Origin: Ardenticatena maritima
GTDB lineage: Bacteria > Chloroflexota > Anaerolineae > Ardenticatenales > Ardenticatenaceae
DNA length: 64,000 nt
Direction of reading: 5' to 3'
NCBI RefSeq assembly: GCF_001306175.1
Contig: NZ_LGKN01000006.1
Coordinates: 186,001 to 250,000, forward strand
Part shown: positions 1-64,000 of the stretch, piece after piece
Layout: each line of letters starts with the position of its first letter
Position numbering within the stretch: position 1 is the first letter of the stretch
Translations under genes and position numbers: made by a program
The notes under the pieces: generated by a model
What the model was told of the DNA's origin: nothing
The model's input: only the letters and a program-made list of their open reading frames with translations
Databases searched by the model: none

Positions 1-407
1 TCATCGGCATGGGCTTCGTCATGGTCTTCTTCCTCATGCCCGTCGGCTTCGACAGGCAAGAGCACCGGCACATCTTCACCAAGCGCCACCACCCGGTCGG
101 CAAACTCCGGCGCGTCGAGCATTTTTTCCAGGGCGGCTTCCAACCCCAAGCCGTTGATGAAGATCACATCCGCCGTTTGGAGTTGCGCCATCAATTGCGG
201 TGTTGGTTCAAACCCGTGTGGGTCTTGTCCGCGGGGGATGAGCACTTCGACGGCGACATGTTCACCGGCGACCTGCTGAACAACGTCGCCGATGATAGAC
301 GTGCTCGCCATGACCCGCACCGTCTCCGACGATTCAGGCGCGGTTGAAGTACACGCCGCCAAGGCGAGCCAGAGAACGGAAACAAGCCATACGATGCGAA
401 AACGCAT
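1..407 (-). CDS. znuA: Zinc ABC transporter substrate-binding lipoprotein (ZnuA-like), N-terminal part
   Basis: Only the first 135 residues lie in the window; the gene runs off the left edge. The protein begins with a positively charged MRFR, a hydrophobic stretch and a lipobox ending LAAC, so it is a lipoprotein that would be anchored at the outer face of the membrane. The mature part reads VMASTSIIGDVVQQVAGEHV followed by PRGQDPHGFEPTP, the typical start of cluster A-I (ZnuA/TroA) metal-binding proteins with a metal-ligand His. The segment ends in an Asp/Glu/His-rich stretch (HEEEDHDEAHAD), the acidic His loop common in zinc-specific members. The start is fixed by GGAGG eight bases upstream of the ATG. 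It lies 14 bp downstream of the Fur-family regulator on the same strand, which supports zinc (or manganese) uptake under Zur control. Confidence 0.88.
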   Translation of the reverse strand, partial: MRFRIVWLVSVLWLALAACTSTAPESSETVRVMASTSIIGDVVQQVAGEHVAVEVLIPRGQDPHGFEPTPQLMAQLQTADVIFINGLGLEAALEKMLDAPEFADRVVALGEDVPVLLPVEADGHEEEDHDEAHAD

Positions 408-421
408 TGCGGAAACCTCCT

Positions 422-868
422 CTACTCTGTTGTTGGTGTAGAGCGTGTCTGCGAGCAATCGGGGCATTTGCCGTACACTTCCACCAGGTGCCCTTCAACC
501 ACAAAACCAAACTTGCGCCCAATGGCTTCGGTGGCTTCATCCAAAATGCACTCATCAATCTCGATTGTGCGGTTGCACACCAGGCAAACAAGGTGGTGAT
601 GATGACCGGCTGCGGTGAGAATGTAAGTAGTGGTGGTGCTCCCCAGCGTGCAGGCTTGCACCACATTGAGCCGCACCAGCACATCCAGCGTCCGATACAC
701 CGACGCCTTGCCAATCTCCGGCACACGGCGTTGCACCGCTTCCAGCAGTTCAGCCGCTGTGACATGGCGGTCCATCTCCGCCAACGTCTCGATAATGACG
801 CGCCGCGATGCCGTGATTTTCAAACCGGCGTCACGCAACGCCTGAAGCGTCTGTTCAACCATGCTCAT
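422..868 (-). CDS. zur: Fur-family metal-responsive regulator, probably Zur
   Basis: A 148-residue Fur-family repressor. An N-terminal winged helix (residues about 1-85, with KITASRRVIIETLAEMDRHV and the recognition region KASVYRTLDVLVRLNVV) is followed by a metal-binding dimerization domain containing HHHHLVCLVC and a second CPDC pair that together form the structural zinc site. Pairing with a ZnuA-type gene 14 bp downstream favours Zur over Fur or PerR; this is context, not proof. The ATG at 868 is preceded by GGGGGTG; an ATG six bases further in is also possible. A perfect TGAAAC-AAA-GTTTCA palindrome lies between the -10 element and the gene, so the protein probably represses itself and znuA. 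Confidence 0.88.
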   Translation of the reverse strand: MSMVEQTLQALRDAGLKITASRRVIIETLAEMDRHVTAAELLEAVQRRVPEIGKASVYRTLDVLVRLNVVQACTLGSTTTTYILTAAGHHHHLVCLVCNRTIEIDECILDEATEAIGRKFGFVVEGHLVEVYGKCPDCSQTRSTPTTE

Positions 869-900
869 ACGACACCCCCACGCTGAAACACAGTTCAATT

Positions 901-915
901 TGAAACAAAGTTTCA
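901..915. promoter_or_regulatory. Palindromic operator, probable Zur/Fur box
   Basis: Perfect inverted repeat TGAAAC AAA GTTTCA. It starts 33 bp upstream of the regulator start codon and directly downstream of the -10 hexamer, a position where binding of a Fur-family dimer would block initiation. Assignment to the adjacent regulator is inference from position. Confidence 0.7.
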
Positions 916-918
916 TTT

Positions 919-946
919 AGTCTATGCGAGAGTAGTCATGTGTCAA
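919..946 (-). promoter_or_regulatory. Sigma70-like promoter of the zur-znuA operon
   Basis: On the minus strand TTGACA (941-946), a 16-bp spacer and TAGACT (919-924). The transcription start would fall inside the palindrome at 901-915. Confidence 0.65.
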
Positions 947-997
947 AAATCGGTTTCGCGTGAAAAGCGAGCGCGTAAACAAGTGTCATTTTTCACT

Positions 998-1026
998 TTG
1001 CCATGCCAGCGCCAGACTCGTATACT
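998..1026 (+). promoter_or_regulatory. Sigma70-like promoter of the moaD-moaE fusion gene
   Basis: TTGCCA (998-1003), a 17-bp spacer and TATACT (1021-1026), followed after about 40 bp by the start codon of the fusion gene. Back-to-back with the zur promoter, about 50 bp away. Confidence 0.65.
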
Positions 1027-1065
1027 CGGAGCCAGAGCGTCAACAAGGATGAAAAGAGGTGTAGG

Positions 1066-1758
1066 ATGAACGTGGTGGTACGCTTGTTCGCCGGTTATCG
1101 CGAACGTGTCGGCGCTCCGACAGTCACACTGGACTTACCCGAAGGGGCGACATTGCAAACAGCGTGGGAAACACTCGTCGCGCAGTATCCGGCGTTGGGC
1201 ACGGTGCGCCACCGTGTGGTGGGGTCGGTCAATGCGGAGTATGTGCCCTTGGAGCATGTGTTGCATGAAGGGGATGAGGTGGTGTTTATCCCACCAGTTG
1301 CAGGCGGCGATCACCATATCCACCACTATTTTGCCATTGTTGAAACGCCCATTGACGAACGCGCATTGCGGCACGTGGTTGAGCACCCCTCCGCCGGGGC
1401 GATTCTGACGTTCCTGGGGACCACACGCAACCAAACCGGCGGGCGCAAAGTCGAATACCTTGAATACGAAGCCTACGAGCCGCTCGCCATCAAGCAGATG
1501 CAACGCATTGCGGCAGAAATTCGCACGCGCTGGCCTGACGTCATTGGGATAGCGATTGTTCATCGTGTGGGGCGTTTGGAGATTGGCGAGGCAAGCATTG
1601 GGATAGCGATTAGCAGCCCCCACCGCGCCACAGCGTTCGCGGCGTGCCGCTACGCGATTGACCGCGCCAAAGAGACGCTACCCGTATGGAAGAAAGAAGT
1701 CTGGGAAGGCGGCGAAGAGTGGATTGAAGAAGGTCCCGGCACACCGTTGGAAGGCTAA
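1066..1758 (+). CDS. MoaD-MoaE fusion: both subunits of molybdopterin synthase
   Basis: A 230-residue fusion for molybdenum cofactor synthesis (conversion of cyclic pyranopterin monophosphate to molybdopterin). Residues 1-81 are MoaD: beta-grasp fold beginning MNVVVRLFAGYRERVG and ending in PPVAGG, the Gly-Gly tail that must be adenylated and thiocarboxylated. Residues from about 85 on are MoaE, with GAILTFLGTTRNQTGGRKV, LEYEAYEPLA and the lysine-containing PVWKKEVWEGGEEW near the C terminus, where the active-site lysines lie. Since MoaD is normally free at Gly-Gly, the fusion implies cleavage after AGG, as known for mycobacterial MoaX. The chosen ATG has AGAGGT seven bases upstream; an earlier in-frame ATG at 1003 overlaps the promoter. 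Convergent with the next gene, separated by only 5 bp and no terminator. Confidence 0.92.
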   Translation: MNVVVRLFAGYRERVGAPTVTLDLPEGATLQTAWETLVAQYPALGTVRHRVVGSVNAEYVPLEHVLHEGDEVVFIPPVAGGDHHIHHYFAIVETPIDERALRHVVEHPSAGAILTFLGTTRNQTGGRKVEYLEYEAYEPLAIKQMQRIAAEIRTRWPDVIGIAIVHRVGRLEIGEASIGIAISSPHRATAFAACRYAIDRAKETLPVWKKEVWEGGEEWIEEGPGTPLEG

Positions 1759-1763
1759 ACCGC

Positions 1764-4700
1764 TCAAACCAGTGATTGAAGCACAACCTTGTGCAAGCGC
1801 ACCTGCTCGCCCTCTATGGCTTCCGCCATAAACGTGCAATTGCGCCCCGCTTCTTTGGCGGCGTAGAGGGCTTTATCCGCCCAGGTAATCAATTGCATGA
1901 GCGAAACCGGTTCTCCATGCGCAGGCTTCATTGCCAAACCAATGCTGATAGTAATCGGCAAACTGCCGGCTGATGTTGTGAACGGTTCGCTCCCAATACG
2001 GTGTCGCAAGCGCTCTGCGACGCGCCTGGCGATTTCAGGTGAAACGCTCGTCAGCAAGATGACGAACTCCTCGCCGCCGTATCGCGCCACGACATCACGC
2101 TCGCGCAACAATGTTTGCGCCCGGTGTGCCAATTCGCGCAACACCTCGTCGCCGACATCGTGCCCAAACGTATCGTTGACTTGCTTGAAATGGTCAATAT
2201 CGAACAAGAGCACTGCGGCGTCATCCGGCATACGATCAGTCCGCCCCAACAAATAATCCGCTGTGTAGAAAAACCCACGGCGATTGTAAAGGCCCGTCAG
2301 CGGGTCAATGCGGCTGGTATGCTCAATCTTCTGGTGCAGGCGCGCGTTATGTAAAACCAGGCCGGCGGTTGCCGCAAAGGTTTCCAGCAAACGCAAGTCC
2401 TCTTCAGTGAACGCATAGGGGCGCGTCGCGTCAAGGGAAAAGACGCCGAAGATTTCTTTACCACTCATCAGCGGAACCACAACCGCCGAGCGCACTTCGC
2501 CCACCTCGCGAATATTGCCCCGATAGCGAATGCGGTAATCCGCCCACACGTCTTCAATCACAAAACCGCGTTGTTCACGCAGGGCTTTCGCCGCGTATGA
2601 AGGCGTATTTAACGGCAACGCCAAGGTCTGCACGCGTTCATCACGATAACCACGCGACGCTAACATGCGCAAAACCGTTCGATCGTCATCCAGCACCATC
2701 AACGAGCCTTTTTCGGCTGTTGGAATCGCTTCCAGACAAATATCCAGAAATGTTTCAGCGACTTGTCGGACATCCAGTGAGTGGAGCAACAGGCGTGTGG
2801 CGCGATGCAGGGCTTCTAATTCGCGCGTTCGCTTCTGCTGTGTTTCATGCAAGTGAGCATTGCGCAAGGCAATGGCGGCATGTTGGGCAAAGAGGAACGC
2901 CAATCGCTCGTGTTCGGCGGTGAAAAAACCAATCTCTTTGTGATCAAGCGCAATCATGCCCATGAGGCGGTCTTCAAAAAGCAGCGGCACCCCTAACCAG
3001 GAGCGAATGGCATACGATTCAAACGAGGGCATGAAATACCCAGCTGAGAGCACATCATCAATACGCACGGGTTGCTTGCGCCGCCAAACGAGCGTATTGG
3101 GATTAGGACCCGGCACCAAAAAACGAATGCCTTTCACCAGTGTATCATCACCCCAACCGCGACCGCCAACAATCTCAAAATACTGTTGCTCCTGCTCTTG
3201 CTTGAGTAATTGCACTGTTGCCGAGTGATACGGAACGAAAGCGTGCATGCTCTCAAGCACACGTTGGACGGTTGTCTCAAAATCCAGGCTTGCCGTGAGC
3301 ATCGCCGCCGCCTGGCGTAACAGGTCGGTTTCTTTGAAGCGCATCGCCAGTTCTTCTTGCAATCGGCGGTGTTTGACGGCGAGCGCAATTTGCGAAGCCA
3401 CTTGCTGACCTAACAAGATGTACGATTCCGGCACGGTTCGCTTCCGATGATAACTAATCAGCAAAGCCCCAATTTTTTGTCCTTCGACAATCATCGGCAA
3501 TGCCAGCATCGTTTGCGTGGGGAACTTTTGCGCAATACGCCGGCTGACCAATGGCGAATGAAAAGCGTCTTCAATAACCAAGGGCTTGCCGGCTTCCAAA
3601 ACGGCTTCAGTGATTGTCGGTTCACCCGGCAGCGCACGTACTTGGCGATACGACTCCTTGTACGGACCATATGCCGCGCCTGGCAAAGGTACGTGTTCCA
3701 CGTCATCCCACAGCGTCACAAATGCGCTATCGGCTTCAAATAACACCCCCACCGTTTCAGCCAAGCGATCGAGCATCTCTTCAAAAGTCGGCGCACGCAG
3801 TGTTTCAAGCGTAATCGTATTGAGGAGTTCGAGCGTGCGCATCTGCCGCTGACGCGCAATTTCATCTTCGCTGCGCTCAATAGCGGCGCCAATCAGCGCG
3901 GCGGTGGTATTCAGAGCATACTCTTCCTCAGGCAAAAGCCGCTCTGCCCGCTGCTCCAAAACGCCCAAGACGCCCCACACTTCCCCCCGCACAAAGAGCG
4001 GCACCATACACATCATGCGGGCGCCCGTACGGGACAACAGCATCATGGCTTCGAGGGGCGCAGTCGTCGTTTTCGTAAAGACGACACTTTCCCCTTTCTT
4101 CAATTGTTCCAATGCCGTCGCTGTGAGGCCGTATTGTGTCAGCGGTACTTGCCGTTCTTCAACAAAAGAAGAAACGTGTGAAACCTTGGCAACCAGACGC
4201 CCGCGCGGGAATGGGTCTTGTTCTTCTTCGATGGCAAGCAGGTACACACACGCAAACCCACCCTGATTTTGGGCATGCGTCAACAATGCCTGCACATTCT
4301 CTTGCCACTGCACAGTGTGTTGACGCAAAAACTCAACCCCAGCCTGCCCCGCAAGGGCGGCAATTTCGCGGCTACGCGCCAATGCTTGTTGCACCTTGCG
4401 ATGCCGCCCCCAAACCTGCATGACATTGCCCATCTCTTGAGCAAAGCGAATATCGTCTGAAGCGAGGTCCTGTGTGCGGCTCAAGAGCGCCAGCACCACA
4501 TTTTCCTCCTGCACCGGAACGAGCCATGCCACGCGAAAGCCCAATTCATGCACGGTATGTCCCCACGCTTCCTGGGAGAGTGAGACATCGGTGAGGGGGA
4601 ACGGTGCGCCAAGGTGCAAGAGATGCTGCCAAAAAGAGATGTCATCAATTGCGTGAAAAATGCGCGGCCATACGTCCTGCATGCCCTCGTCGGTTGCCAC

Positions 4701-5870
4701 CGCCCGAACAATCATCTGCGCCGATTGCTCGTCCACTTCCAACACCACACATGTTACAGGATGTAAAGCAATCGCCCGACGTACTTCCTGCGCCAGCGCT
4801 TCATAAAATGCATCGGTTGGACAGCGCTCCACCAACAACGTGAGCAGCCGTGCAACGGCTTCAACACGCCGCTGCGCCAGCACATGCGAAGTCACATCCT
4901 CCAACGTCAACACCCAGAGCGGCGACAACCAATGTTCCAGACGTATCACACGCACATCATAAACACGTCCGTCGTGGAAAAGTGTGTGCACCTCATGAGG
5001 CGAGGAGCGCCAAATCTGCGCCAGCTCCGGAGCAAGTGTGGCTAACGGTTTGCCAACCGCATCAGCAACGCCCAAAAAAGCACGCGCCGCCGCATTATGC
5101 TCCTGGATGATTCCAGCATCGTCGATCACAAAAATGGCATCGTTCAAATAGTGCGAAACATGTTCCAAAGAAATATACTGCGCCCGCAGCAAATGCGTGC
5201 GGCTGAGATAAAAGGCCAAACCAATCACACTGACAACGCCTGCAATGGCCGTTGGACGAATATACCCCGTTGGCAAAATGTTCGACTGCCAGAGCTCCAA
5301 CACAAGCCACGGCAATGCAAGCAACACAAAGACAATCAACACATCACGTATCCGGCGTTGGCGATGCCAGATAAAGCGCACAAGCCAGACGACGCCCCCC
5401 AGAAAGAGCAAACTTTCCCACAACTCCAACAGTGCATTCCAGGGCGCAGCCAATTGGGGCATATACAGCCAATAAGCATCCTGGCGCACCAGCGAGAACG
5501 TCAGAATGGTCGGCGCGAAATTGATCAGCATGCCAAAGAAAACCACCACGCCAATACAAACAACAGCGATGATGCGCCACAAGAGCCTGCGCCAACGCCC
5601 ATGCATAAAGCCGGTATAGTGCGCCACGAACGCCAGCCAAGCATAGACCTGCAACCGCTCTAAAATGTAGGTCAAATGGGCAAAGAAGAGTTTTGAAGGC
5701 GAAAGGGGAAGCAGAATACTCGTAGCGTCACTCAGTGTGCGAAGCCCGGCAAGCCCTAACAATACAACTATTCCATACCGCACAGGGGCTTTACTTCGCC
5801 AGACACGCCCGGCAATCCAGAGGAGAAAAAACCCCGCTGTAATCAAAATTACAACGTACAATGTTGCCAT
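1764..5870 (-). CDS. Membrane-anchored multi-GAF diguanylate cyclase
   Basis: A 1368-residue signalling protein predicted to make cyclic di-GMP. The first ~230 residues hold about seven hydrophobic segments, resembling the N-terminal 7TM sensor module of some histidine kinases. A PAS-like segment (about 235-330, AIFVIDDAGIIQEHNAAARA) follows, then roughly five GAF-like repeats (about 340-1185) and a C-terminal GGDEF domain (about 1190-1360). The cyclase site reads ARYGGEEFVILL, and RERD lies exactly five residues before GGEEF, which is an intact RxxD product-inhibition I-site. DPLTGLYNRRGFF marks the domain start. No EAL or kinase domain follows. The ATG is used with AAGGAAAG upstream; a TTG one codon earlier is less likely. 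It follows the FAD/Fe-S oxidoreductase by 21 bp, so co-transcription is likely. Confidence 0.9.
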   Translation of the reverse strand: MATLYVVILITAGFFLLWIAGRVWRSKAPVRYGIVVLLGLAGLRTLSDATSILLPLSPSKLFFAHLTYILERLQVYAWLAFVAHYTGFMHGRWRRLLWRIIAVVCIGVVVFFGMLINFAPTILTFSLVRQDAYWLYMPQLAAPWNALLELWESLLFLGGVVWLVRFIWHRQRRIRDVLIVFVLLALPWLVLELWQSNILPTGYIRPTAIAGVVSVIGLAFYLSRTHLLRAQYISLEHVSHYLNDAIFVIDDAGIIQEHNAAARAFLGVADAVGKPLATLAPELAQIWRSSPHEVHTLFHDGRVYDVRVIRLEHWLSPLWVLTLEDVTSHVLAQRRVEAVARLLTLLVERCPTDAFYEALAQEVRRAIALHPVTCVVLEVDEQSAQMIVRAVATDEGMQDVWPRIFHAIDDISFWQHLLHLGAPFPLTDVSLSQEAWGHTVHELGFRVAWLVPVQEENVVLALLSRTQDLASDDIRFAQEMGNVMQVWGRHRKVQQALARSREIAALAGQAGVEFLRQHTVQWQENVQALLTHAQNQGGFACVYLLAIEEEQDPFPRGRLVAKVSHVSSFVEERQVPLTQYGLTATALEQLKKGESVVFTKTTTAPLEAMMLLSRTGARMMCMVPLFVRGEVWGVLGVLEQRAERLLPEEEYALNTTAALIGAAIERSEDEIARQRQMRTLELLNTITLETLRAPTFEEMLDRLAETVGVLFEADSAFVTLWDDVEHVPLPGAAYGPYKESYRQVRALPGEPTITEAVLEAGKPLVIEDAFHSPLVSRRIAQKFPTQTMLALPMIVEGQKIGALLISYHRKRTVPESYILLGQQVASQIALAVKHRRLQEELAMRFKETDLLRQAAAMLTASLDFETTVQRVLESMHAFVPYHSATVQLLKQEQEQQYFEIVGGRGWGDDTLVKGIRFLVPGPNPNTLVWRRKQPVRIDDVLSAGYFMPSFESYAIRSWLGVPLLFEDRLMGMIALDHKEIGFFTAEHERLAFLFAQHAAIALRNAHLHETQQKRTRELEALHRATRLLLHSLDVRQVAETFLDICLEAIPTAEKGSLMVLDDDRTVLRMLASRGYRDERVQTLALPLNTPSYAAKALREQRGFVIEDVWADYRIRYRGNIREVGEVRSAVVVPLMSGKEIFGVFSLDATRPYAFTEEDLRLLETFAATAGLVLHNARLHQKIEHTSRIDPLTGLYNRRGFFYTADYLLGRTDRMPDDAAVLLFDIDHFKQVNDTFGHDVGDEVLRELAHRAQTLLRERDVVARYGGEEFVILLTSVSPEIARRVAERLRHRIGSEPFTTSAGSLPITISIGLAMKPAHGEPVSLMQLITWADKALYAAKEAGRNCTFMAEAIEGEQVRLHKVVLQSLV

Positions 5871-5891
5871 CAAACGACTTTCCTTGAAAAC

Positions 5892-8795
5892 CTACTCATC
5901 TACCAAAAGGACACCTGCCAAAATCTCAGCAATATGCAAAGGACTTTTGCCACTTGTCTCTTCAATTTGTTGGCGGCACGAAACGCCTGTCACCGCCACC
6001 ACATCTGCGGTGCGCGCCGCCTGCACCAAGCCAAGGTGGGCAATGTGCCGCGAAATCTCGGCATGGTGCGCTTCAAACCCAAAAGAACCAGCCAAACCGC
6101 AACATGTCACATCCGCCAGGAAGACTTCCGCCTTGGGGATATGCTGCAACGCCGAGACAGCCCACCGCGCATCACTTTCGGCTTTTTGGTGGCAATGCAC
6201 ATGCACGACAATCCGTTTGGGTAAAGGCCGCAACCTTTTATCAAGTATAGAGAAAACATCATTTTGATGCAAAAACTCGTCAAAAAGGCGTGATTTTTCA
6301 AACAAAACCCGTACACGCTGGTCGTTAGGGAAGAAATCGCAAACCTCATTGCGCAATGTCAACAAGCACGAAGGCTCTATCCCCACAATGGGCATCTCCT
6401 GTTGCAGCAGCGGCTCGAAGGCGTCCAGGAGTGCCGCGGCGCGGGCTTTCGCCGCAGGCAAAAACCCTTTGCTGATGAGCGGGCGTCCACAGCAGACATC
6501 CGGCGCAAGGTGCACACGCCACCCGGCAGCTTCCAACACTTTGACGACCGCCTGCCCCTGTTGTGGGTAGTTGAAATTCGTGAAGGTGTCCACGTACAGC
6601 GCGACATCCCCCTGTGTGCCGGCGGTTGGCAAGGGCGTATGTGCGGCAAACCAGGCACGGAAGGTCTGGCGATGCAGCGGCGGCAAGCGTCTGCTGGGGT
6701 CAATGCCCAGCCACCGCTGCCCTACCTGCGCCAGGGGCGAACGCATGAGCGCATTCACCAGGGGGGCAAAGGGGGCGCCCATCTCGTAGAAGGTGCGAAT
6801 ATACCCAAACAGATAATCGCGCAATGGGCGGCGGTGGTGTTGGTAGTAGTGATGCAAAAACTCGTACTTGAGTTTCGCCATATCCACACTTGACGGGCAC
6901 TCGCTCTTGCAGGCTTTGCATTCCAGACACAAATCCAACACATCGAACACTTCGGGGCTGGCAAGCCCGCCGGGCAAGCGCCCACTTATAGCCGCCCGCA
7001 GGATATTCGCACGCGCACGGGTTGTTTCTTTTTCGTCGCGCGTGGCACGATACGAAGGGCACATGACGCCGCCATGCAAGTTGCGGCAGACGCCCATCCC
7101 GTTGCATTGTTCAATGGCACGGTCGAACCCCAAAAATTCATCGAACGAGAGCACCGTCGGCGGAACGTGGGCGTGGTACTCGGGACCATAGCGCAAATTC
7201 TGGTCCATGGGCGGCGCATCAACGACTTTGCCCGGATTGAAAAGCCGTTCGGGGTCCCATGCCGCTTTCAATTCCCGCATGGCTTGATAGAGCCGCGGTC
7301 CAAACACGCGCGGGTTGAACTCCGAACGCGCCAGCCCATCGCCATGCTCGCCGCTCATCGCGCCGCCAAATTCCAGCGCCAAATCCACGACTTGTTCGGC
7401 AATGCGGCGCATCATGCGCACGCCTTCCGCGCTTTTCAAGTTGATGAGTGGGCGGCAATGCAGACACCCCGCGCTGGCATGCGCGTAAAACGCGGCATCT
7501 GTGCCGTTGTCGCGCACAATTTGGCGAAAACGGCTGATGAACGCTGCCAGGTGTTCAGGCGGCACGGAGACATCTTCCACAAAGGGGATTGGCTTGTGGT
7601 CGCCCTTAATGCTCATGAGCAAGCCCAACCCCACCTTGCGCACATACCAGACCCGCGCTTGCGCCTCGGGGTCCAGCAGTTTGAGGATGGGCGCATGATA
7701 GCCCCATGCGCGCATGCGCGCTTCCATCTTGTCGAGTTTGGCGCGCAATTCGGCTTCGTCTTCGCCAAAAAATTCCACCAACAGCACCGATTCAGGGTCG
7801 CCATGTACCCAATCGAGCGCGCGCGAATAGCCCGCCTGCTCGCGCGTGAGCCGCACCACGTACTGGTCAATGAGTTCCACCGCCGAGGGCTGCGTTTCAA
7901 GCAAGGGGATGACGGCTTCCAGCGAGTGGATGAAATCGTCGAATTGGAGCACCGCAAGCGCACGCGCTTTGGGGCGCGGCACCAGTTTGAGCGTGGCTTC
8001 GGTCACAAACGCCAACGTGCCTTCGGAGCCCACCAGCACTTCGGCAAGGTTGAGCCGCCCGTTCTGCACGCCGCGCCAGAGCCGATCAAGGTTGTACCCG
8101 CTGGCGCGCCGCCAATGGCGGGGGAAATCACGTTCGATATCCGCGCCATACTCACGGGCAATCGCCAACATGGCGCGGTAGATGCGCCCTTCGAGGCTTT
8201 CATGCGCCGCCAGGGTGTCGGCTTCTTCCAGCGATACCGGGGCAAAAGTGGCGTCTGTCCCGTCGGCAAGCAAGGCACGCGCGGCGACAATGTTGTCGGC
8301 GGTCATGCCATAGAGGATTGAATGCGCCCCCGTGGAGTTGTTGCCAATCACGCCGCCCACTGTGGCGCGGTCGAGACTGGCGGGGTCGGGACCGAACATC
8401 AAGCCGTAGGGTTCGAGGGCGCGGTTGAGTTGGGCAATCACCAATCCGGGTTGTGCGCGGCAGATGGCTTCCTCGGCGTTGACTTCCAGCAAAGCGTGCA
8501 TGTATTTCGACGTATCAACCACGATTGCCGCGCCAACCGTCTGCCCCCCCAGGCTGGTGCCCGCGCCCCGCGGCAACACCGGCACGCCATATTCACGCGC
8601 GACGGCGAGCGTTGCGGCGATATCATCCGCGTCGCGGGGGATGACGACCCCATGCGGCATGATTTGGTAGATGCTGGCGTCGGTGGCGTACAGAATGCGG
8701 CTTGTGCGGTCGAAACGCACTTCGCCGCCCACATGCCGCCGCAATTCGTGCACCAGGTCGGTCATGTGCTCGGTCTGTGCCGACGGTTCGCGCAT
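5892..8795 (-). CDS. FAD-linked 2-hydroxyacid dehydrogenase with Fe-S and CCG domains (D-lactate/glycolate oxidoreductase type)
   Basis: A 967-residue fused flavin and iron-sulfur protein. Residues about 25-220 form the PCMH-type FAD-binding domain (PRDADDIAATLAVAREYGVP, then LPRGAGTSLGGQTVG); residues about 250-500 are the FAD-oxidase C-terminal domain with a His-rich active-site region (YAHASAGCLHCRPLIN and GGAMSGEHGDG). Residues about 565-650 carry two cysteine clusters for [4Fe-4S] binding (CNGMGVC and CLECKACKSECP). The C-terminal third has two CCG motifs (CCGRPLISKG and CCGLAGSFGFE) typical of GlcF/heterodisulfide-reductase-like domains. Such proteins oxidize D-lactate, glycolate or D-2-hydroxyglutarate and pass electrons to the membrane; the exact substrate cannot be read here. 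The ATG at 8795 has a strong GGGAGG and lies 38 bp after the isomerase gene, indicating an operon. Confidence 0.88.
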   Translation of the reverse strand: MREPSAQTEHMTDLVHELRRHVGGEVRFDRTSRILYATDASIYQIMPHGVVIPRDADDIAATLAVAREYGVPVLPRGAGTSLGGQTVGAAIVVDTSKYMHALLEVNAEEAICRAQPGLVIAQLNRALEPYGLMFGPDPASLDRATVGGVIGNNSTGAHSILYGMTADNIVAARALLADGTDATFAPVSLEEADTLAAHESLEGRIYRAMLAIAREYGADIERDFPRHWRRASGYNLDRLWRGVQNGRLNLAEVLVGSEGTLAFVTEATLKLVPRPKARALAVLQFDDFIHSLEAVIPLLETQPSAVELIDQYVVRLTREQAGYSRALDWVHGDPESVLLVEFFGEDEAELRAKLDKMEARMRAWGYHAPILKLLDPEAQARVWYVRKVGLGLLMSIKGDHKPIPFVEDVSVPPEHLAAFISRFRQIVRDNGTDAAFYAHASAGCLHCRPLINLKSAEGVRMMRRIAEQVVDLALEFGGAMSGEHGDGLARSEFNPRVFGPRLYQAMRELKAAWDPERLFNPGKVVDAPPMDQNLRYGPEYHAHVPPTVLSFDEFLGFDRAIEQCNGMGVCRNLHGGVMCPSYRATRDEKETTRARANILRAAISGRLPGGLASPEVFDVLDLCLECKACKSECPSSVDMAKLKYEFLHHYYQHHRRPLRDYLFGYIRTFYEMGAPFAPLVNALMRSPLAQVGQRWLGIDPSRRLPPLHRQTFRAWFAAHTPLPTAGTQGDVALYVDTFTNFNYPQQGQAVVKVLEAAGWRVHLAPDVCCGRPLISKGFLPAAKARAAALLDAFEPLLQQEMPIVGIEPSCLLTLRNEVCDFFPNDQRVRVLFEKSRLFDEFLHQNDVFSILDKRLRPLPKRIVVHVHCHQKAESDARWAVSALQHIPKAEVFLADVTCCGLAGSFGFEAHHAEISRHIAHLGLVQAARTADVVAVTGVSCRQQIEETSGKSPLHIAEILAGVLLVDE

Positions 8796-8833
8796 GCCTT
8801 GCCTCCCTACTTGGTTGCCTGTGGCCGCCGTGT

Positions 8834-9883
8834 TCAGACGGCGACGTACTCCCACGTATCTGTGCGGCGCAACGGCGCGCGGCGCAAGTCGTCCAGAGAC
8901 GTTGCGCCCACACAAAACGCTGCAATGCGCAATTCTTCAATGTAGGCCTGGAACGTGTCGAAAACGGCCTGGGTGTGGTCGGTGGCTGGCTGCAACAACG
9001 GTGCGGCGCTTCCCACCAGTGTCGCGCCGAGGCGAATGGCTTTGGCGGCATCCACGCCACTGCGAATACCGCCACTGGCAAAGACCAGCACCTCCGGTGG
9101 CACAGCGGCGCGCACTTCCATGAGCGCCAGAGCAGTGGGAATCCCCCAACCGGCAAACGTGTGGGCAATGTGGCGGCGCAAGGGGTCTTGCTGGCGGTAG
9201 GCTTCAACCTCGCTCCAACTGGTGCCGCCCGCCCCCGCCACATCAATCGCCGCCACACCACACTCCACCAGGCGCATGGCAACGCGCGCGCTAATGCCGT
9301 TCCCCACTTCTTTCACCACAATGGGCACATCCAACTGACGCGCCAGCGTTTCAATTTTGGCGTAAAGCCCACGCCAATCGCGGTCTCCCCCCGGCTGGAC
9401 GGCTTCTTGCAAGGGGTTGAGGTGCAAAATCAGCGCATCGGCTTCAATCATCTCCACGGCGCGCCGCGCCTCATCCACGCCATACCCTTCGTTCAACTGC
9501 ACGGCGCCAAAATTCGCCAGCAGCAAAATATCAGGGGCAACGTGCCGCACGCGGTAGGTCGCCGCCAGCGCATCATCTTCCAGCGCCGCCCGTTGCGACC
9601 CCACCCCCATGGCAATGCCCAGCGCCTGCGCGGCTTCCGCTAGGTGCAGGTTGATACGCGCCGCCTCGCTGGTGCCGCCCGTCATACTGCTGATGAGGAA
9701 CGGGGCGCGCAACTCACGCCCCCACATGCGCACGCGCAAATCCACTTCATCCAGATGACATTCGGGCAAAGCGACATGCTCGAAAAAGAAGCGCTCAAAG
9801 CCGGTCGTGACACCTTTGGCGCGTACATCTTTTTGCAACACAATATCAATGTGGTCTTGCTTGCGTGATTCAATTGAGGTCAT
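8834..9883 (-). CDS. fni: Type 2 isopentenyl-diphosphate delta-isomerase
   Basis: A 349-residue FMN- and NAD(P)H-dependent isomerase that interconverts isopentenyl and dimethylallyl diphosphate for isoprenoid synthesis. Family marks are [11 protein letters not shown] at the N terminus, [10 protein letters not shown] with the following GVGSQRAAL (FMN site), [26 protein letters not shown], and [12 protein letters not shown] followed by [20 protein letters not shown], the phosphate-binding end of the TIM barrel. Full family length. It is the first gene of a minus-strand operon with the flavin/Fe-S oxidoreductase, and diverges from gyrB. Its promoter is TTGCCT-N16-TATAGT at 9921-9948. Confidence 0.95.
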
Positions 9884-9920
9884 TGGCGTTCCTCTGTCCG
9901 CTCAAATTTGGGATGCTTCC

Positions 9921-9948
9921 ACTATACCAACAGAAGGCTGAAAGGCAA
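9921..9948 (-). promoter_or_regulatory. Promoter of the fni operon
   Basis: Minus-strand TTGCCT (9943-9948), a 16-bp spacer and TATAGT (9921-9926), about 38 bp before the fni start codon. Confidence 0.6.
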
Positions 9949-9998
9949 TAGCCGCTCATCGAAAATCGCGCTATCTCTTCGCCCCTTGTCGCGGCTTG

Positions 9999-10007
9999 TG
10001 CTATAAT
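9999..10007 (+). promoter_or_regulatory. Extended -10 promoter element of gyrB
   Basis: TGCTATAAT is a perfect extended -10 (TGn-TATAAT), about 85 bp before the GTG start of gyrB. No good -35 hexamer is visible at the right distance, as is common for extended -10 promoters. Confidence 0.6.
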
Positions 10008-10011
10008 GTAG

Positions 10012-12003
<1,992 letters not shown>

Positions 12004-12023
12004 GCCCGATTGACATGCCATGT

Positions 12024-12057
12024 CCCCTTACCAGAAACGACTGGTAAGGGGATTTTT
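12024..12057 (+). terminator. Intrinsic terminator of gyrB
   Basis: Perfect 11-bp stem CCCCTTACCAG / CTGGTAAGGGG with a 6-base loop, followed by ATTTTTG. Confidence 0.9.
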
Positions 12058-12073
12058 GTATTCATGGGGGCGT

Positions 12074-12102
12074 TTGTGAGCAACCCAGCATCAATTTATA
12101 CT
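12074..12102 (+). promoter_or_regulatory. Candidate promoter of the arginine-decarboxylase-like gene
   Basis: TTGTGA (12074-12079), a 17-bp spacer and TATACT (12097-12102). It leaves a leader of roughly 130 bases before the start codon at 12241, in which I see no clear open frame or hairpin. Confidence 0.5.
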
Positions 12103-12240
12103 TTTAAGGTTGCGACGCTCAGGGGTGAGCATGAAAATAGATACCCAAGCGGGCGGAAATAACGTACTGCGCATAGCTCAATACGTCTCAAACACTGTTT
12201 GCCAAACGTGTATCACCATCTCAAAGAGTGAGGGAGTTCG

Positions 12241-13707
12241 ATGAATATCATACCGACAATTGGCTGGGAATCGCCCGACCCCGTACCTGACGGCTACCGT
12301 TTCAACGAGTACCTGCATGTACGCAACGGGCATCTTTTCTATGAAGACCTGGACCTGGCGGCGCTCTTCCTGAACGACGGCACCAGCCCGCTCAGTGTCC
12401 CCCTGGCAAGCCCGCTGGAACTGGTTTATTTGCCCAAAATCCGCGACAAAATTCGCTATCTGCAAGACGTGTTTGCGCGCGCCATCATCGAACAAGAATA
12501 CACGGGGCGCTTCTACTATGCCTACGCCTCGAAAGCAAACGCAGCCGAAGAAGTCATCCGCACCACGTTAGGCGCAGGCATTCATCACGAAATGTCATCC
12601 ACGGTAGACGTGGACATTGTGCGCCTCATGATTCAGCGCGGCTACATCACACCCGACCAGATGATTATTGCCAACGGTTTCAAGATGGCGGGCATGCCCT
12701 ATTCGCGCAATCTCATTCAGCTGAAGCGCGAATATCCCGACTACCGCATCATCCCCGTGATTGAAAACCTGGCGGAACTGCCGCCGTTGATCGAATCGGG
12801 ATTGCCCTTTGAAGTGGGGCTCCGCCAGAAATCGTACGGGAAGCACCCCAACGTCGCCGCCATGGACTTCGCCAATTCGCGCTTTGGCTTGACGATTGGC
12901 GAAATTTGGGACGCCGCCGAGATGATTGCCCAATCCCCCAACCTGACCTTGCGGCTCTATCATGGCATGGTGGGCAGCCAATTGACCGACCCACAAGATT
13001 TTGTCGAACGATTGACACCCCCGCTGGAAGTTTTCGCCCAACTTCGTGAAGAATTTCCTACACTCACCATTTTTGACTTTGGGGGCGGTGTTCCCGTCGG
13101 GCTCACCCTCGATTTTGACTTCGACTACTACGAGTTTGCCATTCGGCTGCTCCAAGCCATTCAGGTGCTCTGCGCACGCTACAACATCCCCGAACCCGAC
13201 ATCATGGGCGAAATGGGGCGCTACACCGTGGCCGAACATGGCGCCCACCTCTTCCGCGTACTGTTGGTGAAAGACAACAACTCGCCCCTGCCCTGGTACA
13301 TCATTGACGGTTCCATCATGTCTTCATTCCCCGACACGTGGGCGCTGGGTGAACATTTTATCGTCTTGCCGCTCAACCACCTGGACAAACCGTTTCGCCG
13401 CGTGCAACTGGGGGGGCTCACCTGCGACAGCGACGACGTCTATCCGCCGAAAGGCAGCGAAGCCGAACTCTGGCTCCCCGTCGAAACCGAGAACCTGTAC
13501 ATTGGCTTTTTTGCCGTCGGGGCATACCAGGAAATGCTGGGCGGCGTCGGCGGGAGCAAGCATTGCGTCATCCCCGAAGCCAACGAACTGATTGTAGACC
13601 GCAACCCCGATGGCTCGTATTCGTTCGAGTTGTTTGTGGGGCAAGCCCCCGAAGACGTGCTGGACAACCCGGATATCGCTAAGCCCTGTCAGCCTGTGCA
13701 AGCCTGA
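12241..13707 (+). CDS. Fold-type III PLP decarboxylase, arginine decarboxylase-like
   Basis: A 488-residue decarboxylase of the alanine-racemase/DAP-decarboxylase fold. The lysine that would bind PLP is in FYYAYASKANAAEEVI (about residue 101); the glycine loop that holds the cofactor phosphate is IFDFGGGVPVGL; EMGRYTVAEHGAH and the C-terminal catalytic segment GGLTCDSDDVY follow. The CDSD signature matches biosynthetic arginine decarboxylase (SpeA), which gives agmatine for polyamine synthesis, better than diaminopimelate decarboxylase. It is shorter than E. coli SpeA (about 650 residues), so inserted domains of that enzyme are missing. Substrate is therefore provisional. GAGGGAG precedes the ATG. 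The stop codon itself lies inside the first terminator hairpin. Confidence 0.75.
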   Translation: MNIIPTIGWESPDPVPDGYRFNEYLHVRNGHLFYEDLDLAALFLNDGTSPLSVPLASPLELVYLPKIRDKIRYLQDVFARAIIEQEYTGRFYYAYASKANAAEEVIRTTLGAGIHHEMSSTVDVDIVRLMIQRGYITPDQMIIANGFKMAGMPYSRNLIQLKREYPDYRIIPVIENLAELPPLIESGLPFEVGLRQKSYGKHPNVAAMDFANSRFGLTIGEIWDAAEMIAQSPNLTLRLYHGMVGSQLTDPQDFVERLTPPLEVFAQLREEFPTLTIFDFGGGVPVGLTLDFDFDYYEFAIRLLQAIQVLCARYNIPEPDIMGEMGRYTVAEHGAHLFRVLLVKDNNSPLPWYIIDGSIMSSFPDTWALGEHFIVLPLNHLDKPFRRVQLGGLTCDSDDVYPPKGSEAELWLPVETENLYIGFFAVGAYQEMLGGVGGSKHCVIPEANELIVDRNPDGSYSFELFVGQAPEDVLDNPDIAKPCQPVQA

Positions 13708-13718
13708 CAGGGCTTTCT
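13682..13718 (+). terminator. Intrinsic terminator overlapping the decarboxylase stop codon
   Basis: 11-bp stem AGCCCTGTCAG / CTGACAGGGCT with a TTTCT tail. The TGA stop (13705-13707) is part of the right arm. Confidence 0.8.
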
Positions 13719-13741
13719 CGCCAGACTGTTCCTGCCATCTC

Positions 13742-13786
13742 ATGCCAGACGTTACCCTTGCCACGTCTGGCATATTTTGTTGTTTT
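13742..13786 (+). terminator. Second terminator-like hairpin between convergent genes
   Basis: 10-bp stem ATGCCAGACG / CGTCTGGCAT with a 12-base loop, followed by ATTTTGTTGTTTT on the plus strand. It overlaps the end of the convergent lipoprotein gene, so it backs up the previous terminator. Confidence 0.65.
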
Positions 13787-15560
13787 CCTCATTCTCCTCA
13801 GCAATGTTGTCATAGGGGTCAATCACAAGGCAAATCGTGCAATCAGGGTCGTAGCATCCCCCTGTCGTTGACGGCAACACGAATTCCCAAAACAGACCAT
13901 TCGGGCTGGGCGGCAATTCCTTGATATTGGTGCTCAGAAACGCATCGGGGTCAGCGCGCACCTGAACTTCAACTTCATAGAGACTTGTTTCACCTGTGTT
14001 GAAAAGCCAGGCATAGACCGTTACCTGGCATTCGTATCCATTACACGTTTCGGTGAAGTCGTCTAACAAGATAGCGAGGTCGGGTAATGGTGTGGGGGTG
14101 ATAGAAGGTGTGATGGTGGGTGTAATCGTGGGAGGTGGTTGGCGCGTGGGCAAGGCCTGCAACTCATATCCTTCGCAGGCAATGTATTCCGGATCGCCCA
14201 ATATCCATCCTTTCGCCTGCGCCTCGGCTACAACAAAGAGCCAGCGCTCGTTGGCGAGACGCCCCAATGGTTCAAACGATGTTGACGGTGGTAAAGTTGT
14301 GATGACATCAGCGTCGAGGCGAGGCGCCGCGCGCAAACGGAGGGCTACGCGGGTCTCGCAAAACGGTTCCAATTGCTCGGCGGAACGTGGTGGCGCAGGC
14401 TCGCCATCAGGCGTAGGCGGGGTGAGGCTAAATCCAAGAAAACAGCCATGTTTGAGCGATAGGGAGGCGTAGTGATATGGGGTTGGTGAACGACTACTCA
14501 ACACTTCGACCTGACCAGCATCTGATTGAACAAAGACACGGGCAATCTCTTCATAAGCCGGATCAAACACCACCAACTCTCCCGTGTGCGGTTCTGCACG
14601 ATTGAGAATCGTAACATCGAGCGATTCTACGCGCGCCAAAACGGAGCGAAAATCAAAGGTGACCATGCCGTTTTGAATCACCACATCGTTGTTGCCGTCC
14701 CGATTGCAATCCTCAAGTGTGTATGTACCGCCTTCATGCAGCGTCAGTCGGACACCTTCAACAATAAATGATTCACCTGGTGGGGGAAGTGTTTCCAAAG
14801 ACGTAAGGTTGCTGGTGACATCGGCAAAAGACCAGAGCACTTCACCCACCTCACGCACCGGTTGACCAGTGCGCACTTTCCGCAACCATTCTTCTACAGC
14901 CCGCATATCTGCTTGAATGCCGGGGCTGGGTTCATCCACAGGCGCAACCCAACGTGCCGTCCCAGCCGGCACAGGCTTGGTAACGCCGTCCGCCGTAATG
15001 CTCAAATCATCCTCGGCTGCCTCCAACCCAATGACCCATTCCAACGGGGCTTCTTCCTCACGCACAACGAGAAAACGTGTGCCTGTGGCTTGCACCACCG
15101 CAATTTGCCCATTCTCGAACTCGCTTTCGACAATCAGGATACGCTCTTGCAAGGCTTCATCCGGGTTGAAATCAAACAATGCCGCCCCCGCCACCAACAC
15201 GAAGTTGGCAATGGCTGATTGCTCGTCGGCGGAGAGTTGTTGAATGCGCAACTCGCCATCGCGTGTAATGTCGGCAGTAATCAAGTCACCGAACCGCAAG
15301 ATGGCGCGCCCCTGCTCATCTACATCGACGCCATCTCCCACCTGCACAGGTGCTGTACGCGGCGCGGGAACAGGTGTACGCGCCGCGGCACGTACCACAA
15401 AAGCGTTGTCAAGCAGAGATTCAAGGTTGGCTTGTTCAGACGTATCGGACGTATCGGATGGCGGTTCTGGGGTACGTACCGCACTCTCTTCACCGCGACA
15501 TGCGCTAAGCCCCATCAGCACGAACAGGCACAGTATGACTAATCGCCAAAGTTCGTTCAT
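13752..15560 (-). CDS. Lipoprotein with FecR-like, SH3-like and CARDB-like segments
   Basis: A 602-residue surface lipoprotein of unknown function. The N terminus has a hydrophobic core and lipobox LSAC (Cys about 21), then a Pro/Thr/Ser-rich spacer. Residues about 70-215 resemble a FecR-type domain (QVGDGVDVDEQGRAILRFGD and VQATGTRFLVVREEE). A middle part contains cysteines and an EDCNRDGNNDVVI segment. Residues about 410-470 look like a bacterial SH3 repeat (VALRLRAAPRLDADVITTLP). A linker of TPTITPSITPTPLP leads to a C-terminal beta domain (AWLFNTGETSLYEVEVQVRA, NIAEENEENNKICQTW) like CARDB. It is the last gene of the CHAT/STAND operon, 21 bp after the STAND gene, with AGGAG before the ATG. 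The domain calls are by eye; the role of an exported partner in this operon is unknown. Confidence 0.7.
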   Translation of the reverse strand: MNELWRLVILCLFVLMGLSACRGEESAVRTPEPPSDTSDTSEQANLESLLDNAFVVRAAARTPVPAPRTAPVQVGDGVDVDEQGRAILRFGDLITADITRDGELRIQQLSADEQSAIANFVLVAGAALFDFNPDEALQERILIVESEFENGQIAVVQATGTRFLVVREEEAPLEWVIGLEAAEDDLSITADGVTKPVPAGTARWVAPVDEPSPGIQADMRAVEEWLRKVRTGQPVREVGEVLWSFADVTSNLTSLETLPPPGESFIVEGVRLTLHEGGTYTLEDCNRDGNNDVVIQNGMVTFDFRSVLARVESLDVTILNRAEPHTGELVVFDPAYEEIARVFVQSDAGQVEVLSSRSPTPYHYASLSLKHGCFLGFSLTPPTPDGEPAPPRSAEQLEPFCETRVALRLRAAPRLDADVITTLPPSTSFEPLGRLANERWLFVVAEAQAKGWILGDPEYIACEGYELQALPTRQPPPTITPTITPSITPTPLPDLAILLDDFTETCNGYECQVTVYAWLFNTGETSLYEVEVQVRADPDAFLSTNIKELPPSPNGLFWEFVLPSTTGGCYDPDCTICLVIDPYDNIAEENEENNKICQTWQG

Positions 15561-15581
15561 GGCTCACTCCTTTCTTTTCCC

Positions 15582-18386
15582 TCACCTGAGAACCAACCAG
15601 ACAATCCAAAGCGCTATGAGACCGGCAACGCCATACAAGCCAAGCATGATCCACTGTGCCCGTTGCGCCCATGCGCCATCACCCAGTTCACGTATCAGCA
15701 CCCCCACGAAACGGGGCACCGCCCCCGCCAATGCGCCTAACATCCCCCCTACTAACATGCCCACCAGCCCCGTCGCCAACAAGGTGCCGCCACGCACACT
15801 TTGTTCCGCCATAAGCATCACGGTAAGCATTCCTACCAATCCCCCGCCGACGAGCGCGCCCCACCGCGCCCCTTGTAGCGTTTGCGCCGCAATAAAATCG
15901 CGCCGCCGCGCCCACCGACGCCGCCAAACAACGCGCCGCACCTGCCCACGCCACTTCGCCGGCAAGAACTGTTCCACTTGCGGCTGAATGTCGCGCAGGT
16001 GATACAAGGCTTCAGGTGCGTGGGGATGGTCAGTTTGCCAGGCGGAAACAAGCCGGCTGGTGGCTTCACGCAACAATGGGAGCGGGAGCATGGCGATGGC
16101 GTCCACCGCCGCCTGCCGCACCGTTTCGTCTGGGTCGTCTATCGCCAGATGAGGCAATGTGTCAACATGGGGAGACAATGCCCACTCCCCAACCGCACGC
16201 GCGGCACGTGCCCGCACAAATGGTTCGGGGTATTCAAGCAAGCGTGTGAAAATCGGCGTGAATGCCGATGATGGTGCTTCATTCATCGGGGAAGTGCCAT
16301 AAGCAATAGCGCTGGCAAAACAGAGTGCCTGTTCATCAGCACTCAACCGCAATCGTGAGCGGTGGCGTTCAATGAGCGCCAAATCATCTGGAGGGAGCAA
16401 ACGGCCTCGCTCGCGCCATTCACGCACAGCAGAACGCAAAATTTCGCGGGCTTTCTGGGCCGCCCAAAACGCTTCCCCCAACCAGCGGGCAATGTTGGCG
16501 GCGAGGTAGTCATGCGTCAATTCGTAATAAATCCCGCTGGGTGTCTCGTATCGGCGGACGAGCCGTTGTGCCACAAGTTGTTCCAGCAGGTGCTGTGCCG
16601 TATCTCCATCGAGGTCAGCGGAGCGGGCGATCTCATCAAGCGCCACACGTGTTTTCAAACCGCTGCTTCCCACCAGCAACCCCAAGACCATGCGAATGCG
16701 CGGTTGTTCGGGTGGCGGAAACGTAGCAATGATATCATCAAGGTAGCGCCCCAAAAGCGCTATCGTCCCACCAAGCCACTCCAGGTCTTCACTCGTCAGT
16801 GTCGTGCGCCCCTCGCCTTCTACGACATGGCGATAGAGCGCATCGGCAACAATTTGGAGATGGGGTGGCACAACCCGCCCCGTTTCGTCGGTCAGGTCGT
16901 CCAGCAAGCGTTCAAGCAAGGGGGGCTCCCATGTAACGCCGAACAATGCAGCAGGATCTTCCAAGGCGGCTCGCGCTGTTTCACGGGCGAGAGGGGGTAG
17001 GTAAAAACGCACATCCAGCAAGCCAGGGAAAGTTTCCCGCAGGGCATCAAGTCGCCCAATAAATTCTTCACGCATTACCAAAACCAGGCGTATATCGAGA
17101 CTGCGGTCAGCAAGCAACGCCATAACTTCTCCGAGTTGGGTGGGCTGCTCATCGAGGGGTGTTTGCACGAAGAATTGCTCGAACTGATCAATCACCAGCA
17201 CAAGCGGCCCCCCAAGTGCATGCTGCAACTGCCGAATAAGGGTTGCCGGTTCTTCACCAGAAACAGGCAGGCTGAGCGCTTGACACTCTTCACGCAAGGC
17301 AGATTGAATGCGTTCGAGCAGCGAGGTTGAAGCAACAGGCGTTGTAGAAATCAACAATGCTCGCATGGCTGCGAGACGCGGCGCTACTCCTGCTTGCAGC
17401 AGGCTGGTTTTGCCACTTCCTGAGCCCCCATACAACACCACGTGCCGCCGCGCCAGAATGCGGTGCGTCAGGCGGCGGCTTTCTTCCTGCCGCCCGGCAA
17501 AAATAGCGGCATCACTCTGAGTGAAACTTTCCAGGGCTTTGTAGGGACGTTCAGGACGTGCAGAAGTGATACGGTTTTCGAGAGGGTTAGGAGGTGGTTC
17601 AACAGTTTGTTGTTGCAAGCGCTCCACAGCTACGGCCAGACGTTCAAAGAAATCTGGCAGGTCGGTTTCAATCAACGTCACGTTGCGTCGTTTCCAGTAC
17701 GCCACTTCATTTTCAGGCGGCAAACGGGGCACCAATGCAAAGGCGGGGCGTCGGAATTGCCCCATGAGGTCTTCGATTTGGTCGAACATGTCACGCACGA
17801 TGGGGTGTTCCAGGTTATAGCCAACAAAGACGAGGGTTTTGGTGGCAAAATAAGCACGCACCACATCGTGCAAAGCACTCATGGAGCGCAAGAAGCGTCG
17901 CACGTCATCTTCGGTTATATAGAGGTGCTCAGGGTCTTCGATATCACCTTGCAATTTAATCAGCGCAATACGTGATTCATCAAAAAAGGGCAAATCGGCG
18001 TCGCGGCGAATACGCACATAGGCTTTGCCGAACTGCTCCAGCGCGGTTTCCAATGCACGGTCGAAGCGCGTCGTGACGACTTTGGCGAAAGGGGGTAAGG
18101 CTTCTGCCAATAACTGGTGCACAACATCGGGACGGGGCATCAGGGTTTGCAAGCCGTCACGCAAAGCAGCCAGAAGTGTTGCGCGCCCGACTTGCACCTC
18201 GACATCGCGGGCAACAAGGCTCAATGCGCGATCAGGCGGGCCAATCGCAAAGGTTTGCGCCAGGTATTCCGCGAGCTGCTGGTCCAAGGCTTGGCGACCT
18301 TGCCCATGCAACCCTGTTCCAACGACAAATACCACGTTGTCTTGAAGCAACTGGGTCGCCAACTGGTCAATCAGGATTGTGGTCAT
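15582..18386 (-). CDS. SIR2-like / nSTAND NTPase / HEAT repeat / membrane protein
   Basis: A 934-residue multidomain protein. Residues about 1-265 are SIR2-like: VVFVVGTGLHG, VVTTRFDRALE, LIKLQGDIEDPEHLYITEDD and LVFVGYNLEHPIVRD follow the order of SIR2_2 motifs, but the catalytic Asn (TTNYD to TTRFD) and His (HG to QG) are replaced, so NAD cleavage is doubtful. Residues about 290-680 are an nSTAND1-type NTPase with YKALESFTQSDAAIFAGR, Walker A YGGSGSGKTS, Walker B LVLVIDQFEQFF and a C-terminal ELTHDYLA. Residues about 740-840 look like HEAT repeats (VRARAARAVGEWA, VRQAAVDAIAML). The last 100 residues contain about three hydrophobic segments, so it is probably membrane-bound. The ATG lies 10 bp after the CHAT gene, with GAGGAA overlapping that stop codon, suggesting coupled translation. 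Confidence 0.82.
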   Translation of the reverse strand: MTTILIDQLATQLLQDNVVFVVGTGLHGQGRQALDQQLAEYLAQTFAIGPPDRALSLVARDVEVQVGRATLLAALRDGLQTLMPRPDVVHQLLAEALPPFAKVVTTRFDRALETALEQFGKAYVRIRRDADLPFFDESRIALIKLQGDIEDPEHLYITEDDVRRFLRSMSALHDVVRAYFATKTLVFVGYNLEHPIVRDMFDQIEDLMGQFRRPAFALVPRLPPENEVAYWKRRNVTLIETDLPDFFERLAVAVERLQQQTVEPPPNPLENRITSARPERPYKALESFTQSDAAIFAGRQEESRRLTHRILARRHVVLYGGSGSGKTSLLQAGVAPRLAAMRALLISTTPVASTSLLERIQSALREECQALSLPVSGEEPATLIRQLQHALGGPLVLVIDQFEQFFVQTPLDEQPTQLGEVMALLADRSLDIRLVLVMREEFIGRLDALRETFPGLLDVRFYLPPLARETARAALEDPAALFGVTWEPPLLERLLDDLTDETGRVVPPHLQIVADALYRHVVEGEGRTTLTSEDLEWLGGTIALLGRYLDDIIATFPPPEQPRIRMVLGLLVGSSGLKTRVALDEIARSADLDGDTAQHLLEQLVAQRLVRRYETPSGIYYELTHDYLAANIARWLGEAFWAAQKAREILRSAVREWRERGRLLPPDDLALIERHRSRLRLSADEQALCFASAIAYGTSPMNEAPSSAFTPIFTRLLEYPEPFVRARAARAVGEWALSPHVDTLPHLAIDDPDETVRQAAVDAIAMLPLPLLREATSRLVSAWQTDHPHAPEALYHLRDIQPQVEQFLPAKWRGQVRRVVWRRRWARRRDFIAAQTLQGARWGALVGGGLVGMLTVMLMAEQSVRGGTLLATGLVGMLVGGMLGALAGAVPRFVGVLIRELGDGAWAQRAQWIMLGLYGVAGLIALWIVWLVLR

Positions 18387-18396
18387 TTGAGATTCC

Positions 18397-20433
18397 TCAC
18401 AAGCCGTGCAACAGAGCAATCGGGTCGGTATCAAGCACCGTAAGACGACGGTTGCTTGCTAACGCCTGGACAGTCGCGGGCGCCAAGGATGACCAGACGG
18501 CAAATGCAGGGCGTTGGAACCGTCTGCCGGCACTTTCATCGAAAAGTGCCAGCCAGAACGGGTCTGTGGGATCAAGCCCCACAAGGAGCACATCATGGCG
18601 TTTGAGCAGCCGCTCAACTTCACTGAACAGGTCGGGTTTGGTACGTCGGCGGATGAATGCGTTGAGGTCTTGCTCGGTGACAAGCAGGGTTTCAGGGCGA
18701 TCAATTGTTCCAAACAGGTGATAGAGAGTGGGATGGGCGGGATTGGCAAATGTCAGCGTGGTATCATCCACTACCACATTGTGCGCAATATGGCGTGCCT
18801 GCACCGCCCGCTGCAATGCCAGGTCGTAGGTCAACGCCAGCACATGGTGCACGTGCCCTCGCGCCACCAGGTCAGCGATAGCCGCATACAAGGGAGCGGG
18901 TGTAGCGGGGACAGATGAAAGCGCGTTGATGAGAAACTCTGTGAAGGCAAAACGGTTCTGATTCTGCATGACATGCTGAGCAACGGTGGCTAATGAGCCA
19001 TCCGCCGGCACCCCATATTGCGCCGCCAACGCCCGCGCCAAGTCAGCACGCGAGGGCATTCCCGTCAAGGAAGCCGGTGCATCACCACCAACGATGAGCA
19101 CGAGTTGCCCACGCTTGGCAGCCGTTCGCAAGCGCAAGAGATGACGCGGCGCCATATCGGCATGGCCGGGTGTGACGAAAGAAAGAGCTGGCTTCTTGCT
19201 CAGAGTGATAGTGTTCTGATCGCCGGTGTTGATGATACTGCCATTGATGGAACCATGCACCTCCACCGAACGGTCACCTGGCTTGCTGGGAGAATCAGAA
19301 ACCGTCGAAGCCTTACTTGAAGGCGGCGCAAACAGGCGTCCATCGCTATCACGCATGAACAGCACCGGCGTCGCCCATTCGAGCGGGTTGTTGTCCACAG
19401 CGTAGATGGCTTTGCGGGCTTCGGCCAGGGCGGTATCCACTTGCCCCGTATCCACCAGCGCGGTATAGAACTCGCGGGCAAACGTCAGCGCTGCGCCATC
19501 AGTAATGGCAAATTGCATAGCAATCACCGCGGGAACACCACGCCGCACCAATTGTTGCGCCACACCGGCAAACATATCAGCCTCGGCGGTTTGTGCGCCA
19601 CGGCAAGCATTGAGCACCACCAACCGCAAAGCATCCAGTTCATCGCCCACCAACACCGTCAGGCGCTCGGCATCAAGAGGACGCGCCGCGCCCTGCTCAT
19701 CTTCAAAAAGCAACACGCCTTGCGCACCGTCGAAATCCCCATGACCGATGAAATGCATCACGTGATAGGCGCCACGTCGTAATGCCGCTTGAAGAGCCGC
19801 AGGCGTGGGGGGCGTCAAGCGTTCGAGCACCAGCCGTCCTTGCGCAACCAATGGCGCAAGGGCATCGTGAATGTCGCGCCACTCGCGTTCCACATCCAGC
19901 GCGGGTGTGCCGTGCGGGGCGGCAATGATGACGAGCATCCGTACTGCGCCATCCACATGCGTGGTGTGCGCTGCTTGCGGAATGTTCAAGTAGCGCACAA
20001 TGGGCGTGCGTGCCGATACTGCGATGAAGGCGTGTTGATAGGGGTCATACAGCAATTCCCACGGCAAAGCATGCAAGGCAGGCGATTCCAGGCGCAAGCG
20101 CACCCGCACGCCTTGCCCGTTTTGGCGAGCGGCATCCAGGCTTCGGCGCCACAAGGTCGCCACTTCATCGGCAAACACCAGATGAAACAAGCGTTCCCCC
20201 ACCGCGCGCACGGTCTGCTCAGGTGGTACATGCCGCCCATTCGAGGAAGTAAAGGTCAGTCCACGTCGGGGGCGCATGAGTGTTTGCAGTAACGCCTCCG
20301 GAGAAAAGGTTTCGTGGGGAAGGGGAGAAGAAGCGCGCGCTTCCCCCACAGGTGAAGTAATCACCCGCGTATGCAATATTTCCTCATCAACGGTCAGTAG
20401 CAAGTCAAAATTGACAAAAGCAGGCAATGGCAT
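18397..20433 (-). CDS. CHAT-domain protease-like protein with C-terminal SIR2-like domain
   Basis: A 678-residue protein. Residues about 120-365 form a CHAT (caspase-HetF associated) domain: LHALPWELLYDP precedes it, the catalytic His is in MHFIGHGDFDG and the catalytic Cys in LVVLNACRGAQ, followed by GVPAVIAMQFAITD. Both catalytic residues are present, so a cysteine protease is expected. A short linker (VHGSINGSIINTGDQNTI) resembles the Gly/Asn repeat seen next to many STAND-linked effectors. Residues about 430-678 are a divergent SIR2-like domain (LVLIVGGDAP, LALTYDLALQ, YHLFGTIDRPETLLVTEQDL, LLVGLDPTDPFW) whose catalytic Asn and His are not conserved. First gene of the three-gene operon. 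GGAG precedes the ATG. Function is unknown; a defence or cell-death role is inferred from domain content. Confidence 0.82.
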   Translation of the reverse strand: MPLPAFVNFDLLLTVDEEILHTRVITSPVGEARASSPLPHETFSPEALLQTLMRPRRGLTFTSSNGRHVPPEQTVRAVGERLFHLVFADEVATLWRRSLDAARQNGQGVRVRLRLESPALHALPWELLYDPYQHAFIAVSARTPIVRYLNIPQAAHTTHVDGAVRMLVIIAAPHGTPALDVEREWRDIHDALAPLVAQGRLVLERLTPPTPAALQAALRRGAYHVMHFIGHGDFDGAQGVLLFEDEQGAARPLDAERLTVLVGDELDALRLVVLNACRGAQTAEADMFAGVAQQLVRRGVPAVIAMQFAITDGAALTFAREFYTALVDTGQVDTALAEARKAIYAVDNNPLEWATPVLFMRDSDGRLFAPPSSKASTVSDSPSKPGDRSVEVHGSINGSIINTGDQNTITLSKKPALSFVTPGHADMAPRHLLRLRTAAKRGQLVLIVGGDAPASLTGMPSRADLARALAAQYGVPADGSLATVAQHVMQNQNRFAFTEFLINALSSVPATPAPLYAAIADLVARGHVHHVLALTYDLALQRAVQARHIAHNVVVDDTTLTFANPAHPTLYHLFGTIDRPETLLVTEQDLNAFIRRRTKPDLFSEVERLLKRHDVLLVGLDPTDPFWLALFDESAGRRFQRPAFAVWSSLAPATVQALASNRRLTVLDTDPIALLHGL

Positions 20434-20542
20434 GGCAATACTCCAACACGTTTTGGGAAGTGGGCTTCATTATGATTAAACGTTGAGATTGAGTGGAAAT
20501 AGCACTTATTCTCCAGCACAATGCACTCCTCCCAACGTCCTA

Positions 20543-20570
20543 TTGACACACATGGTACGAATGTTATACT
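20543..20570 (+). promoter_or_regulatory. Strong sigma70 promoter of the amidotransferase-murI unit
   Basis: TTGACA (20543-20548), 16-bp spacer, TATACT (20565-20570); start codon 57 bp downstream. Confidence 0.75.
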
Positions 20571-20626
20571 TCGACACCCCACCACAAGAGCCGTCAGAGA
20601 GGTTGGGGTTTTTTTTGGAGGAACGT

Positions 20627-21424
20627 ATGCAAGCATCACAAGCCATTATTGGCATTCCAACACAAACACAAGAAGCGACAGCCACAACGCCGCGCGCCTG
20701 GGTGATGAGCCAGCAATATGTGCACACGCTTACACGATTTGGCGGCATTCCCTGGCTCATTCCCGCATTAGCGGATGACCTGACGACACTGCGCGCCATT
20801 TACGAACAAATGGACGGGCTTTTCCTCGCAGGCGGGCTAGACATTGACCCCTCCGCCTACGGTGAAGCCCGCCATCACCTCTGCGGCGAAAGCGACCCCG
20901 CCCGTGATGAAGTTGAACTCACCCTGGCACGTTGGGCGATTGAAGACCGCAAACCCATCCTGGCGATTTGCCGCGGCTTTCAAATCATCAATGTTGCCAT
21001 GGGAGGCACACTCTACCAGGATTTGAGTTTCCAATATCCCCAAGCCATCAAGCACGACTATTTTCCAACCCGCTATGCCCGTGATTTGCTTTCACACAGC
21101 ATCGAAACCGTGCCGGGAACCCGTTTACACCGCCTTTTCGGTGTGCCGCGGCTCAAAGTGAACAGCATGCACCACCAGGGCATCAAAACCCTTGGGCGCG
21201 GATTAGTCCCAAGCGCCTACGCCCCCGACGGTCTTATCGAAGCCATTGAATCAGCAGACGACCACTTTTTGATTGGCGTTCAATGGCACCCCGAAGAGTT
21301 GGTCGAAACCGACCCACGTATGCGCCGCCTGTTTACACGCTTCATGCAGGCCGCCGCCGAATACCGTGCCCACAAGCGCACTGAGACGCCCCCCGAACAT
21401 CCAGACATCCGCCTATCCGCCTGA
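20627..21424 (+). CDS. Class I glutamine amidotransferase-like hydrolase (peptidase C26, PuuD-like)
   Basis: A 265-residue cytosolic hydrolase of the gamma-glutamyl-GABA hydrolase type. Visible are the family motifs LAGGLDIDPSAYGE, the nucleophile region PILAICRGFQIINVAMGG (Cys about 109) and the catalytic pair VQWHPEEL near the C terminus, with VNSMHHQGIKTLG in between. Substrates in this family include gamma-glutamyl-GABA and other gamma-glutamyl compounds; which applies here is not visible. The ATG at 20627 is chosen because GGAGGAACGT lies directly before it and because longer in-frame starts would run into the promoter. It precedes murI by 21 bp, so the two are likely co-transcribed. Confidence 0.85.
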   Translation: MQASQAIIGIPTQTQEATATTPRAWVMSQQYVHTLTRFGGIPWLIPALADDLTTLRAIYEQMDGLFLAGGLDIDPSAYGEARHHLCGESDPARDEVELTLARWAIEDRKPILAICRGFQIINVAMGGTLYQDLSFQYPQAIKHDYFPTRYARDLLSHSIETVPGTRLHRLFGVPRLKVNSMHHQGIKTLGRGLVPSAYAPDGLIEAIESADDHFLIGVQWHPEELVETDPRMRRLFTRFMQAAAEYRAHKRTETPPEHPDIRLSA

Positions 21425-21445
21425 ACCACTTGCAAGGAGTCAACG

Positions 21446-22264
21446 ATGACCAATCCAGGCGGACCGATCGGCATGTTTGACAGCGGGATTGGCGGCGGGA
21501 CTGTCCTGCGCCACGTGCACCGCCTCTTGCCCAATGAAGATATCCTCTACCTCGCCGACCAGGCGCATGTCCCGTATGGGCCACGCCCGCGCGAAGAAAT
21601 CCGCCGGCTCTCGCAAGCCGCAACCGAATGGCTTTTGGCGCATGGTGCGAAGATCATCGTCGTCGCATGCAACACCGCCAGCGCCGCGGCATTGCGCTGG
21701 CTACGCCGCGAGTATCCTCACGTTCCCTTTGTCGGTATGGTGCCCGCCGTCAAGCCAGCGGCGCGCCACAGTAAAAGCGGTGTGGTGGGGCTCATGGCAA
21801 CTCCCGCCACCATGCAGGGCGAATTGCTTCAAGAAGTTGTGCAAGAATGGGCGCAAGGTGTGCAGTTAGTGCAACAAATTTGCCACGGGCTTGTTGAACA
21901 CATCGAACGCGGCGAACTCGACAGCCCAGCAACCATTGCGCTGCTTCAACAATACCTCACCCCCATGCTCGAAGCCAACGCCGACCACATCGTCCTTGGG
22001 TGCACCCACTACCCCTACCTGGAAGACGTTATCCAGCGCATCGTCGGTCCCAACATCACACTTGTAGATGCCGGCGAAGCCGTTGCCCGCCAAGTCGCAC
22101 GTGTGCTCGACGAACAGATGCTCCATCACCCAGACCGCACTCGTCAGGGCACGCTCACCTACGCCACAACAGGCGACCCCCACCATCTCGCCGCGCTTCT
22201 CGAACGCTTGCACCTTCCCCGCGGCAACGTGCAAGCGGCAACATACATCGTCCCCTTGGCGTAA
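21446..22264 (+). CDS. murI: Glutamate racemase
   Basis: A 272-residue racemase that makes D-glutamate for peptidoglycan. It begins with PIGMFDSGIGGGTVLRHV, and has both catalytic cysteines in the usual sites: VVACNTASAAAL (about residue 75) and VLGCTHYPYLED (about residue 188). ADQAHVPYG is the family motif near the N terminus. The length is typical. AAGGAGTCAACG precedes the ATG. It is the downstream gene of a pair with a C26 hydrolase and shares a cell-wall theme with the dcw cluster further along. Confidence 0.95.
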   Translation: MTNPGGPIGMFDSGIGGGTVLRHVHRLLPNEDILYLADQAHVPYGPRPREEIRRLSQAATEWLLAHGAKIIVVACNTASAAALRWLRREYPHVPFVGMVPAVKPAARHSKSGVVGLMATPATMQGELLQEVVQEWAQGVQLVQQICHGLVEHIERGELDSPATIALLQQYLTPMLEANADHIVLGCTHYPYLEDVIQRIVGPNITLVDAGEAVARQVARVLDEQMLHHPDRTRQGTLTYATTGDPHHLAALLERLHLPRGNVQAATYIVPLA

Positions 22265-22309
22265 GCCCACGCATACCTTTTCGCCTCGCCTCTCTTCAAA
22301 AATGAGTAT

Positions 22310-22338
22310 TTGACACAATCATGGGGCTATGCTATACT
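22310..22338 (+). promoter_or_regulatory. Near-consensus promoter of the tRNA operon
   Basis: TTGACA (22310-22315), 17-bp spacer, TATACT (22333-22338). The first tRNA begins about 54 bp downstream. Confidence 0.85.
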
Positions 22339-22391
22339 CCCGCGCTGTCAACGGCAGACACAATGCACATTCAAAAACCAAGACATCACAT

Positions 22392-22474
22392 GGGGGCGCG
22401 CCGGAGTTGGAGAGCCGGGGCGGACTGTAAATCCGTTGGCACAGCCTGAGGGGGTTCGAATCCCTCCGCCCCCA
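22392..22474 (+). tRNA. tRNA-Tyr (GTA)
   Basis: Acceptor GGGGGCG / CGCCCCC, anticodon loop CTGTAAA with anticodon GTA, a long variable arm as expected for bacterial tRNA-Tyr, and T-arm with GGTTCGAATCC. 83 nt; CCA is not encoded. Confidence 0.95.
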
Positions 22475-22488
22475 TTGAACACGGTCAT

Positions 22489-22561
22489 GGCCGCGTAGCT
22501 CAATTGGGAGAGCAGCTGACTCTTAATCAGCGGGTTGGGGGTTCGAGTCCCTCCGCGGTCA
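22489..22561 (+). tRNA. tRNA-Lys (CTT)
   Basis: Acceptor GGCCGCG / CGCGGTC (one G-U pair), anticodon stem-loop CTGACTCTTAATCAG with anticodon CTT, T-loop TTCGAGT. 73 nt; CCA not encoded. Confidence 0.95.
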
Positions 22562-22580
22562 TTTGCCGGAGAGTTCGCGT

Positions 22581-22653
22581 GTCCGCGTAGCTCAGTGGAT
22601 AGAGCGCAGCCCTGCGGAGGCTGAGGTCGGAGGTTCGAATCCTCCCGCGGACG
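22581..22653 (+). tRNA. tRNA-Arg (GCG)
   Basis: Acceptor GTCCGCG / CGCGGAC, anticodon stem CAGCC / GGCTG with loop CTGCGGA; base 33 is T and the anticodon (22614-22616) is GCG, for CGC/CGU. All stems pair fully. Most bacteria instead use an ACG anticodon edited to inosine, so GCG is unusual. CCA not encoded. Confidence 0.93.
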
Positions 22654-22662
22654 CTCTGGTGT

Positions 22663-22745
22663 GCCGGGGTGGCGAAATTGGCAAACGCGCACGACTCAAA
22701 ATCGTGTGGACTACGTCCTTGTGGGTTCGAGTCCCACCCCCGGCA
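22663..22745 (+). tRNA. tRNA-Leu (CAA)
   Basis: Acceptor GCCGGGG / CCCCGGC, anticodon stem-loop CACGACTCAAAATCGTG with anticodon CAA, long class II variable arm, T-loop TTCGAGT. 83 nt; CCA not encoded. Confidence 0.95.
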
Positions 22746-22757
22746 TATGCGATATAC

Positions 22758-22834
22758 GGGCGCGTAGCTCAGCTGGTTAGAGCGTCCGGCTCACATCCGG
22801 GAGGTCAGAGGTTCAAGTCCTCTCGCGCCCACCA
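22758..22834 (+). tRNA. tRNA-Val (CAC)
   Basis: Acceptor GGGCGCG / CGCGCCC, anticodon loop CTCACAT with anticodon CAC, T-loop TTCAAGT. The body ends at 22831 and is followed by CCA at 22832-22834, the only member of the cluster with an encoded CCA. Confidence 0.95.
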
Positions 22835-22837
22835 CGA

Positions 22838-22872
22838 AACGCCATCGGGTATTCCGATGGCGTTTTTGTTTT
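22838..22872 (+). terminator. Intrinsic terminator of the tRNA operon
   Basis: 11-bp stem AACGCCATCGG / CCGATGGCGTT with a 5-base loop and a TTTGTTTT tail, 4 bases after tRNA-Val. Confidence 0.9.
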
Positions 22873-22964
22873 CCCACCGCTCTTTGTATATCCCCTTGTG
22901 GCATTTTGTGTGAAAATATGAAAGAAGTACTATTGGCAAAAGGGTTTCAAGTAGTTAGTATGAC

Positions 22965-22978
22965 CATTAGTCCTAATG
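22965..22978. repeat. Palindrome upstream of the pentapeptide gene
   Basis: CATTAG-TC-CTAATG in an AT-rich stretch, 53 bp before the start codon; could be an operator, no matching regulator is visible. Confidence 0.35.
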
Positions 22979-23030
22979 CGTTCATCCCTTTATCCTTTTA
23001 TCAACAAACCGCTTTATTGGGGTCGCAATT

Positions 23031-23924
23031 ATGGTGCAACCAAACGCAGAAAAGCCAGCAGGCGAAAAAATCATCCTTACCCGCCAGGAAGTGCTCTCGG
23101 CGGCTTCCATGGCTTACGGCGAAGGGCGCGCCCCTGATTTCAGCAACCAGCACCTGGACGGGCTCAACCTGAGCAGCAGCACACTTGAGCAAGCCAACTT
23201 CCAAGGGGCGTCGTTGCTGGGCACAGTGCTGGTGGATAGCAATCTCACCGGCGCTCATTTTGAAGGCGCTATGCTTTTCAAAGCCGATTTGTACGCGGCG
23301 ACGGCGAACGAATGCGACTTCACCGAAGCCAAACTGATTGGCGCCAACTTGCGCCGCGCCCGTCTTTTCCAAGCCATTCTGCGCGACGTGGACGCCCGCG
23401 GCGCCAATCTCAGCGCAGCCAATCTCCGCCAAGCCATTCTCGATAACGCCGATTTGAGTAGCGCCGTGTTGCAAATGGCGGTTCTTTTCAAAGCCTCGTT
23501 GCAAAACACCAATTTTCAAGGCGCCAATTTGCACAACGCCAACCTTAGCACGGCTGTTGCGACAGCGGCCAATTTCCAGGAGGCAAACATGAACGAAGCC
23601 GATTTGCGCGGCGCTATTCTCGACCATGCTCTGCTCAACAACGCCAAACTGGTGCGCGCCCACCTGGTTGGCGCCAGCCTCAGCAACGCTTCTGCACAAG
23701 GGGCTGATTTCAGCCACGCCAACCTCTCAGGCGCGATTCTGCACAAAGCGCGCCTCAACAGCGCCAATTTCACCAACGCTTCGCTCCGGTGGGCGGATTT
23801 GACCGACGCGGATTTGACCAACGCGATCTTGACAGGTGCAACACTGCGCGGCGCACGCTACAACGCCAACACCAAGTGGCCCGAAGGGTTTACCCCGCCT
23901 GCAAGCGCCGTCAAGGTTGGCTAA
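23031..23924 (+). CDS. Pentapeptide-repeat protein
   Basis: A 297-residue protein. After an N-terminal region of about 35 residues (containing LTRQEVLSAASMAYGEG), almost the whole chain is built from A(N/D)LXX-type pentapeptide repeats (for example ANFQGASLLG, ADLRGAILDH, ANLSGAILHK), about 45 of them, which would fold as a right-handed quadrilateral beta-helix. No signal peptide or transmembrane segment is visible, so it is probably cytosolic. Proteins of this type range from gyrase protectors (Qnr/MfpA) to scaffolds; nothing here assigns a role, and the lack of the two-domain dimer organization of Qnr makes quinolone resistance only one possibility. GGGG upstream is a weak ribosome site. 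It is followed by a bidirectional terminator shared with the convergent cyclase gene. Confidence 0.88.
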   Translation: MVQPNAEKPAGEKIILTRQEVLSAASMAYGEGRAPDFSNQHLDGLNLSSSTLEQANFQGASLLGTVLVDSNLTGAHFEGAMLFKADLYAATANECDFTEAKLIGANLRRARLFQAILRDVDARGANLSAANLRQAILDNADLSSAVLQMAVLFKASLQNTNFQGANLHNANLSTAVATAANFQEANMNEADLRGAILDHALLNNAKLVRAHLVGASLSNASAQGADFSHANLSGAILHKARLNSANFTNASLRWADLTDADLTNAILTGATLRGARYNANTKWPEGFTPPASAVKVG

Positions 23925-23928
23925 ACGC

Positions 23929-23956
23929 AAAACAGCCCCGCAAAAGGGGCTGTTTT
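23929..23956. terminator. Bidirectional terminator between pentapeptide and GGDEF genes
   Basis: 11-bp stem AAAACAGCCCC / GGGGCTGTTTT with a 6-base loop; A-rich left arm and T-rich right arm allow function on both strands. Confidence 0.85.
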
Positions 23957-23977
23957 CATTTTGTTGCAACGCCTCGC

Positions 23978-26900
23978 CTACGCCTCCCACGCCACCCGAT
24001 TGCGTCCCGCTTCCTTGGCTTTGTAAAGCGCCTGATCCGCGCGGCGCAGAATGTCTTGGAAAGCGGTATCCTCATCGCGCAGAGCAGCCACCCCAAGGCT
24101 TGCCGTCACTTGTATCGCGCCAACATCGGTTTCAAGACGCGTTTGTGCAATCGTTTCACGCAACCGCTCGGCAACCTGTACGGCTTGTTCGAGCGTTGCT
24201 TCGGGCATGAGCACCATAAACTCTTCACCACCATAGCGCCCCACAATATCCACATCCCGCACATGGTGGACAATCACATGCGCGAAGCGCGCCAGCACCT
24301 GGTCGCCAACAAAATGCCCGTAGGTGTCGTTGACCCGTTTGAAGTAGTCCAGGTCCACCATCAGCGCGCTGAGCGGGCGATTGTAGCGTTGTGCGCGGTG
24401 AAACTCACGCCTGGCAATATCGAAAAAGCCCCGCCGATTCCAAACCTGCGTCAGGTCATCGGTGAGCGCCATTTGCTGCACATCCGCATACAACAACGCA
24501 TTGTGAATGGCGGCCGTTGCTGTAATCGCGAATGTGCGCAACATCTCCAAGTCATCACGTGTAAACGCGAATTTTTGAGTCGCGTCCAGTGAGATCACGC
24601 CATACACACGATCGCCATAGACCAGCGGCACCACAATCCCCGACTTGACGGCTTGCACTTCGGCTATATCGCCCTCGTAGAAAACATCTTCGAGCGCATC
24701 AACATCTTCAATGAGCAAGGAAAGCGCCTCGCGCGCTGATTTGGCGGCATACCCGGTCTCCGGCATGACCATGTTCCGCACATGCAGGTCGTGATACCCA
24801 CGCACGGCATGCACACGCAATTGCCCTGTTTCATCCGCCAATGCCAATGTGCCTTTTTCAGCACTGGGAATCGCACGCATCGCAGCGCCAAGAATTTCGT
24901 CAAGCAATTCATCCATATCGAGCGTCCCCAGCAACGAGGCGGTGGCGCGATACAGCGCCTCCATCTGACGCGCGCGGCGTTGTTCCTGCTCGTAGTAGCG
25001 CACATTTGTCAACACCACGCCGGTGTAGTTCGCCAGACTACGCAAGAGGGAGACGGCGTCTTCATCCAAATGGTCAGGGGGGGCATTGAAGTGCAAGACG
25101 GCAATCCCCAACGGCTGTTCTTGCCCCCACACCGGCACCAGTAGCGCGTGCTCTACACCAAACCGTTGAAACGCACGCCGCTCACGCGGCAATAATTCGG
25201 GGCTTTCCTTGGAGACCGTGCGAATGGTGAATGTGGTGATGGTCTCGTGCAAAAGCGGCAACTCTTTCAGCGGGAATGTGCGCCCCAAAAGCGAAGCCCG
25301 CGGCTGAAAATCCTCACGTGTGACTTCGGCGATCAAATGCAGCGACGCGCCTTCGATGATACCAATATGACAGCTCACACATTGTGCTGTTGCGATAAGG
25401 TGGTGCGCCAGACGCTGCAAAATATCATGCGGCGAACGCTTCGAGACCAAATCTTCCGCGGCGCGGTACAAGCGTTCAAGCATTTGGGCGCGCTGGCGCA
25501 ATGCGGAGTAGAGGCGGGCATTTTCCAAAACAGTCGCCGCCTGACGTGCAAATGCGGTGAGCATGCGCACGTGCGAACTGGAAAAGGTGAACGCATCGCG
25601 CCGATAGACCGCCAGCACCCCACGCGCATATCCTTGCAAAATGAGCGGAACGCCAAGCCATGTGTGCGCATCTTTCCAGGGCAAGCCTTCCTGCTGTCCA
25701 ACGCCTTCGCGTGTTGTATGCGTCACAGGAATGCCATCTTGCAAGATGGTTTGCAAAGGCGGAAACGCATCAACCGGATACTGTTGCCCCGCAAGCGGCG
25801 CACCTGTCCCCAGCGCGGCATGCAAGCGCACAGTGCGCCCGTTTTGTGCTGTCTCATCTTCCAACAACAACATGCACACATGCGCCGGCACCATCTGCTG
25901 CACCTGCTCCAAAATCTGGCAGACGGCTTCGTCCATATCCAGCGTGGTTGCAATGGTACCGTGTGCTTGATGCACCGTCTCCAACTCGCTGACGCGGCGA
26001 TGCACTTCCTGCTCCATCAGCGCACGATGCAAAAAGAAACTGAGTGCATGGCGCACAACGTCGGCTTCCTGGACGGTGGCGGGCGAAAATGTGCGTGGTT
26101 CATCCCACGCCAGCAAAATGGCGCCAATCCGTTGCCCTTCGTGAACAAGCGGCAATCCTAACAATGAACGCTGCGGAAACAGCAATGCCACTTCAATATC
26201 AATGAAAGGGGAATTGAAGACATCTTCAACAGCAATGACCCGATTGGCGCTGAGGACTGAAGCCGTCAGCGTGCGGCGATGCGGCTTTGCGGACAACATC
26301 GCATATCGCTGTGCCAAGGGCCCTACCGCCGCGACAGGCACAGGGATATCACGCTGCACGTCCCAGCGTAGCAGGTAGGCGGCATCCGCATCAAACGCAT
26401 GGCAGATGCGCTGCGCGAGATAATTCCAGACGGTTTCGAGGGGAGCATGCCGCACCATGCCGACAATGGCTTGCAAATCCGTCAGCAATCTATCAAGCCG
26501 CAAGATGCTCGTGGTGCTTGCGGCGGCCTCGTAGGTCATATGCACCCACTCGGCGACTTCACGCCAAGCCGCCAGGACAGCCGGCGTTGCGCCAGAATGG
26601 GGAATGAGCACCGCCAGGCACAAATTGGTGTGCTGACGACGGGGGCAGACAACGCCAAGCGACGCTTCTACCGTAAACGAGTGAGGAACACATGGCGAAT
26701 GGGCAACATGCTCGGTGAAAGCGGTTGCCAGCGAGGCGGGCACATCAAGCTGGGTATAGGCCCATGTGCGGTCTTCACTTCCCACCCAGAGCATCTGCAC
26801 ATCGTGCGCCGGCAGGTCTTGCGCCCACGCCGCGAGAGCCGCCCACCATGCCTCCAGCGTGAGCGGCGAAATGTCCGCCATGCGGCGTTGCAGGGGTCTC

Positions 26901-27238
26901 AACAACTGGATGAGTTGGTGTGGGTCGGCGGGGACATCCTCGTGGAACAGGAAGAGGAGACGCCCTGTTGACGGGTCGGTGGTACGAAAAAGACGCCACA
27001 CCACGCCTTGATGCACCACCCGCGCCTCATGCACCTGTTCCCCCAGCGCAGGGAAGACCTGCGCCAGGGGCTTTCCACGGTGTTCAGGCCGCATACCCAA
27101 CAAGCGGGCGGCGTGTGTATTCCACTCTTCAATGTACTCACCATCTGGATTGACGGCAATCCACGCTTCACGAATAGAGTCAAGCCACGTCACACGAACC
27201 TCACCTTCTCCCACATCACCGGTACGCACCAACACCAC
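23978..27238 (-). CDS. Soluble PAS/multi-GAF diguanylate cyclase
   Basis: A 1086-residue predicted cyclic di-GMP synthase without membrane segments. A PAS-like domain (residues about 15-105, SIREAWIAVNPDGEYIEEWN) is followed by about four GAF-like regions (from about 240 to 910) and a C-terminal GGDEF domain (about 925-1086). The domain begins LTDDLTQVWNRRGFFDI; the active site is RYGGEEFMVLM and is preceded at five residues by RDVD, an intact inhibitory I-site. It ends KAKEAGRNRVAWEA. The start is GTG 27238, with GGGGGAGA just upstream and a long hairpin ahead of that. The architecture parallels the membrane cyclase at 1764-5870 but lacks its 7TM module. It follows the E1 gene by 84 bp on the same strand. 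Confidence 0.9.
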   Translation of the reverse strand: MVLVRTGDVGEGEVRVTWLDSIREAWIAVNPDGEYIEEWNTHAARLLGMRPEHRGKPLAQVFPALGEQVHEARVVHQGVVWRLFRTTDPSTGRLLFLFHEDVPADPHQLIQLLRPLQRRMADISPLTLEAWWAALAAWAQDLPAHDVQMLWVGSEDRTWAYTQLDVPASLATAFTEHVAHSPCVPHSFTVEASLGVVCPRRQHTNLCLAVLIPHSGATPAVLAAWREVAEWVHMTYEAAASTTSILRLDRLLTDLQAIVGMVRHAPLETVWNYLAQRICHAFDADAAYLLRWDVQRDIPVPVAAVGPLAQRYAMLSAKPHRRTLTASVLSANRVIAVEDVFNSPFIDIEVALLFPQRSLLGLPLVHEGQRIGAILLAWDEPRTFSPATVQEADVVRHALSFFLHRALMEQEVHRRVSELETVHQAHGTIATTLDMDEAVCQILEQVQQMVPAHVCMLLLEDETAQNGRTVRLHAALGTGAPLAGQQYPVDAFPPLQTILQDGIPVTHTTREGVGQQEGLPWKDAHTWLGVPLILQGYARGVLAVYRRDAFTFSSSHVRMLTAFARQAATVLENARLYSALRQRAQMLERLYRAAEDLVSKRSPHDILQRLAHHLIATAQCVSCHIGIIEGASLHLIAEVTREDFQPRASLLGRTFPLKELPLLHETITTFTIRTVSKESPELLPRERRAFQRFGVEHALLVPVWGQEQPLGIAVLHFNAPPDHLDEDAVSLLRSLANYTGVVLTNVRYYEQEQRRARQMEALYRATASLLGTLDMDELLDEILGAAMRAIPSAEKGTLALADETGQLRVHAVRGYHDLHVRNMVMPETGYAAKSAREALSLLIEDVDALEDVFYEGDIAEVQAVKSGIVVPLVYGDRVYGVISLDATQKFAFTRDDLEMLRTFAITATAAIHNALLYADVQQMALTDDLTQVWNRRGFFDIARREFHRAQRYNRPLSALMVDLDYFKRVNDTYGHFVGDQVLARFAHVIVHHVRDVDIVGRYGGEEFMVLMPEATLEQAVQVAERLRETIAQTRLETDVGAIQVTASLGVAALRDEDTAFQDILRRADQALYKAKEAGRNRVAWEA

Positions 27239-27249
27239 TCTCCCCCTAT

Positions 27250-27294
27250 CCTAGGATGAAAAGCAGGAGAAAACCCCCTGCCTTTCATCCTAGG
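27250..27294 (-). promoter_or_regulatory. Long hairpin in front of the GAF-GGDEF gene
   Basis: Arms of 18 bases at 27250-27267 and 27277-27294 around a 9-base loop, both tipped by CCTAGG. The only non-Watson-Crick position is a G-U pair in the minus-strand RNA (A-C mismatch on the plus strand), which suggests it acts in the minus-strand transcript. It ends directly before the GGGGGAGA ribosome site. There is no T-run, so it is either a 5-prime regulatory element or a weak end for the E1 transcript. Confidence 0.6.
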
Positions 27295-27322
27295 CGCTTG
27301 GCGCGCACTGCAACAAAAGTCC

Positions 27323-29380
27323 TTACACTGTCAAGGCTTCTTCCATCGCCGCTTGAATACGCGCGACCGTCGGCACTACGTCATCCATCAAACGCTTGTT
27401 GTAGGGAACAGGGCAATCCGCCCCCGCCACCCGATACACCGGGGCATCCAGCGAGAAGAAAACCGCCTCGGCAATTGTCGCCGCCACTTCCGCCCCAAAA
27501 CCGGCTGTGTAGCAATCTTCGTGTACAATCAGGCATCGCCCTGTCTTTTCAACCGAAGCAAGCACCGCCTCGTGGTCCCACGGTTTGATAGTGCGCAAGT
27601 CAATGATTTCAACCGCGCCCGGAAACGCCTCGGCGGCTTCCAGGCAACGGTACACCATCGCGCCCCATGTCACCACCGTCAAGTCGTTGCCTTCCTGCAC
27701 CACGGCGGCTTTGCCAAGCGGCAACATGAAGTCATCACCGGGATAGGGACGCCGTGCGACACTATTGTCGAGCAAGTTGCGGTGTTCCAAAAAGACCACC
27801 GGGTCGTTGCCACGCAACGCCGTCCGCAACAGCCCCACCGCATCTTCCGCGTTGCTCGGCATCACCACGTACCAACCGGGCTTGTGCGCCAGCACAGCCT
27901 CATCCGAGACCGAGTGCCAGGGGTCGCCCACCTTCTTCGAGAAGCCTACCGGCATCCGCACGACAACCGGCGCGGCGAAACGGTTGTTCGTGCGCCAGCG
28001 AATGGTGCCCAGATTGTTCATCTGCTCGGTCGCGGGGTCCATGTACTTGCGGAATTGGATTTCCGGCACGGGCAAGAGCCCCGCTATCGCCATGCCCATC
28101 GAGCGCCCAATAATGCCTTCTTCGCTGAGCGACGTATCGAACACGCGCGCTTCGCCAAATTCGGTTTGCAGGCCACGTGTAGCGCCATGCACGCCTCCCT
28201 TGACGCCCACATCTTCGCCAAACACCAACATGCGCGGGTTGACACGCAACTCGTGTTGTAATGTGCGCAAGACGGCATCCACCAGGTTGATGCGCACGGG
28301 CGTATCGGGGTGTGGAACATCCGTCCCTTTGGGAAGGACAACACCTTCAGGCAAGAGGCCGCCTTGCTGTTGGACTTCTCCCTCAAAGAAAACATGCCGC
28401 GTACCAGTACCCGGCGTCGGCTCAGGCCAGGCGCGTACCGTTTCAACAGCGGCACGCACACGCGCTTCGGCTTCGGCTTCCAGCGCCGCCCACTCCTCCG
28501 CGCTCATGTGGTTGGGCACAAGAAACTCTCGCACGCGGCGCAGAGGGTCGCGCTGTTGTTCGGCTTCGCGCTCTTCGGGGGATTTGTAGGCGGCGGTATC
28601 CACGGAAGAATGGCCAGGCAAGCGTACCACCGACGCACGCAGCAGGACAGGACCATGCCCTTCGCGCACCAGGCGCACCGCTTCGGCAATGACGCCGGGG
28701 GCTTCGCGTGGGTCGGTCCCGTCGCACTGCATCACGGTCAAGTTTTTGAAGGCAGCGAGGTTTTCGGCGATATTGCCGCCGGGGGTCTGCAACTCGTGGC
28801 GCACCGAGATGGCATAGTTGTTGTCTTCGATGAAAAAGAGCATAGGGAGACGCAAGGTCGTGGCAATCGTCAAGGCAGACCAAAACCCATTGGCGGCTAC
28901 GGAGCCGTCGCCACCACAAACCACAGCAATCGCGCCTTCCCAATCCGAATGCCCCAGTTGTTCAACATGATACCGAATAGCCTGCGCCCACCCCGCCGCG
29001 GGCGTGTACTGCGAACCAACATCACCCGCCGCCGGAAGCACCGTCGGGCGCTCCCCACGTCCGGGGCGATTGAACACGACGCCCACATCACGCCCGCCGC
29101 TTGGGCTTCCTTCGCGCGCCATTGAGCCCGCCAACGCTTCTTCCAGCGTGAGCCCCAACGTGAGCATGAGGGGGCGACTGCGATAGTACGAGGAGACGCC
29201 ATCATGCGGGTGCGTGAGTTGCAACCCCAAAAGCACTTGCGCCAATTCATGTCCACCTGCTGAGAATTGGTAAATAACCTCGCCAGAGGGGAGCAACTCC
29301 GTTTCTTCGATCGTGTCGAGCGTGCGGGAAAGAAGCATCAGACGTGCAATGTGTGTCCAATCAAGAGCAGGTGTTCCCAT
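27323..29380 (-). CDS. Fused alpha-beta E1 component of a 2-oxoacid dehydrogenase
   Basis: A 685-residue thiamine diphosphate enzyme. Residues about 1-330 are the alpha part: SAGGHELAQVLLGLQL, SYYRSRPLMLTLG and the cofactor-binding AVVCGGDGSVAANGFWSALT, then EDNNYAIS. Residues about 355-685 are the beta part: NLVDAVLRTLQHELR, VFGEDVGVKGGVHGATRGLQ, DTSLSEEGIIGRSMGMA and a transketolase C-terminal domain (DLRTIKPWDHEAVLASV, HEDCYTAGFGAEVAATIAEA). The best fit is branched-chain 2-oxoacid (or pyruvate) dehydrogenase E1, here as a single chain instead of two subunits. E2 and E3 genes are not in the window. The ATG at 29380 (MGTPALDW) is preceded by AAGGAGG; upstream in-frame codons would extend into the divergent promoter region. 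Confidence 0.88.
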   Translation of the reverse strand: MGTPALDWTHIARLMLLSRTLDTIEETELLPSGEVIYQFSAGGHELAQVLLGLQLTHPHDGVSSYYRSRPLMLTLGLTLEEALAGSMAREGSPSGGRDVGVVFNRPGRGERPTVLPAAGDVGSQYTPAAGWAQAIRYHVEQLGHSDWEGAIAVVCGGDGSVAANGFWSALTIATTLRLPMLFFIEDNNYAISVRHELQTPGGNIAENLAAFKNLTVMQCDGTDPREAPGVIAEAVRLVREGHGPVLLRASVVRLPGHSSVDTAAYKSPEEREAEQQRDPLRRVREFLVPNHMSAEEWAALEAEAEARVRAAVETVRAWPEPTPGTGTRHVFFEGEVQQQGGLLPEGVVLPKGTDVPHPDTPVRINLVDAVLRTLQHELRVNPRMLVFGEDVGVKGGVHGATRGLQTEFGEARVFDTSLSEEGIIGRSMGMAIAGLLPVPEIQFRKYMDPATEQMNNLGTIRWRTNNRFAAPVVVRMPVGFSKKVGDPWHSVSDEAVLAHKPGWYVVMPSNAEDAVGLLRTALRGNDPVVFLEHRNLLDNSVARRPYPGDDFMLPLGKAAVVQEGNDLTVVTWGAMVYRCLEAAEAFPGAVEIIDLRTIKPWDHEAVLASVEKTGRCLIVHEDCYTAGFGAEVAATIAEAVFFSLDAPVYRVAGADCPVPYNKRLMDDVVPTVARIQAAMEEALTV

Positions 29381-29426
29381 CGTGTTTTGGCCTCCTTGCC
29401 GTTTCAATTCTTCATGGAGCAGGCGC

Positions 29427-29455
29427 ATTCTATCACGGCATGAACCAAAATCGAA
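29427..29455 (-). promoter_or_regulatory. Candidate promoter of the E1 gene
   Basis: Minus-strand TAGAAT (29427-29432) with a poor TTCGAT at 17-bp spacing (29450-29455). Confidence 0.4.
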
Positions 29456-29492
29456 ACGCATTTGCGCAACCCGTCTTTGCGCCGCCTCCCAT

Positions 29493-29521
29493 TTGCCAGC
29501 CCGTATCGGCGCTTTTATAGT
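29493..29521 (+). promoter_or_regulatory. Promoter of the NAD-sugar epimerase gene
   Basis: TTGCCA (29493-29498), 17-bp spacer, TATAGT (29516-29521); start codon 39 bp downstream. Confidence 0.65.
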
Positions 29522-29560
29522 GGCAACACGCTGTTCAATCAATTGCAAGGGAGTGGTTGT

Positions 29561-30502
29561 ATGAAAATTCTCGTCACAGGGGGCGCAGGATTCATTGGTT
29601 CACACGTTGTGGACGCCTACATTGCCGCCGGGCACGACGTTGTGGTGGTGGACAACCTGAGTAGCGGTAAGCGCGAAAACGTCCACCCCAAAGCGCGGTT
29701 CTACCACCTCGATATCCGCGACCCCGCTTTGGAAGAGGTGTTTGCCACCGAACGCCCCGACGTGGTCAACCATCACGCCGCCCAAATTGACGTGCGCCGT
29801 TCCGTCGAAGACCCCATGCACGACGCTGAAATCAACATCCTTGGCTCGTTGCACCTCATTTTGCTGGCGCGGCGCTACGGTGTGCGCAAATTCATTTACG
29901 CGTCCACCGGCGGGGCGGTGTATGGTGAACCGGAGTACCTTCCATGCGATGAAAACCATCCCATCAACCCCATTTGCGAATACGGCGCGAGCAAACACAC
30001 CGTCGAACACTATCTCTACCTCAACCGCCACAATTTCGGGCTGGAATACACCATTTTGCGCTACCCGAACGTGTACGGTCCTCGCCAGGACCCCCACGGC
30101 GAAGCAGGCGTGGTCGCCATTTTCAGCCAACGCATGCTGCGCCAAGAACCTGTGACCATTTTCGGCACAGGCGAACAAGAGCGCGATTTTCTTTCAGCGC
30201 TTGACTGCGCACGCGCGAATGTGATGGTGCTGGAACAGGGGAATGGGCACATCTACAACTTGGGGACAGGGCGCGGAACGTCCATCAACGAACTCTTTGC
30301 ACTGCTGAAAACCATCACCAACTACCCGCTCGACCCGGTGTACGCGCCGGCGCGCGTGGGCGAAACGTTCAAAATTTACCTGGACGCTTCACGGGCTGAA
30401 CGCGAACTCGGCTGGCGACCAACGCGCACGCTCGAAGAAGGATTGCGCGAAACCGTCGCCTATTTCGCGGCGCAAACGTCGTCCGAGCAGAATCCCTCCT
30501 GA
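29561..30502 (+). CDS. NAD-dependent nucleotide-sugar epimerase (UDP-glucose 4-epimerase type)
   Basis: A 313-residue extended short-chain dehydrogenase. The NAD-binding motif VTGGAGFIGSHVVDAY begins at residue 5, followed by DNLSSGKRENV, HHAAQIDVRRSVEDP, the catalytic Ser/Thr region IYASTGGAVYGE and YGASK (the YxxxK catalytic pair). RYPNVYGPRQDPHGEAGVVA and the C-terminal substrate region with ERELGWRPTRTLEEGL match GalE-like enzymes. Whether it epimerizes UDP-glucose, UDP-GlcNAc or another sugar is not visible. AAGGGAG precedes the ATG. It diverges from the E1 gene and converges with ftsZ, with a GC-rich hairpin between. Confidence 0.88.
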   Translation: MKILVTGGAGFIGSHVVDAYIAAGHDVVVVDNLSSGKRENVHPKARFYHLDIRDPALEEVFATERPDVVNHHAAQIDVRRSVEDPMHDAEINILGSLHLILLARRYGVRKFIYASTGGAVYGEPEYLPCDENHPINPICEYGASKHTVEHYLYLNRHNFGLEYTILRYPNVYGPRQDPHGEAGVVAIFSQRMLRQEPVTIFGTGEQERDFLSALDCARANVMVLEQGNGHIYNLGTGRGTSINELFALLKTITNYPLDPVYAPARVGETFKIYLDASRAERELGWRPTRTLEEGLRETVAYFAAQTSSEQNPS

Positions 30503-30516
30503 GCGGCATGCACGTC

Positions 30517-30548
30517 GGGGCAAGGGAGCGTTTCAGCCCCCTTGCCCC
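30517..30548. terminator. GC-rich hairpin between epimerase and ftsZ
   Basis: 10-bp stem GGGGCAAGGG / CCCTTGCCCC, 12-base loop, no T-run. Placed between convergent genes, so a terminator or transcription barrier is likely. Confidence 0.5.
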
Positions 30549-30581
30549 CCTACCACAGGAGGAATGTCAGCAACGTTGGTG

Positions 30582-31721
30582 TTAGCGGCGGCGCAAGAAC
30601 GCCGGCACATCCAGGTCGTCGCGGTCGAAGCGGCGCGCCGGAAATTCCTTCACCTTTTCGTGCAGGTTCGGACCACGGCGCGGCGCCTGACCATCACCCA
30701 CCGCGCGCTTCATCGCTTCTTGCGGCGGGCGCTGACGGCGCGCATTGCTTTCAAAGCCCGTCGCAATCAACGTAATGCGGATTTCATCTTCCATCGTGGG
30801 GTCAATCACCGCCCCAAAGATAATGTTCGCGTTCGGATCGGTGGTCGCGCGAATCAACTCGGCGGCTTCATTGACTTCAAAGAGGCTCAAATCGGGCCCA
30901 CCGGTAATATTGAAGAGCACGCCACGCGCCCCATCAATGGTAATGTCGAGCAGCGGGCTGCTCACCGCTTGTTCGGCAGCCACACGAGCGCGTTCTTCAC
31001 CCGACGCCACACCGACCGCCATCAACGCCGCGCCACCTTCGGCCATAATGGTGCGCACGTCGGCAAAGTCCAGGTTGATGAGCCCGGGCACGGTAATCAG
31101 TTCCGAAATGCCCTGAATCCCCTGGCGCAACACATCATCCGCCGTCTTGAAAGCGTCTTGAATCGAAGCGCGCTTGTCCACAATTTGGAGCAGGCGGTCG
31201 TTGGGGATGACGATGAGCGTATCCACGGCTTCCTGCAACGCTTCGATCCCCGCTTCGGCGTTCTCCATGCGCCGCTTGCCTTCAAACGAGAAGGGGCGCG
31301 TCACAACGCCGATGGTGAGTGCGCCAGCCTCGCGAGCAATCTTCGCCACCACAGGCGCGGCGCCCGTGCCTGTGCCGCCCCCCATGCCGGCAGTGATGAA
31401 GACCATATCCGCGCCACGCAAGGCGTTGTAGAGGTCTTCCATGCTCTCTTCGGCGGCTTTGCGCCCCACTTCGGGATTGCCGCCTGCACCCAGCCCGCGC
31501 GTCAGTTTGTCGCCAATGCGAATGCGGTGCGGCGCCTGGCTGAGCAAAAGCGCCTGGGCGTCGGTATTGACGGCGATGAATTCCACACCGCGAATCCCCG
31601 CTTCGATCATGCGGTTGACCGCGTTGGACCCACCGCCCCCCACGCCAACGACTTTGATTTGGGCAAAGTTCTCGATTTCGTTGTATTCTTCAAAGGGCAT
31701 TTCTTGTTGATTGTGGTACAT
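30582..31721 (-). CDS. ftsZ: Cell division protein FtsZ
   Basis: A 379-residue tubulin-like GTPase that forms the division ring. [18 protein letters not shown], the GTP signature [19 protein letters not shown], and the T7 loop [11 protein letters not shown] are all present, and the chain ends with [11 protein letters not shown], the conserved peptide that binds FtsA and other tethers. I place the start at the ATG with AGGAGG eight bases upstream (31721); a second in-frame ATG lies six codons further upstream. It is the last gene of the dcw operon; the 70-bp gap after ftsA is the largest inside the operon's 3-prime half, so extra local expression is possible. Confidence 0.97.
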
Positions 31722-31791
31722 GACATTCCTCCTGTTCAACTTGCGACTTTTTCACAACCGGCTTTCATCAAACCGGTTGGTATTCCCTCAC

Positions 31792-33027
31792 TCAACTCGG
31801 CAGCAACATCTGCAACCATTCACGCAACCGCGCCCACGGTGATTGAACTTCGGCGCGTTGCGGCGTTGGTTCCTTCACCTGGTGATGATGCGCGCCCCAT
31901 TCCAGCAACCCAACGCTTGTGGCGTACGTGGGCGACCCCAGCACATCCACCAAGCCTGAAAGGCGCTCGGTATGAGGCGGGGCGATACGCACCGGCAAGC
32001 CAAACACTTCGTGCGCGGCTTCGCGCAATCCGGGCAAATTGGCGGTTCCACCACAGAAGACCAGTCCGGCAGGGAGCAAGCCATCGTAGCCGGAGCGTTT
32101 GATTTCGCGCTGGATGAGGTCGAAGATATCGGCGACGCGATAGGCGAGGATTTCGGCAATTTCGCTCCGCCACACCTGCTGAACGCTTGTATCGCCGAAG
32201 GCGCTCACTTCGATAACTTCATCTTCGACGACGCTTTCAGGGTGCGCCGCGCCGTAGCGCAATTTCAGGCGCTCCGCCGTTGCGACGGGGCATTGTAATG
32301 CCACAGCCAGGTCATGTGTCAAGTGCGCGCCCCCAAGCGGCAGACTCGCCGTATGCCAAACGGAGCCTTCCAAAAAGATGCTGATATCGGTTGTGCCGCC
32401 GCCAATATCCACCAGCACAACCCCCAATTCCTTCTCGTCTTCTTCCAGCACCGCTTCACCCGACGCCAGCGGTTCCAGCACGAAGGCTTCCACCAACACG
32501 CCCGCATTGCGGCAACACTCTTCCAACGTCTGCAACGCCGTCACCGCCGCCGTCACAATGTGCGCCTCCACTTCAAGGCGATACCCATGCAGCCCAATGG
32601 GGTTGCGCACGCCATTCTCGCCGTCCAACCAATAGCCGCGCGGAATGATGTGCACCACCTCTTGCGAATGGGGAATGGCCACTGTTCGCGCTGATTCGAG
32701 CGCCCGCCGCACATCTTGCGCTTCGACGCGGTGGTTGCTGCGCGCAATCGAAACGGTGCCGCGGCTATTGATACCCGCAATGTGCGCCCCCGCTACACCC
32801 ACAAACGCCGATTCCACTTGCACACCAGCGGCGCGTTCGGCTTTGTGTACCGCTTCTTCCACAGCGGCGCTGGCCGCCGCCACATCCACAATAACCCCTT
32901 TCTTGACACCTTGCGACGGCGCAACCCCCACACCAACCACGTGGATACGGTTGCCGCGCTCCACTTCACCAATGAGACACGCCACTTTTGAAGTTCCAAT
33001 ATCAAGCCCGACTACCACGTGCGACAT
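31792..33027 (-). CDS. ftsA: Cell division protein FtsA
   Basis: A 411-residue actin-like protein that tethers FtsZ to the membrane. It begins VVVGLDIGTSKVACLIGEV (phosphate 1 motif); VLVDIGGGTTDISIF is phosphate 2 and LVFCGGTANLPGLREAAHEV the adenosine motif. The SHS2-type 1C domain lies at about residues 85-165. The C terminus, WARLREWLQMLLPS, has the character of the amphipathic membrane-targeting helix. Located 15 bp after ftsQ. Confidence 0.96.
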   Translation of the reverse strand: MSHVVVGLDIGTSKVACLIGEVERGNRIHVVGVGVAPSQGVKKGVIVDVAAASAAVEEAVHKAERAAGVQVESAFVGVAGAHIAGINSRGTVSIARSNHRVEAQDVRRALESARTVAIPHSQEVVHIIPRGYWLDGENGVRNPIGLHGYRLEVEAHIVTAAVTALQTLEECCRNAGVLVEAFVLEPLASGEAVLEEDEKELGVVLVDIGGGTTDISIFLEGSVWHTASLPLGGAHLTHDLAVALQCPVATAERLKLRYGAAHPESVVEDEVIEVSAFGDTSVQQVWRSEIAEILAYRVADIFDLIQREIKRSGYDGLLPAGLVFCGGTANLPGLREAAHEVFGLPVRIAPPHTERLSGLVDVLGSPTYATSVGLLEWGAHHHQVKEPTPQRAEVQSPWARLREWLQMLLPS

Positions 33028-33042
33028 AGACGACTCCTTGTC

Positions 33043-33885
33043 TCACTCCCCTGTGCGCACCTGATAAAATGGCCTCTCAGGCACCGTCAAATCCAGAAAC
33101 GCTACATTGCCTTCCGCCGCAATCGTTTCGGCAAAGGTACGATAGACGGCAACCTTCCATGCCAAATCATGGCGGTCGCCAAAGCGCACTTCCCAGCCAC
33201 CTTCGGCGAAGAAACTCACACCAGCCGCCGGTCGCCAGTCAAACGCGCGGCGTTCCGGCAACAAGGCGTGCAATTCCAGTACGGTACGCACTGCTTCGGG
33301 GTCCACTTGCATACCCGGTTGCGCCGGTATCCCGCGCATATCGCGAATCACCAACGCATCGGACGCATCGCCACGCAAGCGGAACAACACGCCCTCGGTA
33401 TCCACAAAGTAACTCTCGGCGTTGCTCTGCCAGACCGCCACCGGCTCGCGCTCCACAATCCGGATGGTCACACGGTTCGGCAAGCGCACCGACACATCGG
33501 CTTGCTTGATGGTGGGCTCACTCAGCAAGCGCGCTTCTACGTCATCCGGACGAATCCAAAACACATGCCATCCATCAATATCCGCCAGCGTGTACACTTC
33601 TGCGGCGGTCAACAACTGTGCGCCTTCTATCCGTGCATCAAACACGTAGAAGGTATTGCTCATAAAGAGCCAATACGCCACCGCTCCCAAAATTGTCAGC
33701 AGAGCCAGCGAAACCCAGCGATGGCGCGGCATGGTCTGCACCGCCACGCTGTGGCGCAGCACATTCGTTTCCACCGTGCGCCCAAACATGCGTTCCGAGC
33801 GGCGGCGCACCACACGGCGCCCATTGCGGCGCGGGCGTGGCGTCCCAATGCGACTGTTTGAGCGTCGTCGGCGCGGCATACTCAC
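33043..33885 (-). CDS. ftsQ: Cell division protein FtsQ/DivIB
   Basis: A 280-residue bitopic division protein. A basic cytoplasmic tail of about 55 residues (rich in Arg) precedes one transmembrane helix (WVSLALLTILGAVAYWLFM), then a POTRA domain (VFDARIEGAQLLTAAEVYTL, ARLLSEPTIKQADVSVRLPN) and a beta domain. This order is diagnostic of FtsQ despite low sequence identity expected. Its ATG overlaps the ddl stop by four bases. Confidence 0.92.
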   Translation of the reverse strand: MSMPRRRRSNSRIGTPRPRRNGRRVVRRRSERMFGRTVETNVLRHSVAVQTMPRHRWVSLALLTILGAVAYWLFMSNTFYVFDARIEGAQLLTAAEVYTLADIDGWHVFWIRPDDVEARLLSEPTIKQADVSVRLPNRVTIRIVEREPVAVWQSNAESYFVDTEGVLFRLRGDASDALVIRDMRGIPAQPGMQVDPEAVRTVLELHALLPERRAFDWRPAAGVSFFAEGGWEVRFGDRHDLAWKVAVYRTFAETIAAEGNVAFLDLTVPERPFYQVRTGE

Positions 33886-34982
33886 TCCACCCGGTTCTGC
33901 ATTTTTTCAGCGTGACGTTCCAACGCCAGTTCCAGCAGACGCTGGACAACATCGGTGTAGGTCATGCCCTCGGCTTCCCACAAACGGGCGTACATGCTCA
34001 GGTGGGTGAAGCCAGGCATAGTGTTCAACTCGTTGAGAAATACCTCTCCCGTCTGAGGGTCGAGCAAAAAATCAACCCGCGCGAGGCCACTGCCGTCAAT
34101 GGCGCGGAAGGCTTGCACCGCCATCTCGCGCACACGATTCATCAAGGCTTCGTCAATCGGAGCGGGCACCAGCAACTCACTATGCCCGTCCGTGTACTTC
34201 GCCACGTAGTCGTAGAAAGTGTGCTCGCCCAGCGGGCGAATTTCGCCCGCCACGCTGGCGCGCGGTTCATCGTTCCCCAGCACAGACACTTCGATTTCAC
34301 GGGCGTTGGGCACGCCGTACTCCACAATCACCTTGCGGTCGTACTGCGCCGCCAGGTCAATCGCCGCCGCGACATCATCGCCCACATCCACGCGCGAAAC
34401 CCCCACACTCGAACCCAAATTCGCCGGTTTCACAAAGAGCGGGCGGTGGTCGCCAAAGTGCGCTTCCACCTCACGCAACACTGCGTCGCGCTGTTGCCGC
34501 CAGCGATGGCGCATCACCACCAGATACGGCACTTGCGGTAGCCCCGCGGCGGCAAGCACTACTTTTGCCATGGCTTTGTCCATCGCCAGCGCCGACGCCA
34601 ACACGCCACAGCCCACGTAGGGCACGCCCGCCATTTCGAGCAACCCTTGCACCGTACCATCTTCGCCGTATGGTCCATGCAGGACCGGAAAGACAACATC
34701 CACCTCGTGCAGCAGAAGCGCCCCGGCGACATCCAGCGCATACCGTTCGGGACGCGGCGGCACACGTGTTTGGGCGCTATGGTCGCGCATGGCTTCAGGG
34801 TGGACGCCCGGCAACCACAAGCCATCGCGCGTAATCCCGATGGGATAGACGCGGTAGTTGAGCGTTGTCAGCGCTTGAATCACAGAGCGCGCCGAAAGAA
34901 GCGAGACGTCATGCTCGCCACTTCGTCCGCCAAAGAGCACGGCGACCGTATGAATGTCGGAACGAGTGCGCCCGTGGTTCAT
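33882..34982 (-). CDS. ddl: D-alanine-D-alanine ligase
   Basis: A 366-residue ATP-grasp enzyme that makes the D-Ala-D-Ala dipeptide for UDP-MurNAc-pentapeptide. VAVLFGGRSGEHDVSLLSARSV opens the protein; VFPVLHGPYGEDGTVQGLLE, LFVKPANLGSSVGVSRV, EVSVLGN and the metal site RVDFLLD with FLNELNTMPGFT are present. Full length. One base separates it from murB, and it overlaps ftsQ by four bases. Confidence 0.96.
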   Translation of the reverse strand: MNHGRTRSDIHTVAVLFGGRSGEHDVSLLSARSVIQALTTLNYRVYPIGITRDGLWLPGVHPEAMRDHSAQTRVPPRPERYALDVAGALLLHEVDVVFPVLHGPYGEDGTVQGLLEMAGVPYVGCGVLASALAMDKAMAKVVLAAAGLPQVPYLVVMRHRWRQQRDAVLREVEAHFGDHRPLFVKPANLGSSVGVSRVDVGDDVAAAIDLAAQYDRKVIVEYGVPNAREIEVSVLGNDEPRASVAGEIRPLGEHTFYDYVAKYTDGHSELLVPAPIDEALMNRVREMAVQAFRAIDGSGLARVDFLLDPQTGEVFLNELNTMPGFTHLSMYARLWEAEGMTYTDVVQRLLELALERHAEKMQNRVE

Positions 34983-34983
34983 T

Positions 34984-35970
34984 TCAATCCCATTCCCCTA
35001 CAAATTCGACTTCGGGTTCCAATTCAACACCAAATTTTTCTTTGACAACCTGCTGAATGTGCTCAATCAAGGCGCGAATATCAGCCGCTGTAACGCCTTC
35101 TTCGGTGACGATGAAGTTCGCATGTTGCTCACTCACACGTGCGCCACCAATCTTGTACCCCTTCAGACCGGCGGCTTCGATGAGCCGTCCGGCGTAATCG
35201 CCCGGCGGATTCTTGAACGTGCTGCCGCCGCTTGCCTGGCGCGGTTGTGATTCGGAACGCAAGCGCATAAACCGCTGCGCCCGCTGTTTGATTGCCTCCG
35301 GGTCATCACGCCGCAGAGCAAACAAGGCACGCAACACAACCGGCCGCTTGTACGGCTCAATGTCCAAAATCATGGAATGCCGGTAGCCAAAATCCATTTC
35401 TTCGGCTTTGAGTGTGCGAATAGTGCCGTCCGGGTCCATCACCTGCACGGCACGCACCACATCGGCGGTCTCGTACCCCCACGCCCCGGCGTTCTGCACA
35501 ACAGCGCCGCCCACCGTGCCGGGAATGCCGATCGCCCATTCCAGGCCGGCAACCCCTTCGCGGATGAGTTGCCCGGCGAGCCAGGGCAACGAAACGCCCG
35601 AATCCACAATCATGGCAATGTAGTCGCCTTCGGGGCGCAGGCGATACTTGCGGGCGCGATTGAGAATCACCAGCCCGCGCACGCCCTTATCGCTGACCAA
35701 AATGTTGCTCCCGCCGCCAATCACGCGGTAGGGCACTTTGGCGCGGTGCGCCGTGTGGACGGCTTTGATGAGTTCATCGGTATCGTCCACCCGCAAGAAC
35801 CATTCCGCCGGCCCGCCCACGCGCCACGACGTGTAAGGCGCAAGCGGCTCATCTTGCTTCAAGCGGTCTTCAAAAGCATTGTGAAAAATGACGCGCACCA
35901 AATCACGCTTGGACAACGTCTCGCGTGACGCCCAACGGCGCGGCCCGCTGCTCCGCTTCTTGGCATTCAT
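34984..35970 (-). CDS. murB: UDP-N-acetylenolpyruvoylglucosamine reductase
   Basis: A 328-residue FAD enzyme that reduces UDP-GlcNAc-enolpyruvate to UDP-MurNAc. The FAD site VIGGGSNILVSDKGVRGLVI, the segment LEWAIGIPGTVGGAVVQNAGA, the catalytic-Ser region QASGGSTFKNP and a C-terminal Glu in the ELEPEVEF tail are seen. The pattern with PGDYAGRLIEAAGLKGYKIGGA is the short type II MurB. Its ATG overlaps the stop of a 54-codon ORF by four bases. Confidence 0.96.
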   Translation of the reverse strand: MNAKKRSSGPRRWASRETLSKRDLVRVIFHNAFEDRLKQDEPLAPYTSWRVGGPAEWFLRVDDTDELIKAVHTAHRAKVPYRVIGGGSNILVSDKGVRGLVILNRARKYRLRPEGDYIAMIVDSGVSLPWLAGQLIREGVAGLEWAIGIPGTVGGAVVQNAGAWGYETADVVRAVQVMDPDGTIRTLKAEEMDFGYRHSMILDIEPYKRPVVLRALFALRRDDPEAIKQRAQRFMRLRSESQPRQASGGSTFKNPPGDYAGRLIEAAGLKGYKIGGARVSEQHANFIVTEEGVTAADIRALIEHIQQVVKEKFGVELEPEVEFVGEWD

Positions 35971-36131
35971 CCGGCGAGCCTCCCTGGTGTCTGGCGAAGG
36001 GGCACACGCACAATACGCCGTTGCACCTTCAACACTTCAAAAATGGTTGGTGCGGGGCCCAGTTGTTGAAGCAACCGTTCAGCCACACGACGAGCATGGA
36101 TTGGGTCAATTTGGCGTGTGTGCTGGGTCAT
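35967..36131 (-). CDS. Small 54-residue protein coupled to murC and murB
   Basis: An open frame of 54 codons that exactly fills the space between murC and murB: its ATG overlaps the murC stop as ATGA and its own TGA overlaps the murB ATG as ATGA. The product begins MTQHTRQIDPIHARRVAERL and ends in a basic QTPGRLAG; it has no membrane segment, about ten Arg residues, and looks alpha-helical in its first 35 residues. I do not recognise a family. The double four-base overlap argues strongly that it is translated; a random gap would not normally be framed this way. GGAGG lies a few bases upstream inside murC. Confidence 0.75.
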   Translation of the reverse strand: MTQHTRQIDPIHARRVAERLLQQLGPAPTIFEVLKVQRRIVRVPLRQTPGRLAG

Positions 36132-37534
36132 CCCGCCCTCCTTTCATGTTGTTTGGTCTCGCGGTCTTCAAGCGCTTGCCGCAAGCGTGGTCCCAAAGTG
36201 GTAATATCACCTGCGCCAAGCGTCAAAATCACCACATCTTCGGGCACATCCTGCAACAAACGGCTAAGCAATTCATCCTGCGTCGGAACATAGACCACCT
36301 CGACGCCTTGCAGACGTTGCGCCAGGTCGGCGGCGCTTACCCCAAACGAGTTCGTTTCGCGCGCGGCATACACATCGCTCACGTACACGCGGTCGGCGTC
36401 GGTAAAGGCGGTTGTAAATTCATCAAACAGCGCCGCCAGGCGGCTGTACGTATGCGGCTGAAAAATCGCCCAAATTTGGCGCTCGCCAAAACGCTCACGC
36501 GCCGCCCGCAACGTCGCCCGAATCTCGCTGGGGTGGTGCGCGTAATCATCAAAAATTTGCACGCGCCCCACTGTGCCAACGGGTTGAAAACGGCGCTCCG
36601 CGCCCTCAAAGCGCGCGAGTGTGTACTGCAAATCGCTCGTCTCAATCCCCAAGGTGTGCGCCACAGCAATACACGCCAGCGCATTGAGCACATTATGCCG
36701 TCCGGGCACCCGCAACTGGAAAGCGCCCATTGGCACACCGTCATACACAGCCACAAAATTGAACCCACCCACATCATTGGGTTCCAATGCCGCCGCCTGC
36801 CAGCGGTTTTCGGGCTGAAACCCATACGTGAGCGTGCGCGTCGAAGCGGGCGCCGAATCCATCACAGCCCGCGCGCCGGCGTCATCACCACACACAATGA
36901 GCCATCCATCGGCGCGCACCTGTGCCACAAAGCGGCGAAACGTCTCCAATACGGCTTCTTCGGTCGGATAGATATCCGGGTGGTCGTGTTCAACGTTCGT
37001 TACCACCGCCACATAGGGTTGCAAACCCAGAAACGCATAGTCGTACTCGTCGGCTTCCAGCACGAACCATTGGCTGCCGCCAACGCGCGCGTTGCCCTGC
37101 AATTGGGGCACTTCGCCGCCAATCACCGCCGTCGGATCAAAACCGGCGTCCGCAAGGGCAAGCGTCAGCATGGCTGTGGTGGTGGTCTTGCCATGCGTGC
37201 CGGCGACAGCAATCAAGTCGTAGTCGCGCGTCAGTTCCGCCAACCACTGATTGCGCTTGAGCACCGGAATGCCGCGCGCCCGTGCGGCTTGCACTTCCGG
37301 GTTGTCGTCCGGCACAGCGCTCGACATGACCACCAAATCAGCATCACCCACAAACTCGGCGCTATGCCCCAAAAAGACTTCCGCACCTGCGCGGCGAAGG
37401 GCATCCAGGCGTGGGCTCGGCATGCGGTCGGAGCCGCTGACCCGCCACCCGCGCGCCAGCATGACGGACGCCAGCGCCGACAGCCCAGCGCCGCCAATGC
37501 CTATGAAGTGAATGTGCCGACGTTGCTCGTTCAC
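36128..37534 (-). CDS. murC: UDP-N-acetylmuramate-L-alanine ligase
   Basis: A 468-residue Mur ligase that adds L-Ala to UDP-MurNAc. The Rossmann N-terminal domain begins HFIGIGGAGLSALASVMLA; the ATP site is VAGTHGKTTTTAML; EADEYDYAFL, NVEHDHPDIY and DDYAHHPSEIRATL are Mur-ligase motifs. The start is uncertain: GTG 37534 (preceded by AGGTGAGAGG) is preferred, GTG 37546 four codons upstream would directly abut the previous stop. Tightly packed downstream of the CvpA-like gene. Confidence 0.95.
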   Translation of the reverse strand: MNEQRRHIHFIGIGGAGLSALASVMLARGWRVSGSDRMPSPRLDALRRAGAEVFLGHSAEFVGDADLVVMSSAVPDDNPEVQAARARGIPVLKRNQWLAELTRDYDLIAVAGTHGKTTTTAMLTLALADAGFDPTAVIGGEVPQLQGNARVGGSQWFVLEADEYDYAFLGLQPYVAVVTNVEHDHPDIYPTEEAVLETFRRFVAQVRADGWLIVCGDDAGARAVMDSAPASTRTLTYGFQPENRWQAAALEPNDVGGFNFVAVYDGVPMGAFQLRVPGRHNVLNALACIAVAHTLGIETSDLQYTLARFEGAERRFQPVGTVGRVQIFDDYAHHPSEIRATLRAARERFGERQIWAIFQPHTYSRLAALFDEFTTAFTDADRVYVSDVYAARETNSFGVSAADLAQRLQGVEVVYVPTQDELLSRLLQDVPEDVVILTLGAGDITTLGPRLRQALEDRETKQHERRAG

Positions 37535-37546
37535 AATGCCTCTCAC

Positions 37547-38185
37547 CTATGCTGAACGCAATTTTTTATCCAAGCGCGCAATCGTGCTGAACAAGAAACC
37601 GTGCCAGAAAATAGCCACAATGGCGAGCAAAATCAGTACCTGCCCATTGCCAATGCGTTCGTAGACTTCGACGGCGTTGTTCAAAAAGTCAATGGTGATG
37701 ACCGTCTGCGCACCGGTTGAATCGAAGTTGTAGCCCAGGTTGAGCGAAAGCGCCCAATTGTTCACATGGGCGGCAATCCAATCGCGCCCCAAATCAAGCA
37801 AAAGCACCATGAACAAAAAGCCGGCGACGCTTCCCAAGGAGAGGCTGATGAGTTTATCGCGCCGATCGCCCCGGGTGCGTTCGATGATGTTGTGGAATGT
37901 CACAACCACCATCACCATTGAAGCCACATAAAGCCCAATCTGGAACAAGCCGGTACGCGGTCCGGAAAAATCCACTTCTAACACAAAACGAATCAAGCGA
38001 ATGAGAAAATCACTCGATTTGAGCGCAACCAGCCATCCAAACGAGATACCGGCCAGGGTGGCAATTGTGCGTTTCCATCCACCCACCACGCCGAGCAGGG
38101 CAAAAAAGAGAATGGAAACATAAGTCAAAATCATAAAGTCAACTGTCAGGTGAACTTCTGTGGGCAAGTGAATGTTGATGTTCAT
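37547..38185 (-). CDS. CvpA-like multi-spanning membrane protein
   Basis: A 212-residue membrane protein with about four to five hydrophobic helices: residues about 15-35 (FMILTYVSILFFALLGVVGG), 40-55, 82-102 (TGLFQIGLYVASMVMVVVTF), 117-137 (LGSVAGFLFMVLLLDLGRDW) and 185-200 (QVLILLAIVAIFWHGFLF). The first helix followed by a Gly-rich turn and basic residues, and the overall topology, resemble the CvpA family, but identity is weak and I give it as a resemblance only. It lies between murG and murC, a place not usually occupied, and is within the operon (10-13 bp after murG, abutting murC). The second of two tandem ATGs is preferred, because AGGGAGG then has a normal spacing. Confidence 0.6.
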   Translation of the reverse strand: MNINIHLPTEVHLTVDFMILTYVSILFFALLGVVGGWKRTIATLAGISFGWLVALKSSDFLIRLIRFVLEVDFSGPRTGLFQIGLYVASMVMVVVTFHNIIERTRGDRRDKLISLSLGSVAGFLFMVLLLDLGRDWIAAHVNNWALSLNLGYNFDSTGAQTVITIDFLNNAVEVYERIGNGQVLILLAIVAIFWHGFLFSTIARLDKKLRSA

Positions 38186-38198
38186 CATTGGCCTCCCT

Positions 38199-39365
38199 TC
38201 ATTTGGACCGCCGGTCCCGCTTGGCTTGCCCCATCTCTTGCACGAGACGGTAGAGACGTTGCGCCGCTTCGGGCTGTGCCAGGCGTTGCATCGCCGCTTG
38301 CATGGCATGCAACCGGGCTTCATCTTCTAACAATGTTCGCACCACAGGCACAATACGCGCAGCAATTTCGGCATCCGGCACAACCAACGCGCCCCCCTGT
38401 GCCGCCAGATACTCGGCGTTTGCCCACTGGTGCGCTCCCGAGTACGGATACGGCACCAAGACAGCCGCGACGCCCGCCGCCGGCAATTCCCCCAACGTGG
38501 AAGCGCCGGCACGCGCGACGACAATATCTGCGGCGCGCAAAGCCGCCGCCATTTCTTCGTGCAGATAGTCAAACAGATGGTAGCGTTGACGCAGAGCGTC
38601 GGGCAATGCCGCGCGCAGTGAACGCAACCACTCGCCATCGGAGCGGCCATGAATGTGAATGACGTGCGCCATGTCGAGCAAAGCGTTCAGGTTGCGCCCT
38701 ACCGCCTCGTTGAGGCTATGCGCCCCCTGACTGCCCCCCGTCACAAGCACCACACGCGCCTCAGCCGGAATGCCAAGCAGCGCGCGCGCCGCTTCACGCG
38801 AGGGGAGCGCCTGCAACGCCCGCCGCACCGGATACCCCGTCACCACGGTTTTTCCCGCGCGAAAATGCGCTTGCGCGGCTTCCCCCGTCACGGCAATGCG
38901 CGTGGCGAACGGCGCCAGCGCCCGCACCGCCAACCCAGGCTCAATATCGGGCAGGTAGATGAGCATGGGTATGCGTTGCAACCACGCCGCCACGCCCACC
39001 GGAAACGTGACGTATCCACCGGTCGCCAGCACCACATCGGGGCGAAACGTGCGCAACAGCCTCCACGCTTGCACAAAACCGCGTCCCAGGCGCATCAGGT
39101 TGCGCGCCATCTTCACAGGCGACATGCCACGCAAGCCGCCGGCATCAATCCCCTTGAAAGGAATGCCCGCGCGCTGAACGATTGGCGCTTCAAGCCCCCC
39201 CGTGCTCCCAATCCACAACACCGTGGGGGCGTCGTCCGCGGCATCCAGCACGGAAAGCGCCGGATAGACATGGCCACCCGTACCGCCGCCCGTGATGACC
39301 AGGCGCAGCGCCGTCTTTGTCTCTTCTGCGGTTGTCGGCATGGGCATGGCCACGTTCTCCATCAT
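38199..39365 (-). CDS. murG: UDP-GlcNAc:lipid I N-acetylglucosamine transferase
   Basis: A 388-residue membrane-associated glycosyltransferase (GT28) that turns lipid I into lipid II. The N-terminal G-loop LVITGGGTGGHVYPALSVL starts at about residue 21, after a slightly long lead; the second G-loop is VVLVTGGSQGAHSLNE, and VVARAGASTLGELPAAG with PYPYSGAHQWANAEYL forms the UDP-GlcNAc site. Its ATG overlaps the ftsW stop by four bases. Confidence 0.96.
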   Translation of the reverse strand: MMENVAMPMPTTAEETKTALRLVITGGGTGGHVYPALSVLDAADDAPTVLWIGSTGGLEAPIVQRAGIPFKGIDAGGLRGMSPVKMARNLMRLGRGFVQAWRLLRTFRPDVVLATGGYVTFPVGVAAWLQRIPMLIYLPDIEPGLAVRALAPFATRIAVTGEAAQAHFRAGKTVVTGYPVRRALQALPSREAARALLGIPAEARVVLVTGGSQGAHSLNEAVGRNLNALLDMAHVIHIHGRSDGEWLRSLRAALPDALRQRYHLFDYLHEEMAAALRAADIVVARAGASTLGELPAAGVAAVLVPYPYSGAHQWANAEYLAAQGGALVVPDAEIAARIVPVVRTLLEDEARLHAMQAAMQRLAQPEAAQRLYRLVQEMGQAKRDRRSK

Positions 39366-40522
39366 TCGCGCGCCTCTTCCTCATGCACGGCTTCACAACG
39401 GCTCACACTCAACAGCAGCCCCACGCCCGTCAGCGCCGTGACCAGCGCCGAGCCGCCGAAGGAAATAAAGGGCAAAGGAATACCGGTGAACGGGACGGTG
39501 TTTGTCACCACCGCCACATTGACAGCGGCTTGCAGCAAAATCCAGGTGGTGATGCCACACGCCAACAGCGCCCCAAACCCATCAGGCGCGGTTGCCGCAA
39601 TGCGATACCCCCGATACCCGAAGAAAAGAAACAACCCCAACACAAACAAGCCAGCCACCAATCCCAGTTCCTGCCCCAGAATGGCGAAAATGACATCCGT
39701 ATGACCGGCGGGCAACGTCCCCACATCGCCTCGGCTCGTGCCCAGCCCTTGCCCGAAAATACCGCCACTCGCCAGGGCAATCAGGGTTTGCGAAATCTGG
39801 TAGCCCACCGAGTCGGCATAGGCAAAGGGGTCTTTGAACGCTTGAATGCGGGCGCTGCGATATCCCGCGCGTGTCGCCACCATGTACAACGTTGCGGCGG
39901 CAATCGCGCCACCGCTGAGAAACTGTTTCAGGTCAGCGCCGGCAATGAAGAACATAATGCCCGCCGTCGCGCCGATGAGCAACGACGTGCTGAAATCCGG
40001 TTGGAGCAAAATCAAACCACACACAATGCCGACCAGCACGGCGAAAGGAATCAAGCCCACCCGCACGTCACGAATGCGCTCACCTTTGCTACTCGCCCAG
40101 TGCGCGATGTAGAGAATCACGGTCAGTTTGGCGAGTTCGGACGGCTGGACGGAACCATTCAGCAACCAGCGTGTTGCCCCAAAGCGGCTACGCCCCAGGA
40201 TGAGCAAAACAACCAGCATGAGCAGTGTGCCCGCCATGAAAGGAATGGTGTAGCGTTGCCAGACACGATAATCAATGCGCCAGGCAAGCGTCATCGCCGT
40301 CAAGCCTACCAACGCCCACAAGGCTTGCCGTTTCAGGTAGAAGGTGCTGTCGCCAAAGTTGTAGTAGCCCAGCGAATAGGTGGCGCTGTAGACCATCAGC
40401 AACCCGACGCCCAACAGCATGAGCACGACCACCAGCAAGGCGTAGTCGGTGCGGCGTTGCTGCCAGGCCGCACGGCGGAAACGGCGGCGCTCGGTTGTGT
40501 TGACGGCGGTTGCATGTGTCAT
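39362..40522 (-). CDS. ftsW: SEDS peptidoglycan polymerase FtsW
   Basis: A 386-residue protein with about ten membrane helices that polymerizes lipid II at the septum together with FtsI. Family signatures are FGATRWLLNGSVQPSELAKL (with the conserved Glu/Lys), LLQPDFSTSLLIG, the conserved Asp-containing periplasmic stretch after it, and GLGTSRGDVGTLPAGHTDVI and IPLPFISFGGSALV near the C terminus. It could be RodA, but its place between murD and murG indicates FtsW. AGGAG precedes the ATG at 40522; a TTG three codons earlier is too close to the ribosome site. Confidence 0.94.
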   Translation of the reverse strand: MTHATAVNTTERRRFRRAAWQQRRTDYALLVVVLMLLGVGLLMVYSATYSLGYYNFGDSTFYLKRQALWALVGLTAMTLAWRIDYRVWQRYTIPFMAGTLLMLVVLLILGRSRFGATRWLLNGSVQPSELAKLTVILYIAHWASSKGERIRDVRVGLIPFAVLVGIVCGLILLQPDFSTSLLIGATAGIMFFIAGADLKQFLSGGAIAAATLYMVATRAGYRSARIQAFKDPFAYADSVGYQISQTLIALASGGIFGQGLGTSRGDVGTLPAGHTDVIFAILGQELGLVAGLFVLGLFLFFGYRGYRIAATAPDGFGALLACGITTWILLQAAVNVAVVTNTVPFTGIPLPFISFGGSALVTALTGVGLLLSVSRCEAVHEEEARE

Positions 40523-40540
40523 GCGGTACAACTCCTGCTT

Positions 40541-41989
40541 TTAGCGTGCGCCACTCGCCAGCCGAGCCAGGCGGTTCTGATACGCAACTTCGGCAGCGGT
40601 GGGCAAGCGCCGCACCAACTCCTTGAAGCGGCGACCGCGTTCTTCGTAGTCACGGAAGGCGTCGAAACTGGTGCCGCTTGGGCTGAGCAGAACCAGGTCA
40701 TCGCTTTCGCTGACCTCGGCTGCGACGGCAACGGCTTCTTCCAGCGTCAGGCATCGGCGAATGGGGACACGCCGCCCCGTACCGTTTGCCTGCAACATGG
40801 CTTGTTTGACAGCCGCTTCGATTTTGGGCGCCATTTCACCAAACAGCACCAGATACTTCACCCGCGCCACAATCTCACGCGCCAACTCATCCAGCGGCAA
40901 GTGTTTGTCGCGCCCGCCCGCCAGCAAGATGATACGCCCCGCATCTTCGGGGAACGCACGCAGGGCGGCAATGGTGCGGTCGGGGCTGGTAGCGATCGAA
41001 TCGTTGACCCAGCGCACACCGTCAATGACGCGTACCAGTTCCAGCCGGTGTTCCACGCCGCGGAAGGAGCGAATGACGCGCGCCATCGTACCCGGTTTCA
41101 CGCCCACAGCATGCGCCACAGTGACAGCCGCCAGCACATTTTCGATATTGTGCTCGCCGGGCAAACCAATCTCGGCAAGCGAGCAGACTTTCACCAGGCG
41201 CTCGCCATCGCGTACCACAATCATCTCATCGCGCACGAACGCGCCTTGCGGCACCGCCTCACGCCGACTGAACCAGAGCACACGCCCAGGCGCCAGCTCG
41301 GCAAGGGCGCGCGTCTCGGGGTCATCCCAATTGAGCACAGCCACGTCATCGGCGCTTTGGTGGCGCAAAATGTTGGCTTTGGCGTCGCGGTAGGCTTCAA
41401 AGGTGCCATGCCGGTCCAGATGGTTGGGGCGCACATTCGTCACAACCGCGACATGGGGGCTGCGGCGCAAATGTTCAAGCTGGAAACTGGACAATTCAAG
41501 CACCACCCAATCGCCGGCGCGGATATCGTCCACCTCTTCAATCAGCGGGCGACCAATATTGCCGCCCACCCACGTTTTGCGGCGGCGGTCGGTTTTCAGC
41601 ATTTCGCCGATGAGCGTAGTGGTGGTCGTTTTCCCAGCCGAACCAGTAATGCCAACAATGGGCGCACGGCACAATTCAAAGAACAATTCCGTCAAGCTAC
41701 TGACCGGCACACCCCGCGCTTCCGCCGCCCGCACAATCGGCACACTCCGCGGAATGCCGGGGCTGACGAACAAAATGTCCGTCTCCAAAATGTCTTCGGG
41801 GTGATCACGCAGAACGCATGTGACGGGTAAACCCGCCAACTGTCCGATTTCGTCAGCCAGGTCGGCCAGCCCACGCCGATCGCTGACAATGACCTGCGCG
41901 CCCCGTTTGGCCATGAAGCGCGTCAACGCCATGCCTTCGCGCCCCAAGCCCAAAATCGTGACTCGTCGGTCGGCAAATGTTTTCATCAT
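40541..41989 (-). CDS. murD: UDP-N-acetylmuramoylalanine-D-glutamate ligase
   Basis: A 482-residue Mur ligase adding D-Glu, made by the MurI encoded upstream in this window. TILGLGREGMALTRFMA is the N-terminal nucleotide fold, GITGSAGKTTTTTLIGEM the ATP site, ELSSFQLEHL and NVRPNHLDRHG the metal and carbamyl-lysine region, and DSIATSPDRTIAALRAF and LLAGGRDKHLPLDEL the C-terminal domain. The ATG at 41989 with AGGGGGC upstream gives the expected N terminus (MMKTFADRR); an ATG at 42037 would add 16 unusual residues. Confidence 0.95.
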   Translation of the reverse strand: MMKTFADRRVTILGLGREGMALTRFMAKRGAQVIVSDRRGLADLADEIGQLAGLPVTCVLRDHPEDILETDILFVSPGIPRSVPIVRAAEARGVPVSSLTELFFELCRAPIVGITGSAGKTTTTTLIGEMLKTDRRRKTWVGGNIGRPLIEEVDDIRAGDWVVLELSSFQLEHLRRSPHVAVVTNVRPNHLDRHGTFEAYRDAKANILRHQSADDVAVLNWDDPETRALAELAPGRVLWFSRREAVPQGAFVRDEMIVVRDGERLVKVCSLAEIGLPGEHNIENVLAAVTVAHAVGVKPGTMARVIRSFRGVEHRLELVRVIDGVRWVNDSIATSPDRTIAALRAFPEDAGRIILLAGGRDKHLPLDELAREIVARVKYLVLFGEMAPKIEAAVKQAMLQANGTGRRVPIRRCLTLEEAVAVAAEVSESDDLVLLSPSGTSFDAFRDYEERGRRFKELVRRLPTAAEVAYQNRLARLASGAR

Positions 41990-42049
41990 AACAGCCCCCT
42001 TTTCTGCGCCCCTTGTCCATGCTTCGGTCGGTTTCATCGCGCTGCGTTC

Positions 42050-43021
42050 TCACAACAACGCTAATGCCACGCCAATCATGCTGCTCAGCATGCTAATCAG
42101 CCAGAACCGTTGCACCACTTGCACTTCACTCCATCCCAGCAGTTCAAAATGGTGGTGCAAAGGCGCCATCTTGAACAGGCGTTTGCCGCCCGTCCATCGA
42201 AAATACGCCACCTGCAAAATGACACTGAGCGCCTCGCTGACGAATACAATGCCCACCACCGGCAACAACAGCCATTGCCCGGTCATCAGCGCCACGGTGC
42301 CCAACGTCGCCCCCAGCGCCAAACTCCCCGTATCCCCCATGAAGAGTTCCGCCGGGTGGGCGTTGTACCAGAGAAACGCCAGAATAGCGCCCGTCATCGA
42401 AAAACAGAACGTGACCAGGTGCGGTTGCCCCTGCTTGGCGGCAATGACGCCGTAGGCGGCGAAGTTGATGGCGGCGACGCCCCCCGCCAGCCCATCCAGG
42501 CCATCCGTCAGGTTGACGGCGTTGGCTGTGCCGCTGATGATGAAAATCGCCACAGGGATGTAAAAGAGCCCCATCGGTATTTTTTCCGGGATGGTTGGGA
42601 TAGCGATGGATTCCAATTGAAAAACAAAATGCAACACCAGCGCCGCCAACGTCGAGATGACCAACAACCAGAACATTTTATGGCGCGGCAAAATCCCTTC
42701 TTTGGGTTGTCCGCGCAATTTTTGGCGCAACTTGGTGTAATCATCCACCAGCCCTAAAAACCCGGTTGCCAAAATGACAAAGAGCGGCAACGCCAGCGAT
42801 TGGTATTGCGGCAAAATAAACAGCGTACTGAAAATCACCACCGGCACAATAATCATGATGCCGCCCATGGTGGGCGTGCCCACTTTGGTTTGATGATGCG
42901 CCGGGCCTTCAAGGCGAATGGCTTCGCCTATCTGGTGTTCGCGCAAAAAGTTGATCAGCGGTCGCCCCCACATGACGGCAAACAGAAACGAGAGCGTGCC
43001 GAGTGTCAACGAGAGCGACAT
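42050..43021 (-). CDS. mraY: Phospho-N-acetylmuramoyl-pentapeptide transferase
   Basis: A 323-residue integral membrane enzyme that makes lipid I. HQTKVGTPTMGGIMII is the MraY N-terminal signature, LGLVDDYTKLRQ holds the aspartate pair, NAVNLTDGLDGLAGG and MGDTGSLALGATLG the second and third metal/substrate motifs, and MAPLHHHFELLGWSEVQVV the His-rich C-terminal motif. About ten hydrophobic helices. The ATG overlaps the murF stop by one base (TAATG), a coupling arrangement. Confidence 0.97.
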   Translation of the reverse strand: MSLSLTLGTLSFLFAVMWGRPLINFLREHQIGEAIRLEGPAHHQTKVGTPTMGGIMIIVPVVIFSTLFILPQYQSLALPLFVILATGFLGLVDDYTKLRQKLRGQPKEGILPRHKMFWLLVISTLAALVLHFVFQLESIAIPTIPEKIPMGLFYIPVAIFIISGTANAVNLTDGLDGLAGGVAAINFAAYGVIAAKQGQPHLVTFCFSMTGAILAFLWYNAHPAELFMGDTGSLALGATLGTVALMTGQWLLLPVVGIVFVSEALSVILQVAYFRWTGGKRLFKMAPLHHHFELLGWSEVQVVQRFWLISMLSSMIGVALALL

Positions 43022-44481
43022 TAGCGTTCACCCCGTTCATGCGGCGATACAGCCAACGCATTGACGACTTCATCGAGCCGTATGCCTCGTGATGCTTTCA
43101 CCAGCACCATATCGCCGGGTTGCAAGACCTCGCGCAGGCGGGCAATCGCCTCCTGGCGGTCTTCCACTTCGATGATGCGGTCGGGCGGCATGCCGGCACT
43201 CCGCGCCGCGTCGGCAATCAGGTGGGCGCGCGGTCCGACCGTCACCAACAGGTCGGCCACTTCGGCGGCGCGGATGCCCACCAGTTCGTGCCCTTTGCGT
43301 TCGTACTCGCCGAGTTCCAGCATATCGCCCAGCACGGCCACCTTGCGGCCGTTCAAATCCGCCAGCAGGTTGAGCGCCGCCAGAACGCTGGGCGGGCTGG
43401 CGTTGTAGGTGTCATCAATCAAGGTTGAACCGTTCACACCGGGCACAACCACAATGCGCAGCCGTTCCATCTGCGCCAGTTTGCGCCATGCGCCGATGAT
43501 TTCCGACCAGGGCTGCCCTTCCAGCAGTCCCACACTGGCGGCCGCCAAAGCGCCATGCACGCTGTGCCGCCCCAATAGCGGCAACCGTGCAAACACGGTT
43601 TCATCGCCATAGTGGAAACGAAACGAGATGCCTTCCAACCCATGGCTGACAATATCGCTCGCCCACAAATCGTTGTCGGGCGACAAGCCGTAGGTGAAGA
43701 CGCGGCAAGGCGCTTTGTCGCGCATGGCGCGCACCCATTCGTTATCACCGTTCAAAATCGCCACACCGTCGGGCGGAAGGGCTTCCACCAGTTCGGCTTT
43801 GGCGGCGGCGATGGCTTCAATCGAACCCAGGCGCTCCAAGTGCACCGGTTCCACATTCGTCACAATGCCCACGTGTGGGCGGGCAATCTCCGCCAGGCGG
43901 GCAATCTCGCCCCGGCGCGTCATCGCCATTTCGAGCACGGCGCGCTCGGTGTCGAGCGGCATGGTGAGCAACGTCAGCGGCAAGCCAATATCGCTGTTGT
44001 AGTTGCCACGGCTTTTGAAGGTGCGGAACCGCTGCGCCAACACCGCGGCGGTGAGTTCTTTCACGGTTGTTTTCCCGACTGAGCCGGTCACCCCCACAAC
44101 CCGCAAAGCGGGATTGGCGCGCGCCCGCCACCATGCCGCCAATTCCTGCACAGCATGCAGGCTTTCATCCACAAGGAACACAACCGGCGGCGTCAGGGCG
44201 TCCACGTCGGGGGCGGCAACGTCCACCACCGTGGCGGGCGTTTCCGTCGGGGCAAAACGCGCCCGTTCGGCAATGACCACCACCGCGCCACGCGCCAGGG
44301 CTTCGCCGATGTAGTTGTGCCCGTCGGTTTGTTCCCCCGGCACAGCCACAAATGCCGCACCTGCACGCACCAGGCGGCTATCGGCTACCCAGTCAGCCAC
44401 GGGCTGTTCGCCCCCGTGCGGCGGCGGCTTTCCTGTCAAGCCCTGGTAGACCTCGGCGATCGTCGGCATGTCGGCATTCAC
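43021..44481 (-). CDS. murF: UDP-N-acetylmuramoyl-tripeptide-D-alanyl-D-alanine ligase
   Basis: A 486-residue Mur ligase adding the D-Ala-D-Ala dipeptide. The ATP site is GVTGSVGKTTVKELTAAVL; SRGNYNSDIGLPLTLL is a MurF-specific motif (MurE has a different one), TNVEPVHLERLGS and DDTYNASPPSVLAAL complete the ligase domains. MurE, which normally precedes MurF, is not present; this protein is MurF rather than MurE on these motifs. AGGAG lies just before the ATG; an ATG four codons in is an alternative. Confidence 0.93.
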   Translation of the reverse strand: MNADMPTIAEVYQGLTGKPPPHGGEQPVADWVADSRLVRAGAAFVAVPGEQTDGHNYIGEALARGAVVVIAERARFAPTETPATVVDVAAPDVDALTPPVVFLVDESLHAVQELAAWWRARANPALRVVGVTGSVGKTTVKELTAAVLAQRFRTFKSRGNYNSDIGLPLTLLTMPLDTERAVLEMAMTRRGEIARLAEIARPHVGIVTNVEPVHLERLGSIEAIAAAKAELVEALPPDGVAILNGDNEWVRAMRDKAPCRVFTYGLSPDNDLWASDIVSHGLEGISFRFHYGDETVFARLPLLGRHSVHGALAAASVGLLEGQPWSEIIGAWRKLAQMERLRIVVVPGVNGSTLIDDTYNASPPSVLAALNLLADLNGRKVAVLGDMLELGEYERKGHELVGIRAAEVADLLVTVGPRAHLIADAARSAGMPPDRIIEVEDRQEAIARLREVLQPGDMVLVKASRGIRLDEVVNALAVSPHERGER

Positions 44482-44496
44482 TCCTGCAAATGTGCT

Positions 44497-46278
44497 TCAA
44501 CGTTGTGAAAGACGTAAGCGGTCTGGTGGGATGTTCATGTAGGTCAACAAGCGCCGCGCTAAACGCTGGAACGTCGGGGCGGCACTTTGCGACCCCCACC
44601 GAAATTCACCTTTGGGTTTGTCCAGTTTCACCAGAATCACGAACTGCGGGTCGTCCACAGGCGCATAACCGATGAAACTGGCAATGGTATCCTCTTTGTG
44701 ATAGCCACCGGGAATGGGCACTTGCGCCGTGCCGGTTTTGCCGCCGATGCGATACCCGTCAATGAGCGCCGTGCGCGTTTCCAATTCCACCGCATCGGCA
44801 AGCAAGGTTTGCATGTAGTGCGCCGTGAAGGGGCTAATCGGTTGCCCGTCCACTTGCGGCTCAAATTCCAAAATGCGCCCATGGTCCACCACGGCGCGAA
44901 TGAGGCGGGGGCGCACGAGATTGCCCCCATTGACGATGGCGGCAAAGGCGCGCGTCATCTGAATGGGGGTGACGGCAATGCCTTGCCCAAACGCATTGGT
45001 GCCCAAGTCGCTGGGATGCCACAAGCCATCGCCGGGGCGTTTCACCGCGCCCGCGGCTTCTTCGGGCATCCCGATACCGGTGGGCTTGCCAAAACCAAAC
45101 GCATCCACATACGCCAAAAATTGCTCAACGCCCAACTGCGTGTTGATCCACGCCGTGGCGGTGTTGAGCGAATAGCCCAAAATCTGGCGCAAGTTGACGA
45201 GACCACGCCCTTTGCCATCCCAGTTTTTGATGATACGCCCCCCCACTTCGAGCGTGCCGGTATCGTTGAAGACCATATCCGGCTGAATGGCTTCGGCGTC
45301 GAGCGCGCTGGCAACCGTAATCACCTTGAACGTTGACCCCGGCTCATACTGTTCTGAAATCGCGGGGTTGATGAAGCGTTCAGCGGGCACGTTGGCGTAC
45401 TCGTCGGGGTTGTAGGATGGCCAATTTGCCATCGCCAGCACGTCGCCCGTCTTGGGGTCCATGACGATAATGGTGCCGCTTTCCGCGCCGTACATTTCAA
45501 TGGCGGCTTGCAACTCCTGTTCCGCCATGAACTGGATGTTGCGGTCAATCGTGAGCACCAGGTCCACGCCTTCGCGCGTGGGGACAAACACGCGCGGCCC
45601 CAATTTGACTTCCTCAGCGACCGTCTCACTCACCACACGGCAAAGCGGGGGCGAACATGGGACCTCTCCGCCTTCCAGCCAATCCGCAAAGGTGCGCTCC
45701 AAGCCGTAGCCCTGGCGGTCGAGGTTGACGAAGCCGACCACGTGCGCCGCCAATGCCCCATTGGGGTGCGAACGCAAAATCACCGGCTCGATGACGAATG
45801 CCGGCGTTTCCATGTTCGCCAACGTGTGCCCCACGGTGTAGGGCACCATGCTGGCAATGCGCACATAGGGTTCGTCGCGTGTGAAGAGCGCTTGCAATTC
45901 TTCCTCCGAGCGTCCAATCAACGGCGCGACTTCCGCCGCCAGTGCTTCCGGGTCTGCGATTAGGTTGGGCGAGACGCCGATGTTGTAGCGCGTGGTGTCA
46001 ATCGCCAGCAGGTAGCCGTTGCGGTCGCGAATGGTGCCACGCGGGGCTTGTTCCGCCTGTTCAACCCGCGCCAATGGGCGCAACGCCAGCACCGCTTCGC
46101 GTTCCAGCACCTGCCAGTAGAAAAGACGCCACGCCAGCAATGTGAACACCCCCGCCATCACCGCCAGCATCACGTACATGCGGCGCTGACGTGTCGCCAC
46201 CAGCGCCGCGAGGCGCTCGGTGTCTGTTGCTTCATCTGGGTTGGATGATGGGCGGTGCCACCGTTCATATTGAAACAT
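44497..46278 (-). CDS. ftsI: Septal peptidoglycan transpeptidase FtsI (class B PBP)
   Basis: A 593-residue penicillin-binding protein. One transmembrane helix (about residues 34-57, YVMLAVMAGVFTLLAW), a PBP dimerization domain with RGTIRDRNGYLLAID, and a transpeptidase domain with active-site Ser in EPGSTFKVIT (about residue 318), SLNTATAW as the SxN motif and GGKTGTAQV as KTG. No PASTA domains. Position between the ftsL-like gene and murF assigns it to division rather than elongation. Confidence 0.95.
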   Translation of the reverse strand: MFQYERWHRPSSNPDEATDTERLAALVATRQRRMYVMLAVMAGVFTLLAWRLFYWQVLEREAVLALRPLARVEQAEQAPRGTIRDRNGYLLAIDTTRYNIGVSPNLIADPEALAAEVAPLIGRSEEELQALFTRDEPYVRIASMVPYTVGHTLANMETPAFVIEPVILRSHPNGALAAHVVGFVNLDRQGYGLERTFADWLEGGEVPCSPPLCRVVSETVAEEVKLGPRVFVPTREGVDLVLTIDRNIQFMAEQELQAAIEMYGAESGTIIVMDPKTGDVLAMANWPSYNPDEYANVPAERFINPAISEQYEPGSTFKVITVASALDAEAIQPDMVFNDTGTLEVGGRIIKNWDGKGRGLVNLRQILGYSLNTATAWINTQLGVEQFLAYVDAFGFGKPTGIGMPEEAAGAVKRPGDGLWHPSDLGTNAFGQGIAVTPIQMTRAFAAIVNGGNLVRPRLIRAVVDHGRILEFEPQVDGQPISPFTAHYMQTLLADAVELETRTALIDGYRIGGKTGTAQVPIPGGYHKEDTIASFIGYAPVDDPQFVILVKLDKPKGEFRWGSQSAAPTFQRLARRLLTYMNIPPDRLRLSQR

Positions 46279-46310
46279 ACCGACGCTCTACCCCGCCGAT
46301 TGGATGACCG

Positions 46311-46688
46311 TCATGGCGTTTGCTCGCTCTGGTTGGCGGGTTCTGCTGGAAGCACGAGATACTCAGCCTCGTACACGGGCACATAGCCGTTTTCACGGGC
46401 AAATTGCAACACGTGTTCGGGGCTTTCCAATTCGGCAATCTGGCGTTCCAACTCACGGTTGGCTTCTTGCAGCTGGATGTATTCGCGCTCCATTTTTTCG
46501 ATGTCGAATTGGGTTGTGGCCACCTGGCTCACTTGCGCCAGGTAGAGGAAGAGCAAAATGCCGATGAGCACGACCAACAACAACGCCCGCTGCGCGGTCT
46601 CACCCGAAAACGCGCTCAAACGGCGCACAGGGCGCGTTTGCTGCACACGCCAGACAGATTCACGCATCAAACGGCTTTCAGATGCCAT
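46311..46688 (-). CDS. FtsL/FtsB-like division protein
   Basis: A 125-residue bitopic protein: basic N-terminal tail of about 32 residues, one membrane helix (ALLLVVLIGILLFLYLAQVS), a coiled coil (FDIEKMEREYIQLQEANREL) and a short C-terminal part with PEHVLQFARENGYVPV, typical of FtsL/DivIC-type septum proteins. The position between rsmH and ftsI is that of ftsL. Sequence alone cannot separate FtsL from FtsB/DivIC. Confidence 0.8.
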   Translation of the reverse strand: MASESRLMRESVWRVQQTRPVRRLSAFSGETAQRALLLVVLIGILLFLYLAQVSQVATTQFDIEKMEREYIQLQEANRELERQIAELESPEHVLQFARENGYVPVYEAEYLVLPAEPANQSEQTP

Positions 46689-46700
46689 ACGCCCTCGCTC

Positions 46701-47615
46701 TCACAGTTTTTCCACAACTCGCAACTTGGCACTCCGCGCACGCGGATTGCGTTCAATCTCGGCGGCGGTGGGGACAATCGGCTTGCGCGTCACCAGCCGC
46801 ACACGCGCTTTGTGCCCACATTCGCACACCAGCACATGGGGCGGGCACAAGCAATCGGTGGCTTCTTGCTTGAAAAAGTGCTTCACAATGCGGTCTTCAA
46901 GTGAGTGAAACGAGATGACCGCCAGCCGCCCACCCGACCGCAACAGCGCAATCGCCTGCGGCAAAACGGCTTCCAACGCGCCTAACTCATCATTGACGGC
47001 GATACGCAAGGCTTGAAAGGTGCGTGTCGCTGGATGAATGCGTTGCCCACGTCGCCGCCCGACCGTTTTCTCAATCAGGTCGCCGAGTTCACGGGCGGTG
47101 CGAATCGGGCGTGCCTGGACAATGGCGCGCGCGATACGCCGTGAGCGACGCTCTTCCCCATAGCGATAAATCAGGTCAGCCAATTCATCTTCGGGAAGCG
47201 TGTTCACCAGGTCGGCGGCGGTGAGCGGTGCGTCGGGGTCGAGCCGCATATCCAGCGGTGCATCGGCGCGAAAAGAAAGCCCCCGCGACGGGTCGTCTAT
47301 TTGCAACGATGAGTACCCCAAATCGAGCAAGATTCCATCAACACCAACAAACCCGTGCGCTTCGGCAACGTCTCGCAAAAAACGAAAATTCCGCCGCACC
47401 AGCACCACACGTTCACCAAAGCGCGCCAACCGCTGCGCGGCGGTTTCCAGCGCCGTCGGATCCTGGTCGAGCCCCAACAGTCGCCCATCCGGCGCTGAAC
47501 GTTCCAGAATGCCTTCGGCATGCCCGCCAGCCCCGACCGTGCCGTCAATGTACGCGCCGCCGCTTTTGGGTTGTAAAGCATCAAGCACTTCGGCATACAG
47601 CACTGGCTGGTGCAT
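46701..47615 (-). CDS. rsmH: 16S rRNA (cytosine1402-N4)-methyltransferase
   Basis: A 304-residue SAM-dependent methyltransferase (MraW) acting on C1402 of 16S r[16 protein letters not shown] and [17 protein letters not shown] (SAM site), [26 protein letters not shown], and C-terminal [16 protein letters not shown] are all family motifs. Its partner on the same nucleotide, RsmI, is encoded at 60651-61523 in this window. A three-base gap separates it from mraZ. Confidence 0.97.
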
Positions 47616-47618
47616 ACG

Positions 47619-48059
47619 TCAGATACCAAAATCGGCCAGGGCTTCGGCCATCTGTTCCAATTGCGCGTGCTGGGCGGCTTTGAACGCTTCCCAACGCTCG
47701 GGCGACCAGATTTCGATGTGGTCACCCACCCCTACAATCACCACTTCGCCATCCAGGTCGGCGTAATCGCGCAGGTTGTCGGGCACCAGCACACGCCCCT
47801 GTTTGTCCATCGAACCATCAACCGCCTGGGAGAAAAAGAGCCGCATCAAGGCGCGGGCGTTCGCCATCCCCACAGGCAGGCTGGAAAGTTTTTCGGCAAA
47901 GCGTTCCCACCCCTCGCGGGTGAACCCCCACAAACACCCTTCCAGCCCAATCGTGAGAATAATGCCGGTGTCGAAGGCATGGCGAATCTTGGCCGGAATC
48001 ACTAACCGGCCTTTACTGTCAATCGAGTATGCAAATTCGCCCAAAAACTGTGTTTTCAT
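47619..48059 (-). CDS. mraZ: Transcriptional regulator MraZ
   Basis: A 146-residue protein with two SpoVT/AbrB-like halves, each with the DxxGR motif: EFAYSIDSKGRLVIPAKIR and DGSMDKQGRVLVPDNLRDYA. MraZ forms a ring and represses its own dcw operon by binding tandem GTGGG repeats. Three such repeats, perfectly spaced, lie 71-95 bp before the start codon. First gene of the dcw operon. Confidence 0.96.
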   Translation of the reverse strand: MKTQFLGEFAYSIDSKGRLVIPAKIRHAFDTGIILTIGLEGCLWGFTREGWERFAEKLSSLPVGMANARALMRLFFSQAVDGSMDKQGRVLVPDNLRDYADLDGEVVIVGVGDHIEIWSPERWEAFKAAQHAQLEQMAEALADFGI

Positions 48060-48129
48060 TTTCGGAACATCCGTTCTACAATATTCCCCACCGGCATAGG
48101 GGGTTGACCATCAAAACGCCCCCTTTTCT

Positions 48130-48154
48130 CCCACTTTCTCCCACTTTTCCCCAC
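48130..48154 (-). promoter_or_regulatory. MraZ boxes: three GTGGG repeats at 10-bp spacing
   Basis: On the minus strand GTGGG occurs at 48150-48154, 48140-48144 and 48130-48134, each separated by exactly five bases. This matches the known MraZ operator of GTGGG-N5 direct repeats. They begin just downstream of the -10 hexamer, so bound MraZ would cover the start of transcription. Confidence 0.88.
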
Positions 48155-48164
48155 TTTCGTGCCC

Positions 48165-48193
48165 ATTCTACACCACTTTGTACCCATTTGCAA
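48165..48193 (-). promoter_or_regulatory. Promoter of the dcw operon
   Basis: Minus-strand TTGCAA (48188-48193), 17-bp spacer, TAGAAT (48165-48170). Confidence 0.7.
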
Positions 48194-48197
48194 GTGA

Positions 48198-48226
48198 TTG
48201 ACAATAAAAAGTCGGAAAATTTAAGA
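48198..48226 (+). promoter_or_regulatory. Candidate promoter of the SLC13 transporter gene
   Basis: TTGACA (48198-48203) and an imperfect -10 around TTAAGA/TAAGAA (48221-48227). It lies directly beside the divergent dcw promoter. The 140 bp between it and the start codon at 48365 hold no gene that I can see. Confidence 0.45.
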
Positions 48227-48364
48227 ATAGAGCACACGCCCCGGTGGCTATGTCGCGAAGGGGCACTCTGACACACATCAGGGGGAATGTTCGACGCGAG
48301 CGCATTCATCAAGTAAGATGAGCGCACGAAAGAAGCGAGTGGCGAACAACCGGCAGGAGCCGTC

Positions 48365-50143
48365 ATGAGCATCGAACATGTTTGGGTGCTGAGCATTCTC
48401 GCGCTCACCATTGCGCTCTTCCTCAGCGAACGGGTGCGCATTGACGCCGTCGCCCTGCTTGTTATGGCGCTCTTGGTGGGAAGTGGCGTCCTTACGCCGA
48501 GGGAAGCCATTGCAGGCTTTGCCAATCCAGCCACGGTGACAGTTGCCGCTATGTTCGTGCTCAGCGCCGGGCTTCAACGCACAGGGGCGGTGAACACGCT
48601 GGGGCAACGCCTCTTCTTCTTCAGCGGGCAAAGCGAACGCCGCATGCTCTTCACCATTTTGGCGGTCACGGCGCTGATTTCGGGCTTCATCAACAACACC
48701 GCCGCCGTGGCGGTCTTTTTGCCCATGGTGTTGAAAATGAGCCGCGACGCGGGCATTAGCCCCTCGCGCATCCTCATGCCGCTCTCGTTCGCCGCCATGA
48801 TTGGCGGCACGACCACCCTCATCGGTACATCCACCAACATTCTGGTCAACAGCATTGCGGTTGCCCATGGTCAACCTGGGTTTGGGCTGTTCGAGTTCAT
48901 GCCCTTGGGGCTTTGCGCGATTCTGCTGGGCATTCCGTATCTCATTTTTGTGGCACCCCGTTTGTTGCCCGAACGCCAACCCCCCACAGGTGTGCGCAGT
49001 CGCTACGCGCTTCGCGAATACATGACCGAAGTGCAACTGCTGGAAACGTCGCCGCTTGTAGGGCTTTCGGTCGAAGAAGCCCAAATCGCCACCGATTTCG
49101 ACATCACAATCGTGGACATTTTGCGCGAAGTTGATGAAGTCCGCTTGCCGGGGGTTACCCGCCGCCTGCTGGCGGGCGACGTATTGTTGGTGCGCGCCAA
49201 CATTGAAACGCTCGTCAGGCTCAGCCGCAGCGCCGGCTGGCACTTGCTTCCGAACGCCAAAGGCGCCGACAACCTGGGGCGCGATACGTCGCACATCATG
49301 GTCGAAGCGGTTTTGGCACCGCATTCGCATTTGATTGGCGAAAGCCTGCGCTCGATCAATTTCCGCCACCGGTACGGGGTGCTGGTGCTTGGCATCCAAC
49401 GCCATGGGCAAGCCATTCAGGAACAGCTTGCCGATGTGGTGCTCCAACCCGGCGATGTTTTGTTGCTCTACGGCGAACGTCACGATGTGGAGCAACTCTA
49501 CCAATACCCCGAATTCATCGTGTTAGGCGAAGTGCCGGCACAGTTTCAGCGCCCCGAAAAAGCCCCGCTGGCGGTGCTCATTGTGACGCTCGTCATTCTC
49601 GTTGCCGCCCTCAACTGGATTTCAATCACAGGGAGCGCGATCCTGGGCGCCGTGGCGATGATTTTCACCGGCGTCTTGAAGATGGAAGAAGCTTACGACA
49701 GCCTCGATGAGCAAGTGCTGGTCATGCTGGCGGGCTTGCTCTCGTTAGGAACGGCGATGGAGACAACCGGAACGGCGGCGTTCTTGGCGCAAGCCACGAT
49801 TTCACTCGTCCAGCCGTGGGGACCCATGGCGATGGTGGGGGCGTTTTACCTGCTCACTTCTGTACTTACACAGTTTATGTCAAATAATGCCACCGCCGCG
49901 TTGATGACGCCTGTGGCGCTCGCCGCCGCCCAGCAAATCGGCGCCAACCCGAAAGCGTTGCTTGTGGCGGTCGCGTTTGCATCATCATCCGCCTTCATGA
50001 CGCCGGTCGGCTACCAAACCAACACCATGGTGTATGGGCCCGGCGGCTATCGTTTCACCGACTACGTGCGCACAGGCGGCATTCTCAACGTGCTCTTTTT
50101 GATTTTGGCTATACTTGTGATTCCAGTCATTTGGCCATTCTGA
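48365..50143 (+). CDS. SLC13/DASS-type permease with two RCK_C (TrkA-C) domains
   Basis: A 592-residue transporter. N-terminal and C-terminal blocks of about five to six membrane helices each contain inverted-topology marks: GFINNTAAVAVFLPMVL and TLIGTSTNILVNSIAV in the first half, SNNATAALMTPVALA and FMTPVGYQTNTMVYGPGGY in the second half. Between them (about 205-385) are two soluble TrkA-C-like domains (SPLVGLSVEEAQIATDFDI, GDVLLVRANIETL; HSHLIGESLRSINFRHRYGV, LQPGDVLLLYGERHDVEQL). This SLC13/ArsB-related architecture is common in putative sodium-coupled dicarboxylate, sulfate or citrate carriers; the substrate cannot be read. GGAG precedes the ATG. Confidence 0.88.
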   Translation: MSIEHVWVLSILALTIALFLSERVRIDAVALLVMALLVGSGVLTPREAIAGFANPATVTVAAMFVLSAGLQRTGAVNTLGQRLFFFSGQSERRMLFTILAVTALISGFINNTAAVAVFLPMVLKMSRDAGISPSRILMPLSFAAMIGGTTTLIGTSTNILVNSIAVAHGQPGFGLFEFMPLGLCAILLGIPYLIFVAPRLLPERQPPTGVRSRYALREYMTEVQLLETSPLVGLSVEEAQIATDFDITIVDILREVDEVRLPGVTRRLLAGDVLLVRANIETLVRLSRSAGWHLLPNAKGADNLGRDTSHIMVEAVLAPHSHLIGESLRSINFRHRYGVLVLGIQRHGQAIQEQLADVVLQPGDVLLLYGERHDVEQLYQYPEFIVLGEVPAQFQRPEKAPLAVLIVTLVILVAALNWISITGSAILGAVAMIFTGVLKMEEAYDSLDEQVLVMLAGLLSLGTAMETTGTAAFLAQATISLVQPWGPMAMVGAFYLLTSVLTQFMSNNATAALMTPVALAAAQQIGANPKALLVAVAFASSSAFMTPVGYQTNTMVYGPGGYRFTDYVRTGGILNVLFLILAILVIPVIWPF

Positions 50144-50193
50144 ACAGCAACGTTGGGGAACAACTTCGCCGGTACGCCAAGGAGGGAAAACCC

Positions 50194-50775
50194 ATGCCGA
50201 ACAAACCCTTACCTGCGGACAACGTCGTGACGGTCTATATCGCCGCCGCCGATGACGTGGCGAGCGAACGCGACGCCTTGGCGCGCATGATTGCTGAACT
50301 GCCAGTGACGCTGGCGTTTCGCGTCGAGCAATCACCAGCCGAGGGTCCCATAGACCAGGAGGCCCTGACCGAAGCCGATTTGTTCATCCTGGTGCTGGGG
50401 CACGATATTCGCGCCCCTGTGGGGCTGGAATGGCGGCTGGCGCGCCGCGCACGCCGCCCGATGGTGGTGGCGGTCAAAACCGGTGTGTCGCGCACACCCG
50501 CCGGGCGGGAGTTTTTGCACACGCTGGATGTGCCCTACGCCACCTATCAAACCACAAGCGACCTGGTGCGCCTGGTGCAGCAACGTTTGGCGCGCCGTCT
50601 GCTGGAAGAAGGCGCACGCTTGCACCTGCGCGAGAGCGAGCAAGTCGCCTTGCAGCAGATTGTGCAAGAAGAGGGGGATACGACGAGCGCAGGGGGGCGC
50701 GGAGAAGCCGCCGAGAGCGCCGTCATCCTTTCGCGGGAGCGTTTTCGCCCCACTGACGGGAAAATCGTCGAATAA
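50194..50775 (+). CDS. Small protein with DUF4062/TIR-like N-terminal domain
   Basis: A 193-residue protein. Residues about 10-125 (VVTVYIAAADDVASERDALA, LTEADLFILVLGHDI, PVGLEWRLARRARRPMVVAV) have the order of a flavodoxin-like fold as in DUF4062/TIR-related domains often joined to STAND or effector proteins. Residues 125-193 are helical and charged with a Gly/Ala-rich tail. The fit is by eye and modest; it could be an unrelated Rossmann-like protein. The strong AAGGAGGG before ATG 50194 fixes the start, which leaves a 50-bp gap after the SLC13 gene, so co-transcription is likely. Confidence 0.6.
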   Translation: MPNKPLPADNVVTVYIAAADDVASERDALARMIAELPVTLAFRVEQSPAEGPIDQEALTEADLFILVLGHDIRAPVGLEWRLARRARRPMVVAVKTGVSRTPAGREFLHTLDVPYATYQTTSDLVRLVQQRLARRLLEEGARLHLRESEQVALQQIVQEEGDTTSAGGRGEAAESAVILSRERFRPTDGKIVE

Positions 50776-50792
50776 GCCCACCGACAAAAGCA

Positions 50793-50824
50793 CAACAGGG
50801 CGACGCAGTCGCGTCGCCCTGTTG
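50793..50824. terminator. Perfect 14-bp hairpin between convergent genes
   Basis: Stem CAACAGGGCGACGC / GCGTCGCCCTGTTG with loop AGTC; no T-run on either side, but its place suggests a bidirectional terminator. Confidence 0.65.
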
Positions 50825-50852
50825 CGAACAGGAAGGAGGTGCCCCTCTCGGT

Positions 50853-51998
50853 TTAGCGCCCCTTGACAAGCTCGCGGACGATGATGTTGCGTTGAATTTC
50901 GCTGGTACCTTCGTAAATCTGGAAGACCTTGGCGTCGCGCATCAGCTTTTCGACGGGGTATTCCTTCATGTAGCCGTACCCACCGAAAATCTGCACGGCG
51001 TCGGTCGTCACCTTCATCGCCGTATCAGCGGCGAACGCCTTGGCAAACGACGCAAACTTCGTGTTCGGCGTCCCCTGGTCAAGCAGCCAGGCCGCGCGCC
51101 ACGCCAGCAAACGCGCCGCTTCGATGTTCATCGCCATATCGGCCAACTTGTGCCCCACCGCCTGGAACTTGTAGATGGGTTGGCCAAAGGCTTCGCGCTC
51201 CTTGGCGTAGTTGATGGCTTCTTCCATCGCACGGCGCGCCAAGCCCACCGCAGCCGCAGCCACACCTGGGCGGCTGGCGTCAAACACCTTCATCGCAATC
51301 AAGAAGCCGGCGCCTTCGGGACCAATGCGGTTTTCTTCGGGCACAACCACTTCCTCGAAGGTCACTTCGGCCGTATCGCTGGCGCGCTGCCCCATCTTGT
51401 CGAACTTCTTGCTGACGCTCACGCCTTCGCGGTCGCGTTCGACGACGAAGCAGCTCACGCCCATGTGCTTCTGCGACTTGTCGGTGTAGGCAAACACCAC
51501 GTAGAAGTCGGCCACGCTGGCGTTGGAGATGAACGTCTTGGTACCGTTGATGACGTATTCATTGCCCACCTTGCGCGCGGTGGACTGCATGCCCGCCACG
51601 TCCGAACCGGCGCCCGGCTCAGTCACACAGTAGCTCGCCATTGCGCCATCCACCAACGAGCCGAGCCACTTCTTCTTCTGCTCTTCCGAACCCGCCACGA
51701 TGATGGGAATGGAAGCCAGGTTGTTGATGTTCAGGGCGGTGCTGATACCCGTGCAGCCCCATGCCAGCTCTTCGCCAATGAGCGCTTCTTCAAAAGCGTG
51801 CAACCCACCCCCGCCATATTCAGCAGGAATGTTCGTGTTGATCAGGCCGACTTCACGCGCTTTCTTGACGATGTCCCAGGGGAATTCGCACGTCTCATCG
51901 TAGTGCGCCGCCACCGGGACGATTTCATTGGCGGCAAAATCATGCGCCATTTCGCGGAGCATTTTCTGCTCTTCGCTCAGGTGGAAATTGATACTCAT
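50853..51998 (-). CDS. Acyl-CoA dehydrogenase
   Basis: A 381-residue FAD enzyme for the first step of fatty- or branched-acyl-CoA oxidation. Signature 1 AYCVTEPGAGSDVAGMQSTA and signature 2 (QIFGGYGYMKEYPVEKLMRDAKVFQIYEGTSEIQ region; catalytic Glu in YEGTSEIQRNII) are present, and FEEVVVPEENRIG links them. The position of the base (EGTSEIQ) is that of short/medium-chain enzymes; chain-length preference is unknown. AAGGAGG precedes the ATG. Downstream of a TetR gene with 43 bp between, likely one operon. Confidence 0.93.
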   Translation of the reverse strand: MSINFHLSEEQKMLREMAHDFAANEIVPVAAHYDETCEFPWDIVKKAREVGLINTNIPAEYGGGGLHAFEEALIGEELAWGCTGISTALNINNLASIPIIVAGSEEQKKKWLGSLVDGAMASYCVTEPGAGSDVAGMQSTARKVGNEYVINGTKTFISNASVADFYVVFAYTDKSQKHMGVSCFVVERDREGVSVSKKFDKMGQRASDTAEVTFEEVVVPEENRIGPEGAGFLIAMKVFDASRPGVAAAAVGLARRAMEEAINYAKEREAFGQPIYKFQAVGHKLADMAMNIEAARLLAWRAAWLLDQGTPNTKFASFAKAFAADTAMKVTTDAVQIFGGYGYMKEYPVEKLMRDAKVFQIYEGTSEIQRNIIVRELVKGR

Positions 51999-52041
51999 GG
52001 CATCCTCCTTGGTTTTGACAGCCGTTGTTCTTGCACCACCA

Positions 52042-52668
52042 TCACGCCTCGTGCTCGCGCGAAGCCAGCAGGCGTGTGCGTTCCTCCGGATTGGTCAGCA
52101 GCCCCCCCAGCAACATATCCACAAAAATGTCGCCAATTTGCTGAGGCGTCAGCCGCCCTTGCGGGTTGTACCAGCGATACGTCCACGAGACCATGCCAAG
52201 CAAGCCAAAGAGGGTGATTTGGGTATCCAGACGGCGAAAAACGCCCGTTTGCATGCCTTCTTCCAACACCTGGCGAATCAGCCCTTCGTATTGCAGGCGC
52301 AATTCGTCGATGGGACCACGCCGCTCCGGCGGCACCGACTTCATCTCATGCAGAAAAACCGCCATGAAGTCAGCGTGTTCAGCAATGGCAACGGTGGTGC
52401 GCCGAATAATCTCCGCCAGTTTTTGCTCCGGCGGCCAATCTTGTTCGGCAACGGGCAACACTTCTTCGAGCAAGCCGCGCACACCCCGTTCCATCAATTC
52501 GAGCAACAGCGCTTCTTTGCTTTCAATGTGGTGGTAGAGGCTCCCCCGCAAGATGTCGAGGGCTTCGGCAATATCCTGCATAGACGTGGCATGATAGCCC
52601 TTGCGCGCAAACAGGTGCGCAGCGGCTTGCAACAGTTCATCTCGGCGGGTGCGTGGTATCTCGCTCAT
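52042..52668 (-). CDS. TetR/AcrR-family repressor, probably of fatty-acid degradation
   Basis: A 208-residue regulator. The N-terminal HTH (RRDELLQAAAHLFARKGYHA, TSMQDIAEALDILRGSLYHH, ESKEALLLELM) is typical of TetR. The C-terminal domain is long and helical and may bind an acyl-CoA. Such proteins next to acyl-CoA dehydrogenase genes usually repress beta-oxidation and are released by acyl-CoA; that is inference from position. A 22-bp imperfect palindrome lies immediately before the start codon, downstream of the -10. ATG 52668 is preferred over the upstream TTG 52680, which would fall inside the operator. Confidence 0.88.
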   Translation of the reverse strand: MSEIPRTRRDELLQAAAHLFARKGYHATSMQDIAEALDILRGSLYHHIESKEALLLELMERGVRGLLEEVLPVAEQDWPPEQKLAEIIRRTTVAIAEHADFMAVFLHEMKSVPPERRGPIDELRLQYEGLIRQVLEEGMQTGVFRRLDTQITLFGLLGMVSWTYRWYNPQGRLTPQQIGDIFVDMLLGGLLTNPEERTRLLASREHEA

Positions 52669-52675
52669 GGTGCTT

Positions 52676-52697
52676 ACCAATCAAACGATTGTTTGGT
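52676..52697. promoter_or_regulatory. TetR-type operator
   Basis: Imperfect palindrome with arms ACCAA-n-CAA-n-C and G-n-TTG-n-TTGGT (9 of 11 pairs match). It starts 8 bp before the TetR start codon, just downstream of the -10, so TetR binding would block the TetR-acyl-CoA dehydrogenase operon. Confidence 0.7.
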
Positions 52698-52700
52698 TGA

Positions 52701-52729
52701 AGTGTATCACAAAGCCCACAAGGTGGCAA
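52701..52729 (-). promoter_or_regulatory. Promoter of the TetR-acyl-CoA dehydrogenase operon
   Basis: Minus-strand TTGCCA (52724-52729), 17-bp spacer, TACACT (52701-52706). Confidence 0.7.
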
Positions 52730-52750
52730 ATCCGCCACACACACGCACTA

Positions 52751-52794
52751 TTCTCATGAAACTCTCAGCAACTCTTCATCGCTTTCTCATGAAA
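52751..52794 (+). repeat. Tandem TTCTCATGAAA sites
   Basis: Identical 11-mers at 52751-52761 and 52784-52794, 33 bp apart (three helical turns). The second overlaps the -35 area of the candidate TACACT promoter at 52801. The core TTTC/GAAA symmetry suggests a dimeric regulator. No matching regulator is identified. Confidence 0.5.
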
Positions 52795-52800
52795 GCCTTT

Positions 52801-52898
52801 TACACTGTGGCGTGCACGCAACAAAAGGTTGCACCTCCTCCTTCTGTGTGTGCAGTGATGAGGCCGGTCGAGCGGGGCGACCGGTCTCATCGTTTTTC
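52801..52898 (+). ncRNA. Putative small RNA or terminated leader upstream of the CnoX gene
   Basis: A -10-like TACACT (52801-52806) precedes about 85 bases that end in a strong intrinsic terminator at 52857-52898. The predicted RNA starts near 52813, has a small hairpin GCAAC/GTTGC (52818-52832), an apparently single-stranded CACCTCCTCCTTCT (52832-52845) that resembles the 16S anti-Shine-Dalgarno sequence, and the terminator. There is no usable open frame. It could be a trans-acting sRNA, or an attenuator leader for the thioredoxin gene whose ATG is 72 bp past the terminator. A convincing -35 is lacking. Confidence 0.5.
52857..52898 (+). terminator. Strong intrinsic terminator of the putative sRNA/leader
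   Basis: 14-bp stem GATGAGGCCGGTCG / CGACCGGTCTCATC (one G-U pair), 7-base loop, tail GTTTTTC. Confidence 0.85.
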
Positions 52899-52969
52899 TC
52901 CGCGCTGTTTGGCGTTTTGTCTGCTTCTCCGTACAATAGCCGCAAAATATGAATACAGGGGGGGAGTGT

Positions 52970-53836
52970 ATGGGAAACGCACCGTATGTGATTGATGTCA
53001 ACGAGCAGGATTTTCAGAGCAAGGTACTGGCGAAGTCATACGAGGTGCCTGTTGTTGTGGATTTCTGGGCGCCCTGGTGCGGACCATGCCGCATGTTGGG
53101 ACCTGTGCTGGAACAACTGGCGGAAGAGTTCGGCGGGCGCTTCATTCTGGCGAAGGTGAACACCGACCAAAACCAGGGGCTGGCGATGCGCTACGGGATT
53201 CAGGGCATCCCGGCTGTCAAAGCCTTCCGCAATGGGCAAATCGTAGCCGAGTTTGTGGGCGCGCAGCCCAAGCCTGTGGTGCGCCGCTTCATCGAACAGT
53301 TGATTCCTTCGCCCGAGGATGAGAAAATCGCCGAAGCGCAGCGCCTGGCGTCGCAAGGGTTTGATGAGCGCGCCGAAGCCTTGTTCCGCGAGGTGCTTGA
53401 GCACAATCCCGACCACTGGGATGGCGCGCTGGCGTTTGCCACATTCTTGGTCAATCGTGGGCGTTTTGACGAGGCGCGCGAGGTGCTGGCGCGCATTCCC
53501 GAAGAAACGCCACAGGGGCAACGCGCTGCGCAACTCCTGGCGGAGATTGCTATCAAGGAGCAGGTGGCGCAAGGTCCCGGCGAAGATGAATTGCGCGCCC
53601 GCCTGGCGGAAAACCCCGGCGATGTGGAAGCCCACTTTGCGCTTGCCAGCCTGCTGAGTGCGCAGGAACGCTATGACGAAGCGCTTGCTGAGTTTCTGGA
53701 AGTGGTGAAACGCGACCGTTCATACAAAGATGACGGCGCGCGCAAAGCCATGCTGGCGATTTTCGAGAAACTGGGCGATGACCACCCATTGACGCAAAAA
53801 TATCGCTCGCAACTGGCGATGTTCCTCTATGCCTGA
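52970..53836 (+). CDS. Thioredoxin-TPR protein (CnoX/YbbN-like chaperedoxin)
   Basis: A 288-residue cytosolic protein. Residues 1-110 are a thioredoxin domain with active site WAPWCGPCRMLGP (both Cys present), then GIQGIPAVKAF (the cis-Pro). Residues about 120-288 are TPR-like helices with paired repeats (ERAEALFREVLEHNPDHWDG, RYDEALAEFLEVVKRDRSYK). E. coli CnoX lacks the first Cys and acts as a holdase that hands substrates to GroEL; members with CxxC can also reduce them. The ATG is preceded by GGGGGGAG; an upstream in-frame ATG at 52949 has no such site. A terminated leader lies just upstream. Confidence 0.85.
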   Translation: MGNAPYVIDVNEQDFQSKVLAKSYEVPVVVDFWAPWCGPCRMLGPVLEQLAEEFGGRFILAKVNTDQNQGLAMRYGIQGIPAVKAFRNGQIVAEFVGAQPKPVVRRFIEQLIPSPEDEKIAEAQRLASQGFDERAEALFREVLEHNPDHWDGALAFATFLVNRGRFDEAREVLARIPEETPQGQRAAQLLAEIAIKEQVAQGPGEDELRARLAENPGDVEAHFALASLLSAQERYDEALAEFLEVVKRDRSYKDDGARKAMLAIFEKLGDDHPLTQKYRSQLAMFLYA

Positions 53837-53857
53837 CCGTCTCGCCAGAACAGAACG

Positions 53858-53887
53858 AAAAAAAGCGGCCCATGGGCCGCTTTTTTG
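53858..53887. terminator. Bidirectional terminator between CnoX gene and tRNA-Sec
   Basis: Perfect palindromic hairpin with GCGGCCC/GGGCCGC core flanked by six A and six T, functional for both strands. Confidence 0.92.
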
Positions 53888-53893
53888 TTGCCA

Positions 53894-53989
53894 CGGGAGC
53901 GGATGGGAGTCGAACCCACCGGGCCCGGCTCAGCGCCGCGCCCCACCGATTTTGAAGACCGGGGGCTCCACCGGGAACCAGCCGCTCCC
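53894..53989 (-). tRNA. selC: tRNA-Sec (TCA)
   Basis: A 96-nt minus-strand tRNA. It has an 8-bp acceptor (GGGAGCGG / CCGCTCCC), a long D region, anticodon TCA in the loop CTTCAAA, a long variable arm (GC-rich around GGCGCGGCGCTGAGCC) and T-arm GGTTCGACTCCC. The 8-bp acceptor, long variable arm and UCA anticodon are diagnostic of the bacterial selenocysteine tRNA. CCA is not encoded. It implies that selA, selB and selD lie elsewhere. Confidence 0.93.
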
Positions 53990-54003
53990 ACGCTTCCAGA
54001 CAA

Positions 54004-54031
54004 AAGCGCCTGCAAAGTCATGCAGGCGCTT
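54004..54031 (-). terminator. Terminator of the 30-residue ORF
   Basis: 11-bp stem AAGCGCCTGCA / TGCAGGCGCTT; on the minus strand it is followed by TTTTGTC. Confidence 0.75.
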
Positions 54032-54041
54032 GCCGCTCGGA

Positions 54042-54134
54042 TTATTCAGCACGGCGGAACAAGAACCAGACGGAAAGCCACCCTTCCACCAGCATGAAAA
54101 TCAAGAAGAGAATGACGGCAATCAAGGTTTCCAT
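54042..54134 (-). CDS. Membrane microprotein of 30 residues
   Basis: An open frame of 30 codons with AAGGAG seven bases before its ATG and a terminator 10 bp beyond its stop. The product starts METLIAVILFLIFMLVEGWL and ends in a basic FRRAE; most of it is one hydrophobic helix with a Glu in the middle, so a single membrane-spanning peptide, N-out or N-in undetermined. I do not recognise it. The ribosome site, the independent terminator and the hydrophobic pattern support translation. A small-toxin or small-regulator role is possible but not shown. Confidence 0.65.
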   Translation of the reverse strand: METLIAVILFLIFMLVEGWLSVWFLFRRAE

Positions 54135-54264
54135 GAGACGCTCCTTGTCATGATACGTTCTCAACACACTGCGGGCACATTCTACAAAGAGCGCGGGGGC
54201 TGTCAATTCAACAAAAAGCGGCGGCACATGCGCCGCCGCTTGCCTTTGTTCACACGTCGGTGTT

Positions 54265-55206
54265 TCAGGAGCGCCACGGCATGACCACGGACTCATCGAA
54301 CAGCCAGCGCTCGCCACGCAACGTGTCGAGGGCGAGCACGGGAGCGTCGTAGGTAAGCCCCAAGGCGTCTCCATGGTCGAGTGTGGTGGTGTGCAAAAGG
54401 GGAGGGTGGTCGTGCGGCGCCAGAAGCCCGCCCCCATTCCGACGTGCAGAGAGCATAAGCGGGATGAGCATATCGAACGCAAGCGTCTGCTCGGCATTGC
54501 TGATGACGTACCGCTGCCCTGGGCGACCGCGGATGAGCGCCTGCCAGATGGCTTCCACAGCCGTCTCCAAGGTGAGCAGATGTACGCGCCGCGTTCCCGC
54601 ATCGTGGGGGATGGGCTGCGACGCCAGCCAAGCGCGCAACGCTGAATGCTGTGTCAATGTTGGCGGCACAATGGTTGCCAGGTTGAGCACGATGGACGGA
54701 ACGCCCTGATGATAACCGCTGAAAACAATTTCCTCGGCAAGAAAACGGCTCATCACGTAGTGGCTTGGACGCAGGTCGGGGGTCGGTTCGTGCAGTGGGG
54801 TTTGCAAAGCGGCGGAAAGGGTCGCCAGCGTGCTGACCAGCAAAAACCGCCCCACACCGGCGGCCTGCGCCCCCCGCATCAACGTTTTTGTGCCGCGCAC
54901 ATTGGTTTCAAAAAGGCGTTGGGGGGCTTGTTCGTCCATCGTTGCCGCGAGATGGATCACCGCATCGCAGCACGTCAGCGCCAGCCGGCACCCATCCACC
55001 TCCAACCGCGCCAGATTGCCCACCACAGGGGATACCCCCATGGCGCGCATCTGGTTCGCCTGGTCGGGCGTGCGCACTAACGCATGCACTCGCACACCTT
55101 CGCGCAACAAACGCTGGACGAGCGCCGCACCGAGCATACTTGTTGCGCCCGTGATAAAGACTTCGCGTACATGCTGTCTAGTCGTCAACGTATGCCAGGT
55201 ATGCAT
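54265..55206 (-). CDS. Extended SDR / NAD(P)-dependent epimerase-like protein with altered active site
   Basis: A 313-residue Rossmann-fold protein of the atypical or extended SDR type. GATSMLGAALVQRLL (N-terminal nucleotide loop; the first Gly-x-x-Gly-x-x-Gly is G-A-T-S-M-L-G), HALVRTPDQANQM, CDAVIHLAATMDE, RFLLVSTLATLSA and VPSIVLNLATIVPP follow the order of the family. The catalytic pair reads YVMSR, so the usual Lys of YxxxK is an Arg. It might still be active with another residue, or bind NAD(P)(H) without catalysis. GAGGTGG precedes the ATG at 55206. No neighbours suggest a substrate. Confidence 0.78.
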   Translation of the reverse strand: MHTWHTLTTRQHVREVFITGATSMLGAALVQRLLREGVRVHALVRTPDQANQMRAMGVSPVVGNLARLEVDGCRLALTCCDAVIHLAATMDEQAPQRLFETNVRGTKTLMRGAQAAGVGRFLLVSTLATLSAALQTPLHEPTPDLRPSHYVMSRFLAEEIVFSGYHQGVPSIVLNLATIVPPTLTQHSALRAWLASQPIPHDAGTRRVHLLTLETAVEAIWQALIRGRPGQRYVISNAEQTLAFDMLIPLMLSARRNGGGLLAPHDHPPLLHTTTLDHGDALGLTYDAPVLALDTLRGERWLFDESVVMPWRS

Positions 55207-55325
55207 GACCACCTCGGAATCCTTGAATGGGGCTTCGACTGCTTCGACTGTACCAATGCTCTATGAACAGGGCATGAAGACCTGTCCCACGCCGCTTACA
55301 GCATCTTCACCATTCAGACAAAAAA

Positions 55326-55347
55326 CCGCCCACACGGGGCGGCTTTT
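55326..55347. terminator. Terminator after the IS630-like HTH gene
   Basis: CCGCCC / GGGCGG stem with 5-base loop; T-rich on the minus strand side (TTTTTT) and partly on the plus strand. Confidence 0.75.
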
Positions 55348-55367
55348 CGCACTATTGCCTTTTCCGC

Positions 55368-55838
55368 TTAGGGTCGAATCCACGCATAGTAGGCGGGAAA
55401 GGAGCGGTAGTTCACACCAGCGCTTTTGAGAATCTGGCGCACATATTCGTGGCTAATGCTCTCCACAATACCTTGTTGAACAGCCACCTCCGCCAACTTG
55501 TGCAACGTCCAGCGGGTGAACGGCAAGCCCAACTCGCGCGGTGGGGTCATGGCCAGTTGCACGATGGCTTGCTTCTGTTCCTCGGTAAAACGGGGGGGCG
55601 CACCACCTGAGCGGGGGCTAATCAGCCCTTCCACGCCCTGCTTGTTGAAGCGATGAATCCACTTGCGCAGGTTGGTTGGGTGAGCATGCAACACACGCCC
55701 AATTTCGGGGACGCGGTAACCTTCGTGCGAGAGCAAAATGATTTGCGCGCGATGACGCAAATCGGGGTCATCACCAGCCGCCCACTCGCGCAAGATGGTC
55801 TCTTCTTCGGGGGTCAATGCGCGAACATACAAAGCCAT
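55368..55838 (-). CDS. Orphan IS630-type DNA-binding domain protein
   Basis: A 156-residue protein that is only the N-terminal part of an IS630-family transposase: ALTPEEETILREWAAGDDPD, RHRAQIILLSHEGYRVPEIG (HTH 1), HPTNLRKWIHRFNKQGVEGL, then a second winged helix (FTRWTLHKLAEVAVQQGIV, SHEYVRQILKSAGV). It stops at YYAWIRP, just before the DDE nuclease domain would begin. It has its own AAGGAGG, a normal stop and a terminator, with no sign of decay. Likely a domesticated DNA-binding protein rather than an active transposase. Nested inverted repeats lie just upstream. Confidence 0.75.
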   Translation of the reverse strand: MALYVRALTPEEETILREWAAGDDPDLRHRAQIILLSHEGYRVPEIGRVLHAHPTNLRKWIHRFNKQGVEGLISPRSGGAPPRFTEEQKQAIVQLAMTPPRELGLPFTRWTLHKLAEVAVQQGIVESISHEYVRQILKSAGVNYRSFPAYYAWIRP

Positions 55839-55854
55839 GCGGTCCTCCTTTCGC

Positions 55855-55916
55855 ATCTTTCACTCCAAGGGCCTGTCCACAGGGTAGGAGTGCCGCATGT
55901 ATGCCACGTGAAAGAT
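55855..55916. repeat. Nested inverted repeats upstream of the IS630-like gene
   Basis: Outer arms ATCTTTCAC (55855-55863) and GTGAAAGAT (55908-55916); inner arms CACTCC (55861-55866) and GGAGTG (55887-55892); innermost CCTGT-CC-ACAGG (55872-55883). Could be an operator or a remnant transposon end. Confidence 0.55.
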
Positions 55917-56021
55917 TTCAAAAGGGGCGGTGATGATTTTTTCAAGAAAGAAGCAGGTGAGAGAGGAAGAAGCGCAGCGTGCGGCACACGTTCGCCGTGT
56001 ACCGCACGCCGTCTTTCAGTG

Positions 56022-56732
56022 TCAGGACGTTTGGGGGGTGAACACGGTTTGGCGGTCGAGTGAGATGTTGCTGATGAGATACCCGCTAAAAATGAAGAGT
56101 ACAGCCAGTAACTCGCTCAACCGGAACAGCCCCGGTCCACCCAAAACGCCGATACTGTGCGCACTCGCGGCAACAAGCCCGCCAATGGCAATCAGTCCAA
56201 CCCCCACGGTGCGGCTCTGCCCAAAGGCGCTGTGGCGCAGTTTCCAAACGGAGTAGAGCGCACTCCCGACAAACGCAATCGTGCCCAAAATGTTGCTGAT
56301 GACGATGAAAATACGCACGGGAATGAAGGGGAAGACTTTGGTTTCGACAAAGCCCAATGTATCGGTGTGCGTGAGCAGCGAGGCGTCAATGGGGTGGGTG
56401 AAAATAAGCGCGCCGCCAATCGCCGAAAGCAAAAAGACAACCGCCAGGAACGCCCACGCCGCACGACGCGGCGCAACCAGGAAGACCGACCCAGCCCCTA
56501 ACCACGCGGCAACCATCAACGCCCCGGTGGCATAGTAGAGGCGGTAGGTGAACGGCGTCCAGACGCCGGCGATGGTGGCGATGACTTCCGCCGAGACAGC
56601 CACCGTCCAGATGAGCAGGGCAAACGCCCACAAAAGTTGATGTGGCTTGCGGCGTTCGAGCCACTGGCGCAAGACCAGCCCGGTGAACAGCATGCTCAGC
56701 AGCACGTCAACCATCGAAAGAAGTAATGCCAT
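56022..56732 (-). CDS. Seven-helix membrane protein of unknown function
   Basis: A 236-residue integral membrane protein with about seven hydrophobic segments (residues about 5-22, 33-55, 65-87, 90-110, 140-160, 175-195, 205-225). The order and spacing resemble the 7TM sensor module at the front of some histidine kinases and the cyclase at 1764-5870, but no kinase or cyclase follows. I do not recognise a specific family. AAGGAGG precedes the ATG. It stands alone, between the IS630-like HTH gene and the transsulfuration genes. Confidence 0.7.
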   Translation of the reverse strand: MALLLSMVDVLLSMLFTGLVLRQWLERRKPHQLLWAFALLIWTVAVSAEVIATIAGVWTPFTYRLYYATGALMVAAWLGAGSVFLVAPRRAAWAFLAVVFLLSAIGGALIFTHPIDASLLTHTDTLGFVETKVFPFIPVRIFIVISNILGTIAFVGSALYSVWKLRHSAFGQSRTVGVGLIAIGGLVAASAHSIGVLGGPGLFRLSELLAVLFIFSGYLISNISLDRQTVFTPQTS

Positions 56733-56836
56733 GCGTTGCCTCCTTCTTCACCCCAGCCAGCCATGGATGGATGAAGTTTGCAAAAGTTGAGCGCGCGCCA
56801 GTATAGCATTTTGCGTAGGTTTGCAAAACGCCCTTG

Positions 56837-56880
56837 GCGACAAAAAAGAAAAACGCCCGCCGGGTGTTCCCCAGCGGGCG
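56837..56880 (-). terminator. Terminator of the transsulfuration operon
   Basis: 11-bp stem CGCCCGCTGGG / CCCGGCGGGCG (minus strand, one G-U pair) followed by TTTTTCTTTTTTG. Confidence 0.88.
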
Positions 56881-56899
56881 CTCGCTTTTTCCCCCACGA

Positions 56900-58060
56900 T
56901 TAGATGGTTGCGAGTGCTTGTTCGAGGTCGGCAATCAAATCATCCACATGCTCAATCCCAATGCTGAGCCGCACAAGCGAATCGCCAATCCCCAGCGCGG
57001 CGCGTCGTTCAGGCGGCAGGCTGGCATGCGTCATGATGGCGGGGTGCTCAATCAGGGATTCCACGCCCCCCAAACTTTCCGCCAATGTGAAGAGCCGTAC
57101 CGCGCTGAGAAAGCGGCGCGTGCCCTCCAAATCGGTATCGAGCAGGGCGGTGACCATGCCGCCAAAGCCGCGTTGCTGGCGCACCGCCAGTTCGTGTTGG
57201 GGATGGCTGGGCAAGCCGGGGTAGTAGACACGCCGCACTTTGGGGTGCGCTTCCAGCCATTCGGCAATCCGCATGGCGTTCGCCTGGTGGCGGTCCATGC
57301 GCACATGCAAGGTTTTGATACCGCGCAGCGTCAGCCAGCAATCCATAGGACCAGGGACAGCGCCAACGGCGTTCTGCAAGAATTTGAGCCGCTGGAAAAG
57401 GTCCTCATGATTGGTGACAATCGCACCACCCACCACGTCGCTATGCCCGTTGAGGTACTTGGTGGTGCTATAAAGCACCATGTCCACGCCAAATTCCAGC
57501 GGGCGCTGGAAATAGGGGCTGAGGAAGGTGTTGTCGCATACCACCAGCGCCCCCGCCGCGTGCGCTTTTGCCGTCACCGCCGCCAGGTCCACGATTTTCA
57601 GCAAGGGGTTTGTGGGCGTCTCGACCCACACAATGCGCGTGTTGGGCTGCAACGCCGCATCCAGATTGTCGGGGTTTGTCATGTCCACATACGTAAAATC
57701 CAGCCCGAATTGGCGGAGCACTTGCTCGAACAAGCGCACCGTCCCGCCGTAGAGGTCGTCCATCGCCACCACATGGTCGCCTTCGCGCAACAGCATCATG
57801 ATGGTAGTGATGGCGGCCATGCCCGACGCAAACGCCAGCCCGTAGCGTGCGCCATCGAGCGAGGCGAGGTTGGCTTCGAGTTTGTGGCGCGTCGGGTTGT
57901 CGGTACGCGAATACTCGTAGCCTTTGTGTTCGCCCGGCGCACGTTGCGCGTAGGTGGATGTTTGAAAGATGGGGGGCATCACCGCCCCCGTTGTCGGTTC
58001 GGGCGATTGCCCCCCGTGAATGGTCAACGTTTCAATGTGCAGGTTCGTTTCGTCACGCAT
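56900..58060 (-). CDS. PLP-dependent cystathionine gamma-lyase/synthase
   Basis: A 386-residue Cys/Met metabolism enzyme. YSRTDNPTRHKLEANLASLD, FASGMAAITTIMMLL, VWVETPTNPLLKIVDL, VCDNTFLSPYFQRPLEFG and the PLP lysine in YSTTKYLNGHSDVVGG (about residue 204) identify it. Sequence cannot decide between gamma-synthase and gamma-lyase; the adjacent cystathionine beta-synthase gene (27 bp upstream) makes gamma-lyase in reverse transsulfuration (cystathionine to cysteine) the better call. Confidence 0.9.
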   Translation of the reverse strand: MRDETNLHIETLTIHGGQSPEPTTGAVMPPIFQTSTYAQRAPGEHKGYEYSRTDNPTRHKLEANLASLDGARYGLAFASGMAAITTIMMLLREGDHVVAMDDLYGGTVRLFEQVLRQFGLDFTYVDMTNPDNLDAALQPNTRIVWVETPTNPLLKIVDLAAVTAKAHAAGALVVCDNTFLSPYFQRPLEFGVDMVLYSTTKYLNGHSDVVGGAIVTNHEDLFQRLKFLQNAVGAVPGPMDCWLTLRGIKTLHVRMDRHQANAMRIAEWLEAHPKVRRVYYPGLPSHPQHELAVRQQRGFGGMVTALLDTDLEGTRRFLSAVRLFTLAESLGGVESLIEHPAIMTHASLPPERRAALGIGDSLVRLSIGIEHVDDLIADLEQALATI

Positions 58061-58087
58061 AGGTGTCTCCTCATCGAGACTGCGGGA

Positions 58088-59524
58088 TTAGCGCAGTTGT
58101 TTCGCCATGTAATCAATCAAGTCAATCTTGGTGAGAATGCCCGCCACTGTGTTGTCGCTGTTGACGACAACCACCACATTCGACTGCACAAAGGCTTCGG
58201 CGAGCGCGTCAACGCTCGTTTCGGGTCCCACCAGCGGCACGTTCGTGGAGATGATGTCCTCGATGGTTTCATCGCGGGCGTGTGTGTGCGTGGCGCTCAG
58301 CAAGTGTTCCAGCAAATCCATTTCGCTGACCACGCCAAGGTAGCGCCCTTCTTCATCCACCACCACCACTTGCGAGATGTCGTACTGCTTCAACTTGCGG
58401 ATGACGTCCACTTTGCGCTCTTTGGGCGTGGCGGTAATCACTTCCTGGTCGCCTTTCAACGCCAACACATCCACCACACGCCCTTCACCCAGCAAACTGT
58501 AATCGAGGAAGCGGTTTTCGCGCATCCAATCATCATCAAAAATCTTGCTGAGGTAGCGCGACCCACTGTCGGGCAGAATGACTACAATCACATCGTCGGG
58601 TCCTGCTTCACGCGCCACCTGCAACGCCGCCCAGACCGCTGAACCGCTGGAACCGCCGCAGAACAAGCCTTCTTCGCGCACCAGACGGCGCGTCATGAGA
58701 AAACTGTCGCGGTCGGTCACCTGGATGACGCGGTCAATGTAGTCAAAATCGAGCGTGCCGGGCAGAATATCCTCGCCGATGCCTTCCACCTTGTACGTGT
58801 GGGCGGGCGGTATTTCACGGGTGTAGAAGTAATCATGCAAAATGGAACCAATGGGGTCCACACCAATGACCTGAATGTTGGGGTTCTGTTCTTTGAGATA
58901 CTTGCCCGTGCCGGTAATGGTGCCCCCTGTGCCCATGCCGGCGACAAAGTGGGTGATGCGCCCCTCCGTGCCTTCCCAAATTTCGGGACCGGTTGTGTAG
59001 TAGTGGGCGATGGGGTTGGCGGGGTTGTAGTACTGGTTGGCGAGAATGGCGTTCGGCGTTTCTTCGACAATTTGCTTCGAGACGCTGTAATAACTGCGCG
59101 GGTCATCCGGCGCAACCGCCGTTGGCGTGATCACGACACGCGCCCCGAAAGCGCGCAGCAGGCGGATTTTTTCCTCGCTCATCTTGTCGGGCATGACGAA
59201 CACAGCGCGGTAGCCCTTGACTGCGGCGGCAATCGCCAGCCCAACGCCCGTGTTCCCCGACGTTGCTTCGACGATGGTGCCACCGGGCTTCAACAAGCCG
59301 CGTCTTTCGGCGTCTTCCACAATGGCAATCCCAATGCGGTCTTTGACCGAGCCGCCGGGGTTCATGAATTCACATTTGGCGAGCACGGTCGGTTTGAGCC
59401 CACGCGTGACTTTTTTGAGTTTGACGAGCGGCGTGCGCCCAATCGTATCGAGAATACTTTCATACACCCCATGCGGCAGGGTGCCCGTCGGCGGCAGCCA
59501 GACGGGTTCCGTCACTTTCAACAT
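58088..59524 (-). CDS. Cystathionine beta-synthase with CBS domain pair
   Basis: A 478-residue PLP enzyme. The catalytic domain (about 15-335) has GRTPLVKLKKVT, PGGSVKDRIGIAIVEDAE (PLP lysine), EATSGNTGVGLAIAA and GTGGTITGTGKYL (phosphate loop). Residues about 350-478 are two CBS domains (KLKQYDISQVVVVDEEGRYL, STNVPLVGPETSVDALAEAF) which sense adenosyl ligands in other members. No heme-binding N-terminal domain. It condenses homocysteine and serine. AAGGAGG precedes the ATG. The product of this gene feeds the lyase gene downstream. Confidence 0.93.
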   Translation of the reverse strand: MLKVTEPVWLPPTGTLPHGVYESILDTIGRTPLVKLKKVTRGLKPTVLAKCEFMNPGGSVKDRIGIAIVEDAERRGLLKPGGTIVEATSGNTGVGLAIAAAVKGYRAVFVMPDKMSEEKIRLLRAFGARVVITPTAVAPDDPRSYYSVSKQIVEETPNAILANQYYNPANPIAHYYTTGPEIWEGTEGRITHFVAGMGTGGTITGTGKYLKEQNPNIQVIGVDPIGSILHDYFYTREIPPAHTYKVEGIGEDILPGTLDFDYIDRVIQVTDRDSFLMTRRLVREEGLFCGGSSGSAVWAALQVAREAGPDDVIVVILPDSGSRYLSKIFDDDWMRENRFLDYSLLGEGRVVDVLALKGDQEVITATPKERKVDVIRKLKQYDISQVVVVDEEGRYLGVVSEMDLLEHLLSATHTHARDETIEDIISTNVPLVGPETSVDALAEAFVQSNVVVVVNSDNTVAGILTKIDLIDYMAKQLR

Positions 59525-59583
59525 GGCAAGCCTCCTTGCTTGAATTTCATATCATTCGCCGTCCTGAACGCTTGGCAACGTTT

Positions 59584-60654
59584 TCATGCCTTCGCCAATT
59601 CGCCTTTCAAGTACGCAATCGCTTCAACCGGCGTGGGATCCACCCCGTTGAGCATTGCCTGGTAATAACTCACGTAGTCCCCCAGCCAGATCAACGCGAG
59701 CATTTCCGCCAGCGGGGTTTCGGCGGACACATGCACATCACGTTGGGGAATGCCTTCGCGCTCCACCAGTTCGCGCGTAATCTCAAAGCGGCGCGTATTG
59801 CGTGGGTGGTAGAAGGGCGAGCGCAGGTTGGTGATGCGCAAGTGGGGGAGCAGCGTTTTGGGATAGGGCAAGCCCACGACGACGTTGTGGTTCAATTCGG
59901 GGATTTCGTTCCAGACCGCCCAGGCTTTGCTGTTTTCGTTGATTTGGGTAGTCCAGCGGCGGGCGACCGCGCCCAAATGCTCCGCCCCAAAGATGACGGG
60001 CAACCCCTCGGCGTACCAGACCGCCAGTTGCTTGGCGCTGTTTTCCTCGGTGGGAACGTCAGGTTGCCAGCCGCTTCCCACGTCTTCCAGGTGGCGGACC
60101 GCCGCCATGAGTGTCTCGGTGGGGTCGGCGATGAAGCCCAGGCGGCTCAACACGCCCAGCAACAGCGTGAAACTGTACCCCAAAGCGGCGCGCGGTTGCG
60201 CTGCGTAGGCGAAACTGACGAGCGGCACACGCGCCTCGTTGGCTTCGCGCGCCAGTTGCCCGCCCGTGGTGATTGCCAGGCGCTGTGCGCCCCGTTCCGC
60301 GGCGGCGCGCCACCCGCTCAGCGTTTCTTCGGTGTTGCCGCTATAACTCGAAGCAATCACCAGCGTGCGCTCGTTGACCCAGCCGGGGAGCCCGTAGCCA
60401 CGGTGCACCAGCACGGGCACGCGGCCGGTCTCTTGCACCAGCCCCGCCACCAGGTCGCCCCCGATGGCGCTGCCCCCCATGCCAAGCACCAGAACGGCGT
60501 CCACCTGCTCGCCCAACGCTGAGGGAAGCGCCGTGTTCTGCACAACATTCCAGGCGGAAAGGATTTGCTGCGGGAATTCCGCAATGCGTGCGAGCATGTT
60601 CTCAGGGTCGAGTGTGGCGAATTGCTCCGGCGTATCCAGAATGGTTGTCTTCAT
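59584..60654 (-). CDS. Bifunctional phosphoglucose/phosphomannose isomerase
   Basis: A 356-residue SIS-domain isomerase. LVLGMGGSAIGGDLVAGLV and VIASSYSGNTEETLSG are sugar-phosphate binding motifs; TTGGQLAREANEARVP and NENSKAWAVWNEIPELNHN complete the pattern of the small PGI/PMI family known from archaea and some bacteria. It interconverts glucose-6-phosphate, fructose-6-phosphate and mannose-6-phosphate. The start is ATG 60654, which overlaps the rsmI stop as ATGA; longer frames run into rsmI. Confidence 0.88.
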   Translation of the reverse strand: MKTTILDTPEQFATLDPENMLARIAEFPQQILSAWNVVQNTALPSALGEQVDAVLVLGMGGSAIGGDLVAGLVQETGRVPVLVHRGYGLPGWVNERTLVIASSYSGNTEETLSGWRAAAERGAQRLAITTGGQLAREANEARVPLVSFAYAAQPRAALGYSFTLLLGVLSRLGFIADPTETLMAAVRHLEDVGSGWQPDVPTEENSAKQLAVWYAEGLPVIFGAEHLGAVARRWTTQINENSKAWAVWNEIPELNHNVVVGLPYPKTLLPHLRITNLRSPFYHPRNTRRFEITRELVEREGIPQRDVHVSAETPLAEMLALIWLGDYVSYYQAMLNGVDPTPVEAIAYLKGELAKA

Positions 60655-61523
60655 GGTTCTGTTTCCTCCTCGGTTTCGTCTTCTTCGGGCGTCATGCGCA
60701 ACCATGCGGCATAGACTTCGTCGCGCGGCCAGCCCGACAATCGCGCCACTTGCTTGACGGCGCGCGCCCCTGTGATGCCCTCGGCGGCGAGACGGCGCAA
60801 CGCTGTTTCGACTTGTTCGCGCGTCCACTGTTGCGGCTCGGTCGCCTCTTGCGGTGCGGCGCCTTCCACCACCAGCGTGATTTCGCCACGCGGCGGCGTT
60901 TCGCGCACCATGTTCACCGCCTCGGCGAGTGTACCGCGCCAAAAGGCTTCATGCAATTTGGTCAATTCGCGTGCGATGACAATGCGCCGCTCTCCGCCCA
61001 GCACGGCGACCATGTCGGCAAGGGTGGCCGCCAGGCGGTGCGGGGCTTCGTAGAAGATGAGCGTATGCGGCCAGTCCGCCAGGTCGCGCAGGCGTGCGCG
61101 GCGTTCTTCCGCCTTGCGGGGCAAGAAGCCAAAGAAGGCAAACGCCTCTGTGGGCAAGCCGCTCGCCACCAGCGCGGCAATCAGCGCCGACGGTCCCGGC
61201 ACCGGCGAGACGGTGTGGCCGGCTTGTACCGCCGCCTGCACCAATTCGGCGCCGGGGTCGCTGATGCCGGGCATGCCGGCGTCGGAGACGAGCGCCACGT
61301 CGCCGCGCGCCAGGGCGTCGAGAATGGCGGGGAGTTTGGTGAAGCGGTTGTGTTCGTGATAACTGGTGAGCGGCGTGTGAATGTCATAATGCGCCAAGAG
61401 TTTGCGCGTGTGGCGTGTATCTTCGGCGGCAATTAACTGCACCTCACGCAGAATGCGCAAGGCGCGCAAGGTGATATCTTCCAGATTGCCGATGGGTGTC
61501 CCGACAATGTAGAGCGTGCCCAC
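60651..61523 (-). CDS. rsmI: 16S rRNA (cytidine1402-2'-O)-methyltransferase
   Basis: A 290-residue tetrapyrrole-methylase-fold enzyme that 2'-O-methylates C1402 of 16S rRNA, the same base that RsmH (46701-47615) methylates at N4. LYIVGTPIGNLEDITLRAL, LIAAEDTRHTRKLL, ALVSDAGMPGISDPGAELV, PVPGPSALIAALVASG and IFYEAPHRL are typical. GTG start, three bases after the rtcB stop. C-terminal acidic tail. Confidence 0.95.
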   Translation of the reverse strand: MGTLYIVGTPIGNLEDITLRALRILREVQLIAAEDTRHTRKLLAHYDIHTPLTSYHEHNRFTKLPAILDALARGDVALVSDAGMPGISDPGAELVQAAVQAGHTVSPVPGPSALIAALVASGLPTEAFAFFGFLPRKAEERRARLRDLADWPHTLIFYEAPHRLAATLADMVAVLGGERRIVIARELTKLHEAFWRGTLAEAVNMVRETPPRGEITLVVEGAAPQEATEPQQWTREQVETALRRLAAEGITGARAVKQVARLSGWPRDEVYAAWLRMTPEEDETEEETEP

Positions 61524-61526
61524 ACC

Positions 61527-62975
61527 TCACCCCTTGATGACGGCGAGCGGTTCCAGCCGCGCCACTTTGCGGGCAATCCCCGCCTTTTCGACCACGTCCA
61601 CCACTTCGACCACATCTTTGTAAGCGAAGGGGGCTTCTTCCGACAAGCCGCGCAGACTGCCCGCCCGCACGACGATGCCGCGCTTTTCCAGTTGTTCGCG
61701 CAGGGTGTTGCCGCCAATGGCTTTGCGCGCCTGGCGGCGGCTCATGTGGCGACCAGCGCCGTGGCAACTACTGCCAAACGTGTGCAGCATGGCGTCATTC
61801 GTGCCGACCAGCACATAACTCGCCGTCCCCATAGAACCGGGCACGAGCACCGGTTGCCCGACATGGCGATAGTCGGCGGGCACTTCGGGGCGTCCTGGAC
61901 CAAACGCGCGGGTTGCACCTTTGCGGTGCACGCAGACCGTGCGCTGCTCGCCGTCAATTTCGTACTGCTCAATTTTGCCGATATTGTGCGCCACGTCGTA
62001 CACCTGGCGCACTTCCCACGGCAAGCCTTCACGCAAGAAGACATCCTCAAAGGCGCGGCGCACCTGGAACGCGAGCATTTGGCGGTTAGCAAAGGCAAAG
62101 TTCGCGCCGCACCGCATGGCGGCAAGGTAGTCGCGCCCTTCGGGCGTGTTGAGCGGCGCGCAGACCAGTTCACGGTCGGGGAGCACGATGCCGTATTTGT
62201 GGACGGCGCTCTGGAATGCGCGCACGTAGTCGGTGGCGATTTGGTGGCCATAACCGCGCGAACCGCAATGGATTTGCACCACCACTTGCCCTTCAAACAA
62301 CCCAAACGCCGCGGCGGCGGCGCCGTCGTAAATGGTGCGCACCACATCAACTTCCAGGAAGTGGTTGCCGGCGCCGAGTGTGCCCAACTGCTCACGCCCG
62401 CGATCACGCGCTTCTTTGCTCACCGCGCCGGGGTCGGCGCCTTCAATGCACCCACCTTCTTCGGTATGCAGCAAATCGTCCTCATCGGCATAGCCGTTTT
62501 TCAAGCACCAGCGCGCCCCTTCAACGGCCACCCGTTCGATTTCTTTCTTGGAAAGCGGGAAGTGCCCGCCACGCCCTACACCGCTGGGGCAATACTGGTA
62601 GAGCAAGGTCGCCAAATCTTCAAGATAGGGGCGGGCTTCGTCTTCGTGCAGGTCGGATGCCAGCAAGCGCACGCCGCAGTTGATGTCGTATCCAATCCCG
62701 CCCGGTGAGATGACGCCGTCGGGCAACGCCGTTGCCGCCACGCCGCCAATGGGGAAGCCGTAGCCCTGGTGAATATCCGGCATGGCGATGGCGTATTTTT
62801 GAATGCCGGGCAATGTGGCGACGTTGATGAGTTGTTCCAAACTGCGGTCGTGGAGCACCTCATCCAGCAAGGCTTCGCTGGCGTAGAGGCGTGCAGGAAC
62901 GCGCATATCGGCGCGGTAGTCGGCGGGAATTTCCCACAGGTATTCGCTCAGGCGCTGCAAATCACTTTTCCGCAT
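61527..62975 (-). CDS. rtcB: RNA-splicing ligase RtcB
   Basis: A 482-residue GTP/Mn-dependent ligase that joins 2',3'-cyclic phosphate or 3'-phosphate RNA ends to 5'-OH ends in tRNA or rRNA repair. [33 protein letters not shown] (metal Cys), [46 protein letters not shown] and the guanylated-His region [19 protein letters not shown] are all present. No RtcA is nearby. It lies 27 bp downstream of a CARF-like regulator gene, with AAGGGGGA before its ATG. Confidence 0.96.
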
Positions 62976-63002
62976 ACTTTCCCCCTTCTCAAAATCAGCC
63001 CT

Positions 63003-63896
63003 TCATTCCTGAATGCGCCACGTCACATACTCCTGACAAAAGACGCCAAAGTAATCCACCAGATGGTGGTAGCGCAAATCGTGGTCTTCCGGCAAGTTCC
63101 AGGCGTTGCGCACATGCTGGAAAATCTTGCGGCGGTGCGAGTTGACGGTGTTTTCCGAGAGATGCAACCGCGCCGCAATCTCCGCTGTGCTCAACCCTTG
63201 CGCATAGAGCACGAGGACATCGCGCTCGCGCTGTGTCAGCGCCTCCCACACCTGTTCACACCGTCGGCGCTCCACACTATCCAAAATGCTCCGCTGGCGG
63301 CGCAAAATCTCTGCGCTCGACTGGTCGTGCGCGGTTGTCGGCAATGGGAAGGTGCGCCCCAACGCCAGGAACGGCACTTCAACCAGATGCGCCCCATCTT
63401 CGGGACGCGGGTGCAACCGCCCTTCTTCCGCAACCGCCAGGCGCACCTCGCGCGGGGTGAAGACATGCCACACCTTGTCGGTCTGATGCAGGGTGAACAT
63501 GGCGGCGCTCAACGCCAACGCCCCCAACAAGCGGGGACCACCCGCCACCAGCAGATGCACGCGGCGATGCTGCGCCTTGTACGCCCTGAACAGGTCAACG
63601 AACGTGCGCCAAACGGCGTCGGCGTCTTCCGCGTTGGCAACAGCGCGCAACACGCGCCGCCCATCCGCCAGGGGGTGCGTGTGCAAGCGCATGGGATACC
63701 CGTTGTACAAACCATGCCGAAAGGCGTCCGCCAGCACGTCGAGCGAGCGCGCAATCCGCGGGTCTTCTTCTGACAGATGCACCAGCACGACGTCGGCGGG
63801 ATGAATGCCCGCCCGCAAAAACAAATCCAGCGCAAAGGTGATGACCTGTGGTTTGCCGCCGAGTGTGGCAATGAGGACGTCGCCGGGTTGTTGCAT
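63003..63896 (-). CDS. CRISPR ring-nuclease (NE0113/CARF-like) domain fused to a LuxR HTH
   Basis: A 297-residue putative regulator. Residues about 5-210 resemble the Cas_NE0113 family of CARF-like/ring-nuclease proteins: DVLIATLGGKPQVITFALDL, then VVLVHLSEEDPRIARSLDVL, VHLLVAGGPRLLGALALSAA and KVWHVFTPREV follow its motif order, though the usual AGGRKTM appears as AGGPRLL. Residues about 225-285 are a LuxR/GerE HTH (LTQRERDVLVLYAQGLST, AEIAARLHLSENTVNSHRRK). A C-terminal stretch (about 285-297 and the preceding HDLRYHHLVDYFG) follows. The gene is directly upstream of rtcB. RtcR of E. coli joins a CARF domain to a sigma54 activator; here a LuxR HTH replaces it. The ATG at 63896 with GGTGAG upstream is preferred. 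No CRISPR array is visible. Family call from memory of motifs. Confidence 0.72.
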   Translation of the reverse strand: MQQPGDVLIATLGGKPQVITFALDLFLRAGIHPADVVLVHLSEEDPRIARSLDVLADAFRHGLYNGYPMRLHTHPLADGRRVLRAVANAEDADAVWRTFVDLFRAYKAQHRRVHLLVAGGPRLLGALALSAAMFTLHQTDKVWHVFTPREVRLAVAEEGRLHPRPEDGAHLVEVPFLALGRTFPLPTTAHDQSSAEILRRQRSILDSVERRRCEQVWEALTQRERDVLVLYAQGLSTAEIAARLHLSENTVNSHRRKIFQHVRNAWNLPEDHDLRYHHLVDYFGVFCQEYVTWRIQE

Positions 63897-63919
63897 GGGT
63901 TCGCTCACCGCATTCGTGG

Positions 63920-63947
63920 TTGTCTTTTGGCGTGTATGTTGTAGCAT
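63920..63947 (+). promoter_or_regulatory. Candidate promoter of the gene at the right edge
   Basis: TTGTCT (63920-63925), 16-bp spacer, TAGCAT (63942-63947), overlapping the palindrome at 63933-63950. Confidence 0.4.
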
Positions 63948-63950
63948 ACA
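63933..63950. promoter_or_regulatory. Palindrome over the divergent promoters of the rtcB operon
   Basis: TGTATG-N6-CATACA, perfect 6-bp arms. It lies 37 bp before the start of the CARF-LuxR regulator and covers the -10 elements of both divergent promoters, so it is a candidate operator for that regulator. Confidence 0.5.
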
Positions 63951-63967
63951 GCGCGCAAAGTTGGCAA
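63938..63967 (-). promoter_or_regulatory. Candidate promoter of the CARF-LuxR/rtcB operon
   Basis: Minus-strand TTGCCA (63962-63967), 18-bp spacer, TACAAC (63938-63943), the -10 being inside the palindrome. Confidence 0.45.
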
Positions 63968-63988
63968 TCAGACCCACAGGAGCGAACG

Positions 63989-64000
63989 ATGCCGACGAAC
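63989..64000 (+). CDS. Start of a divergent gene cut by the window edge
   Basis: ATG preceded by AGGAG (63978-63982) at six bases. Only four codons (MPTN) are inside the window, so the product is unknown. Confidence 0.4.

Follow-up and report, generated by a model that had tools for sequence, protein, structure and literature searches.

A predicted small RNA gene with an anti-Shine-Dalgarno loop and a probable response-regulator-type operator in Ardenticatena maritima

The region between the divergent tetR and cnoX genes of Ardenticatena maritima contains, on comparative evidence from four genomes, a free-standing small RNA gene with a predicted product of 85 nt (about 52813-52897 of the window, that is, of the whole 64,000-nt stretch analyzed here), and this RNA appears to constitute a real, conserved, unannotated sRNA family. 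We consider it quite probable that the RNA is trans-acting and stress-induced, under control of the OmpR/PhoB type, and that it represses translation by Hfq-free pairing with Shine-Dalgarno (SD) sequences; its conservation, its structure, the layout of its operator and the recurrence of this operator at htrA are shown below, and from these features we infer the transcription, the regulator, the signal, the targets and the repression.

Results

Organization of the locus

The features of the locus are given in Table 1, together with two promoter arrays found elsewhere in the same genome (G000, 3.56 Mb). The 5' end of the transcript is an estimate, 6-8 nt past the -10 hexamer, and the 3' end is placed in the T-run.

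Table 1. Features of the tetR-cnoX region (window coordinates) and of two other promoters with 11-bp repeats
Feature	Position	Strand	Remarks
tetR	52042-52668	minus	divergent from cnoX
Inverted repeat AATCAAACGATTGTTTGGTT at tetR start	52679-52698		direct reading; outside the sRNA gene; probably the TetR operator
Operator, four TTCTCA-like half-sites	52751-52789	plus	11-bp period
-10 hexamer TACACT	52801-52806	plus	11 bp past the last half-site; good -35 absent
Predicted sRNA transcript, ~85 nt	52813-52897	plus	covariance-model match; conservation in L035, L036, L037
5' hairpin	52813-52854	plus	loop 52829-52839 presents the anti-SD sequence UUGCACCUCCU
Invariant 28-nt core AGGTTGCACCTCCTCCTTCTGTGTGTGC	52826-52853	plus	same in four genomes
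Intrinsic terminator	52857-52897	plus	14-bp stem, loop AGCGGGG, T5
cnoX promoter-like site TTGGCG-17-TACAAT	52909-52937	plus	beyond the sRNA terminator
cnoX-type thioredoxin-TPR gene	52970-53836	plus	Pfam
htrA promoter array	G000:C3:268223-268256 (L043/L059); L060; L068		11-bp TTCTCA repeats, sRNA-like -10 spacing
TTGTAAG repeats at OmpR-type response-regulator gene	G000:C3:153400-153433 (L139); L140		probable autoregulation

The operator/promoter region of tetR (52676-52732) is 98% identical to that of a second Ardenticatena genome (G001) and thereby better conserved than the beginning of the tetR coding sequence. Immediately past cnoX, a selenocysteine tRNA gene lies on the minus strand (53894-53989), with a strong terminator-like repeat after it (53859-53886). 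An ORF with an HTH domain (HTH_32/HTH_29; 55368-55856, minus) is of the transposase type and probably represents an insertion-sequence fragment.

Structure of the predicted RNA

The strong terminator and the TACACT -10 element that an earlier sequence-only reading had described between the divergent genes are indeed present, the terminator being formed by arms 52857-52870 and 52878-52891, with T5 at 52893-52897. The same reading placed a small hairpin before a C-rich stretch (CACCTCCTCCTTCT, at about 52832-52845); the hairpin exists, but the order was misjudged, as the C-rich stretch is displayed in the hairpin loop itself (TTGCACCTCCT). The segment 52812-52900 folds at -42.9 kcal/mol, compared to -27.1 +/- 3.4 for shuffled sequences (z -4.7, none of 200 as good). 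Taken separately, the terminator has a folding z of -5.1 against shuffles, and the 5' hairpin folds at -16.0 kcal/mol (z -3.5).

Pairing in the 5' hairpin stem survives changes between orthologues from G.U to A.U and the reverse. In the terminator stem, six pairs are altered on both sides with the pairing kept, and the terminator loop GAGCGGGGC is invariant. Moreover, both the C-rich stretch and the terminator are conserved, a point on which the sequence-only reading had staked its proposal.

Conservation and distribution

Between the two Ardenticatena genomes, the core (52827-52854) is identical at 28/28 positions, the 5' hairpin at 38/39 (97%), the terminator at 33/35 and the operator at 30/40, compared to about 80% identity in the cnoX and tetR coding sequences and 11-67% in the flanks of the RNA; the upstream spacer retains 2/18 positions, the -10 region 9/24 and the T-run region 12/18. 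In two Ardenticatenaceae/Ardenticatenia MAGs (G002 and G005), the same RNA is flanked by genes for a glucan phosphorylase and an ABC transporter, the latter identified by eye from its translation; these copies retain the core AGGTTGCACCTCCTCCTTCTGTGTGTGC without change, and most of their terminator stem is replaced through paired changes. A kept core, a stem rewritten with its pairing preserved and changed neighbors are what a trans-acting RNA gene would show, whereas an attenuator would stay with the gene it controls. The predicted RNA has its own promoter-like element and intrinsic terminator, contains no conserved ORF and is kept regardless of its neighbors. The earlier suggestion of a C-rich, terminated sRNA is thus supported.

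The covariance model detects a single strong copy per genome (E < 1e-17) in all four; in the window genome, the match at 52812-52897 (104 bits) is the sole one, both in the window and genome-wide. None of the 294 remaining genomes of the class that were searched has a strong copy, and the model does not find the RNA in the draft assemblies of G003 and G004 (same family) and G006 (same order). The distribution is therefore patchy, though the assemblies are drafts. Weak class-level matches (L090/L095) correspond to the SD and start of an ABC permease-like gene encoded in the opposite direction, beside a terminator, and were discarded as chance look-alikes.

Operator and promoter

Two identical TTCTCATGAAA sites 33 bp apart had been reported upstream of the RNA. 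These sites (52751-52761 and 52784-52794) are real, but they are not a mere pair, being the first and the fourth units of an array of four half-sites, which start at 52751, 52762, 52773 and 52784, in an exact 11-bp period. The array is present in all four genomes. No shuffled sequence matches TTCTCA in the 11-bp register as well as the window array does (0/200,000), and the same holds for each of the four orthologues separately (0 of at least 100,000 shuffles). Identity at lag 11 across the four orthologues is 0.455, compared to 0.284 +/- 0.035 in shuffled sequences (0/2000), and among lags 3 to 27 none comes near it except its multiple, 22. The 11-bp gap between the last half-site and the -10 element is kept in 4/4 orthologues (TACACT, TATACT, TACTAT, TATTAT). 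The locus thus has the layout of OmpR/PhoB-type promoters, with direct repeats in phase every 11 bp next to the -10 element, which agrees with the regulated promoter predicted from the sequence-only reading.

In the Pho-box layout, the -10 element lies about 10-11 bp downstream of the repeats. PhoB binds two 11-bp direct repeats with a 7-bp conserved part, CTGTCAT (PMC2648988). As in the operators of the PhoB/OmpR family, the repeats upstream of the sRNA are in phase, have an 11-bp period and immediately precede the -10 element, with a weak or absent -35; unlike those of PhoB, the half-site is TTCTMA(T), it occurs in four copies, and the presumed regulon is htrA/dnaJ rather than pst/pho. By this analogy, the operator is probably of the response-regulator type, with four in-phase half-sites arranged as for OmpR/PhoB activators. 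The mycobacterial/corynebacterial MprA was considered as the regulator and rejected, as the motif published for Corynebacterium glutamicum, TKTTAAGAAM (PMC12113857), does not match the operator.

Other promoters with the same architecture

A genome search for operator sites in front of stress genes had been suggested by the sequence-only reading. Of the three exact copies of TTCTCATGAAA in the 3.56-Mb genome, two are those of the sRNA locus itself, and the shorter pattern TTCTCA-N5-TTCTCA occurs twice (about 0.4 expected, as estimated from base counts), once before an HtrA-type gene. Both arrays of the latter kind have TATACT 11 bp beyond the last unit and a gene downstream. The one preceding the gene of the HtrA-type PDZ protease is kept in G001, with a related arrangement in G004; in the window genome, a sigma-70-type gene lies just downstream at this locus. 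The other array precedes a secreted-protein gene, its last two units being poor matches. Arrays of the variant TTCTAA, again 11 bp away from the -10 element, stand before a gene with a DnaJ domain (four genomes) and a DUF2630-like gene (two genomes). The TTCTCA and TTCTAA sites may be bound by different regulators. Moreover, within the genus, 11-bp repeats of another sequence, TTGTAAG, lie beside the -10 element upstream of an OmpR-type response-regulator gene.

No pst or pho gene was found among the genome-wide operator matches. Since the operator architecture is common to htrA, dnaJ-like and secreted-protein genes, a two-component regulon of protein-damage or envelope stress can be proposed, and the sRNA probably belongs to such a protein-quality or envelope stress regulon, with few genes standing behind this assignment.

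The anti-Shine-Dalgarno loop and its predicted pairing

The loop of the 5' hairpin carries CACCUCCU, the anti-SD sequence of 16S rRNA. Together with the CCUUCU behind it, the loop sequence UUGCACCUCCU reproduces the 16S rRNA 3' end, sharing CACCTCCT with GGATCACCTCCTTTCTA in G002, and the resemblance pointed out in the sequence-only reading is thereby upheld. The G002 sequence was used as the 16S 3' end of the family; a pattern search did not find this end in G000. As the loop copies the 16S 3' end, pairing with ribosome-binding sites (RBSs) would be the natural mechanism of the RNA.

Among the 44 genes of the window, the RBS of cnoX has the strongest predicted pairing (-24.3 kcal/mol), but 84 of 200 RNAs with shuffled loops pair with it equally well, so that a cnoX-specific role is unsupported, and cnoX was dropped as a specific target. 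The mean hybrid energy over the 44 RBSs is -15.9 kcal/mol, only about 2 SD below that of the shuffled RNA (-14.4 +/- 0.8). The genome-wide target search with a 16-nt pattern (2 mismatches permitted) yields two start sites in G000 with 14/16 complementary nucleotides, those of a DUF302 gene (G000:C6:91688) and an ABC-2 permease gene (C3:968405), which are candidate targets.

Related RNAs in Caldilineales

Searched across 84,980 species, the core pattern TGCACCTCCTNNNNNTGTGTGTG is found at 22 loci. Seventeen of them are sRNA-like, all 17 in Chloroflexota (3 in Ardenticatenaceae and 14 of the Caldilineales type, in as many genomes: L107, L109, L111-L113, L115, L117-L123, L125), and the remaining five (L105, L106, L108, L110, L126) proved to be SDs, coding sequence or chance matches. 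The Caldilineales-type loci consist of the -10 element TTTACT, UCACCUCC, in most cases a GCACC/GGUGC hairpin, ACCUCCUUUC, GUGUGUG and the terminator, in that order, with up to three CACCUC motifs per RNA and compensated pairs in the terminators. Indels of lengths not divisible by three and dissimilar opposite-strand ORFs argue against coding.

As in the window RNA, there is a TGCACCTCCT-N5-TGTGTGTG core and a strong terminator, and the location is intergenic, with neighbors that vary between genomes. The 5' fold is different, and in place of the 11-bp repeats the promoters have the palindrome TATGATCTAGATCATA or its close variant, centered at about -41 in 13/14 loci, as in FNR/CRP class II. 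Covariance models of both groups match each other's loci, the Caldilineales-type model having the window element as its sole match in G000 (E 0.0026). A search of Rfam with the Caldilineales-type RNA gave nothing near a gathering score. Common descent of the Ardenticatenaceae and Caldilineales RNAs is plausible, while both groups may also have converged on the 16S sequence. It is possible, and we suggest it only tentatively, that they form one homologous family of sRNAs mimicking the 16S 3' end in Anaerolineae-type Chloroflexota, which would have been recruited by different regulators (two-component and FNR/CRP-like, respectively) and would act as Hfq-free general translation brakes.

Comparison with known systems

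No Rfam 15 family matches the window element at gathering score, the relaxed search yielding only an unrelated 13-bit match outside the RNA. Hfq (PF17209) was not found in G000; the same profile was found in 5/14 control genomes. The enterobacterial MicA, RybB and CpxQ serve as the sRNA arm in envelope-stress regulation, with the HtrA/DegP protease in the same regulon; the window RNA resembles them as the predicted sRNA arm of a regulon with an HtrA-type protease. These three sRNAs need Hfq and use other seeds.

Anti-SD loops are known from rhizobia and staphylococci. In Rhizobiales, the trans-encoded alpha-r14/NfeR1 and SmelA075/SmelA099 sRNAs have the ultraconserved anti-SD motif 'CCUCCUCCC' and are upregulated by stress from a conserved promoter element, and, as in the window RNA, the anti-SD motif in the hairpin loop is kept with variable stems (PMC3927594, PMC10746234). 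The Rhizobiales sRNAs, however, have three or four hairpins with CCUCCUCCC, whereas the window RNA has one loop with CACCUCCU and GUGUGUG; instead of the at least three CCUCCUCCC-loop hairpins that define these sRNAs, it consists of a single UUGCACCUCCU-loop hairpin and the terminator. It also comes from another phylum, with no sequence relation shown and Hfq undetected. Our literature search turned up no comparable sRNA family in Chloroflexota. As a predicted anti-SD sRNA under stress control, the family is ordinary in principle but new in sequence and phylum.

Discussion

In the proposed mechanism, an OmpR/PhoB-type response regulator would bind the four TTCTCA half-sites, all facing the same side of the DNA, and bring RNA polymerase to the adjoining -10 element. 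The promoter would probably be triggered by protein-damage or envelope stress, because htrA and probably dnaJ have the same operator. The RNA of about 85 nt would end at the strong intrinsic terminator, its 5' hairpin exposing the anti-SD copy UUGCACCUCCU to GGAGG-type RBSs, and pairing with the SD, without Hfq, would repress translation of some set of mRNAs, acting as a stress-induced brake.

The sequence-only reading had also offered an attenuator of cnoX, and indeed in both Ardenticatena genomes the next gene after the RNA is cnoX, in the same orientation, with a C-rich stretch of the RNA capable of pairing with the G-rich cnoX RBS, so that a cis-acting leader might terminate upstream transcription or let it read through. 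The RNA is, however, away from cnoX in G002 and G005, next to unrelated genes, the cnoX orthologue of G002 is found elsewhere without it, cnoX has a promoter-like site of its own past the terminator, and its pairing is matched by shuffled loops; we regard this explanation as unlikely. Control of the terminator by ribosome stalling on a leader peptide (TTG CAC CTC CTC CTT CTG TGT GTG CRG TRA, encoding MHLLLLCVQ/R) is very improbable: both Ardenticatenaceae variants of the RNA contain this frame with its stop, but the SD spacing is unusable, the start codon is rare, the genes downstream are unrelated to leucine or cysteine and differ between genomes, and in the Caldilineales RNAs L112 and L117 the GUGUGUG stretch has length changes of 2 nt, which would break the frame. 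We rejected it for the start context and these length changes.

A Pho box was our first reading of the 11-bp repeats, given their period and the distance to the -10 element, and the glucan phosphorylase gene adjoining the RNA in two genomes would fit phosphate starvation as the signal, with PhoB as the regulator and the sRNA mechanism unchanged. Matches before htrA, dnaJ-like, DUF2630-like and secreted-protein genes, with pst/pho absent, led us to abandon it for protein-damage stress, and we now hold it to be rather unlikely. That the terminator alone matters, insulating cnoX, with the remainder a spacer, is hardly credible: a strong terminator between promoters would be useful in any case, but it is the hairpin core that is more conserved than the coding sequence and kept at the other loci.

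The trans-acting, stress-induced anti-SD sRNA thus remains the preferred reading. Hardly any regulation by sRNAs has been described in Chloroflexota. Being conserved, searchable and preceded by a defined operator, the RNA offers a direct entry to Hfq-independent riboregulation in this phylum. Anti-SD loops would have arisen here at a large distance from rhizobia and staphylococci, and such an RNA would be tied to a regulon of the htrA/dnaJ type.
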